Positions 1 through 35,856 of a DNA stretch of 35,856 nucleotides are shown here, in pieces; the stretch's first letter is position 1; every line of letters begins with the position of its first letter. The stretch lies in IMG/VR virus record IMGVR_UViG_3300044994_000146, positions 1 to 35,856 of that record; one strand, written 5' to 3'. The DNA comes from a virus. The translations under genes and the position numbers were made by a program. The notes under the pieces were generated by a model. It ran no database searches. It was given only the letters and a program-made list of their open reading frames with translations, and had not been told where the DNA came from.

Positions 1-158
1 GATCACACCGAGAGCCAGCCGTCCTGTGCGGTCTGAGGAGCCTGTGGTGCCCTGTGACGTGCCCGACGCCGGCATGTCGCCTATCCCAGCCAAGAGTGCC
101 TTGCGTGCGTCTGGGAGCCTTCTACGCACCTCTGAGAGCATTTCGCTGTCGGAACGGT
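1..158. other. Non-coding genome-end region
   Basis: I find no convincing gene here. It follows the last gene of the leftward early operon, whose TGA is at 161-159. No hairpin with a T-run is visible. Together with the gene-poor right end just upstream of the terminase genes it may form the packaging (cos) region, but overhangs cannot be identified from sequence alone. Confidence 0.4.
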
Positions 159-407
159 TCACCGCTGCCGGCCCTTCTTGCACTTGATCGCCTGTGCGCC
201 GGGTGTGAGCTCGGGTGGAGAGCCGGACCCGTGGGTCCATGCGATGAGCTGGTCGAGGATGATGCGGTGATGGGTGAGCTCGTCGAGCGCGACCCGGACT
301 CGTGCGATGTCGCCGGCTGAGCGTGTGATGAGCTCGTCGAGGGCTGCGGTGCGTTCCTGCATCGCTCGGAGCGCCGCCAGGTACTCGCGTCGATCTTGGT
401 CGTTCAT
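159..407 (-). CDS. Small coiled-coil-like hypothetical protein
   Basis: An 82-residue protein starting MNDQDRREYLAALRAMQ. The start is ATG 407, preceded by AAGGA about 6 bases upstream, and the gap to the primase-helicase stop is only 16 bases, so it is probably the last cistron of the early operon. Residues 1-60 are rich in Leu, Ala, Arg and Glu in an amphipathic helical pattern; the tail is basic (CKKGRQR). I do not recognise a family. A helical DNA-binding or replication accessory role is possible from position only. Confidence 0.6.
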   Translation of the reverse strand: MNDQDRREYLAALRAMQERTAALDELITRSAGDIARVRVALDELTHHRIILDQLIAWTHGSGSPPELTPGAQAIKCKKGRQR

Positions 408-423
408 CGGGTGTCCTTGATGC

Positions 424-2700
424 TCAGAAGTTGGACAGGTCGAGGGGTGGTCTCGGGGCAACGGGACCGACCTGGTCCCCTTTAGGGGGGACCAGGTGGT
501 CCGGCATCCCGTCGGACGGGTGGTCCGACGTGGTCCGATCCGTGGTCCGCCTTGTGTTTTCGGGGTTTTGCTCGGTGGTCCGGTCGGTGGTCCGCTGCCT
601 GTGGATATTGGGGTGGTCCGTGGAGTGGTCCGAGCAGTTATCCACAAGTTTGTCCGAGTAGTTATCCACAGGTTTCGGGGCGAGTTGGATGTCGTTCCGG
701 GTGGCCCGGCGGAACCGGATCGCGTCGCTGAGCACGGTGTTGGTGGCGGTGATCCCGGCCTCTTTGAGGATGGGGCGGACGGCGCGCCGGCTGAGGTCGA
801 CGGGTACTTCGAGGCGGTCCAGGTGCTTCACCAGCTCGACGGTGCCGGCGGCGTAGGGGCGGTGGTCCTCGCCGCGCACAGCGGAGAACGTGGTGATGCC
901 GTGGCCGTCCTCGCCGATGTCGATGTTGGTGGACTCCGGGTACCAGCCGACGCGCCGGTGGGTGGCCTTCACGGTGACTCCGGTGTCGGTGCGGGTGAGT
1001 TTCACGACGATGTCGACGTCGTCGTTCTTCGCCGAGGAGCCCCGCTGCCCCTTCTCGGCGTCCTTGCCGGCGTGGTCGAGGCGCACCCATCCGACGCCGG
1101 CTTGCTTCAGTCGTAGCCCGGTGTGGCGGTAGAAGTCCTGGAAGGTGGAGGCCTCGTTCTCGTCGCCTTGGGTGGAGCGTCCGGTGGTGTCGATGACGAC
1201 GAACCGGGCACCGCAGGCTTTCGCTGCCATGGTGAGCGCCAGGCCGCCCGGGTCGGTGTCGAGTGGTGGTAGCGACGGCAGCAGGGCGTAGTGGAGGTGT
1301 GAGAGGTCGTCGTCGGGTCCGTAGCCGAACTCGAGCATGCGGTCGTGCAGGTCGTCGGGTGTCATCTCGTAGTCGACGTAGAGCACGTTGATGGGTTCGC
1401 CGGCGGGTTTGTGCAGGAAGGGCCGGCCGGTTGCCATGGCGGCGGTGGCGGCGAGCACCAGGAAGCTCTTGCCGGTCTTCGCGCCGGCGTAGAGGGCGTG
1501 GGCCCTGTTGGCGGCGAACAGTGGTTCGCACAGCCACTCGGTGGCGTTGTGGTCGGTGGCCCAGAGCGTGGGCCAGTCGACGAGGTACTTGGCGAGGGGG
1601 TTGTGGCCTTCGGGCACCTGGTCGTCGGCGGGTGTGGACACCTCGCCGGTGTCGGGGTCGACGTTCGGTGCCGGCTGCTGTTGTTGGGTGCCCCAGCCTT
1701 CGGCGACGAGCTGTTGGGCGAGCGACGTGTGGTCGCCGTTGTGTTCCATCAGCGCCCGGAAGGCGAACTTGGAGTAGGTCTCGCCCTCCTTGAGTGGTGG
1801 CGCGGAGGAGGTGAAGACCTTGAGTCGATCGTTGGCGGTGTTGCCGGTGGTCGCACCGATGTGGCCTCGTGGGTCGTTGCCGGGCCGCACCCAGTAGCGT
1901 TCGCCGCGGCGGTCGGTGTACTTGTGGTGCCAGCCGAGCGGTTCGAGCAGTTCGGCCCAGTCGGTGGCTGCGGCCCATCGGTCGCCGGGCCGTTCTCCGC
2001 TGTCGGGAACGGCGCGAAGCGGGATGGGCTGGTGTTCGGGTTGGGGGACTTCGTCGAGCAGTTCGAGGATGTCGGTGGGCCCGTATCGGCGTGTCCAGTC
2101 GGCGGCGAGGAGCTGCACTGGGCGGGGCTGGCAGTTCTCGGGTTTGTGGTTGGTGGTGCCGGGCAGGCGCATGATGCGGGGCACGTCGTAGACGTGGTCG
2201 ATGTGGTGGCTGCCGGCGAGGCGGTCCCAGGTGACTTCCCAGCGTTCGAGGAGCTCGATGGCGGTGGGGACGTTGACCGGTTCGTCGAGCAGCCACCAGG
2301 GCTGCAAGCCGTTGCCGGAGTGGACCACGGCGGTCGGCGGCAGGGGGAACCGGGCGATGATGGCTTCGGCGGCTGCCTGGTCGGGTGGGAGGTCGGTGCG
2401 TGCGTGGGCTGGTCCGGCGTAGTCGAGGTCGCACCACAGGGCCGGGACCTGCAGGCAGTCGTCGGTGCCGCCGCGCTGGCCGTTGGTGAGCCGGCGTTGC
2501 CGGGTGGCGACGCCGAACCACGTGCAGTGCGGGCCGTCGAGGGCGTCGATCTGGTCGAGCAGGTGTTCCGGCCGGTCGACGGGCGCCCAGAGGGTGCGGT
2601 TCGGGCCGCCGGTGCGGTCGATGGTGAAGGCGGTGAGCCATCCATGCTCCGCGCCGTCGTAGAGGTGGGTGAGGAAGTCGAGGGCGACGTCGCGGTTCAC
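424..2700 (-). CDS. Primase-helicase (AEP primase plus RepA-like ATPase)
   Basis: Replication initiator of about 758 residues. The N-terminal part looks like an archaeo-eukaryotic primase/Prim-Pol domain: WCDLDY at about 90-94 carries the two metal-binding Asp, VVHSGNG lies at about 125-131, and an R..RLPGTTNHK motif at about 175-186. The C-terminal part is a RecA-fold RepA-type helicase ATPase: Walker A GAKTGKS at about 406-412, VLYVDYE at 439-445, VVIDT at 501-505 and LDHAGKD at 541-547. The start is uncertain: GTG 2700 has GGAG 9 bases upstream, and GTG 2715 is the alternative. The preceding gene ends at 2741. The last roughly 80 residues are Thr/Asp/Arg-rich because the DNA there is an iteron-like array. 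It probably primes and unwinds phage DNA at that site. Confidence 0.85.
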   Translation of the reverse strand: MNRDVALDFLTHLYDGAEHGWLTAFTIDRTGGPNRTLWAPVDRPEHLLDQIDALDGPHCTWFGVATRQRRLTNGQRGGTDDCLQVPALWCDLDYAGPAHARTDLPPDQAAAEAIIARFPLPPTAVVHSGNGLQPWWLLDEPVNVPTAIELLERWEVTWDRLAGSHHIDHVYDVPRIMRLPGTTNHKPENCQPRPVQLLAADWTRRYGPTDILELLDEVPQPEHQPIPLRAVPDSGERPGDRWAAATDWAELLEPLGWHHKYTDRRGERYWVRPGNDPRGHIGATTGNTANDRLKVFTSSAPPLKEGETYSKFAFRALMEHNGDHTSLAQQLVAEGWGTQQQQPAPNVDPDTGEVSTPADDQVPEGHNPLAKYLVDWPTLWATDHNATEWLCEPLFAANRAHALYAGAKTGKSFLVLAATAAMATGRPFLHKPAGEPINVLYVDYEMTPDDLHDRMLEFGYGPDDDLSHLHYALLPSLPPLDTDPGGLALTMAAKACGARFVVIDTTGRSTQGDENEASTFQDFYRHTGLRLKQAGVGWVRLDHAGKDAEKGQRGSSAKNDDVDIVVKLTRTDTGVTVKATHRRVGWYPESTNIDIGEDGHGITTFSAVRGEDHRPYAAGTVELVKHLDRLEVPVDLSRRAVRPILKEAGITATNTVLSDAIRFRRATRNDIQLAPKPVDNYSDKLVDNCSDHSTDHPNIHRQRTTDRTTEQNPENTRRTTDRTTSDHPSDGMPDHLVPPKGDQVGPVAPRPPLDLSNF
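496..670. repeat. Iteron-like GTGGTCCG cluster with DnaA boxes; candidate origin
   Basis: Eight plus-strand copies of GTGGTCCG start at 496, 520, 530, 542, 575, 587, 613 and 625. Several spacings are 12 or about twice that. Next to them are two exact matches to the DnaA-box consensus TTATCCACA at 638-646 and 662-670, and a one-mismatch box in the other orientation at 600-608. All of this lies within the 3' coding end of the primase-helicase. Iterons plus DnaA boxes are the classic layout of a replication origin, so I infer an origin; no AT-rich unwinding element is obvious. Confidence 0.6.
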
Positions 2701-2740
2701 CGGATGGGGCTCCACCGGGTCGTCTCGCGTGGGATGCCGG

Positions 2741-2995
2741 TCACTCGTTCTCCTCGGCGGTGCAGGTGGGGCAGCAGTGTTCGCAGAGTTGGTGGCCGTG
2801 GTGGTTGTCGTCGTGGTGGACGGTGGGGTCGAGTGGTTGGCCGCAGGGGCAGTGGTCGGTGCTGGTGGTGGTGTTGGCGGTGTCCTCCAGTTCGTCGATG
2901 CGGTCGGCGGCGGCGAACACCGCTTGCACGTCCTCGTCGTCGTGGATGCACTCATCGAGTGCGATCGCCCGCAGCCGGTCGGTCAGGTCACTCAT
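2741..2995 (-). CDS. Small Cys/His-rich protein, possible zinc ribbon
   Basis: 84 residues, starting MSDLTDRLRAIALDE. The ATG at 2995 overlaps the upstream stop as ATGA, so translation is probably coupled. The N-terminal 40 residues are a helical segment (DRIDELED) resembling the start of the gene at 3186-3479 (MSELTDRLREW), which suggests duplication of a small early gene. The C-terminal half has CPCGQP at about 48-53 and CEHCCPTC near 72-79 with many His between, a plausible zinc-binding knuckle. Function unknown. Confidence 0.65.
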   Translation of the reverse strand: MSDLTDRLRAIALDECIHDDEDVQAVFAAADRIDELEDTANTTTSTDHCPCGQPLDPTVHHDDNHHGHQLCEHCCPTCTAEENE

Positions 2996-3189
2996 CGTCC
3001 CTCCCACGCGTCGATGGCTGCGGCGAGATCGTCGCTGCACGGCACCGGGCAGGCGTCCACGACAGCGTTCCCGAGCGTGGTGAGCTTTGCGACCTCGTCG
3101 ACGAGCCGTGCGAGGACATCGGCGATCTCGTCGTCGTCCCACGCCACGTCATCGTTCAACAGGCGTCGTGCGCGTTCGGCGGCGGTCAT
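2992..3189 (-). CDS. Small acidic hypothetical protein
   Basis: 65 residues, mostly helical and acidic (NDDVAWDDDEIADVLARL), ending AAIDAWEGR. It sits in a run of overlapping genes: its ATG overlaps the upstream stop and its own stop overlaps the next ATG, both as ATGA. No family recognised. The coupling implies it is made stoichiometrically with its neighbours in the early operon. Confidence 0.6.
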   Translation of the reverse strand: MTAAERARRLLNDDVAWDDDEIADVLARLVDEVAKLTTLGNAVVDACPVPCSDDLAAAIDAWEGR

Positions 3190-3479
3190 CGTCCCTCCCG
3201 TGCGTCATCCACAGCAGCGGCGATGCGCTGCAGTCCGTCGGCGACCATGTGGGCGGTGCACGGGTAGTTGCCGTCCTCCGCGCCGCACACGACGCAGAGG
3301 TGACGGTCAAGAGGGGCCTGGTGGTGGGTGCCATGGAGTTCCCGTGCAGCGGAGGTGATGGCCCCCTCCAGCTCCTCGATGCGGTCGGCGGCGGCACGGA
3401 GGTCGTCACCGATGCCGTCGGCGATGTCGACCCGACGCAGTTCGCACCACTCCCGCAGCCGGTCGGTCAGTTCACTCAT
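3186..3479 (-). CDS. Small hypothetical protein with CxxC pair
   Basis: 97 residues, start ATG 3479 chosen because of the ATGA overlap with the upstream gene. It begins MSELTDRLREWCELRR, closely resembling the start of the 2995-2741 product. A helical DRIEELEG segment follows, then HLCVVCGAEDGNYPCTAH, a Cys/His cluster that could hold zinc. It may be a paralogue of the 2741-2995 gene. Function unknown. Confidence 0.65.
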   Translation of the reverse strand: MSELTDRLREWCELRRVDIADGIGDDLRAAADRIEELEGAITSAARELHGTHHQAPLDRHLCVVCGAEDGNYPCTAHMVADGLQRIAAAVDDAREGR

Positions 3480-3775
3480 CGGTCCTCCACGAACGCCCAC
3501 AAGATGGCGTCGACTCGCTCGTCGCCGGAGTCCCGGTGCGCCGCGATCGCCGCCTCCAGCTCCTCGACCCTGGCAACGGCGGTCCGCAGCTCGTCGCGCA
3601 GCTGGGCTACCGTCGACTGCGGGTCGATGATCCGGCGGATGATCTCGGCGTCGTTGTCGAAGCCCAGGGCGTCGAGAAAGTCGGCCAGCGGTGCGAGCCG
3701 GTCGCCCATCTCGTGCACCTCCATGAACGACGGGAACTCGTCCAGCTCCGCGTTCAGCCGGTCGATCGTGGTCAC
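3476..3775 (-). CDS. Small helical hypothetical protein
   Basis: About 99 residues starting at GTG 3775 (VTTIDRLNAELDEF). That start makes a GTGA overlap with the RusA stop and has GGAAGG 7 bases upstream; an in-frame ATG at 3793 is the alternative. The product is predicted mainly helical, with a coiled-coil-like VAQLRDELRTAVARVEELEAA near the C-terminus. No family recognised. It is part of the coupled block of small genes between RusA and the primase. Confidence 0.6.
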   Translation of the reverse strand: MTTIDRLNAELDEFPSFMEVHEMGDRLAPLADFLDALGFDNDAEIIRRIIDPQSTVAQLRDELRTAVARVEELEAAIAAHRDSGDERVDAILWAFVEDR

Positions 3776-4551
3776 AGCGACGCCTTCCAGCACGTTCGGC
3801 AGCGTGATCCCTCACGGTTGTGGGTCAGCTGTTTGCCACAGTCGATGCAGCTGGCGAGCTTCTTGTTGGCCCGGCGCTTCCCGCTGAAGCTCGCCTTGCG
3901 GCACTCGGGTGAGCACATCGTCTGGTAGCTGGTTGTGCGCTTGAACTCTTGGCCGCAATGCGTGCAGGCGACCGGCTCGTCGAGCAGCTGAAAGCCGCGG
4001 GCTTTGGCAGCGCAGGAGCGCGAGCAGGTCTTGCGCTGCTTGCTCTGGCCGGCTCGCGCGATGGGTTCACCGCAGACGGTGCAGGGATAGACGGCATCGC
4101 TGCCACGCTCGAGTGTCGAGGCGTGGTGGCCGATGACCACGACCGTGCGCGGTTCGGCTGGGTCCAGCTCGACCACGCCGAACACGGCGGTGGCCTGGGA
4201 GTCGTCTTCCCAGAGGATGCCCTTGGCGGCGTCGCACACGTGTTTGAGCATGTTGTCGACATCGATGCGCTGCCGGTTGGGCCGGTAGAAGATGCAGCCG
4301 ATGGCGACGTTGCCAGGGAACGGTTCTCGGACTGCGGCGGACAGGTAGTGAGCTGTGTGTTGCTCGTTGGCGATGTCCTTCGCCGTCTTGAACGTGCGCC
4401 CTCGGCCGTGGCGGTGGCGGGCCTTGCTGGGCGGTGCGCCGGGGATGGTGATGACGCACAGCCGCTCGCGGTTGCCTCCGGCGGCCTCGCGGTTGCCTCC
4501 GGCGGCGATGAACCGGTAGATGTCCAGCGCACGGTCGGCATCCGGTGTCAT
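3772..4551 (-). CDS. rusA: RusA-like Holliday junction resolvase with C-terminal zinc fingers
   Basis: Endonuclease expected to cut four-way junctions in replicating or recombining phage DNA. Residues about 33-140 match RusA: VITIPGAPPSKARHRHGRG at the start, then RQRIDVDNMLKHVCDAAKG and LWEDDSQ, supplying the conserved Asp residues. At 259 residues it is about twice the usual RusA length. The extra C-terminal part carries several Cys pairs (CTVCGEP, CTHCGQEF, CIDCGKQL, CRTC), probably zinc knuckles that add DNA binding. The N-terminus contains a 7-residue duplication (AAGGNRE twice) from a 21-bp tandem repeat at 4466-4507. ATG 4551 overlaps the WhiB stop. Confidence 0.85.
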   Translation of the reverse strand: MTPDADRALDIYRFIAAGGNREAAGGNRERLCVITIPGAPPSKARHRHGRGRTFKTAKDIANEQHTAHYLSAAVREPFPGNVAIGCIFYRPNRQRIDVDNMLKHVCDAAKGILWEDDSQATAVFGVVELDPAEPRTVVVIGHHASTLERGSDAVYPCTVCGEPIARAGQSKQRKTCSRSCAAKARGFQLLDEPVACTHCGQEFKRTTSYQTMCSPECRKASFSGKRRANKKLASCIDCGKQLTHNREGSRCRTCWKASL

Positions 4552-4949
4552 GGTGCGACCCGTTGCCAGCCGGGCCGCATCCGGCGGCGTTCACGTTCGC
4601 TGGTGCCACCCCACACGCCGAAGTGTTCGCGGTGGTCGAGCGCCCAGGCGAGGCATTCGACCGACACCTGGCAGCGGGCACAGATCGCCTTTGCGGGTGC
4701 GGTCGATTCGCCTTGTTCGGGGAAGAACACGTGGACGGGTGCGCCTCGGCATTCGGCGTGTTCGACCCAGTCGGGCGATTCGACAGCGAGGAGGTCGTGT
4801 CTTGGTGTGGCTGGCACGGTGACTTCGGCGAAGTCGACTGGCTCGCCGCGCTTGCGGGCGGCGGCGTAGATCGCGTTCGCTCGGGTGCACCGGTCGCATC
4901 TGCATCCGGCGTGGTAGCGGCCACGGCTGCCGCACTGGTGGTTCGCCAT
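4548..4949 (-). CDS. whiB: WhiB-family iron-sulfur transcriptional regulator
   Basis: 133 residues. The WhiB core has four cluster-ligating Cys: Cys67 (EHAECRG), Cys90 and Cys93 (CARC) and Cys99 (VSVECLAWAL), then the GVWGGTSERERR turn at 111-122 that contacts the sigma-factor surface in this family. WhiB proteins bind 4Fe-4S clusters and modulate sigma-A promoters; phage copies can reprogramme host transcription. Unusually, the N-terminal 21 residues add four further Cys (positions 6, 16, 18, 21) and a His in an HNH/zinc-like arrangement. The gene overlaps rusA by ATGA. WhiB is essentially restricted to actinobacteria and their phages, which supports the host call. Confidence 0.92.
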   Translation of the reverse strand: MANHQCGSRGRYHAGCRCDRCTRANAIYAAARKRGEPVDFAEVTVPATPRHDLLAVESPDWVEHAECRGAPVHVFFPEQGESTAPAKAICARCQVSVECLAWALDHREHFGVWGGTSERERRRMRPGWQRVAP

Positions 4950-4951
4950 CG

Positions 4952-5389
4952 TCAGACCGCCTGGTACTGGCCTCGGCCGCGGCGGCGGACCTTGCCGGTG
5001 CGTACGAGTGTGGCGAGCTGGCCGGTGAGTGTCCCGTAGGCGATGTCGGGAAGTTGTTCAGCGAGGTCGGCCGGGGTGAACGTCGAGGTGGGGTCGGAGG
5101 CGAGCACGGCGAGCACACGGTCCCCAGCGGTGTCGGGTCGGATCGTGCTGGTCGGGTGGTTCGCGCGGGCGTTGCGGTCGATGGAGACGACGTCGGCCTC
5201 GGCTGCTTCGGCCTCGGCGGCGTCCTGTGCGGCCAGGTCCTCGGCGACGGCCTCGGGTGGGGTGAGGTCGACGTGGATCGAGATGTCGTCGCCGACGATG
5301 TCGACCTGGGCGCGGTGGCCGCCGAGGCGGGCCCACAGTTCGGCGAGAGCTGCGGGCCCGGGGGCGGTCACGGTCAACACGACCGCCAC
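4952..5389 (-). CDS. Hypothetical protein with C-terminal winged helix
   Basis: About 145 residues from GTG 5389, chosen because GAGGG lies 9 bases upstream and the previous gene ends at 5392. The N-terminal part (VAVVLTVTAPGPAALAEL) is followed by a short beta-rich segment and an Ala/Glu-rich linker (AAQDAAEAEAAEADVV). Residues about 95-145 look like a winged helix: GDRVLAVLASDP, FTPADLAEQLPDIAYGTLTG and a wing of KVRRRGRGQYQAV. It probably binds DNA. It may be a regulator or a replication accessory protein. Confidence 0.65.
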   Translation of the reverse strand: MAVVLTVTAPGPAALAELWARLGGHRAQVDIVGDDISIHVDLTPPEAVAEDLAAQDAAEAEAAEADVVSIDRNARANHPTSTIRPDTAGDRVLAVLASDPTSTFTPADLAEQLPDIAYGTLTGQLATLVRTGKVRRRGRGQYQAV

Positions 5390-5391
5390 AG

Positions 5392-5988
5392 CTAGAAGCC
5401 CTCGATCGGAGCGCCGGCGGGCGCGGCGTCGGGCAGCGGTGTGGCCGTCGCAGCCAGGTACTCGGCCTCGGCGGCCTGCACCCACTGCGCCTCGGCGGGG
5501 GTCGCTCGGCGCAGTGTGAGGGGGCCGTAGATGCCGACGGACTGGCCGCGGGGCACGGCGTCGACCTCGGCCTGGGTGGTGAGCTTCGGGCCCGACGCGG
5601 AGCCCTGGGCGTTGTACACCTGGGCGTGGTCGAGGGTCTGGGTGACGATGTCGCCGACCTGCAACTGGCCGAGGCTGTTCTTCGCTTCGATCCACTGGCC
5701 GAACGACGCGCCGCGCAGGATCATGCGGCACACGTCGCCTGCTGCGGGGACGGCGGCGGGCTGGTCCTGGCCGATGCCGGCGGGCATGGTGGTGCCCGGC
5801 ATGACGACGATCGTGACGACGAGCTCCTGTCGGGGCTTGCCGTTGTCCTTCAACGCCGGCTGGCCGTCCTTGAGGACGTCTCGCTGCTGGGTGCGGACGA
5901 CGGCGCCGACGACGGTGTCGCCGATGCGCTGGCGCTTCATGACGGGGACCCTGGGGCCCTGCGGTTCGTCGAGTGTGATGGGTGCCAT
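5392..5988 (-). CDS. Hypothetical early protein, possible ssDNA-binding role
   Basis: 198 residues starting MAPITLDEPQGPRVP; ATG 5988 follows GAGGAG. The protein is beta-rich in the middle (GDTVVGAVVRTQQRDVL, ELVVTIVVMPG, GDVCRMILRGASFGQWIEA) and has an acidic, Pro/Ala-rich tail ending PIEGF. That fold pattern and acidic tail recall OB-fold single-strand-binding proteins, but I see no diagnostic motif. It lies downstream of the exonuclease gene and the 6269-6931 gene and is separated from the latter by a striking pentamer repeat. One of three shared leader boxes precedes it. Confidence 0.6.
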   Translation of the reverse strand: MAPITLDEPQGPRVPVMKRQRIGDTVVGAVVRTQQRDVLKDGQPALKDNGKPRQELVVTIVVMPGTTMPAGIGQDQPAAVPAAGDVCRMILRGASFGQWIEAKNSLGQLQVGDIVTQTLDHAQVYNAQGSASGPKLTTQAEVDAVPRGQSVGIYGPLTLRRATPAEAQWVQAAEAEYLAATATPLPDAAPAGAPIEGF

Positions 5989-6004
5989 TTCAGTGTTCTC
6001 CTCG

Positions 6005-6023
6005 TGAGTTGATGAGTTGGTGG
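6005..6023 (-). promoter_or_regulatory. Leader box CCACCAACTCA (copy 1, with partial tandem copy)
   Basis: On the minus strand, CCACCAACTCA at 6023-6013 runs directly into a second partial copy (CATCAACTCA, 6014-6005), followed by the GAGGAG ribosome site of the gene starting at 5988. The same box precedes two other early genes. Function inferred only from repetition and position. Confidence 0.5.
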
Positions 6024-6027
6024 TTCC

Positions 6028-6266
6028 ATGCCATGCCCTGCCCGGCCCTGCCCGGCCTGGCCTTGCCCTGTCGCGCCACGCCGCGCCGGGCCCGGCCTGG
6101 CCTTGCCTGTCGCGCCACGCCGCGCCGGGCCACGCCTTGCCCGGCCTCGCCAAGCCACGCCCCGCCATGCCGCGCCGCGCCCGGCCACGCCCAGCCTCGC
6201 CGCGCCAAGCCGGGCCACGCCCAGCCTCGCCGCGCCAAGCCGGGCCACGCCCTGCCGGGCCGCGTC
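6028..6266. repeat. Array of 48 pentamers, NNGCC (GGCNN on transcribed strand)
   Basis: The region reads as uninterrupted 5-base units from 6028 (ATGCC, ATGCC, CTGCC, CGGCC ...) to 6266. 45 of 48 units fit NNGCC; the exceptions are CTGTC, GCGTC and one 4-base unit TGTC at 6108-6111. The first two bases vary freely. Multi-unit duplications are visible: a 30-base block starting at 6187 repeats at 6217, and a block of about 40 bases starting at 6053 recurs from 6093. On the minus strand each unit begins GG, giving G2N3 periodicity. It fills the gap between the stop at 6269 and the start at 5988 and shows no credible gene. Confidence 0.9.
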
Positions 6267-6268
6267 GG

Positions 6269-6931
6269 TCACTCGAACCCCACGTCGAACTGGTCGATGC
6301 GGAACCGGCCGAAGGTGGGTCGGAAATCGCCGACACCGACGAGCCGACCGCCCTGGGTGAGCACGTCGTGCAGGAACGCCGGCGAGATGTACTCAGGTGT
6401 CTGCACCATCAGCATCACCTGTGCGCTCCACCCGGCAGCGAACGCCGGGCGGAAACGGGTCACCCCCGCGCGCTGCACGGTCACCCGACGCTGATCGAGG
6501 TAGTCCCAGTCCGTCGCCGGTTCACCCGTGACCGCCGAGATGATCGGCGCCATGTCGGTCAGCGCGACGACACCGGCACGGAACAGGTCGAGCGCCGACT
6601 TGCGGGGCGACCGTGGGTCCTGACGGTACTTCGCTGCGCCGTTGCGTGGGTCGCACATGGCGCCCAGCAGGTACAAGCCGGGCAGGCAGATGATGCCGTC
6701 GTCGTTGCGCCACACGTAGGACTCGACGTTGTCCTCCTTCTTGGCGGCGCTCCCCTTCTTGGCTGCGGCCTTCTCGGCGACAGCCTCGTTGGACCACCGG
6801 TGGAACAGGATCGGGCAGTCCCCGGTGATGGTCACGGTGGCGACGAACGGCGCCTCGGTGAGCACGTCGTGCTCAGCGTCGTTCGTCGGTGAGCTCCCGC
6901 CGATGGCGGTGGTTCCGTTCTGACTGGTCAT
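6269..6931 (-). CDS. Hypothetical protein of the recombination module
   Basis: 220 residues from ATG 6931. The sequence has VTITGDCPILFHRWSNEA near the start, a Lys/Ala-rich loop (EKAAAKKGSAAKKED), GIICLPGLYLLGAMCD, DWDYLDQRRVTVQ and a C-terminal VGVGDFRPTFGRFRI. Repeated beta segments with a glycine-rich GxGDFRPxxGxF end resemble RAMP/Cas7-like folds and uncharacterised phage proteins found beside exonucleases. That resemblance is my inference. Placed just downstream of a RecB-like exonuclease, it could be a single-strand annealing or nucleic-acid-binding partner. It has its own leader box and an AAGGA ribosome site. Confidence 0.65.
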   Translation of the reverse strand: MTSQNGTTAIGGSSPTNDAEHDVLTEAPFVATVTITGDCPILFHRWSNEAVAEKAAAKKGSAAKKEDNVESYVWRNDDGIICLPGLYLLGAMCDPRNGAAKYRQDPRSPRKSALDLFRAGVVALTDMAPIISAVTGEPATDWDYLDQRRVTVQRAGVTRFRPAFAAGWSAQVMLMVQTPEYISPAFLHDVLTQGGRLVGVGDFRPTFGRFRIDQFDVGFE

Positions 6932-6949
6932 GAGTTGCTGGTCCTTCTG

Positions 6950-6960
6950 TGAGTTGGTGG
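6950..6960 (-). promoter_or_regulatory. Leader box CCACCAACTCA (copy 2)
   Basis: Exact copy of the box at 6013-6023, 18 bases upstream of ATG 6931. A variant CCAGCAACTCA (6941-6931) overlaps the start codon itself. It lies in the 34-base gap after the exonuclease stop. Its role, perhaps translational or a protein-binding site, is inferred. Confidence 0.5.
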
Positions 6961-6965
6961 AGGGG

Positions 6966-8672
6966 TCAGGCGGTGACGAGCGCGGCTGCACCGCTGTCGT
7001 CAACGGCGAGACGGTGCGACTGGCACACCGCGGCGAGCTGTTCGGCCTGGGCGATCGTCAACGTGCCGAGCAGCGCACCGACGCGGTGCACCGGCTGCTG
7101 GGCGTCGTCGCCGATGACGAGGGTGAGCGCCGCCCGTGGCCCGGTGTCGTCGCCCGCCACGTTCCCGGCGAGCATCGCCAGCTCGAGCGCAGCAGCAGCG
7201 ATCGCCCAACGCCGCCGCGGTGTGCGCTGCCCGGCCGGCGACATCTTCCACGGCACACCGGCGGCGTCCGCCTCGTCGATCCAGCGCAGCACCTGCGCTT
7301 GCGCGTCGACATCCATCTGGGCGAGCACCTGGCGCAGCCACGCCACATCAGCGTCATCCGCGTGGTCGGTGGCCTCGCCCATCCGTTCGGCGTCGAGGTC
7401 GGCACGGCGCTGCGACTCGGCTGCCCGCGCAGCAGACACCTTCGGGTCCTCGTCACCGAACGGCATCTCGTGCTGGGCTTCGACCAGGTCGAGGACGCGT
7501 GCGATCTCGTCGAGCTGGGCGGCGGTCCAGTTGCCGGGCCCGCCCGGCACCTCCTTCGGTCGGGGCACGTCGGCTGGCCACAACTGGCCCATCGTCGTGG
7601 GCGCAGCAGTGTGGCCGAGGATCACGTCGATGCGGCGCAGCACCCACGCGACGCGGGCCTGGTGCACGACGGCGTCGAGCGCCGCAGCCAACGGGACGGG
7701 TTCGCCGGCGGCGGGAGCCGGAGAGGAAGGTGTTCCCGCCGCCGGCTGGTCCGGAGCCTCGCTGGGAGCAGCAGCAGGCTCGACGGACGTGACGGGGGCA
7801 GGGGTCGAGGGAGTCGCCGTGCCCTCATCACCCCTGCCCTCGATCGCGATGGGCACCAGCAGCCCTTTGCGGCTGCGCCACGAACGCACCTGCATCGCCA
7901 CCTCGAGCGCCTCCGCTCCAGCGGCGATGTCCAGTTCGTGCACGTCGCACGCACCGGAGCCCGGCTGGACGTGCAGGATCAGCGCCGTGTCCCGGTCCAC
8001 CTCAAGCATCGGCAGACGCTGATCCTCGCTGCCGTCCTTCGCGTCGCCCTGCACGTAGCGGGCGTCGGCCTGGGCGTAGACCGACAGCTGGATCGCCCAG
8101 GCGAGCGCACCGAACTTCACCGACGACCCCGTCTTCAGGTCCGCGATGCGCAACCGGCCGTCGCAGCGTCGGCGCAGGGTGAGGTCGGAGGTGCCGGCGA
8201 TGGTGTGCCGGTCGAGCACCACCATCACCTCGCTCATCCCGTCGACGACCTCGTAGCCCGCGGCGTCGATCGCGGCTTGGACGGCGGCGACGTCGGCGGC
8301 GTAGCTGTCGGGCACCTTCCAGTCGGGATCGGCGTGAGCCTTCTCGACCATCGTGTGCAGCGCCGTGCCGAGGTCGCGGCGTGCGGTCGCGCCGCCGGCT
8401 TCCTTGGCGCGTTCGCACACCTTGTTGAGCTCGTCGCGGTCGTCGGGGTCGGCGGCCTGGACGAGGGCGAGCAGGTCGGGGCGTTGGGCGAGCCCGAGCG
8501 CGGTCATCCGGTTCGACCACGCCATGAGGTTCGCTGTGTCGTCGAGGGCTTTGGCGACGGTGGTGGCGCGGGTGTAGCCGACGGGTTTGCCGCCGCCGGG
8601 GGGCACCACCAGGTAGCGGCCCCAGCGGTCCCGGCGGGCGTTGTCGGCTGGCGCATCGAGCTGGATCGTCAC
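6966..8672 (-). CDS. RecB/Cas4-like PD-(D/E)XK exonuclease with long C-terminal extension
   Basis: 568 residues from GTG 8672, overlapping the upstream stop as GTGA. The nuclease core spans about residues 90-210: GTALH (His106), GTSD (Asp163), ADLKT (Asp178, Lys180) and QLSVY (Gln195, Tyr199), the motif order of RecB-type nucleases. Such phage enzymes resect double-strand ends for annealing-type recombination. A Pro/Ala/Ser-rich linker (about 275-325) leads to a C-terminal helical region (about 335-568) of unknown role, with EIARVLDLVEAQHEMPF and a highly charged stretch. Usual phage exonucleases are 250-350 residues, so the extension is notable and may bind a partner. Confidence 0.8.
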   Translation of the reverse strand: MTIQLDAPADNARRDRWGRYLVVPPGGGKPVGYTRATTVAKALDDTANLMAWSNRMTALGLAQRPDLLALVQAADPDDRDELNKVCERAKEAGGATARRDLGTALHTMVEKAHADPDWKVPDSYAADVAAVQAAIDAAGYEVVDGMSEVMVVLDRHTIAGTSDLTLRRRCDGRLRIADLKTGSSVKFGALAWAIQLSVYAQADARYVQGDAKDGSEDQRLPMLEVDRDTALILHVQPGSGACDVHELDIAAGAEALEVAMQVRSWRSRKGLLVPIAIEGRGDEGTATPSTPAPVTSVEPAAAPSEAPDQPAAGTPSSPAPAAGEPVPLAAALDAVVHQARVAWVLRRIDVILGHTAAPTTMGQLWPADVPRPKEVPGGPGNWTAAQLDEIARVLDLVEAQHEMPFGDEDPKVSAARAAESQRRADLDAERMGEATDHADDADVAWLRQVLAQMDVDAQAQVLRWIDEADAAGVPWKMSPAGQRTPRRRWAIAAAALELAMLAGNVAGDDTGPRAALTLVIGDDAQQPVHRVGALLGTLTIAQAEQLAAVCQSHRLAVDDSGAAALVTA

Positions 8673-9076
8673 GCTGTCACCACCGGCGGTGCGGGGTACT
8701 GCGCCCGGCGGGCCTGGTCGATGCGGCGGTGCTCCTCGATGCGTTCCGCCTCGGTGCGGACACGGGCGACGGTCGTGCCGTGCGGCGTCTCACCGGGGAG
8801 CGGTGTGGGTTGGCCGGTGGACCGGTGCCAGTCGCTGTGCGGGTCGTTGGCGAGGTCGGCGATCAGGTCGAGCGCGGCGCAGCGGAGTCGCTGGGCGATG
8901 CCGAGCAGGTTGTTGAGCCGTTCGCGGTCGTCGGCACCGGCGATGTAGATCGCGCCGGCCGAGACCCCGGTGGCGGGGTTGGTGAACTCGACGGACAGGT
9001 GCTGGTCGGTCATGACGAGCGCGTTGATCTCGTCGGGTTTGACGTCGTGGATCGTGGGTGGGAGGGCTCGTGCCAT
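8669..9076 (-). CDS. Hypothetical early protein
   Basis: 135 residues from ATG 9076, preceded by AAGGAG and a leader box. It starts MARALPPTIHDVKPDEINAL. The first half looks like a small alpha/beta domain (HLSVEFTNPATGVSAGAIYIAG, then LNNLLGIAQRLRCAALDLI); the second half is polar and helical (VRTEAERIEEHRRIDQARRAQ). No family recognised. The GTGA overlap with the exonuclease start suggests coupled synthesis and a role in the same module. Confidence 0.6.
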   Translation of the reverse strand: MARALPPTIHDVKPDEINALVMTDQHLSVEFTNPATGVSAGAIYIAGADDRERLNNLLGIAQRLRCAALDLIADLANDPHSDWHRSTGQPTPLPGETPHGTTVARVRTEAERIEEHRRIDQARRAQYPAPPVVTA

Positions 9077-9089
9077 CTAGGCTGCTCCT

Positions 9090-9099
9090 TGAGTTGGTG
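9090..9099 (-). promoter_or_regulatory. Leader box CACCAACTCA (copy 3)
   Basis: Third copy of the early leader box, directly abutting the AAGGAG ribosome site of the gene starting at 9076. Together with copies 1 and 2 it marks the three early genes that have an upstream gap with room for a leader. Confidence 0.5.
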
Positions 9100-9131
9100 C
9101 CCGCCGTGTGCTCTGCCAGGAGGACGGCGGG
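9100..9131 (-). other. Inverted repeat in the 9077-9206 intergenic gap
   Basis: CCCGCCGT at 9100-9107 pairs with ACGGCGGG at 9124-9131 (8 bp, 16-base loop), immediately upstream (transcript sense) of leader box copy 3. It could be an attenuator or processing signal between the micro-protein cluster and the exonuclease module. There is no T-run, so a terminator is not supported. Confidence 0.35.
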
Positions 9132-9206
9132 CGCTGCTGTTGTCGGGTGGTGTGGGCTCCGGGTCGGCCCCCAGCTGGAGGAACCTGTTGCCAACCCAGA
9201 GCCCGG

Positions 9207-9314
9207 TCAGGGCCGGTAGTGCGGGTCGTCGTCCCACATGTCCGGCAGGCGGACGACCGAGGCGACGAGCGCGACGGCGACAGCGAGGGCGGCGGCGGCG
9301 GCGAGGTGCTTCAT
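9207..9314 (-). CDS. Micro membrane protein (35 aa)
   Basis: MKHLAAAAALAVAVALVASV followed by VRLPDMWDDDPHYRP: one strongly hydrophobic Ala/Val helix then a short acidic tail. ATG 9314 overlaps the upstream stop as ATGA and has AAGGA 7 bases upstream. It is the last of four nested tiny membrane-protein genes. Function unknown. It resembles a signal anchor with an outward or cytoplasmic acidic tail. Confidence 0.6.
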   Translation of the reverse strand: MKHLAAAAALAVAVALVASVVRLPDMWDDDPHYRP

Positions 9315-9403
9315 CGGCGGGTCCTTCGTTCGTGGAGCGCGTAGAGGAACGTGCCGACGACCACCGACGAGGCGGCTACGGCGGCGACGATCAGGGCGGT
9401 CAT
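9311..9403 (-). CDS. Micro membrane protein (30 aa)
   Basis: MTALIVAAVAASSVVVGTFL then YALHERRTRR: a single transmembrane helix and a basic tail, which by the positive-inside rule points to a cytoplasmic C-terminus. It overlaps both neighbours by ATGA. Third of four in the cluster. The tight coupling argues for a real gene despite its size. Confidence 0.6.
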   Translation of the reverse strand: MTALIVAAVAASSVVVGTFLYALHERRTRR

Positions 9404-9501
9404 CGGTCGCGCCGATCCCGTCGTGTTGGATCGGCGAAGAACACGGCGACGCCGAACACTGCGGCTGCGATGGCGCCGAGCAGGTAGATGAGCCAGGTCA
9501 T
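9400..9501 (-). CDS. Micro membrane protein (33 aa)
   Basis: MTWLIYLLGAIAAAVFGVAV then FFADPTRRDRRDR: one hydrophobic helix and a strongly basic tail, the same plan as the 9311-9403 product. ATG 9501 overlaps the upstream stop and its own stop overlaps ATG 9403, both ATGA. No family recognised. Confidence 0.6.
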   Translation of the reverse strand: MTWLIYLLGAIAAAVFGVAVFFADPTRRDRRDR

Positions 9502-9689
9502 CGGTCGTGTTCCCGATAGGGGAACCGGTGTGCGCCGAGGGCGAGCCGGTCGTCGGGCTCGGGGGCGAAGCCGACCCGGGCGAGCTGCACCGCTGCGCAG
9601 ATGAGGGCGACGAAGGCGAGCAGGTGGCCGGTCGCGGCGTAGACCACGATGAGGGCCACGACGAGGACGAACGCGGTGACGACCTTCAC
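9498..9689 (-). CDS. Small membrane protein, two helices
   Basis: 63 residues from GTG 9689, which overlaps the upstream nuclease stop as GTGA. It starts VKVVTAFVLVVALIVVYAAT and continues GHLLAFVALICAAVQLARVG, two hydrophobic segments, then a polar tail ending PYREHDR. First of four nested membrane micro-genes. Possible roles include superinfection exclusion or membrane anchoring of early proteins; nothing in the sequence decides. Confidence 0.65.
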   Translation of the reverse strand: MKVVTAFVLVVALIVVYAATGHLLAFVALICAAVQLARVGFAPEPDDRLALGAHRFPYREHDR

Positions 9690-10105
9690 GACGCCGCCTC
9701 CGGTGCTGGGACTTCGATGATCTGCAGGTCGCCCGCCAGTTCGGCAGCGTCGAGGGCTTCGCGCTGCTCGGTTCCGACGGCTGGCATGTCGGAGGTGATG
9801 AGCAGGTAGCGGACGTTCTGGCCGGTGCGTTCCCGCCAGGCGTTGAGTCGGTAGAGGTAGCCGAACACCTTCCATCGGTTGTCGGATCGCACCATGCCGG
9901 GCTGGGTCGCTGTGCGGGGCGAGCCCTTGCACTCGACTCCGAACTCGTCGCCCTTCCACGACTTGACCAGCAGATCGAACTCGACGCCGGACTCGTGGCG
10001 GTTGCGTCGGGCGACCACCGTCATGCCGTGGCTCTCGAGCCAGTCGGCGACGTGGTCCTCGTAGACCCGGCCGAACTTGGAGGCGTCGGACTGGAAGTCG
10101 CTCAT
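9686..10105 (-). CDS. PD-(D/E)XK nuclease-like protein
   Basis: 139 residues from ATG 10105 (ATGA overlap with the methyltransferase). The N-terminal domain has the restriction-endonuclease-fold signature: Glu16 (VYEDHVADWLESHG), Asp44 (GVEFDLLVKSW), then Glu58-x-Lys60 (GVECKGSP). This is typical of Mrr, Holliday-resolvase-like and restriction-type nucleases that cleave DNA with Mg2+. The C-terminal half ends EAAS. Adjacency to a DNA methyltransferase suggests a modification-linked nuclease, or a host-DNA degradation enzyme the phage is protected against. Both are inferences. Confidence 0.7.
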   Translation of the reverse strand: MSDFQSDASKFGRVYEDHVADWLESHGMTVVARRNRHESGVEFDLLVKSWKGDEFGVECKGSPRTATQPGMVRSDNRWKVFGYLYRLNAWRERTGQNVRYLLITSDMPAVGTEQREALDAAELAGDLQIIEVPAPEAAS

Positions 10106-11253
10106 CGGTCGACCCCCCGGTCGAACACGAGCACCAGCTCGGGCCCGGCGCGTAGGGCACCGTTCGCCCCTTGGCGCAAGTGCCCGGTGAACAGACCCTT
10201 GGACGACTCGGGCTCGAACCTGAGCCCGAGTTCGACGAGGGTGGCGACGTGCCAGGCGGCCACAAGTTGCTGTTCACCGCCCCTGATGTGGTCCTTGATG
10301 TTGAGCACGAACCGGCCGCCGTGGCGCAGGACCCGCACGGCCTCGGACCACGCCCGCTTGTGGAACTTCCGGTACTCGTCGCCCCACTGCATGGCGCCGG
10401 AGTTGTCGGCGTCGAGGGGGCGTCCGAGGTCATGGGTGTAGCTGCGGCGACGCTCTGGGTCGCTGGCGTTGTGGGAATCGGCGAGCCGGTTGCCGTAGGT
10501 CGGGCTCGTGCAGATGGCGTCGAAGTGGCAGTCGTCGAACGGCAGGTCGAGCGCCGAGCCGAGCACGGTGTCGGGGTGCAATTCCGCCCACTCCGGTTCG
10601 ATCTCGATGCCGACCGTCGCGTTCGGCAGCTCGTGGATGCGGCCGGTGCCAGCGAACGGGTCGAGGACCAGGTCGTAGCCGTCGAGCAGCTCGGCGAAGA
10701 TCTGGAGGAGGGCGTCGCTGTAGCGGGCCGGGTGTGAGATGCCGCCGCCGAGATCGGGCTTCGTGATCGGCGCCTCGGGCTTCGGCGCGGCGATGGGCTG
10801 GCCGTCGTTCTCGCGCAGCTCCTGTCGGAACTCCTCGACCGCGGCGCGTGCTGCGGCGGGCCGGTCCTCGGGTGCGGTGTCGACCGTGGCCTCGGCGACC
10901 CGTTCCTTGACGACCTCGAGGTGCGGCTTGAGCTGGCGGGCAGTGTGTTCGTTCACGGTGACGGACTCACCAATTGGTGAGTCGAGCTGAGCGGCCTGGG
11001 TCAGCGCGCCGATCACGGTGGCTTGGTTGAGGAGGCGATAGGCGTGCTGCTCGGACATCTGGAACTCGGCGCCGACGTAGGCCTTGAACGAGTCGTAGCC
11101 CAGCGCCCGCCACGCGCCCCGGTCGTGCGCCTCGGCCAGCAACTGCCAGAGGGCATCCGCCGTCGACCGGATGCGCTCGGTCAGCTGGCGCGCTTCATCG
11201 GGCGTGCAGTCCGCCACCACCTCGCCGGTGGTCGAATCGACCAGCCCGGTCAC
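10102..11253 (-). CDS. DNA methyltransferase with N-terminal helical domain
   Basis: 383 residues from GTG 11253 (GTGA overlap with the excisionase-like gene). The N-terminal ~150 residues are helical and charged with a possible helix-turn-helix (GYDSFKAYVGAEFQMSEQHA). The C-terminal part is an SAM-dependent amino-methyltransferase: HPARYSDALL at 174-183, DPFAGTG at 198-204 for SAM binding, GIEIEPEWAE, and SPTYGNR at 250-256 in place of the DPPY catalytic motif, a variant seen in phage DNA methylases. It may protect phage DNA from host or phage nucleases, or tag newly replicated DNA. Sequence specificity cannot be predicted. Confidence 0.82.
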   Translation of the reverse strand: MTGLVDSTTGEVVADCTPDEARQLTERIRSTADALWQLLAEAHDRGAWRALGYDSFKAYVGAEFQMSEQHAYRLLNQATVIGALTQAAQLDSPIGESVTVNEHTARQLKPHLEVVKERVAEATVDTAPEDRPAAARAAVEEFRQELRENDGQPIAAPKPEAPITKPDLGGGISHPARYSDALLQIFAELLDGYDLVLDPFAGTGRIHELPNATVGIEIEPEWAELHPDTVLGSALDLPFDDCHFDAICTSPTYGNRLADSHNASDPERRRSYTHDLGRPLDADNSGAMQWGDEYRKFHKRAWSEAVRVLRHGGRFVLNIKDHIRGGEQQLVAAWHVATLVELGLRFEPESSKGLFTGHLRQGANGALRAGPELVLVFDRGVDR

Positions 11254-11438
11254 GACGCCGCCTCGGTGGAGCGGGCGGCAATGAAGGCGTCGATGTCGGC
11301 ACGGCGGAACAAGCGGATGCCACTGACGACCTGGACCGGAACGATCTTGCCGGTGCGTTCCCAGTAGTCGACCGTGGTGCGGTGGACTCCGTGTTCGTCG
11401 GCGATCTGCCCCGTGGTGATGAGGTCCGTATCCGTCAT
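11250..11438 (-). CDS. MerR/HTH_17-type excisionase or Cro-like regulator
   Basis: 62 residues, MTDTDLITTGQIADEHGVHR onward, with a winged-helix core: TTVDYWERTGKIVP, GIRLFRRADIDAFIAA. This is the excisionase/MerR-like DNA-binding fold used by recombination directionality factors. ATG 11438 is chosen because a -10/-35 pair places the transcript start at or next to this codon, giving a leaderless mRNA; upstream ATG 11456 and TTG 11474 lack ribosome sites. It is the first gene of the early operon and diverges from the repressor, the position of cro in comparable phages. It could act as Cro, Xis, or both. Confidence 0.75.
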   Translation of the reverse strand: MTDTDLITTGQIADEHGVHRTTVDYWERTGKIVPVQVVSGIRLFRRADIDAFIAARSTEAAS

Positions 11439-11445
11439 GGGTAGG

Positions 11446-11474
11446 ATTCTGCACATGACGAAGGGGTGCGTCAA
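11446..11474 (-). promoter_or_regulatory. Leftward early promoter
   Basis: Minus-strand TTGACG (11474-11469), a 17-base spacer, then CAGAAT (11451-11446). This is a good sigma-A-type match, and ATG 11438 falls about 7 bases past the -10, predicting leaderless initiation. An operator-like palindrome lies just upstream. Confidence 0.6.
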
Positions 11475-11482
11475 GGTTCAAT

Positions 11483-11525
11483 GTGGAGATTTCTCCACTT
11501 CACATGCGACCACTTGCATCATGTG
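11483..11525. promoter_or_regulatory. Candidate operators between divergent switch genes
   Basis: GTGGAG (11483-11488) and CTCCAC (11493-11498) form a perfect 6-bp inverted repeat spaced by 4. A second pair, CACATG at 11501-11506 and CATGTG at 11520-11525, lies beside it, and CACATG recurs at 11452-11457 inside the leftward promoter. These are plausible binding sites for the XRE repressor and the divergent regulator. Assignment to either protein is inference. Confidence 0.5.
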
Positions 11526-11542
11526 TAGGAAAGGCGCACCAT
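11514..11542 (+). promoter_or_regulatory. Possible rightward repressor promoter
   Basis: TTGCAT (11514-11519), a 17-base spacer, then CACCAT (11537-11542), placing the transcript start close to ATG 11550. The -10 match is weak, so this is tentative. It would mirror the leaderless layout of the leftward promoter. Confidence 0.3.
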
Positions 11543-11549
11543 CGGGGGC

Positions 11550-11912
11550 ATGAGCATCCAACTCGTACCTCCACTCATCGACGCCCCCAACGTCGGTGGC
11601 CGCATCAGGCAAGCGCGACGGCTGCGCGAGATGACCCAACAGCACCTTGCCGACGCCATCGGTTCCAGCCGCGAGTCAATCGGCGCCTGGGAGCGAGGCA
11701 AGACCTCGGTCCCGTTCGATGACCTGGTCGACATCGCCCGAGCCGTCCGCCTGCCGATCGGGCTCCTCGTCGACGGACTCGACGGTCAGCCACCGATCGG
11801 CCCCGGCGGCGGTGGTCCTCGGTGGGCCCCGTGGGACTCGAACCCACAACCAGCGGAAACACGGTCCGAACGCCACCTCACCGTGGTCGCCGAACTCGCC
11901 GACGCAGCCTGA
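11550..11912 (+). CDS. XRE-family immunity repressor, phage form with attP inside
   Basis: 120 residues. Residues about 15-75 are a helix-turn-helix of the XRE/HTH_3 type: GGRIRQARRLREMTQQHLAD, IGSSRESIGAWERGK, DDLVDIARAV. From residue 91 the coding DNA is the antisense of a tRNA 3' half (RWAPWDSNPQPAE), and the protein ends VVAELADAA. Site-specific integration at this tRNA core would replace everything after about residue 90 with host-encoded residues. The phage-form tail ends in an ssrA-like hydrophobic Ala-Ala, so the unintegrated form is probably unstable and the prophage form stable. This arrangement is known for integration-dependent immunity in some mycobacteriophages; function here is inferred from architecture. 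Confidence 0.85.
   Translation: MSIQLVPPLIDAPNVGGRIRQARRLREMTQQHLADAIGSSRESIGAWERGKTSVPFDDLVDIARAVRLPIGLLVDGLDGQPPIGPGGGGPRWAPWDSNPQPAETRSERHLTVVAELADAA
11823..11866 (-). other. attP: attP core: tRNA 3'-half remnant
   Basis: Read on the minus strand, this is the end of a tRNA. A TCCGC anticodon-stem strand (11859-11855) is followed by the variable loop, a perfect T-arm (GTGGG-TTCGAGT-CCCAC, 11847-11831), the acceptor strand GGGGCCC (11830-11824) and discriminator A (11823). The 5' half is absent, so it is not a functional tRNA gene. The anticodon-loop region looks degenerate, so amino-acid identity is uncertain (Lys- or Thr-like arms). Tyrosine-recombinase phages commonly use tRNA 3' ends as attachment cores, and the integrase starts about 110 bases downstream. 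Confidence 0.85.
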
Positions 11913-11979
11913 GCAGATCACCCCAGTGGGAACCCTCCACCAGCTCCGTACCCTCGACCGTTCGGGAGAGGAAGATCAC

Positions 11980-12834
11980 ATGGTCGAGGACTACATCGCG
12001 CACCGGGTCGAACGATGCGAGCTCGCACCGTCGAGCGTCGTCAACATCCGCGCCACGCTGCTGCAATGGCATCGCCACGCCGGACCGGTCGACCACTGGA
12101 CGCCGCCGGTCGCGACGAGCTGGTGCCACGACCAGATGATCCGACCGGGCACCCGCAAGATGCGCCGGGCCCGTCTGCGGCCCTACACCGCATGGCTGTG
12201 CCGCACCGGCCTGCTCGAGACCGACATCGCCGCGGACGTGCCACGGGTGAAAGTCCCGGCCCGTCCACCACGGAACCTCGACCGGGCAGCGGTCGCGCGT
12301 CTGCTCGCCGCCTGCCCCGACGACCGGGCCACACTCATCGTCACACTCATGGTGCAGTGCGGGCTCCGCTGCATCGACCTGTCACGGGTGCTCATCGAGG
12401 ACATCGACACCGCCCGACACCGCCTCGACGTACGAGCCAAAGGCGGTAGCGGCGACGTGACCCACTCGGTGCACATCCCCGGCGAAGCATGGGAGCTGCT
12501 TGTGCCCTACGTGCGCAACCTCGGCCGCTCATCCGGCCCGCTCATCACCAACAACCGGCGACTGCAACCACACCCAATCTCCGCCGGCCATCTGTCGGTG
12601 CTGGTCCGCCGGTGGATCACCGACGCCGGCCTGAAAGCATTCCCCTACGACGGCGTCTCACCGCACGCGCTGCGCCACACCTGCGCCCAGGACATGCTCG
12701 ACTCGGGCGCCCGAATCGACCACGTCCGCGCCGCGCTCGGGCATCGCACCGCAACCACGACCGAGGAGTACTACCTGCGACGCGAACCCCGTGGACTGGC
12801 CGAGTCGATGGAAGGACGCCGCTACGCCGCCTGA
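11980..12834 (+). CDS. int: Tyrosine-family integrase
   Basis: 284 residues from ATG 11980 with GGGAGAGGAAG upstream; an in-frame GTG at 11926, 14 bases after the repressor stop, is the alternative. An N-terminal core-binding domain (about 1-75) is followed by the catalytic domain with all key residues: Arg130 (CGLRCIDLSRV), Lys154 (VRAKGG), His229 and Arg232 (HALRH), His255 (LGHRT) and Tyr264 (TEEYY). It would recombine attP inside the upstream repressor gene with a host tRNA. At under 300 residues it is compact and lacks an evident arm-binding domain. The C-terminus, EGRRYAA, resembles an ssrA-type degradation tag. Co-transcription with the repressor is likely. Confidence 0.93.
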   Translation: MVEDYIAHRVERCELAPSSVVNIRATLLQWHRHAGPVDHWTPPVATSWCHDQMIRPGTRKMRRARLRPYTAWLCRTGLLETDIAADVPRVKVPARPPRNLDRAAVARLLAACPDDRATLIVTLMVQCGLRCIDLSRVLIEDIDTARHRLDVRAKGGSGDVTHSVHIPGEAWELLVPYVRNLGRSSGPLITNNRRLQPHPISAGHLSVLVRRWITDAGLKAFPYDGVSPHALRHTCAQDMLDSGARIDHVRAALGHRTATTTEEYYLRREPRGLAESMEGRRYAA

Positions 12835-12879
12835 CACCACCACCAACAGGGGATGACTTGGCCCCAGACGCGCAAGTAG

Positions 12880-12906
12880 CCTCCGTTCCTCGAAGGGGAA
12901 CGGAGG
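12880..12906 (+). promoter_or_regulatory. Hairpin covering the ribosome site of the next gene
   Basis: CCTCCGTTCC (12880-12889) pairs perfectly with GGAACGGAGG (12897-12906) across a 7-base loop. The 3' arm contains the GGAGG ribosome site for GTG 12915, 8 bases away. It may sequester that site, or act as a terminator after the integrase; no T-run follows. Confidence 0.6.
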
Positions 12907-12914
12907 CTGTCGCC

Positions 12915-13169
12915 GTGGATCATGTTGAGCCCGAAGTGCAGGCGGAGCGTCAGCGTCTGCAATGGCAGATGCTGTTCGTGATCGGGGTCGGGTTGGTGTT
13001 GTTCGGTTCCTGGGTGGCGGTGACCGCAATGTTCGACAACGACACCGTGTGTTTCGCCGGGGCGTTCGACTGCACCACCATCGACGACTCAGAGGACGTG
13101 TGGGTCGGGTTGGTGGCAACGGCGATCGGTGTGGTGGCGGCGCTCAGGGCGCGACGCGAGCTGCGTTAG
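12915..13169 (+). CDS. Small membrane protein downstream of integrase
   Basis: 84 residues from GTG 12915, with GGAGG 8 bases upstream inside a hairpin arm. Two hydrophobic segments, LFVIGVGLVLFGSWVAVTAM and VWVGLVATAIGVVAALRA, flank a loop with two Cys (TVCFAGAFDCTTIDD) that could form a disulfide outside the cell. The basic end ALRARRELR is probably cytoplasmic. It follows the repressor and integrase in the same direction, so it may be expressed in lysogens, where superinfection-exclusion membrane proteins are typical; this is inference. Its 3' end overlaps the convergent fibre gene by 4 bases. Confidence 0.65.
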   Translation: MDHVEPEVQAERQRLQWQMLFVIGVGLVLFGSWVAVTAMFDNDTVCFAGAFDCTTIDDSEDVWVGLVATAIGVVAALRARRELR

Positions 13170-14335
13170 AGGTGGACTGCGCCGTCCATGTAGATGCCGC
13201 TAGCACCGGACTGTGCGACGTTGAGCCACGCTACCCGAGTGGGTTTGCCCGGGGGGTTCTGTTCCAAGAAGTAGACGTTGCCCCCGACGTTCACCGGCTC
13301 ATCGAAATACAGCATGTCCGACCCCGACTGGCGGTAGATCGGAGAGAACAGGTCGGTGGCGGGGTCGTACTCGGTGACGTTGTTGTAGCCGTCCCGACCC
13401 CAGTAGGCGCGCCCGTTGCCGCCGAGCACTCCACCAGGCCGGTGACGAGGAAGTGTGCTGAGGGTCGTGAATGTCTCGGTGGACTCATCGAACCGCACCG
13501 CGGGGGACGTGGAGACGGTGCTCACGCCGACGTGCACCCCACCGCCGAGATGCACCCACGGCGTATGCCCGTACAGGGTGAAGGTGTTGGTCATCGTGTC
13601 GATCTTGGAGAAGTTCAGAACCGAGTGTCTGGCGAAGTAAATGGTGGTGCCGTCCTGCCCCAACCACATCTGCGACCCATACCTTGCGCCGACGCCAGGA
13701 ATCGTGATGATGCTGACCGGGTCGGTGAGCAGGTTGTAGGGACTCACAAGTGGATACACATAGATCCATTTGCCGGAATCCTGATACTTCGGCACGCCGT
13801 AGATGGTGTTGTTGTGCGGCACGTAGATGGTGTCGGACACCAACTGAGAGTTGTTGTAAGGGGGGGGATGGAACATCACCGCGGACAAGTCGCTCGTGTC
13901 GATGTGCAGCCAGATGCGCGAGGCGACTTGCGGGGTGGGGAGTTCGCGATCGCCGATCCATCGGGCCACGATGCGGTTGGCGCCGTTGTGCGACGCGACA
14001 CCCCATCGTCCGACCCTGCCACCGAGCGGCGTGGACAAATCGAACGGATTAGCAATGTCCTGCACGGTGAACGTCTTGGATGCCGGATTGATGCGCACCA
14101 CCCGGTTGTCGCCCCAGGGGGTGCCCCAGATGTAACCGTCGGGGCCGAGGATCGCGCCACCAAACGGGAATCCGGTCGCTATGGTGCCGCCGGTGACTGA
14201 CGCGGTGTCGAACCAGATGGTTGGCTCGGCGGGGTCACGGGGAAACCAGAACAGCGTCGTGCCGACGCGCAGCGGGTAGCGGTGGTCGTGCCAGACGACC
14301 CCGAAGTTGTAACGCTCCTGTATCTCTAGCGGCAT
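13166..14335 (-). CDS. Beta-propeller-like tail fibre or receptor-binding protein
   Basis: 389 residues starting MPLEIQERYNFGVVWHDHRY. Repeated blade-like segments (GPDGYIWGTPWGDNRVVRIN, GANRIVARWIGDRE, DGTTIYFARHS, GNGRAYWGRDGYNNVTEYDP) suggest a beta-propeller of about 6-7 blades with NHL- or sialidase-like character. It ends SGIYMDGAVHL and is the last gene of the structural block, where host-recognition proteins usually lie. No enzymatic motif is seen. Binding of a surface glycan or protein is inferred. Confidence 0.65.
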   Translation of the reverse strand: MPLEIQERYNFGVVWHDHRYPLRVGTTLFWFPRDPAEPTIWFDTASVTGGTIATGFPFGGAILGPDGYIWGTPWGDNRVVRINPASKTFTVQDIANPFDLSTPLGGRVGRWGVASHNGANRIVARWIGDRELPTPQVASRIWLHIDTSDLSAVMFHPPPYNNSQLVSDTIYVPHNNTIYGVPKYQDSGKWIYVYPLVSPYNLLTDPVSIITIPGVGARYGSQMWLGQDGTTIYFARHSVLNFSKIDTMTNTFTLYGHTPWVHLGGGVHVGVSTVSTSPAVRFDESTETFTTLSTLPRHRPGGVLGGNGRAYWGRDGYNNVTEYDPATDLFSPIYRQSGSDMLYFDEPVNVGGNVYFLEQNPPGKPTRVAWLNVAQSGASGIYMDGAVHL

Positions 14336-14387
14336 CGGATCATCTCACGGCGGTTGCGGCGGCGGAGGGGTCGATTGTTCCGAGGTT

Positions 14388-16430
14388 TCAGCTTCGGGCG
14401 GCGACCCACGGGACGGTCTGGGACACGCCGAGCCGCGTCGACGTGTTCGCCGACGAATGCAGCGAGTAGCTGCTCATGTCGGCGTCAGGGGTGGTCTGGC
14501 CGGTCGGCGTGGAGATGCCGCCGAAGGACGCTCCTCCGGCACCGGAGAACCGGGTGATGTCCGGCCTCACACCCCTCAACGTGACCGAGTTGTTGTTCGG
14601 GTTGTGGATGCCCACCAGGAACCGGGACCCGTCGAACGGGAAGTTGACGCCGTCGGACGGAACGACTGTCACCTGGTGGACCTGCACGAGCGTTCCGACG
14701 ACATGCGACTTGGACCACCGCAACGTGGTCGGGAGCCCATGTTCGTCGGCGTTGTAGCAGACGACGTTCAGCGATTGGCCTGACGTGAGCGACGACGCCG
14801 TCACCTCAAAGATCAGCTTGGTGATCGTGTCGGTGATCCGGTAGTCGCTTGGGGCCAGCAGGCTGGTGCCGCCGTTCAGGGTCACGGTGGCGCTGGTGCT
14901 GTCGAAGCTGAACAGCGGCGAGCCGTAGCCTGCGTCGGGGCTGGACACGAACCGGGACGCCGGGATGATCCGCCAGTTGGTCGGCGGTAGTGCGCTGCCT
15001 CTTGAGCGTCCGACCCAGATGCGCTGTGCTGCATTGGCGCTGAAGCGGAAGCAGTCCCACGGCTGGAGGACAGGTACACCCAGCGGGAGCGAGTCGTCTG
15101 ACTGGCAGGTCACGGTCACGGGACCGGGAGCGCCGACGAAATCGGTGAGGTTCACCACCTCCACCTCGGTGTTCTGCGATCCGATCGGCGGAAGGATGAT
15201 CGTGCTGTTGGCGTCCAACGCCGACAGCAGGGTGGGGGCGGTGCCCGCACGGCCCATGTCGTGGACCGTCTGCCCAAGTTCGGTGTTGAGCACGAGTGGA
15301 CGCTGGTAAGGGGTGAGGTCCGACTCGTAGTCGGCCGGAGTGAGTGTCACAGCGTCGAGTGTGTTGGTGTCCCAGCGGTCCGACTCGCTGTCGGCAGCAA
15401 CTAGGAACAAGGTGCCGCCGTCGGAGCCGAGGTACTTGGGGCGGGCGACGTCGCCGGACCAGTAGGTGCGGTACAGCTCCTCGCCGCGCTGCTGGCTGTC
15501 CACGAGTTGGGGTGGGCGTCCGTCCCACTGGTTCACTGCGGACAGGTGGTAGTAGTAGGTGCCTCCGTCCCTAACGCCCGCCGCGAGCACGCCGTAGCCG
15601 TCGTCGTGTTCGACCACGTCGTAGCCCTGCCATGAGATGAGATGGTTGGGGATGAGCGGTGCCGGGTCGCCGCTGGCGCTCCATGCCGTGCCGGTCCACT
15701 TCTGGAACGGGGCTGTCTCGATGGTCGCCAGCGGGACACGCCCGACAGCGACCCGGACGAGCGTCCCGTCGGTTAGGCGGTCGGTGAAGAAGATGTAGGC
15801 GTAGGTGCCGTCGGTCACCGTCGGGCCGGGACCCTGGGGCGCGTTGAAGGTGGGTGTGGCTTGCACCTGGGCACGGGTGATCTGCGGCATGACAAGCTCA
15901 CGGACCCACGACCAGGTGTTGCCGCGGTCGGTGGATTTGCCGAGGCCGAGGTACTGGTACTCGACGCTGCCGCCGAGCAGTTCTTCGGTGTGCAGGATCA
16001 CATAGAGGGTGGTGCCGGTGTCGATGATCGGGCCGCCGCCGGTCCACACCGACGCGACAGGGTCGCCCGCCACGAACTTGATCGCAGACCGGTTGAGCGC
16101 CGGGTCGTTGCCGACAACTTCGGTGAGCGTGATTCCTTCGCCCACGCCGACATCGCCACCGGGGCCAGCCATGTAGACGGTGCCGCCCTCGGCGAAGAAC
16201 CCGCACGACGAACCGTCGGGCCAGGAGTTCAGGTTGCGGCCACCGTTGGCAATCGGGTCGGTGAGGGTGTCGTGGTCGAAGATGGTGGTGCGACCGGTTG
16301 ACGCGACACCGTCCCGTGACGCCGCCCCACCACCGCCGGTGCCGCCGACCTGAACGGTCCACGTCACCGACGGATCATCAACCGCAATCCACGTCACCTC
16401 GGTCTGCGTCGTCGTCCACGTCGTCGTCAT
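14388..16430 (-). CDS. Large tail fibre-like protein with sialidase-type propeller
   Basis: 680 residues, ATG 16430 overlapping the upstream stop (TGATG). An N-terminal Thr-rich segment (MTTTWTTTQTEVTWIAVDD) is followed by a glycine-rich stretch and then repeated segments of beta-propeller type (GNTWSWVRELVMPQ, a Asp-box-like motif, and GTYAYIFFTDRLTD). The last ~180 residues form a beta-sandwich-like tip (YRITDTITKLIFEVTASSLT, SFGGISTPTGQTTPDADMSS). It likely forms or decorates the tail tip. Whether the propeller is catalytic is unknown. Confidence 0.65.
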   Translation of the reverse strand: MTTTWTTTQTEVTWIAVDDPSVTWTVQVGGTGGGGAASRDGVASTGRTTIFDHDTLTDPIANGGRNLNSWPDGSSCGFFAEGGTVYMAGPGGDVGVGEGITLTEVVGNDPALNRSAIKFVAGDPVASVWTGGGPIIDTGTTLYVILHTEELLGGSVEYQYLGLGKSTDRGNTWSWVRELVMPQITRAQVQATPTFNAPQGPGPTVTDGTYAYIFFTDRLTDGTLVRVAVGRVPLATIETAPFQKWTGTAWSASGDPAPLIPNHLISWQGYDVVEHDDGYGVLAAGVRDGGTYYYHLSAVNQWDGRPPQLVDSQQRGEELYRTYWSGDVARPKYLGSDGGTLFLVAADSESDRWDTNTLDAVTLTPADYESDLTPYQRPLVLNTELGQTVHDMGRAGTAPTLLSALDANSTIILPPIGSQNTEVEVVNLTDFVGAPGPVTVTCQSDDSLPLGVPVLQPWDCFRFSANAAQRIWVGRSRGSALPPTNWRIIPASRFVSSPDAGYGSPLFSFDSTSATVTLNGGTSLLAPSDYRITDTITKLIFEVTASSLTSGQSLNVVCYNADEHGLPTTLRWSKSHVVGTLVQVHQVTVVPSDGVNFPFDGSRFLVGIHNPNNNSVTLRGVRPDITRFSGAGGASFGGISTPTGQTTPDADMSSYSLHSSANTSTRLGVSQTVPWVAARS

Positions 16431-16789
16431 CAGGGCTCCACTGCCACTTGATCCACCACCGACAGATGATGGGTCAGCACCGTCGTCACGTCGCCGGCCA
16501 CCTGGACCGACAGCTCGAACCAGTACGAACCGGGATCGAACGTTGCGGTCACAGTGTCACCGATGTGCCACGCCAGGTCGCCAGTGCCGAAGTTGGCGGT
16601 GATCGTCAGGTTCGCTGTCACACCCTCGGCGGTGGTCGACGTGGCAACGAGCTCGCCGGTCGACACATTGTCGCGACGCAACTGCGCGAGCGGGTTCGAC
16701 CAGTTCGACACGTTGTCCGTCGTGGTGAATGACCACCGCCAGTCGTCACCGACGACGCGGGTCCACAACCGGTCCTCAGCGGTCGCCAT
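16430..16789 (-). CDS. Minor tail/baseplate beta-sandwich protein
   Basis: 119 residues from ATG 16789 (TGATG overlap with the holin stop). The sequence alternates beta strands (WRWSFTTTDNVSNWSN, GVTANLTITANFG, GDTVTATFDPGSYWFELSVQ, TVLTHHLSVVDQVAV), resembling the N-terminal immunoglobulin-like domain of baseplate upper proteins that anchor fibres. It immediately precedes the large fibre gene, so an adaptor role is plausible. Confidence 0.55.
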   Translation of the reverse strand: MATAEDRLWTRVVGDDWRWSFTTTDNVSNWSNPLAQLRRDNVSTGELVATSTTAEGVTANLTITANFGTGDLAWHIGDTVTATFDPGSYWFELSVQVAGDVTTVLTHHLSVVDQVAVEP

Positions 16790-16956
16790 CAGCTGCGGGT
16801 GCTGGTGTTGACCGCTGCGAGCCCGGTCGACAGGACCGCCGCAGCGAGAGCGACGAACAGCGGGGCCTCGGCCTCGCTGATGACGCCGTACGCGGTGAGG
16901 ATCGGGATGACGGCGGTGACGATCCGATAGATCCACGCGCGGGTTGCTTCGTTCAT
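16789..16956 (-). CDS. Holin
   Basis: 55 residues from ATG 16956 with AAGGAA upstream; GTG 16989 is a longer alternative. MNEATRAWIYRIVTAVIPIL is followed by TAYGVISEAEAPLFVALAAA and VLSTGLAAVNTSTRS: two hydrophobic helices, the AYGVIS turn and a LAAVNT end characteristic of small actinophage holins. It would permeabilise the membrane and release the endolysin encoded at 18027-18743. Confidence 0.75.
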   Translation of the reverse strand: MNEATRAWIYRIVTAVIPILTAYGVISEAEAPLFVALAAAVLSTGLAAVNTSTRS

Positions 16957-17032
16957 ATTGGTGGGTTCCTTCGTGAAGTAGGACGTCACTGGTGGACCTC
17001 CTGTGGTTGCTTCGAGGTTCGACAGGTGTCGG

Positions 17033-18025
17033 TCACGCCGCCTGTTCGAGGATCAGCAGGTCGTGGTGCCAGATGCCGAGATCGGGGATCACGACTCGTG
17101 GGTCCATGCAGTCGCGCACCTTCGACCCGTGGTCGGGGTGGGTGCGGTCGCTGACGATGAACCCGTACTGCTTGGCGGCGTTCACGAACGTGCGCTGCTG
17201 TGCGGTCAACGGCTTCGCCGGCATCCAGTCGTGGCGCAGCACAAGCCGCATCCCTGCGACGAGCGGGCAGTCCCAGAACGTGCCGTCGGTGCCGCGGGCA
17301 GGCCAGCGCACCTCGCGAGCCGAGTAGCGGTCGGCGACGAACCACATGGCGTGGTCGATGTGGCAGCGGGCGTACTCCTGGGGCCGAGCGATCCCAGCGA
17401 CGAGCGGCAGGTTCGACGCGGTGACACCCTTCGGTGTGGCGTCCCACGGCCGGGTCAAGTCCCACGCGACAACGGTGCGCGCCACCCACTCATTCGGTCC
17501 CGCGCCGACTCGAGGCCGCATCGCACCGCATTCCCACATGAGCTGGCGGTCACGATCGAAGCCGATCCACTGGTTGTCCTGGCGCCCCGTCGGATCGTCG
17601 TACCGGCGCACCACCTTCGGCAGCGGCACCAGGAACTTCTTCCACGTCCACGGCATCAGGTCGGCGCCCTTGGCCTCGCCGGTCTCCCACACGGTGCACA
17701 GCGGCTGGCCGGTCACGTCCTGCCACGGCGTGCCGCCCCACACGTTGCCTGCGGACATGCCGCCGACGGTCGTTCGGACCGGCGCGTCCCACAGCGCGTG
17801 CCATTCCGCTGTCGCCTCGGTGTCGATGCCGAAGTGCGACACCGGCTCATGCCACGGCGCGTCGGCCCACAGTAGGTCCTCGACGTCGGGGCACTCGTCC
17901 GGCCGCCACGTCGCCCAGGTGCGTGCCTCCCACGGCTGCTGCAGACGACCCTTGCTGTCCCACCACCCACGCCACCTCAGCCCGGTGTGGCGGGCGTGGT
18001 CGGCGTCGAACGTGGTGACCGGCAT
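17033..18025 (-). CDS. Hypothetical Trp-rich protein of the lysis/fibre region
   Basis: 330 residues from ATG 18025. It is rich in Trp, Asp and Pro. The second half has LMWECGAMRP, NLPLVAGIARPQEYARCHID, HAMWFVADRY, DGTFWDCPLVAGMRLVLR and QYGFIVSDR. This order of motifs resembles a domain in secreted polysaccharide-associated bacterial proteins, suggesting glycan binding or processing. That is pattern recognition, not a match I can verify. It lies directly after the endolysin gene with a 1-base gap, so it may be a cell-wall-directed lysis accessory or a virion-associated protein. Confidence 0.55.
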   Translation of the reverse strand: MPVTTFDADHARHTGLRWRGWWDSKGRLQQPWEARTWATWRPDECPDVEDLLWADAPWHEPVSHFGIDTEATAEWHALWDAPVRTTVGGMSAGNVWGGTPWQDVTGQPLCTVWETGEAKGADLMPWTWKKFLVPLPKVVRRYDDPTGRQDNQWIGFDRDRQLMWECGAMRPRVGAGPNEWVARTVVAWDLTRPWDATPKGVTASNLPLVAGIARPQEYARCHIDHAMWFVADRYSAREVRWPARGTDGTFWDCPLVAGMRLVLRHDWMPAKPLTAQQRTFVNAAKQYGFIVSDRTHPDHGSKVRDCMDPRVVIPDLGIWHHDLLILEQAA

Positions 18026-18026
18026 C

Positions 18027-18743
18027 TCAGCCGAGCCCCGTGTACCAGCGCCACTGCTCGTCGGTGTCGAGGGTGAGCTCGACGAGCGGCCGGTTGGCCT
18101 TGCGGTACGCCTCGCGCACCTTGACGAGCTGCGCCACGTTGAGCCCGACGGCCCTGTTGTTGACGAGGTGGGCGATGCCTTTTCCTGTGCGGATCACGAT
18201 CATGTCGTCGTCCTCCTGAAGCAGCTGCTGGATCGCCAGCAGGTCGATGGCCGTGGGCCCCGGCGACGGCTTCGCCGCCTGCGCCGGCGGAGCGGCGGGT
18301 GTGGGGCGACCGGCGAGCACGGAGCGCACCAGGTCACGGGTGAGGGAGCGGGCGGCGTCCCAGGTGAACTCGATGTGGAGATGGTCGTAGTGCGGCACGG
18401 TGCCGGTGTAGCGGGCACCGGTCGGCGCCTTGGCTGACCAGATGCGCTGATCCCAGATGATCAGCTGGATGCCCAGGGCACGCACGTTCGGCAACAACGC
18501 CTCGAGCAACCGCCAACCCTTCGGATTCGCCCGGCCGTTCACGAGCGGGAAGCCGGCGTCACCGGCACGGCCCTCGCCGTGCACCGACGGCGCCGACGAG
18601 CCCCGCACCTTCCGGAAGTTGTAGATGCCCATGTTCGACGCGCCGAACAGCTCGCCGACCACTGCCATGAACGCCACGACGCCCGGCTGAGCCTTCTTCG
18701 CGTCACGTCCAGAGGCGGGCTCGTACCGTGGGAAATCAGCCAT
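18027..18743 (-). CDS. Endolysin, M15-like zinc peptidase
   Basis: 238 residues from ATG 18743. The catalytic domain (about 1-130) has the metal-binding layout of M15/LD-carboxypeptidase-like lysins: VHGEGRAGDAG with His55 and Asp62, LIIWDQRIWSA, and PHYDHLHIEF with His121 and His123. These enzymes cut peptidoglycan stem peptides. A Pro/Ala-rich linker (about 147-165) leads to a C-terminal ~70-residue domain (DDMIVIRTGKGIAHLVNNRA) that may bind the cell wall. No signal peptide is seen, so release depends on a holin. Confidence 0.8.
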   Translation of the reverse strand: MADFPRYEPASGRDAKKAQPGVVAFMAVVGELFGASNMGIYNFRKVRGSSAPSVHGEGRAGDAGFPLVNGRANPKGWRLLEALLPNVRALGIQLIIWDQRIWSAKAPTGARYTGTVPHYDHLHIEFTWDAARSLTRDLVRSVLAGRPTPAAPPAQAAKPSPGPTAIDLLAIQQLLQEDDDMIVIRTGKGIAHLVNNRAVGLNVAQLVKVREAYRKANRPLVELTLDTDEQWRWYTGLG

Positions 18744-18828
18744 CAACCAGGCACCCCGACTCGTAGACCGGCGGGAACGCGTCGTGCAACGCCCACGCCA
18801 GCAACCGCTGACAATGCAACTCCGTCAT
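18736..18828 (-). CDS. Micro-protein upstream of endolysin (30 aa)
   Basis: MTELHCQRLLAWALHDAFPP VYESGCLVDG, from ATG 18828 with a strong GGAGAGG ribosome site 4 bases upstream. The stop overlaps the endolysin start by 8 bases. Amphipathic first half, two Cys. Translational coupling to the endolysin is plausible. No family recognised. Confidence 0.45.
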   Translation of the reverse strand: MTELHCQRLLAWALHDAFPPVYESGCLVDG

Positions 18829-18845
18829 CGGGCCTCTCCATCGGT

Positions 18846-19166
18846 TCACTGCGGCCTCGTCGGCGGTGGCGGCACGTCGATCCCTTCGGCGTGCAACGCC
18901 GCGGCCAGCTGGTTGATCCGCAGGTCGCACCACTCACGCTCCACCCTCAGCTCTCGGCGCAGCGCGTCGACTGCCACTTCGAGCCGGTCGCCGCGTTCGC
19001 GTTCGGCGGTCAGGTCGGTACGCATCGACGCCACCTGGTCCAGCGCGCTGCTCGACAGCTTCGCGGCGGCGTCGGCACGGTTGCCGGTCCGGTTGCCGAC
19101 GATCCCGGCGATCACACCGACCGCGCCGATGAGCGCGACCCAGACCTGCGTCGTCCACGACCCCAT
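18846..19166 (-). CDS. Membrane-anchored coiled-coil protein, holin-like
   Basis: 106 residues from ATG 19166 (TGATG overlap). An N-terminal hydrophobic helix (WVALIGAVGVIAGIVGNRTG) is followed by a long charged heptad-like region (ASMRTDLTAERERGDRLEVA) and a PPPPTRPQ end. Single-helix plus coiled-coil proteins of this kind sit in actinophage lysis cassettes and are often annotated as holins or antiholins. Its place beside the endolysin supports that role. Confidence 0.6.
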   Translation of the reverse strand: MGSWTTQVWVALIGAVGVIAGIVGNRTGNRADAAAKLSSSALDQVASMRTDLTAERERGDRLEVAVDALRRELRVEREWCDLRINQLAAALHAEGIDVPPPPTRPQ

Positions 19167-19528
19167 CAGATGTCGCCCCCGTCACCTTCGTCGCCTTCGC
19201 CCAATGCTGCGTCGAGCACCGCCCCGACGTGGGCGACCTGCCGGCGCAACTGACGCATCCCAGCGAGCGCCACCCAGATCATCGCCGGATAAAAAAGGAT
19301 CGCAGCTGCACGCCGAAGCTGGGCCGGACCCTCGAACGGCGGCGGCAAGTCGGCGACGAGCTGCCACCAATACGACGCCGCCATTGCGATCAGTGCAACA
19401 CCCAGCATCCAACGGGCGGCTCGCGTGGAATGTGGGCCACGCCAGCCCCACACGAACACGGCCACCGCAGCAGCGGTCGAGGAGGCCGCGACCCACCACA
19501 AGCCAAACAGGTTGTCGAGCAGGCTCAC
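19166..19528 (-). CDS. Membrane protein of lysis region, possible second holin
   Basis: 120 residues from GTG 19528 with GAGAGGA upstream. Three hydrophobic segments: LFGLWWVAASSTAAAVAVFV, WMLGVALIAMAASYWWQLV and AAILFYPAMIWVALAGM. It ends in an acidic tail (EGDEGDGGDI). Located between the minor tail gene and the coiled-coil membrane protein; the two stops and starts overlap. A holin-type or membrane-fusion accessory role is inferred from position only. Confidence 0.55.
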   Translation of the reverse strand: MSLLDNLFGLWWVAASSTAAAVAVFVWGWRGPHSTRAARWMLGVALIAMAASYWWQLVADLPPPFEGPAQLRRAAAILFYPAMIWVALAGMRQLRRQVAHVGAVLDAALGEGDEGDGGDI

Positions 19529-19553
19529 CGCTCGATCCTCTCGCCAGGGGTGA

Positions 19554-21572
19554 TCATCTCGACTGGGACACCGCTGCGTAGACGGTGATCTGCTGATGAC
19601 CGACCGTGTTCAGGTCGAGCGTCGCGACCGTGCGCGGGTCGAACACCTCATCGACAGTCTCGTCGATGTCCAGCAACTGGAAGCCCGCCGCCGTCGTGCC
19701 CGTCAAGTTCACCGTCGTCGTTCCGATCGTCACATCCACATTCGACGTGCCGCCGGTCCCGTCGTTCACCCTCGCCAACACTTTGTGCACCAGCCCCTTG
19801 CCGGGCATCGTTCTCGACACCGACGCACCGGCGGACTGCCCGATCGCGTCGAACAACACGATCTCGGTCTGGTTCAACGGCGGAGACGCCGTCGGCTCGG
19901 CACGATTGATGCCCTGTGCGACCTGCGACTGGCCCGACAGACCACCCCTAGTCGACCTGGCGATCCACCGCTGCACCCTTGTTCCGGCATCCTCGACGTA
20001 CGACCCGCACTCCACGATCACGTCGTCCAACATGCCCTCGGCGTCCATGCGGCAGGTGATCGCCTTGACCGGCGTCAACGTCGTCGCGTTCAGGTTCGAC
20101 GCCTGCGGAACCGCCAGCGAGGACCACTTGTTGTAGCCGACGTAGGGAACGTCGGCATTGGGCATGTCGCGCAGCTGCTTGAACGTCGCCACATCCACAT
20201 CGACACCCACACTGGACAGGAGCGCGTCAGCGAACTCGATCGCTATCGCACCAGATGTGATGTGTGGAACACCGAGCACTTCCCAGCGAGGTTCGGCGGG
20301 CAGCACCGCCGGCCGTTCGAACCAGCCGGCGTCGTACCGCACCAGCAGCGCATTGAACGGAGCCCTCCGCTTCTCCCATTCGAGCTCGGAGATGTTCACG
20401 ATCGACGGGTTGGCGATCCCGGCGGTTGACTGGCCGGCAGTGAGCGTCACCGTCGGTGTCGTCGTGTGAGTGCCTTTCTCCCACACCTTCAACGTCTTGG
20501 TGGACGCAGAGCAGTCAAAGTCGATGTAGACGTCCGACAGTGCTTTGAGGATGTCCCACACGCTGTCGTCGCCGATGCGTGCCGTGACCGCCGAAGTGCC
20601 GGACACGTCGTTGGAGTCGGTGTCCGCGGTGGCAGTGAAGTCGAACGTCCAGTCGTTGAGACTGGGGTGGTCGGCCTTCAACTTCAGCAGGATCTCCGTC
20701 GCTGTCATGTAGTCGCCGGACGGTGGCCGGACACGCATCGCCGTGGACGACGCAGCAACCAGTGGGCCTTCTGGGCCAGCGGTGATCTGCCAGATCAGCC
20801 CGGCGTCAGCGGCGCCGCGCTTCTCCGCCTCGAAGCACAACAGGATGTAGCCGGCGTTCACGACAGTGAACTCGACCCGCTGCTTCTCGCCGTAGCTCGC
20901 GTTCGAGCCCATGCGCTTGCCGTTGATGTAGGCGGCGGCGTCATACGCGGCGAAGTCGAGGACGTAGCCGCCTGCCGACAAGTTGACCCACTGGTAGAAG
21001 AACCGGAACTCGTTGTTCGGACCTGGGGATGCCGACCAGATCCAATCGGCGCCAAGGTTGCGCATCCCGCCCGGCAGACCGGGCCACACCGACGACGTCT
21101 CACCGTGGTCAGCGAGCTTCGTCGCCAGCGACCATCCGGTCGACCGGTCGTAGTCAAGGCCGTACCAGTCCATCGGTCGTTCGTCGATCGCCGGGGCGAT
21201 GTCCGCGATCGCGCCCGGCGCATCCGACGACGCCGGCTTCGCACGCACCTTCGCTTCGGCCAGCTCGACGAGCATCCCGCGGCCGGACACCGTCACCGAC
21301 TCGGCCCCCTCGTCGCTCTCCGACACAGGCGTGCGCCGTACCCGGTCGATCACACCAGCGAACCTGGCAGCGCCACCCAGCCCGAACCTGACGATCCGAC
21401 CGAACGTGCACGCCGACACCGCCGGATCGGACAGCGGCAACTTGAACGACCACGTCCCCATCTCGTTCTGGGCGTCCTGCCACGTCGCATCGAACGCGTT
21501 GGCGAGCGTGTCGAGCGCCGCACCCGTGTTGCTCGACGCGTAGAGCGCGAGGTCGACAGGCTGAGCCGGCAT
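19554..21572 (-). CDS. Large minor tail protein with binding module
   Basis: 672 residues from ATG 21572 (TAATG overlap). The N-terminal ~110 residues (MGTWSFKLPLSDPAV, RIVRFGLGGAARFAGVIDRV) resemble the tail-tip hub family related to Gp37 of phage ReqiPepy6. An inserted beta-sandwich (about 170-280: GADWIWSASPGPNNEFRFFY, GYVLDFAAYDAAAYINGKRM) looks like a PA14/galactose-binding carbohydrate module. The C-terminal part is again beta-rich and ends QQITVYAAVSQSR. It probably forms the tail tip that contacts the cell surface. Confidence 0.7.
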   Translation of the reverse strand: MPAQPVDLALYASSNTGAALDTLANAFDATWQDAQNEMGTWSFKLPLSDPAVSACTFGRIVRFGLGGAARFAGVIDRVRRTPVSESDEGAESVTVSGRGMLVELAEAKVRAKPASSDAPGAIADIAPAIDERPMDWYGLDYDRSTGWSLATKLADHGETSSVWPGLPGGMRNLGADWIWSASPGPNNEFRFFYQWVNLSAGGYVLDFAAYDAAAYINGKRMGSNASYGEKQRVEFTVVNAGYILLCFEAEKRGAADAGLIWQITAGPEGPLVAASSTAMRVRPPSGDYMTATEILLKLKADHPSLNDWTFDFTATADTDSNDVSGTSAVTARIGDDSVWDILKALSDVYIDFDCSASTKTLKVWEKGTHTTTPTVTLTAGQSTAGIANPSIVNISELEWEKRRAPFNALLVRYDAGWFERPAVLPAEPRWEVLGVPHITSGAIAIEFADALLSSVGVDVDVATFKQLRDMPNADVPYVGYNKWSSLAVPQASNLNATTLTPVKAITCRMDAEGMLDDVIVECGSYVEDAGTRVQRWIARSTRGGLSGQSQVAQGINRAEPTASPPLNQTEIVLFDAIGQSAGASVSRTMPGKGLVHKVLARVNDGTGGTSNVDVTIGTTTVNLTGTTAAGFQLLDIDETVDEVFDPRTVATLDLNTVGHQQITVYAAVSQSR

Positions 21573-22042
21573 TACTGGAACCGTCCGCTCGGAATGCTGA
21601 TCTCCAGCACTGCCCGCACCCACGCACCGTTCTCGCGCAGATCTGACACCTGCAGGCCGGTGACATGGATCGGTTCAGTCAACGTGCCCCCGCCGGGCAC
21701 GGTCAGCACCGCCGAACGGGTGCCGTCTGTCGCCCCGGTCGGAGCCACAACGTTGTCCCGCAGGTAGGCGATGTTGGTGTAGATGCCCTCGAGCAACGAC
21801 GGCGACGCCGCTCCGGTGCGGTCGACGTCACCGACGATGATCATCCGCAACGACTTGCGGGTCGCGGTCGCGTACCGACGCACCGGCAGTGTGCCGGTCG
21901 CACCGGGCCGCACCCGGTCCTGGCCACGCTGATCAGCGGGCAGCCACAGCTCGTAGAGGTTCTGCACCTTCCACGCCGGACACATCATCGCGACAGCGCC
22001 GATGGTGAGGTTGCCGGCGGCGGTGTTGTAGGTGACCGGCAT
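21572..22042 (-). CDS. Distal tail / minor tail protein
   Basis: 156 residues from ATG 22042, overlapping the tape-measure stop (TGATG); GTG 22045 is an alternative. It starts MPVTYNTAAGNLTIGAVAMM and contains RKSLRMIIVGDVDRTGAASP, and it ends AVLEISIPSGRFQ. The position directly after the tape measure and the beta-rich composition fit a distal tail protein that joins tube and tip. Smaller than many Dit proteins. Confidence 0.65.
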   Translation of the reverse strand: MPVTYNTAAGNLTIGAVAMMCPAWKVQNLYELWLPADQRGQDRVRPGATGTLPVRRYATATRKSLRMIIVGDVDRTGAASPSLLEGIYTNIAYLRDNVVAPTGATDGTRSAVLTVPGGGTLTEPIHVTGLQVSDLRENGAWVRAVLEISIPSGRFQ

Positions 22043-24825
22043 CACGCACCTACCAGGTACGACGCGTCGCGCAGCTTGCGCGCCGACTCGGACGCCGCCG
22101 TCAACGGGTCGGGTGCGATGATGTTCTGTTGCACGGTCAACGCGTTGCCGCCGCCGGAAAGCAGTCGCTCGAGCCCACTGATGAGCCGATCGGTGTCGGC
22201 GGCGCTCATCACGAACCCGTCGGTACTGGGCCGGAACAGCTCGCCGCCCAACGCTGGCTCGTTCACCCAGTACGGCATCCCGGCGTCCACTGGGCCACCG
22301 ACCGCACGGTTCGGGCGCCTGATCGGTTGACCCGTGTACGGGTTGTAGCCGTTGCCGCCGGGGCCAGCTGCGCCGAATGCAGCCGTGCCACCCACGGACT
22401 GCAGCAAGCGTCGACCCTCGTCGGACAGCCGCAGGTCGATGGTGACTCTCGGGTTGAGTTTGCCGATGTCTTGGTACAGCCGCCCCACATCGATGCGGGC
22501 AGGGTCCGTATTGGCGCCGACGGGGATTCGGGCCGGCGGCTTGGACTCCTCATCGTTCTTCCACTTGTCGACCTCGTCCGACGCAGGCTGGGTGTCACCG
22601 AGCCCCATCGCGATCAGCAGCGGGTCCTCGATCGACCCGTCCTCCTGGTCCTTCACCCACAACTCGATCAGGTTCGCCGCATCAACGAAGCGGCCTTCGG
22701 CGATTGCCACACCGACCTGGGTGTTGATCTCGTCAGGGATGCCCGAGGTGCCGTCGGCATTCGTGTAGAAGTCGCGCAGCAACGTCAACTTGGCGATCGC
22801 CTCGTCGGTGCCCGAGACGACAATTGCTGTTTCCACCTGCTCTGGTGTCAGCCCGATCGACTCCAGCAAGTACTGGACCTGGTCGTCCGCAACACCGGCA
22901 GCCTCGAGCACGTCGACAAGTCCGGCACGGATCTGGTCAGCCTTGGCGACCGCCGCCTCGGCCCCCTGGAACTGCAACGCCGCAGCGATCGCCGCCTGTG
23001 CATCCTCACCCACGGCGAGCACGTCACGCAGCGCCTCTACGGCCTCGTCGGAGATGTAGCCGAACCCCGACGCCACTTCTTCGAAGTTCACCTGAGTGAG
23101 CGCACCCATGCCGTCGATCAGCGCCTCGGTCGAGTCACTCAGGTCGAGCGTCGCGCCGAGCAGGTCGTCGATCGCCGACGAGTTCTCGATCGCACCGAGG
23201 AAGCTCTTGGCCCGGTCGGCGGACAGCTTGAACATGTCACCCGACAGCTTGATCAGCTTGTTGGCGCTGTCCAGCGACTCGCTGAAATCGGCGGTGCTGT
23301 CGGCTGCCTCGTCGATGCCGTTGCGGTAGCGGTCGATGCCGCCGGTGAACCCGGACAGTGACCTGTCAGCCCCCTGCGCGGCGGCACCTGCGTCGTCCAG
23401 CCGGCTGCCGTACACCTCAAGGATGTTGTTGAGGTCAGGCAGAACGTCGGCGTTCTCCGGTAGCAGCTTCACCGCCCCCAGCGTTTCAAGCGCGGCGCGC
23501 GCCTCTTGGATGTTGCCGCCCTCGATCAGCTGCGCGATGGCCCGTTCGACGTTCGCGATCGACGCGCCGTAGCCGTCCAACCCGACAACGACGTTGTCCG
23601 ACAACGGCTGGAACAACACGTCGCCGAGCGACTTGTACGACTCACCAAGTGCGTTCAGGCGGCTGAGCGTCAGCTCGACGTTGCCCTGCGGAATGTCCAG
23701 CCTGAGCCGGTTCAGCGCCGCCTCACTGGCGCCAGCGTCACGAGTCAACCGGAACAACGCATCAGCCAGCAGGTACACGCCGCCGACCGCCACTGCACCG
23801 CCGACCACCTTGCCCATCGCCGACGCAGCCCGACCGGTGCGCGTCATGTTGCCTTGAGCGTCCTGCATCCGTGAGCCGAGATCTCGGAACGTGTCCACGG
23901 CCCGCAACGCACCGCCGACCAGAACCGACAATCCACCGACGGCAGTCGCGCCGACAGCGCCGATAGCACCAACGCGCCCGATGAAGTTCTGCGTCTCGGG
24001 CGACAGGTTCTGGAACGCTCCGAGCACATCGTTGGCCGCGCCGACCAGCTCGGAGAAGACGGGCACAGCGCCCTCACCGAGCCCGATCTTTAGGTTTTCG
24101 ATCTGAGCGGCAAACGAGCGGGTCTGGTTCGACAGCGAGTCCTGTGTCCTGCCGAAGTCGCCTTGCGCGTCGGTCGTCTGCTCGAAGATCTCAGCCTGCG
24201 CCGCCAGCACCTTCGCCTGCTGGTCGAGCGCCCCGACACCGTCGTAGATGCCGAGCTCCATCGCTTTCGCCTTCAGCGTCGCATCGTCGAGCAGCACGCC
24301 GTACTTGCGGATCGGCTCGGACTCGCCTCGCAGCGCTGCACCGATCGCCGTGATCGCTTCCTCGGTCGACGTGTTCTTGAACGATGCCAGGTCGCCGGCG
24401 AGCTGTGTCAGGTCGGTCGAGAACTTTGCGAGGTCGTCGCCGGCAAGCCCGGCAGCCTTGCCGAACGTGCCGAACGTGTTCGCAGCCTCCACCGCCGCAC
24501 GCCGCGACAGGCCCGCCGAGTCCAGCGCCGACTTACCGAAATCCTCGACCGCCTCAGCCGAGTCACCGAAGATAACGCCCGCAGCCGACGCCGCTTCCTC
24601 GTAGTCTCCCGCCGCCTGCGCCAACGCGAAAACGCCGGCGGTAGCAATACCGCCGGCGAGTGCAATCTGAGTACCACCAGAAACCAGCCCGGCGGACAGC
24701 TTCTTCACGCGATCATCGGTTCGACCGAGCTCGCGCTCAGCGGTCGCGCCGATGCGGGAGAACTCATTGACAGCACCCTTGCCGTCAGCCGTGACCAGGA
24801 TCTGCAGCCGTTCGGTCAGTGCCAC
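22042..24825 (-). CDS. Tape measure protein
   Basis: About 927 residues from GTG 24825, chosen because GAAGGG lies about 8 bases upstream and the frameshifted chaperone reading frame ends at 24830; ATG 24846 is the alternative. The N-terminus (ERLQILVTADGKGAVNEFSR) and long helical region are typical. A hydrophobic stretch (ALAGGIATAGVFALAQAAG, GAIGAVGATAVGGLSVLVGG) suits the membrane-active part of tape measures. The C-terminal third is Ala/Asp/Glu-rich coiled coil. It sets tail length and is ejected with DNA; by the usual 1.5 angstroms per residue this predicts a tail near 140 nm. Confidence 0.9.
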   Translation of the reverse strand: MALTERLQILVTADGKGAVNEFSRIGATAERELGRTDDRVKKLSAGLVSGGTQIALAGGIATAGVFALAQAAGDYEEAASAAGVIFGDSAEAVEDFGKSALDSAGLSRRAAVEAANTFGTFGKAAGLAGDDLAKFSTDLTQLAGDLASFKNTSTEEAITAIGAALRGESEPIRKYGVLLDDATLKAKAMELGIYDGVGALDQQAKVLAAQAEIFEQTTDAQGDFGRTQDSLSNQTRSFAAQIENLKIGLGEGAVPVFSELVGAANDVLGAFQNLSPETQNFIGRVGAIGAVGATAVGGLSVLVGGALRAVDTFRDLGSRMQDAQGNMTRTGRAASAMGKVVGGAVAVGGVYLLADALFRLTRDAGASEAALNRLRLDIPQGNVELTLSRLNALGESYKSLGDVLFQPLSDNVVVGLDGYGASIANVERAIAQLIEGGNIQEARAALETLGAVKLLPENADVLPDLNNILEVYGSRLDDAGAAAQGADRSLSGFTGGIDRYRNGIDEAADSTADFSESLDSANKLIKLSGDMFKLSADRAKSFLGAIENSSAIDDLLGATLDLSDSTEALIDGMGALTQVNFEEVASGFGYISDEAVEALRDVLAVGEDAQAAIAAALQFQGAEAAVAKADQIRAGLVDVLEAAGVADDQVQYLLESIGLTPEQVETAIVVSGTDEAIAKLTLLRDFYTNADGTSGIPDEINTQVGVAIAEGRFVDAANLIELWVKDQEDGSIEDPLLIAMGLGDTQPASDEVDKWKNDEESKPPARIPVGANTDPARIDVGRLYQDIGKLNPRVTIDLRLSDEGRRLLQSVGGTAAFGAAGPGGNGYNPYTGQPIRRPNRAVGGPVDAGMPYWVNEPALGGELFRPSTDGFVMSAADTDRLISGLERLLSGGGNALTVQQNIIAPDPLTAASESARKLRDASYLVGA

Positions 24826-24829
24826 GAGG

Positions 24830-25239
24830 TCACCCTTCGGAATCATTCAGCAGTCGGAGGTCGCGTGGTGACTGGCGCCTGGTCTGGTCAGGCGTCCAGC
24901 CGAATCGGCGGGCGCAGTAGATCACCCAGGCGTCCCCGTCTCGCCCCCCGCTTTTGGGTCGGGCATTCCGTCGGTGTACGACGTCGGCAGGTCGTCAGGG
25001 ACTTCCACGATCACTCCGTCGTCACCAATCAGGTCGCGAGGCGTCAACGGTGCAGGGTCGCAGCCTTTCTGAGCGCAGCAGGCGGCGTAGATCATGCGGA
25101 TCGACTTGGCGTCCCACGCCGGCAGCGTGATGAGTTGGGACCAGCGCCGACCGGTGTCGGCCTCGAGCTGCTCCAGAACCTCGAGGGGCAGGTCCATGAG
25201 CTGGACCTGCCCCCCCGGTGTGTTGACGGCAAACGGCAT
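24830..25239 (-). CDS. Tail assembly chaperone, -1 frameshift fusion (G-T)
   Basis: A -1 slip at 24958-24952 (C CCA AAA) moves ribosomes from the 105-residue frame into one reading GDAWVIYCARRFGWTPDQTR and ending at TGA 24832-24830, giving a fusion of about 136 residues. The CARRFGWTP motif is typical of the downstream T portion in siphophage chaperone pairs. The fusion and the short form bind the tape measure during tail assembly. Frameshifting is conserved in this gene position across siphophages; efficiency here is unknown. Confidence 0.75.
24922..25239 (-). CDS. Tail assembly chaperone, short form (G)
   Basis: 105 residues from ATG 25239, overlapping the major tail stop (TGATG). MPFAVNTPGGQVQLMDLPLE, a helical core and GVIVEVPDDLPTSYTD. 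Between the major tail protein and the tape measure this is the expected first tail chaperone. Its last 10 residues lie past the slip site, so the normal stop at 24922 is bypassed in a fraction of translation events. Confidence 0.82.
   Translation of the reverse strand: MPFAVNTPGGQVQLMDLPLEVLEQLEADTGRRWSQLITLPAWDAKSIRMIYAACCAQKGCDPAPLTPRDLIGDDGVIVEVPDDLPTSYTDGMPDPKAGGETGTPG
24943..24958 (-). other. Programmed -1 ribosomal frameshift site
   Basis: Minus strand reads CCCAAAA at 24958-24952 in the phase C CCA AAA, a canonical X XXY YYZ heptamer. After two bases comes GGGGGGC (24949-24943), a second heptamer in the same phase. Both allow a -1 shift into the T frame. Confidence 0.75.
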
Positions 25240-25658
25240 CAGGAGATCCCGACACCGATGATGTTCGAGGACGCCGCCCAGTTGCCGGACAGCTCGATGG
25301 CACCGTCGACCGCAGCCGAGTAGCTAGCGTCGAACAGGCCCCTACCGAACCAGTACTTCGACGTGTCGTTCGTGTCGGGGTACAGGTAGAACTTACGGGC
25401 GTTGTTCACGCCGTTGTCGATCGCCGCTGCGTACGCCGACGCTGTGGCGTCGTCGTACAGGCCGGCGAACGACCCGGAGCTGTCGGGGAGTCCCGCGAGG
25501 TACTGCTTGTTCGTGTCACCGAAGCAGGTGGCGTCGACCTTGTCGGTGGTGAAGTCGATCGACCACTGGCGCAGCGACGCGATCGGAACGGCAGCGGCGT
25601 TGCCGTTGGTGCTGAAGTCGGCGTAGAGCCGACCGGTGCGGCCGTGCTTACGGGCCAT
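25239..25658 (-). CDS. Major tail protein
   Basis: 139 residues from ATG 25658 with GGAGG upstream. MARKHGRTGRLYADFSTNGN, RQWSIDFTTDKVDATCFGDT, SFAGLYDDATASAYAAAID and RKFYLYPDTNDTSKYWFGRG: a compact tail-tube fold. Directly upstream of the chaperone pair, where the tube subunit is always found in siphophages. At 139 residues it is a small member of the class and lacks an added Ig-like C-terminal domain. Confidence 0.85.
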   Translation of the reverse strand: MARKHGRTGRLYADFSTNGNAAAVPIASLRQWSIDFTTDKVDATCFGDTNKQYLAGLPDSSGSFAGLYDDATASAYAAAIDNGVNNARKFYLYPDTNDTSKYWFGRGLFDASYSAAVDGAIELSGNWAASSNIIGVGIS

Positions 25659-25695
25659 GATTGAACCTCCGGGTTCGTAGGGGTGTTGCTTTCAA

Positions 25696-25710
25696 CCGGC
25701 CCGCGGCCGG
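25696..25710 (-). other. GC-rich hairpin upstream of major tail gene
   Basis: CCGGCC and GGCCGG pair perfectly across CGC. It lies in the 80-base gap between the 25739 glycosyltransferase stop and the major tail start. Possibly a transcription attenuator or mRNA-stabilising stem for the highly expressed tube gene; no T-run follows. Confidence 0.4.
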
Positions 25711-25738
25711 AGAACAGCGAGGTGACGGCCCCTCGAAG

Positions 25739-26755
25739 TCAGATCAGGGCGAGCAGCTGCTCCGCCCGATTCGCGAACGTCCAGTCCGCCACCGCGAGGC
25801 GCGCAGCCCGTGCTGCTTCGTCGCGCTCCTGGTCGTGTTCGACCCACCACCGCAACTTTTCGCCGAGCTCGTGCGGCGTCGAGAACGACGGCAACATGGG
25901 GAACGTCTCGTCGGACTCGGGGCGCGGGTCGCGCAACCAGAAGCAGCCGATGGCGGACAGCTCGACCTCGCGTGGCCCCATGCTCCAGCCCTCTGCGAGC
26001 GACGGCATGTTCGCTTCGCGACGGTAGAGGTTGAAGCTGCACTTCGTGGATCGATACAGGTCGGCGGTGCGGTCGTTCGGCCAGCACTCGTCCAGTTCGT
26101 GAATCACGAACGGGCGCAGCGGCGAGCTGTCGTCGAGCGCCTGCCAGTTGCCGGCGAGGATCACGTCGAGCCCCGACCAGTCGACTTTCTCCAGGAACTC
26201 GATGCGGGACGGATAGCCGGTGCCGACGAAGCACACGTCGGATCGCAGGTCGTCGATTGCTGGAGCGACATGGTGGACCGCCGGGTCGTAGGAGTGCGGC
26301 AGGTACACCGAGTTGGGTTGCACCATCTTGAACGTGTCGAGGTTCGTCGGGTCGTTGACCACGTTCAGATCAGCATGTGGTGCCAACTGCAGCTGTCGGT
26401 CGTCCTCGTACGGCGACTCGGTGTGCAGCACGACGACCTTCATGCCCCGCGACCTGAACAGGTCCATCGTCGCCGGTGGCATGTAGAACCCTGACGTGAC
26501 GAACACGACGTCGGGCCAGAACCTCATCGCGGCAGCCTCGACGGCCTGCATGGACAGGTGCTTCACGGTGTCGTTGTCGAACGCCCGCACGTACCCGTCG
26601 TCGGTCTTGATCTCGGCGGTCGAGTAGAAAGTGAGCCGGTCGCCCAGGTTGTAGTTGATGATCTGGTGGCCGGCGTCGGCGAACGCGCGGCGCCAGCCTG
26701 CGTGAACATCGGCCACCGAGAATGCTGGGCCGGGTTCGACCATCAGGATTCTCAC
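25739..26755 (-). CDS. CgeB-like GT-B glycosyltransferase
   Basis: 338 residues from GTG 26755 (GTGA overlap with the gp10-like gene). An N-terminal Rossmann-like start (VRILMVEPGPAFSVADVHAG), PDVVFVTSGFY, and VVVLHTESPYEDDRQ. In the C-terminal half, CFVGTGYPSRIEFLEKV, ECWPNDRTADLYRSTKCSFN and EGWSMGPREVELSAIGCFWL match the pattern of CgeB/GT1-type sugar transferases. The likely target is a virion protein or host glycan. It is inserted between head-tail genes, a position typical of cargo that decorates virions. Confidence 0.8.
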   Translation of the reverse strand: MRILMVEPGPAFSVADVHAGWRRAFADAGHQIINYNLGDRLTFYSTAEIKTDDGYVRAFDNDTVKHLSMQAVEAAAMRFWPDVVFVTSGFYMPPATMDLFRSRGMKVVVLHTESPYEDDRQLQLAPHADLNVVNDPTNLDTFKMVQPNSVYLPHSYDPAVHHVAPAIDDLRSDVCFVGTGYPSRIEFLEKVDWSGLDVILAGNWQALDDSSPLRPFVIHELDECWPNDRTADLYRSTKCSFNLYRREANMPSLAEGWSMGPREVELSAIGCFWLRDPRPESDETFPMLPSFSTPHELGEKLRWWVEHDQERDEAARAARLAVADWTFANRAEQLLALI

Positions 26756-27375
26756 CTGAACACCTCGCCCAGCGCCCGGAACTGCGCTGCTTGGTATGCC
26801 GATGACGCCCGCCCGGTGCCGTTGCGGAACCCTTCGGTGAAGGTGCCTTTGCCCTTGGTGCCGGGATGGCGGGCGTAGGTGCGCAGGTTCGACCCGATGG
26901 TCAACGCCTGCTTCTTGCCTCCCCTGCGGCGTGAGCTGCTGCGGTTGTTGCGGTTGCCTCTGGCGATCGACGCCAAGGCGCCGGGGTCGTAGCCCGACAG
27001 GTCGCCACCTTGCCCTGCCATCACCGAGAACAAGGTGAGCATCTGGCCTTGCCTGCGGGTGAGACCAGCAGCGATGACGTGCGGCCGTGCACCGTCCTCC
27101 AACACTCGCCACACACCCTTCGGTCGTGGTTCGACCTTGGCGGTGACGACCGGGCCACTACCCTGCACGTCGTAGCCGGCGTTCAACTTGACACCGTTGC
27201 GTCCCCAACGTGACAGGCGCAGGTCGCCGCCAGAATCGCGGCGAGCCACCTCGAGCAGCGCCACCTTGTATGCCATTGCAGCGGCTTGCACGCCACCACG
27301 ATTCTCACCTGCGATCGCAGCACCAGCCCGCTGCAGCTTCACTGCCAGTTCAGCTGGCGACTTCGACACACCCAT
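26752..27375 (-). CDS. HK97 gp10-like head-tail/neck protein
   Basis: 207 residues from ATG 27375, overlapping the upstream stop (TGATG). MGVSKSPAELAVKLQRAGAA, GPVVTAKVEPRPKGVWRVLE, then a strongly basic Arg/Lys-rich section (NRNNRSSSRRRGGKKQ) and ATYARHP-like GSNLRTYARHPGTKGKGTF with FRALGEVFR at the end. The GxGxF...F pattern near the end fits the gp10 family of tail-completion proteins. Order in the cluster agrees. Confidence 0.7.
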   Translation of the reverse strand: MGVSKSPAELAVKLQRAGAAIAGENRGGVQAAAMAYKVALLEVARRDSGGDLRLSRWGRNGVKLNAGYDVQGSGPVVTAKVEPRPKGVWRVLEDGARPHVIAAGLTRRQGQMLTLFSVMAGQGGDLSGYDPGALASIARGNRNNRSSSRRRGGKKQALTIGSNLRTYARHPGTKGKGTFTEGFRNGTGRASSAYQAAQFRALGEVFR

Positions 27376-27755
27376 CAGTCGACGACCTCGACGGTCACCG
27401 GTGCCCCGTAGTAGATGGTGCCGGCGTACTCGTACAGGCCGAGACTGCCGATCGTCGGCACACACAGCGCCAGGTCGTCATCATCCTCGATCACCGATGG
27501 CACCGATGCCGTCACGTTTGGGTCGACCAGATCATCCACCTTCGCCATCTGGTCGATGTGGTTGTGTGATGCGAGTACATGCACGATCACGCCGACCTGC
27601 CAGCCGCCGTCGTTCGTGATGCGCTGCCGTTCGATGTTCGCCACTACGGCGCACGGCGTGACGATGTTGTCGACCGGATACTCGAACACGTTGAGCTGCG
27701 GCAGTTCGCGCAGCTTGTCGGCCAGCGACGCGCGAATCTGGGCGTTCGTCGTCAT
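27375..27755 (-). CDS. Tail terminator-like protein
   Basis: 126 residues from ATG 27755 (ATGA overlap). MTTNAQIRASLADKLRELPQ, NIVTPCAVVANIERQRIT, GGWQVGVIVHVLASHNHIDQ and PVTVEVVD. A small alpha/beta protein with the general layout of tail terminator/neck subunits. It follows the connector and gp10-like genes. Function by synteny. Confidence 0.65.
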   Translation of the reverse strand: MTTNAQIRASLADKLRELPQLNVFEYPVDNIVTPCAVVANIERQRITNDGGWQVGVIVHVLASHNHIDQMAKVDDLVDPNVTASVPSVIEDDDDLALCVPTIGSLGLYEYAGTIYYGAPVTVEVVD

Positions 27756-28393
27756 CCGATGCCCACATGGTCGGGATGGACGTAGGGACGCAGCAGCCGC
27801 TTCGCTGCCGACGGCATGTCACGCGGCGCGTACATGACACCTGTCAGTTCGTTGCCAGCGACACCGAACGGCGCATCCTTCAGCTTGGCAAGCTCGGCCA
27901 CGATGATGCGGGTGGCCTGCGTGACCTCGGCGGGAACCGACGGCCAGCCCCACACGCCGGACACCTCGATGAGCCCGGTGCGTCCTGACGGGACATGCAT
28001 CTCGAAGTCGAAGCCGTTCAACAGCCGAATCTCGGTGAACGGCTCGGCCTGTGGTGCACGAGCGGTAGCACCCACCGGAGCGAGCTGGTAGTTGCTTGCC
28101 GACCAGGTGGTTTCGTAGGTGCCGTCGCCGTTGTCGTCGGACTTCAACGTGACCAACGTGGTCAGGTCGTTGTAGGTGCCGAGCCGCAGGAGACTCGGCG
28201 AGGTGGCGTCGAAGTAGCGGGCCACCGGCGCACCCTGGGTGCCGGCACGGTAGAAGTGACGACCGCAGAACCTGTCGACCGCTCGGGACGCCGCGGTGAC
28301 AACGTCATCGATGATCCCGGCCGAGTCGGCGAACTGTGCGCCGATGTAGTCCTGCGCCTCCTGCAATGACAGGTAGCCGTTCGTGATCGTCAC
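27752..28393 (-). CDS. Head-tail connector (gp6-like adaptor)
   Basis: 213 residues from GTG 28393 with AGGAGG 4-5 bases upstream and a GTGA overlap with the glycosyltransferase. It begins VTITNGYLSLQEAQDYIGAQ and VVTAASRAVDRFCGRHF, a helical start typical of gp6/gp15-like adaptors, and ends with a hydrophobic helix ATRIIVAELAKLKDAPFG. It would form the ring below the portal. Confidence 0.72.
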   Translation of the reverse strand: MTITNGYLSLQEAQDYIGAQFADSAGIIDDVVTAASRAVDRFCGRHFYRAGTQGAPVARYFDATSPSLLRLGTYNDLTTLVTLKSDDNGDGTYETTWSASNYQLAPVGATARAPQAEPFTEIRLLNGFDFEMHVPSGRTGLIEVSGVWGWPSVPAEVTQATRIIVAELAKLKDAPFGVAGNELTGVMYAPRDMPSAAKRLLRPYVHPDHVGIG

Positions 28394-28941
28394 ATGGCCT
28401 CCTGGCAGCGGTGCTCCCAATCACCGAGCCGGTACGTCCAGGTGACTTGGGGGATGCAGCGGAACCGTGCGCCGTGTTGCAGCGCCCGTTTCCACAGGTC
28501 GTGGTCCTCGTTGGGCACGTCGGCGAGCCCACCGAGCTCGAGCCACATGGAGCGGCGAACAGCGGCTGCCGATGCGATCCAGTTCGCGTCCATCAGCGTC
28601 TTGAGTGGGTAGATCCGCTGAAGGTCTGTGGGATGTTCAAAGTGGCCAAGCGGATCGATGCGCGGCCAGGTGTAGACGATGTCGTAGTCGTCGCCGAGGT
28701 TGTCGGCGATCGTCTCGAAGTGGTCCAGGTCGAACAGGTCGTCGTCGTCGCAGCGGAACACCCACTCGGTGTCCGCTTCTTCGACGAGCCGGTTCAGGAT
28801 CGGCGCCGGCCCCTGGCGGTCCCAGTCGGTGCCGACGAGCCATCGCGGCCTGACGGTCTGTCGGGCGATGCACTGTGCGAGCTCGTGCAGCAGGTCTGCA
28901 CGCTCGGGAAGTGTCGCCGTCACCACCGTGAGCGGGATCAC
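28390..28941 (-). CDS. Family 2 (GT-A) glycosyltransferase
   Basis: 183 residues from GTG 28941 (GTGA overlap with the membrane-protein stop). VIPLTVVTATLPERADLLHE is a typical GT2 start. VFRCDDDDLFDLDHFE at about 62-77 supplies the DxD metal/nucleotide-sugar motif, and NEDHDLWKRALQHG the catalytic-base region. It is short for the family but retains the core. Located between capsid and connector genes together with a membrane protein and another glycosyltransferase. Confidence 0.85.
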   Translation of the reverse strand: MIPLTVVTATLPERADLLHELAQCIARQTVRPRWLVGTDWDRQGPAPILNRLVEEADTEWVFRCDDDDLFDLDHFETIADNLGDDYDIVYTWPRIDPLGHFEHPTDLQRIYPLKTLMDANWIASAAAVRRSMWLELGGLADVPNEDHDLWKRALQHGARFRCIPQVTWTYRLGDWEHRCQEAM

Positions 28942-29762
28942 TGGAACTCCGGCGTGAGCCACCACACGACCGACGCCAGCACCAGCGCCGGCAGCCACTC
29001 GACCGGCACCACCTGCACCGCCACCAACGCCACCAACGGGCCCGCAGCGGTGTGCACCAACCGGTACAGGTCGGTCGCAACGGCGAGCTGTGCGTACGCG
29101 ACGACGAGCACGGCGGCGAGTTGCCACGACGGCGACCAGACGGCTGCGACGCAGCCGCCCCACTGGGTGACCATGCGAGGATCGCGCCACTTGCCAGCGT
29201 GATGCTCCCACGCGGACCGGACAGGGTGGTCATGCACTCGGCGCAGCACCGGCTCCGCTGTCACACGATCCAGTTCGGGCCGGTTGAACCAGCCGATGAC
29301 CAGGGGTGCCACCAGTCCGGCAAGCATGACCGGGTGCCACGCCCACAACGCAGCAAACACCGGCGACGTCTCCTTGATCGACCCGGCCACCACCACCAAG
29401 GCGACAGCAAGTGGCCACCAGCCAGCCTCCAGGGCAGCCACCGCGACGATCGACAGGCTCATGGCGGGAAGGTCGACACCGACCGGGCGGACAACATGGG
29501 GACCCCACACGCCCGCCAGCGACACGACGAGCACAGCCGCGGCCAGCATCTGCTGCCACACCAATCCCGCCTCGAACGCCCACCACACCATGCCGCCGAA
29601 CGCGACCGGCCACGATGCGAACCAGACCGCCCACCACATGCGGACGTCATCTCCGCACACGTTCGGCAGCAGCCAGCGCAGGTTGAACGGGCGGGCTACA
29701 CGCTCGCCCTGACCGGCGAGGATGTAGCGGGCCGAGTCGGGACCGAACCGAACCTCACGCAT
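28938..29762 (-). CDS. Polytopic membrane protein of sugar module
   Basis: 274 residues from ATG 29762, overlapping the upstream glycosyltransferase stop by 8 bases. At least six hydrophobic segments: MWWAVWFASWPVAFGGMVWW, MLAAAVLVVSLAGVWG, LSIVAVAALEAGWWPLAVAL, VFAALWAWHPVMLAGLVAPL, LAAVLVVAYAQLAVATDL and VEWLPALVLASVVWWL. The topology and position between two glycosyltransferases suggest a GT-C-like lipid-sugar transferase or flippase that works at the membrane. No catalytic motif can be assigned. Confidence 0.7.
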   Translation of the reverse strand: MREVRFGPDSARYILAGQGERVARPFNLRWLLPNVCGDDVRMWWAVWFASWPVAFGGMVWWAFEAGLVWQQMLAAAVLVVSLAGVWGPHVVRPVGVDLPAMSLSIVAVAALEAGWWPLAVALVVVAGSIKETSPVFAALWAWHPVMLAGLVAPLVIGWFNRPELDRVTAEPVLRRVHDHPVRSAWEHHAGKWRDPRMVTQWGGCVAAVWSPSWQLAAVLVVAYAQLAVATDLYRLVHTAAGPLVALVAVQVVPVEWLPALVLASVVWWLTPEFQ

Positions 29763-30558
29763 AGCTGTTTGCGTCAGAGTCGCGATCACGGAGGGTCGCC
29801 GGCGTCTCCTTGGTTGACGACGGCCACCACACCTTCGGCCCTTTGTGGTGCCCCACCTGCGCCGTCGTGTCGACGTACGTCTTGTAGCCGGCCTCGCCCG
29901 CACGCAGGCAGAACGACACATCCTCACCCAACGCCCACTCGATACCGCTGGCGCCGGTGCGAATGTCGAACCCGAACCAGCAGTTCTTCGACCCGCCGGA
30001 CTTGTCGAACATGTCCTGAAGCACCGAGCGGTGCACCAGCAGGCACCCGGTGCCGGTCGCCGCCAGCTCGAGCACCTGATCGGCGTTCCAGTCCAACAAC
30101 ACCTTGGTGATCGCGTCGGGGTCGTGGATGAACATGGTCGGCACCGGCCCGTCGGCGGTGACGATGACGCACAACGCGCCGAGGATCTTGAGGTCCATCT
30201 GCACCGCACGGGCGACGAGCCGGTGCAGCAGGTCCGGCGGGAACACCATGTCGGTGTCGCAGAACCACAACCACTCGCACTGCTCGTGGTCGGGGTTGTG
30301 CAGGAACTCGTCGACCAGTCGGTTGCGGGCCTTCGCCAGGTTCGCTGTCGCTTCGATCGCCACGTAGTTGTGGAGCAGTCGAAGGTCGAGCGGTGTCGGC
30401 GACTCGGGCGCACCGGCCGCTTCCCACACCTGCACGGCACGTTCGCGATCCCAGATGTCCAGCTCGACGAACGAGCGCAGGAACCTGGTCGAGATGTCGT
30501 GGCCGGTGCTTGGGAACGCCATGAGGACGCGACCAGGCAGGCCATCGTTTGACGGCAT
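29755..30558 (-). CDS. GT-A glycosyltransferase
   Basis: 267 residues from ATG 30558 with AAGGAG 6 bases upstream. GRVLMAFPSTGHDISTRFL, ARNRLVDEFLHNPDHE, then WFCDTDMVFPPDLLHRL with DTD at 101-103 as the metal-binding motif, and GEDVSFCLRAGEAGYKTYVD, GHHKGPK. This matches GT2-like proteins that read a nucleotide sugar. It is the first gene after the capsid terminator-like hairpin, starting the sugar module. Confidence 0.85.
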   Translation of the reverse strand: MPSNDGLPGRVLMAFPSTGHDISTRFLRSFVELDIWDRERAVQVWEAAGAPESPTPLDLRLLHNYVAIEATANLAKARNRLVDEFLHNPDHEQCEWLWFCDTDMVFPPDLLHRLVARAVQMDLKILGALCVIVTADGPVPTMFIHDPDAITKVLLDWNADQVLELAATGTGCLLVHRSVLQDMFDKSGGSKNCWFGFDIRTGASGIEWALGEDVSFCLRAGEAGYKTYVDTTAQVGHHKGPKVWWPSSTKETPATLRDRDSDANSYA

Positions 30559-30597
30559 GACGACTCCTTGATGACGGCATGTGAGGGTGACGGCGGT

Positions 30598-30640
30598 GCG
30601 GGACCGGACCAACGTGCCGTCAAGCGAGGTCCGGTCCCGC
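30598..30640 (-). terminator. Strong hairpin after major capsid gene
   Basis: A perfect 13-bp stem: GCGGGACCGGACC (30598-30610) with GGTCCGGTCCCGC (30628-30640), 17-base loop, starting 13 bases after the capsid TGA. There is no U-run, but such GC-rich stems act as terminators or mRNA-end stabilisers in actinophages. It would raise capsid output relative to the sugar genes downstream. Confidence 0.65.
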
Positions 30641-30653
30641 GATGTTCAGCAGG

Positions 30654-32009
30654 TCAGGTGAGGACCTGCTTGAACCCGGTGCCCTGGAGCACGCAGGACG
30701 CCACGGGGTAGCGGCCGGCGGTGAAGGCCGAGTAGCCGTAGACGACCATCTGCACCGACAGGTTCGAGCCGAGGACCTCCTCGAAGCGGAACCCGAGCGG
30801 GGAGCCTTCCTGCTCCATCAGGATGTTGTCGGCCCGACGGGTGATGATGATCCGGTCCTCGTCGGTGCTGGCGCCGAGGTTGACCGGCACGTTCGCGTCG
30901 GACAGCACCGGCACGCCTGCGATGGAGCCGACGAAGTTGACTCCGGCAGGGGAACCCGCGCCGACGACGTTGTCGCCGGTGTACGGCGCGATCTCCAGCA
31001 GCGGACGGCCGCTGGAGTCCGACTGTGCGCACAGCCACGCCCAGCGCCGCGGGTGCATGACGATCAGGTCCGGTGCGGCGAGACGCGAGGTGTTGACCTT
31101 GCCCAGTCCGTTGTGGATCGCCGACACGAGCGAGGCGCCGGTGGTGCCGGTCCACGCTGCGGTCTGCACCGAGGTGGTGTTGATGACACCCCAGTGGGTG
31201 CCGCCGGTGCCGTTGCCGTTGATGGCGTCCGCGTCCAGCTTCGTCGCGTACGCCGAGATCAGGTCGGAGAGCAGGATGTCACCGATGCCGGTGCCGCGCT
31301 CGATCGCCTGGCGGGACACGACCTGCTGGCCGGCGTAGGTGCGCACCGGGACGGTCAGGTCGTTCTCGGTGTAGGTCGTGTTCGACACGGCGGTGTTCTG
31401 CGTGCTCTGCGCCGCAACCGACGTCCCGGTGTTGCCCAGCGGGATGGTGATGGTCATGCCGTCCGCGGGCAGCGGCATCGAGGACACGGCGTTGAGGAAC
31501 GGCCGACCGGCGCGCCGCACCGGAGCGAACTGCGACGTGAGGTACTGCGGCACGACGAGCCCGCCGAACACACCGGTGGTGGACCGGTACTCGGCCATCG
31601 CCTCGTGACGGGCACGCTCGACACGCTCTCGGGCCTCAAGGTCGTGGCCGAACTCGGCGCGGAACGCGTCGGACACGAAGTCGTAGTCGCTGTCGGGACG
31701 GTAGGTGCGCTCCTCGGCGCCGACCTTCACGACGGTCGTCTCGACGCCGAGCGCCTTGCGTGTCTCGTCGGCGGCGGCACGCGACTCCTCGAGGGCGACC
31801 AGGTCGGCCTCGCGCTGGCGCAGTTCGTCCAGCTTGGTGTCGATGGCACGCAGTTCGTCACGCTTGGCGTCGAACTCTGCGGTCTCGTCCTCTGACAGCT
31901 CGCTGCGACCTTCGGTCTCGGCGGCGGCGAGGATGGCCTTCACGGCCTCGTCGGCGGCGTCGCGCTCGGCGAGCGCGGCCGCGATCAGGGAGCGGATCTG
32001 CTCCAGCAT
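30654..32009 (-). CDS. Major capsid protein with N-terminal scaffold (delta) domain
   Basis: 451 residues from ATG 32009 with GGAGG 5 bases upstream. Residues 1-95 form a coiled-coil delta-like domain (LIAAALAERDAADEAVKAIL, DETAEFDAKRDELRAIDTKL), removed by the protease in HK97-type phages. The rest is the HK97 fold: GGLVVPQYLTSQFAPVRRAG, TITIPLGNTG, PVRTYAGQQVVSRQAIERGT, a spine region PDLIVMHPRRWAWLCAQSDS and a C-terminal FEEVLGSNLSVQMVVYGYSA. No separate scaffold gene is seen, which agrees with the fused domain. Confidence 0.93.
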   Translation of the reverse strand: MLEQIRSLIAAALAERDAADEAVKAILAAAETEGRSELSEDETAEFDAKRDELRAIDTKLDELRQREADLVALEESRAAADETRKALGVETTVVKVGAEERTYRPDSDYDFVSDAFRAEFGHDLEARERVERARHEAMAEYRSTTGVFGGLVVPQYLTSQFAPVRRAGRPFLNAVSSMPLPADGMTITIPLGNTGTSVAAQSTQNTAVSNTTYTENDLTVPVRTYAGQQVVSRQAIERGTGIGDILLSDLISAYATKLDADAINGNGTGGTHWGVINTTSVQTAAWTGTTGASLVSAIHNGLGKVNTSRLAAPDLIVMHPRRWAWLCAQSDSSGRPLLEIAPYTGDNVVGAGSPAGVNFVGSIAGVPVLSDANVPVNLGASTDEDRIIITRRADNILMEQEGSPLGFRFEEVLGSNLSVQMVVYGYSAFTAGRYPVASCVLQGTGFKQVLT

Positions 32010-32131
32010 GGGAACCTCCGTGGTTCGGGGTGTGTGGGGGTTCACCGGGTGGGCGCAACGTGGCAACGACGTGGTTCCCGTCATGCGGGGCGGCGTCGAT
32101 GCCGGCGTGGGGCTCGGCCTGGTGGTGCTGC

Positions 32132-32752
32132 TCAGATGTGCAGCGCCTCGTACTGGCGTCGTGCCAATGCGAGGGAACGACCTGACGGCACGGTCGTTGC
32201 GGATTCGACCGGATCGGTCGTCTCGCGGAGTTGTGCGACGGTGGCGGGGTTCGCCGGGAACGTCACCACCGACACGTCGTAAAGCTTCAGTTCGCGGATG
32301 GTGCGCAGCTCGTAGTTGTCGGACCACTCCTGGGTGATGGCACGGAACGCGAACGACATCTCGTCCATGTCGCCCCTGTCCATCGCGGAGCGCAGCTCGG
32401 CGACGACCGGGTTCGCAGCGTCGAGCTCGGCGGACACACGCAGACCGATGTCGTCGGACTCGAGGGTGAGCGTGCCCGACTTCGATCTGGCAAGGGGCAC
32501 GCCACCGTGGTTCACCAACAACCTCACGTCAGCCTCCTTGGCCGACTTCGTCGCTGCGCCACGGGCGATGACCTCGGTGAAGCCGCCGTTTGAGGGTCCG
32601 CCACCGATGTCGTAGCGGGTGTCGTACACCAGTGCGTAGCCGGTCAGCACGGGGTTGCCGTCGCCGCCAGACCGCAGCTCGAGGCCGGACACGGCACGCG
32701 ACTCGCGCTCCGGTGTCTCAACCCCACTGTCGGTGCGTCGGTACTCAGTCAT
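32132..32752 (-). CDS. HK97-family prohead protease (S78)
   Basis: 206 residues from ATG 32752 (ATGA overlap with portal). VLTGYALVYDTRYDIGG, then the catalytic His82 in RLLVNHGGVPLARS and the nucleophile Ser133 in DMDEMSFAFRAITQEW, followed by LKLYDVSVVTFPANPAT. This is the serine protease that matures the capsid by removing the scaffold domain and itself. It sits between portal and capsid genes as expected. Confidence 0.93.
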   Translation of the reverse strand: MTEYRRTDSGVETPERESRAVSGLELRSGGDGNPVLTGYALVYDTRYDIGGGPSNGGFTEVIARGAATKSAKEADVRLLVNHGGVPLARSKSGTLTLESDDIGLRVSAELDAANPVVAELRSAMDRGDMDEMSFAFRAITQEWSDNYELRTIRELKLYDVSVVTFPANPATVAQLRETTDPVESATTVPSGRSLALARRQYEALHI

Positions 32753-33933
32753 GGGTTCTCCGCGTCGGGGACGGCGCCGGTAATGAAATTCGGTGCAGTG
32801 AACGTGTCGCCGCCATCGATCGGAGCCAGGTCCTCAAGGTCACGCATCTCGTTGGTCATCAGCAGCGGCGTGCCGGTCAACCGGCCGATCTTCGCGGCGA
32901 TCTCGTAGGACTCGTAGCGGGTCTTGAGGTCGGAACGCAGCACCGCCGACACGTTCGCCCTCACCCTCTGCGGGCGAGGCACGAGCGACGACAGGGCTTC
33001 CTCGACCGGCACCAGGTAGGGGACGAGTCCGTACGTCAACCAGTCAGCGGCACGCTGCTCACGATTCGCGTAGGTCACCGACGAACCCGACGTGGCGGCA
33101 CCAATCATCTCGGGGAACACCCCGTAGATGCGGGCGATCTGTTCGACGGTGAACCGCTGCGTGTCGAGGAACTGCGAATCGGTCGGGTTGATCTGGATCT
33201 GCTCGTGCTTCAGTCCGGCGCCGAGCACCGCCGGCTCACGACCGGTTGTGGCCCGGACGAACGCATCCTTCGCACCCTGCGCTTGCTCCGGTGTGAGCGG
33301 CTGCTCCGAATAGATGATCGACGACGGATGACCACCGCCGGTGAAGAACTCACCGCCGAACTTCTCGGCCTGCAATCCCGAATGGATCGAACGGGCCGAG
33401 TATGCGATCGGCGACAACCCGAACGGCTGCCCGGCAGGCACGAAGATCGCTGCGTGCCACAGACGGCCGTTCGGCCACCGGTCCACCGGCTGGTTGTCGA
33501 CCTTCACGACCCAGGCGCCGCCCTCGTCGTGCCACGTCACCGCTGCCGGGTTCAACATCTCGACACGCCGTGGGAACCCGTTCGGCGCGAACTCGGTGAT
33601 CAGCCCGTAGGCGTTACCGCACAACAGCAGCGACGACCAGAGCTGGTACCGCCATGTCGTGGACCTGACATCGACCGACGGGTCAGCCAGCACAGGGGCG
33701 AGGGGCAGCGGAGTGGTGGTGTCAGCGACGGTGCGGAACTGGTCGAGCGGGAACGTCGAACCGACACCGGCGATCAGCCGCACACACGCCCACACCGCCG
33801 AGTGACGCATCGCCGTCCCCTCGTCCACCGTCGACGGGAGCCCACGGCCAACCATGCGGCGCTCGTTGACCGCCGACAAGATCTCCTCGGCGCTGATGTT
33901 GCGCGCCTCGCGGCGAAGCAGTCCACCCAGCAT
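32749..33933 (-). CDS. HK97-family portal protein
   Basis: 394 residues from ATG 33933. SAVWACVRLIAGVGSTFPLD, YQLWSSLLLCGNAYGLITEF and NPAAVTWHDEGGAWVVKV are the classic phage_portal domain segments, with PSSIIYSEQPLTPEQAQ, FLDTQRFTVEQIARIYGVFP and TYANREQRAADWLTYGLVPY in the clip/crown region. It forms the dodecameric DNA gate. The start overlaps the stop of the small membrane gene by one base (TGATG). Confidence 0.94.
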   Translation of the reverse strand: MLGGLLRREARNISAEEILSAVNERRMVGRGLPSTVDEGTAMRHSAVWACVRLIAGVGSTFPLDQFRTVADTTTPLPLAPVLADPSVDVRSTTWRYQLWSSLLLCGNAYGLITEFAPNGFPRRVEMLNPAAVTWHDEGGAWVVKVDNQPVDRWPNGRLWHAAIFVPAGQPFGLSPIAYSARSIHSGLQAEKFGGEFFTGGGHPSSIIYSEQPLTPEQAQGAKDAFVRATTGREPAVLGAGLKHEQIQINPTDSQFLDTQRFTVEQIARIYGVFPEMIGAATSGSSVTYANREQRAADWLTYGLVPYLVPVEEALSSLVPRPQRVRANVSAVLRSDLKTRYESYEIAAKIGRLTGTPLLMTNEMRDLEDLAPIDGGDTFTAPNFITGAVPDAENP

Positions 33934-34082
33934 CAGGTGTCACTCTCCAGGTCGATGCCGAGCAGCAACAGGACGACGCCCACGGCAACCGCTCCGACCG
34001 ACACGGAGATCGTGAACGCCCCAGCGACGATGGCAGCGATACCGGCGAGCTGCACGACCGCAGCAGTCACGTTGCGGCGCAC
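33933..34082 (-). CDS. Micro membrane protein between terminase and portal (49 aa)
   Basis: From GTG 34082 with GGGAGGG just upstream. VRRNVTAAVVQLAGIAAIVA, GAFTISVSVGAVAVGVVLLL, LGIDLESDT: two hydrophobic helices and a short acidic end. The stop shares one base with the portal start. Small hydrophobic genes at this place occur in other actinophages; function unknown. Confidence 0.6.
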   Translation of the reverse strand: MRRNVTAAVVQLAGIAAIVAGAFTISVSVGAVAVGVVLLLLGIDLESDT

Positions 34083-34098
34083 ACGCCCTCCCTGTGGT

Positions 34099-35586
34099 CT
34101 AGTAGGCGAACACTGGTGCGGACACGGCGACTTCGGTCGGCAGCAGATGCCGGGCGACCGTCACCGCCTCGAGCGGTGTCACTGGGATCGTGGCGTCGAG
34201 CACTTCCCACCGCCAGCCCTCGCCGGCGCGACGCTCCGACGCAGCCGCCACAGCGTTGTCCAACGGGCCCTGACCATCGGGCCGACGCAACCGGCCCTCG
34301 ATCACGTCGGAATAGAACCCCGAACACGCCGCCGAATACTCAGTGAGTGACACCGGCGACAGCAGCGACACGTCGAGATCAGCATCACGGAACGCCTGCA
34401 GCACCGCCCCCAGCTGGCCGGCACTCCCACCAGCGTTGACGAACCCCACCGACAGCGGCGACCACCGCTGCACGAGCTCGACGAGCCTGAGCGGCAACCA
34501 TCCCACACCCTTGCGGTGCTCCACGACGACCACATACGGGTCGCTGATCGACCCCATGCTGAGCGCAATCGACGCCCACTCGCCATCACGGTCCACCGCG
34601 AACCCGATGCTCAGTCCCGCACTCGGCGCGACCTCGGGGCCGGCGGTAGCGGCCCACGCATCAGCCGGGACCTTCACGTCCACACCAACCCGAGAAGGCG
34701 GCGGCGCCCACACCCCCAGATGCTCGCGAGCGAACGCGTCCTCGCCCAACGTGCGGAGCTGCTCCTCGAGGAAGTCCATGCCGTCGGACTTGCGGCCGCA
34801 CCCGATCGCCGGGTTCGTCGCCGGCCACAACGACCGATCATGAACGTCGACCGGTTCCTGCACCACCGTGCCATCCGCATCCAGGCGCACCGACTCGGCA
34901 GTGTGCTCCATGAACGCGAACGCACCAGGGTCACCGCCGAGCGCACGCCGCCGCTGCGACCACCACCACTCCGACCGACCCTCCAGCCCAGCCGTCCCGG
35001 CGATGTTCATCTGCGGGTTCGAGTTCGCGAACAAGGTCGGGGCGATCGCCGCCAGGTGCTCATCGGTCGCGTGCTGCGCCTCGTCAACCACCAGACGGTC
35101 GATGTCATCGACACCACGACCGCCGCCACCGGTGCGGGTCCGATACCAGATGATGCCGCCGTTGCGCATCTCGATCATCTGCTGACCGGTACCCAGCCAC
35201 TTCCGCTTCACCTTGCGGCGAAGATCAGGGTGATCCAGCAGCGCCAACATGCGCTGCTGCGTCTGCGTCGCCAACAGCACGGCGTCGTGGATCGTGTGCA
35301 GGATCGCTTCCGCCCGCTGGACCAGACCCCACAGCTCCGGCACCTCGAGCTCATCACCCTTGCCGTTCTGACGCGGCATCGCACGAGCCGTCGTCTGCGC
35401 AGCCCACCTGCCATCGGCCCGCTGCGCCATCACCGCCTGGACCCACAACCGCTGCGTCGGGTCCAACGTCTTGCCGCTGTAGTACTCCCACAGCTCGATC
35501 GCGGCGTCGGCCTCATCCAGACTTGCGGCGTCGGGAGGCAGCACCAGAATCGCCGGCACCGGTTCGGCGTCGAGCTGCCAATTCAT
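34099..35586 (-). CDS. terL: Terminase large subunit
   Basis: 495 residues from ATG 35586. An N-terminal ATPase: adenine/Walker A region RAMPRQNGKGDELEVPELW at about 68-86, Walker B RLVVDEAQHA at about 164-173, and TLFANSNPQMNIAGT. The C-terminal RNase H-like nuclease has GLSIGFAVDRDGEWASIAL, VVVVEHRKGVGWLPLRLV and VGFVNAGGSAGQLGAVLQA. It packages DNA into the prohead and cuts it at genome ends. The Walker A ends GKG, not GKS/T, an oddity worth confirming. It overlaps the upstream gene by 74 bases. Confidence 0.93.
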   Translation of the reverse strand: MNWQLDAEPVPAILVLPPDAASLDEADAAIELWEYYSGKTLDPTQRLWVQAVMAQRADGRWAAQTTARAMPRQNGKGDELEVPELWGLVQRAEAILHTIHDAVLLATQTQQRMLALLDHPDLRRKVKRKWLGTGQQMIEMRNGGIIWYRTRTGGGGRGVDDIDRLVVDEAQHATDEHLAAIAPTLFANSNPQMNIAGTAGLEGRSEWWWSQRRRALGGDPGAFAFMEHTAESVRLDADGTVVQEPVDVHDRSLWPATNPAIGCGRKSDGMDFLEEQLRTLGEDAFAREHLGVWAPPPSRVGVDVKVPADAWAATAGPEVAPSAGLSIGFAVDRDGEWASIALSMGSISDPYVVVVEHRKGVGWLPLRLVELVQRWSPLSVGFVNAGGSAGQLGAVLQAFRDADLDVSLLSPVSLTEYSAACSGFYSDVIEGRLRRPDGQGPLDNAVAAASERRAGEGWRWEVLDATIPVTPLEAVTVARHLLPTEVAVSAPVFAY

Positions 35587-35746
35587 CGGCCTTCGACACC
35601 TCCACCGGCGCTTCCAACGATTCGAGTAGCTCTCCGATCAGCCGGCGCTCACGGGCCAGCGACGCAGCCTTCGCCCCGTCCGTCTCGCTCGCCAGGATCA
35701 TGCCGAGCCGGTCGTAGTCCGCACGCAGATCAGCGACACGATCCAT
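35513..35746 (-). CDS. Probable terminase small subunit or terminase-linked protein
   Basis: 77 residues from ATG 35746, chosen because GGAG lies 7 bases upstream; GTG 35779 and ATG 35764 are in-frame alternatives. MDRVADLRADYDRLGMILAS and ERRLIGELLESLEAPVEVS form helices, and the tail is basic (AARRRTGAG, ASRRRKSG). Position at the genome end directly before TerL and a basic DNA-binding tail support a TerS-like role. No classical helix-turn-helix is obvious. Confidence 0.6.
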   Translation of the reverse strand: MDRVADLRADYDRLGMILASETDGAKAASLARERRLIGELLESLEAPVEVSKADELAARRRTGAGDSGAASRRRKSG

Positions 35747-35856
35747 CACCACGCTCCGTGACATGCAGTCGAAGGCCACACCGATACCCCCACGAGGTAC
35801 CCGCCCAGAACGCTGCTATGGCGAGCCAAACTCGGCTCACACACAACGGCCAGAGT
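35747..35856. other. Non-coding right end, candidate cos side
   Basis: About 110 bases upstream of the first packaging gene with no gene. A short inverted repeat, GAGCC (35822-35826) and GGCTC (35833-35837), is present. Packaging sites are normally found just before the terminase genes. The window end may be a true phage end or an assembly cut. Confidence 0.35.

Follow-up and report, generated by a model that had tools for sequence, protein, structure and literature searches.

A tRNA-Lys attachment core inside the repressor gene of an uncultured phage points to an integration-dependent immunity switch

The virus DNA analysed here, referred to below as the window, is a record of 35,856 bp with a GC content of 67.4%. 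It contains a lysogeny cassette at positions 11250-12834, consisting of a leftward Xis-like gene, a rightward repressor gene and a tyrosine integrase gene, and it also encodes terminase, portal, tape-measure and primase/polymerase proteins. The features of the cassette are presented in Table 1. The integrase, which the preliminary description of this DNA had correctly placed directly 3' of the repressor, matches PF00589 (E 1.8e-19) and phrog_1 (E 1.4e-30), and its catalytic residues R148, K172, H247-R250, H273 and Y282 are invariant in the alignment. Its likely start is the ATG preceded by GGAGAGGAAG. The leftward gene had been called a MerR-like regulator; the direction and the HTH_17 (MerR-type) assignment hold, but the name Xis-like fits better in view of the match to phrog_66 (E 6e-12). 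The gene order tested for, with a tyrosine integrase directly 3' of the repressor and an early gene diverging, is found here. The xis gene is followed by a methyltransferase-like gene (N6_N4_Mtase, 10102-11250, minus strand), the end of which is overlapped by a gene for a 139-residue protein of unknown function (window 9686-11250).

Table 1. Genes and predicted elements of the lysogeny cassette (window coordinates)
Feature	Position	Strand	Remarks
Divergent Xis/Cro-like HTH_17 (MerR-type) gene	11250..11438	-	62 aa; phrog_66 (excisionase and transcriptional regulator)
Candidate OR, imperfect palindrome CGTCATGGGTAG-N4-CTGCACATGACG	11433..11460		28 bp; covers the -10 of candidate PR and the xis start
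Candidate PR, sigma-70-like TTGACG-17-CAGAAT	11446..11474	-	1 found against 0.0 expected in shuffles
Candidate ORep, third half-site copy TCATGTGTAGGA	11519..11530	+	about 20 bp 5' of the repressor ATG
Repressor gene, phage form	11550..11912	+	120 aa, XRE/HTH_3
attP common core, tRNA-Lys(UUU) 3' half, position 39 to encoded ACC	11821..11857	-	antisense in the repressor frame
Tail predicted to be lost on integration, TRSERHLTVVAELADAA	11859..11909	+	codons 104-120; in-silico junction
ADAA, last four repressor codons	within 11859..11909	+	putative ssrA-like degron; Purky and Guacamole repressors end likewise
Tyrosine integrase gene	11980..12834	+	probable start ATG 11980, alternative GTG 11926; C-terminus RRYAA

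The candidate promoter PR faces the xis gene. Its predicted transcript start lies about 7 bases further on, at the xis ATG, so the xis message is probably leaderless. The half-site TCATGTGTAGGA, allowing up to two mismatches, has four matches in the whole window, and three of these fall within the 96 bp between positions 11435 and 11530. The mycobacteriophage BPs has its OR at PR and its ORep close to gene 33 (PMC4557955). The repeats found between xis and the repressor gene may act as operators.

The repressor frame contains an HTH_3 domain (E 2.2e-11), in agreement with the earlier assignment to the XRE type, and its best PHROG is phrog_2328 (E 4.2e-16, residues 11-108). The protein ends in ELADAA, as had been read before, and the phage frame is ...WAPWDSNPQPA-ETRSERHLTVVAELADAA-stop. 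The 37-bp core is located in frame (WDSNPQPA) at codons 91-103, and its reverse complement is TCCGCTGGTTGTGGGTTCGAGTCCCACGGGGCCCACC; it occurs only once in the window. The presence of an antisense tRNA segment inside the repressor, beginning within the last 30 codons and with the T-arm at 11831-11847 and the acceptor strand at 11824-11830, is therefore confirmed. The length of 44 bp originally given for this segment does not stand, and real tRNA-Lys(TTT) genes match 37 bp.

When 84,980 species genomes were scanned for exact copies of the core, matches at 37 of 37 positions were found in only five, all of Actinomycetospora. There are six exact loci in these genomes, five of which are identified by ARAGORN as tRNA-Lys(TTT), matching from position 39 to the 3' end, while the sixth is a second core copy that A. 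soli carries at a distance of 13.8 kb from the tRNA. Since an exact match of 37 bases is found in so few genomes, all members of a single genus, and always at tRNA-Lys, a chance origin is excluded. Among 396 sampled genomes of the phylum, the only exact match is in A. chiangmaiensis, and three other genomes match with two mismatches, all of them at tRNA-Lys(TTT). Rfam gave no significant tRNA call on the core, as expected for half of a tRNA. The attB is likely to be a tRNA-Lys(UUU) gene as in Actinomycetospora, and the identity of the core suggests that this genus is probably the host of the phage. The GC content around the host tRNA-Lys loci, 71-73%, is compatible with such a host.

The tRNA-Lys gene of A. 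soli is itself occupied, with two copies of the core, 13.8 kb apart, enclosing an element that carries tra, xis and int genes. Because the second core copy flanks this element, the tRNA-Lys gene acts as an attB in nature, with this same core. The element (NZ_JAJNDA010000002.1, about 151.9-165.8 kb) is a pSAM2-like integrative element, and according to our reading of its translations it encodes an FtsK-like transfer protein, a small helix-turn-helix (Xis-like) protein and an integrase. In strain TBRC 11914, a related integrase gene, possibly interrupted, is located 3' of the tRNA.

Searching genomes with the tRNA segment, as the preliminary description had proposed, thus provided a candidate attB but no sequenced lysogen. 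The 390 genomes examined from the Actinomycetospora family contained neither a lysogen nor a close prophage, and a search for portal relatives in the 396 genomes of the phylum gave no close prophage either; this counts against the switch considered below. Phage records gave no match to the cassette DNA, tblastn with the repressor and integrase gave distant matches only, and scans of viral contigs with the integrase and with the core gave no match. The record has a full-length repressor and a single core copy and hence represents the unintegrated phage form.

Joining the core in silico to the attB of the five Actinomycetospora genomes gives the same product each time, ...WAPWDSNPQPA-D-stop (GAT TAA), with a length of 103 residues. 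The predicted junction of repressor, core and tRNA 5' half is ...AACCAGCGGATTAAAAGTCCGATG. The predicted prophage form consists of 102 unchanged residues and one host-coded Asp, with 17 residues lost; the earlier expectation of about 90 residues plus a host-encoded tail is not borne out. The predicted stop comes from the anticodon loop, where tRNA positions 35-37 (UUA) read TAA in antisense. Any tRNA-Lys with a standard loop would therefore supply it, and this loop is shared by the three actinobacterial tRNA-Lys genes in which two core bases differ. In either of the other frames, translation would run on for about 8-10 codons before reaching a stop within the tRNA. Since the host provides a stop in all three frames, truncation alone is weak evidence of design or selection. 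The host-coded tail is shortest in the frame used here.

Three features define integration-dependent immunity (PMC9934374), and all three are seen or predicted in this cassette: a core inside the repressor frame, a stop codon contributed by bacterial DNA where phage and host sequence join, and an -AA terminus confined to the long form (...ELADAA against ...QPAD, as judged from the sequences). The gene order, the -AA terminus of the integrase, the divergent Xis-like gene and the operator-like repeats are also consistent with immunity of this kind. We consider it highly probable that the cassette is an integration-dependent immunity switch of the BPs, Charlie and Brujita type, and the binary switch proposed in the preliminary description is supported in kind. 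On infection, the 120-residue repressor would be made with ...ELADAA as a degradation signal, so that the repressor would be scarce and the lytic genes would run. The integrase, which also ends in -AA and is therefore probably itself unstable, would recombine the core with the host tRNA-Lys gene. Integration would fuse the repressor gene to the tRNA 5' half in antisense, and the frame would end as ...DSNPQPAD followed by TAA. The host tRNA would be rebuilt intact, and the integrase would be separated from the repressor promoter. The 103-residue repressor, now without the tag, would accumulate, repress PR and maintain lysogeny. A further proposal is that the output of the switch is hard-wired to the tRNA, the antisense of UUA giving a stop to one repressor frame in any host with that tRNA-Lys, and that no earlier example comes from a phage of Pseudonocardiales, the repressor-integrase pair being likewise undescribed until now; for this proposal we find the balance even.

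The ELADAA ending resembles an ssrA-like tag. Instability of the long form is proven in the BPs, Charlie and Brujita systems, where altering residue 135 of the 136 in BPs stabilises it (PMC4557955), and the long form would be degraded here as well. The tags encoded by host tmRNAs end in QLAA, so -AA degrons fit the host. The final three residues of the repressor are DAA rather than the canonical LAA, and this counts against the switch. In an AlphaFold model of the single repressor sequence the tail has pLDDT below 50 and is uninformative. Of the 13 known or predicted repressors that make up a panel for comparison, most have a terminal AA (Purky DADAA, Guacamole SADAA, Brujita NEHAA, Charlie DSAA, McGonagall LVAA, GRU3 VTAA), while Avrafan ends in KAS. 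Several panel integrases also end in AA, as does the integrase here with YAA.

The repressor family can be compared in the same panel. The top PHROG is phrog_2328 in nine of the nine known repressors scanned (Brujita, Charlie, Avrafan for the BPs group, McGonagall, GRU3, SallySpecial, Wizard, Purky and Coeur), with E from 2e-26 to 8e-45. Residues 92-103 of the match in our repressor are tRNA-coded, and part of the similarity thus reflects a shared tRNA and not ancestry. The helix-turn-helix part of the match, seen as HTH_3, stands independently of this segment. Eleven known repressors of the panel contain antisense T-loop sequence, seven in the frame used here ([D/E]SNP) and four in a second frame, which agrees with the two frames reported for tandem M. 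abscessus prophages (PMC9934374).

A 37-bp tRNA-Lys attP inside the repressor has already been described for the Gordonia cluster CW phages (PMC5559632). McGonagall, Jeanie and GRU3, and also SallySpecial with the same core and frame, have this arrangement with the integrase downstream, as found here; their frame RDSNPEPAD is the same as our WDSNPQPA-D, and their repressors likewise end in AA and belong to phrog_2328. However, the repressor and integrase of McGonagall are only about 26% and 25% identical to those of our phage, the CW genomes are about 16-18 kb against 36 kb, and the host genus is different. BPs (represented by Avrafan), Charlie and Brujita share the architecture, the phrog_2328 repressor and the -AA or -AS tails, but differ in core and repressor sequences. 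The BPs prophage repressor has 103 residues, from 136 (PMC4557955), which is the length predicted here, although 33 residues are lost in BPs and 17 in our phage. In mycobacteriophage Purky and Gordonia phage Guacamole the repressor also ends in ...ADAA and an Xis-like gene diverges, but the cores differ from the tRNA-Lys core.

The overlap of attP with the repressor might simply reflect tight packing of the repressor and integrase genes, with the tail trimmed and both forms equally stable and active, so that there is no switch. The core does lie outside the helix-turn-helix domain, host stops exist in every frame, and the function of the tail is a prediction. However, -AA endings on both repressor and integrase are uncommon among the other large open reading frames of the window and match those of known members, and the repressor belongs to the family of the proven integration-dependent repressors; we regard packing as unlikely. 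Another reading, in which the tRNA piece would have no part in integration and would be either the remnant of a phage-borne tRNA gene or host DNA acquired by transduction, is scarcely credible. Phages do carry tRNA genes, but here the identity breaks off abruptly both at the anticodon stem and at the 3' end, a 5' half is absent, and the integrase adjoins the piece, as in the 11 panel phages with antisense T-loop sequence in the repressor.

The switch could also be real and use an attB in another host or another tRNA, with a junction and product different from those predicted. The close relatives of the window are metagenomic, without a named host, and other actinobacteria contain sequences that nearly match the core. 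Confinement of the exact 37-mer to Actinomycetospora argues against this possibility, which we judge improbable, and the same stop would come from any tRNA-Lys whose anticodon loop is standard.

The integration-dependent switch favoured here would carry a simple binary choice between lysis and lysogeny, made when integration alters the repressor, into an uncultured phage lineage whose probable host is Actinomycetospora. For this lineage the analysis supplies an integrase as well as a likely host and attB. Mycobacteriophages already provide the principle; new here are the divergent repressor-integrase pair, the probable Actinomycetospora host and the defined attB and junction. The design appears to recur with very divergent repressors and integrases, the features in common being mainly the -AA tail and the segment encoded by the tRNA.

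A sister phage (L054/L074) has a portal 78% identical to ours and the same order of xis, repressor and integrase. No recognisable tRNA core was found in its repressor (L074), which counts against the switch, though the protein ends in RPAAA. The stop of this repressor overlaps an integrase start codon (L074:622-2187). In a more distant relative (L092:737-2300), a repressor ending in LIAA overlaps an integrase ending in GDAA, and a tRNA-like antisense segment (GAATCGAACACC) is located about 250 bp 3' of the integrase, where it may represent an attP outside the repressor.
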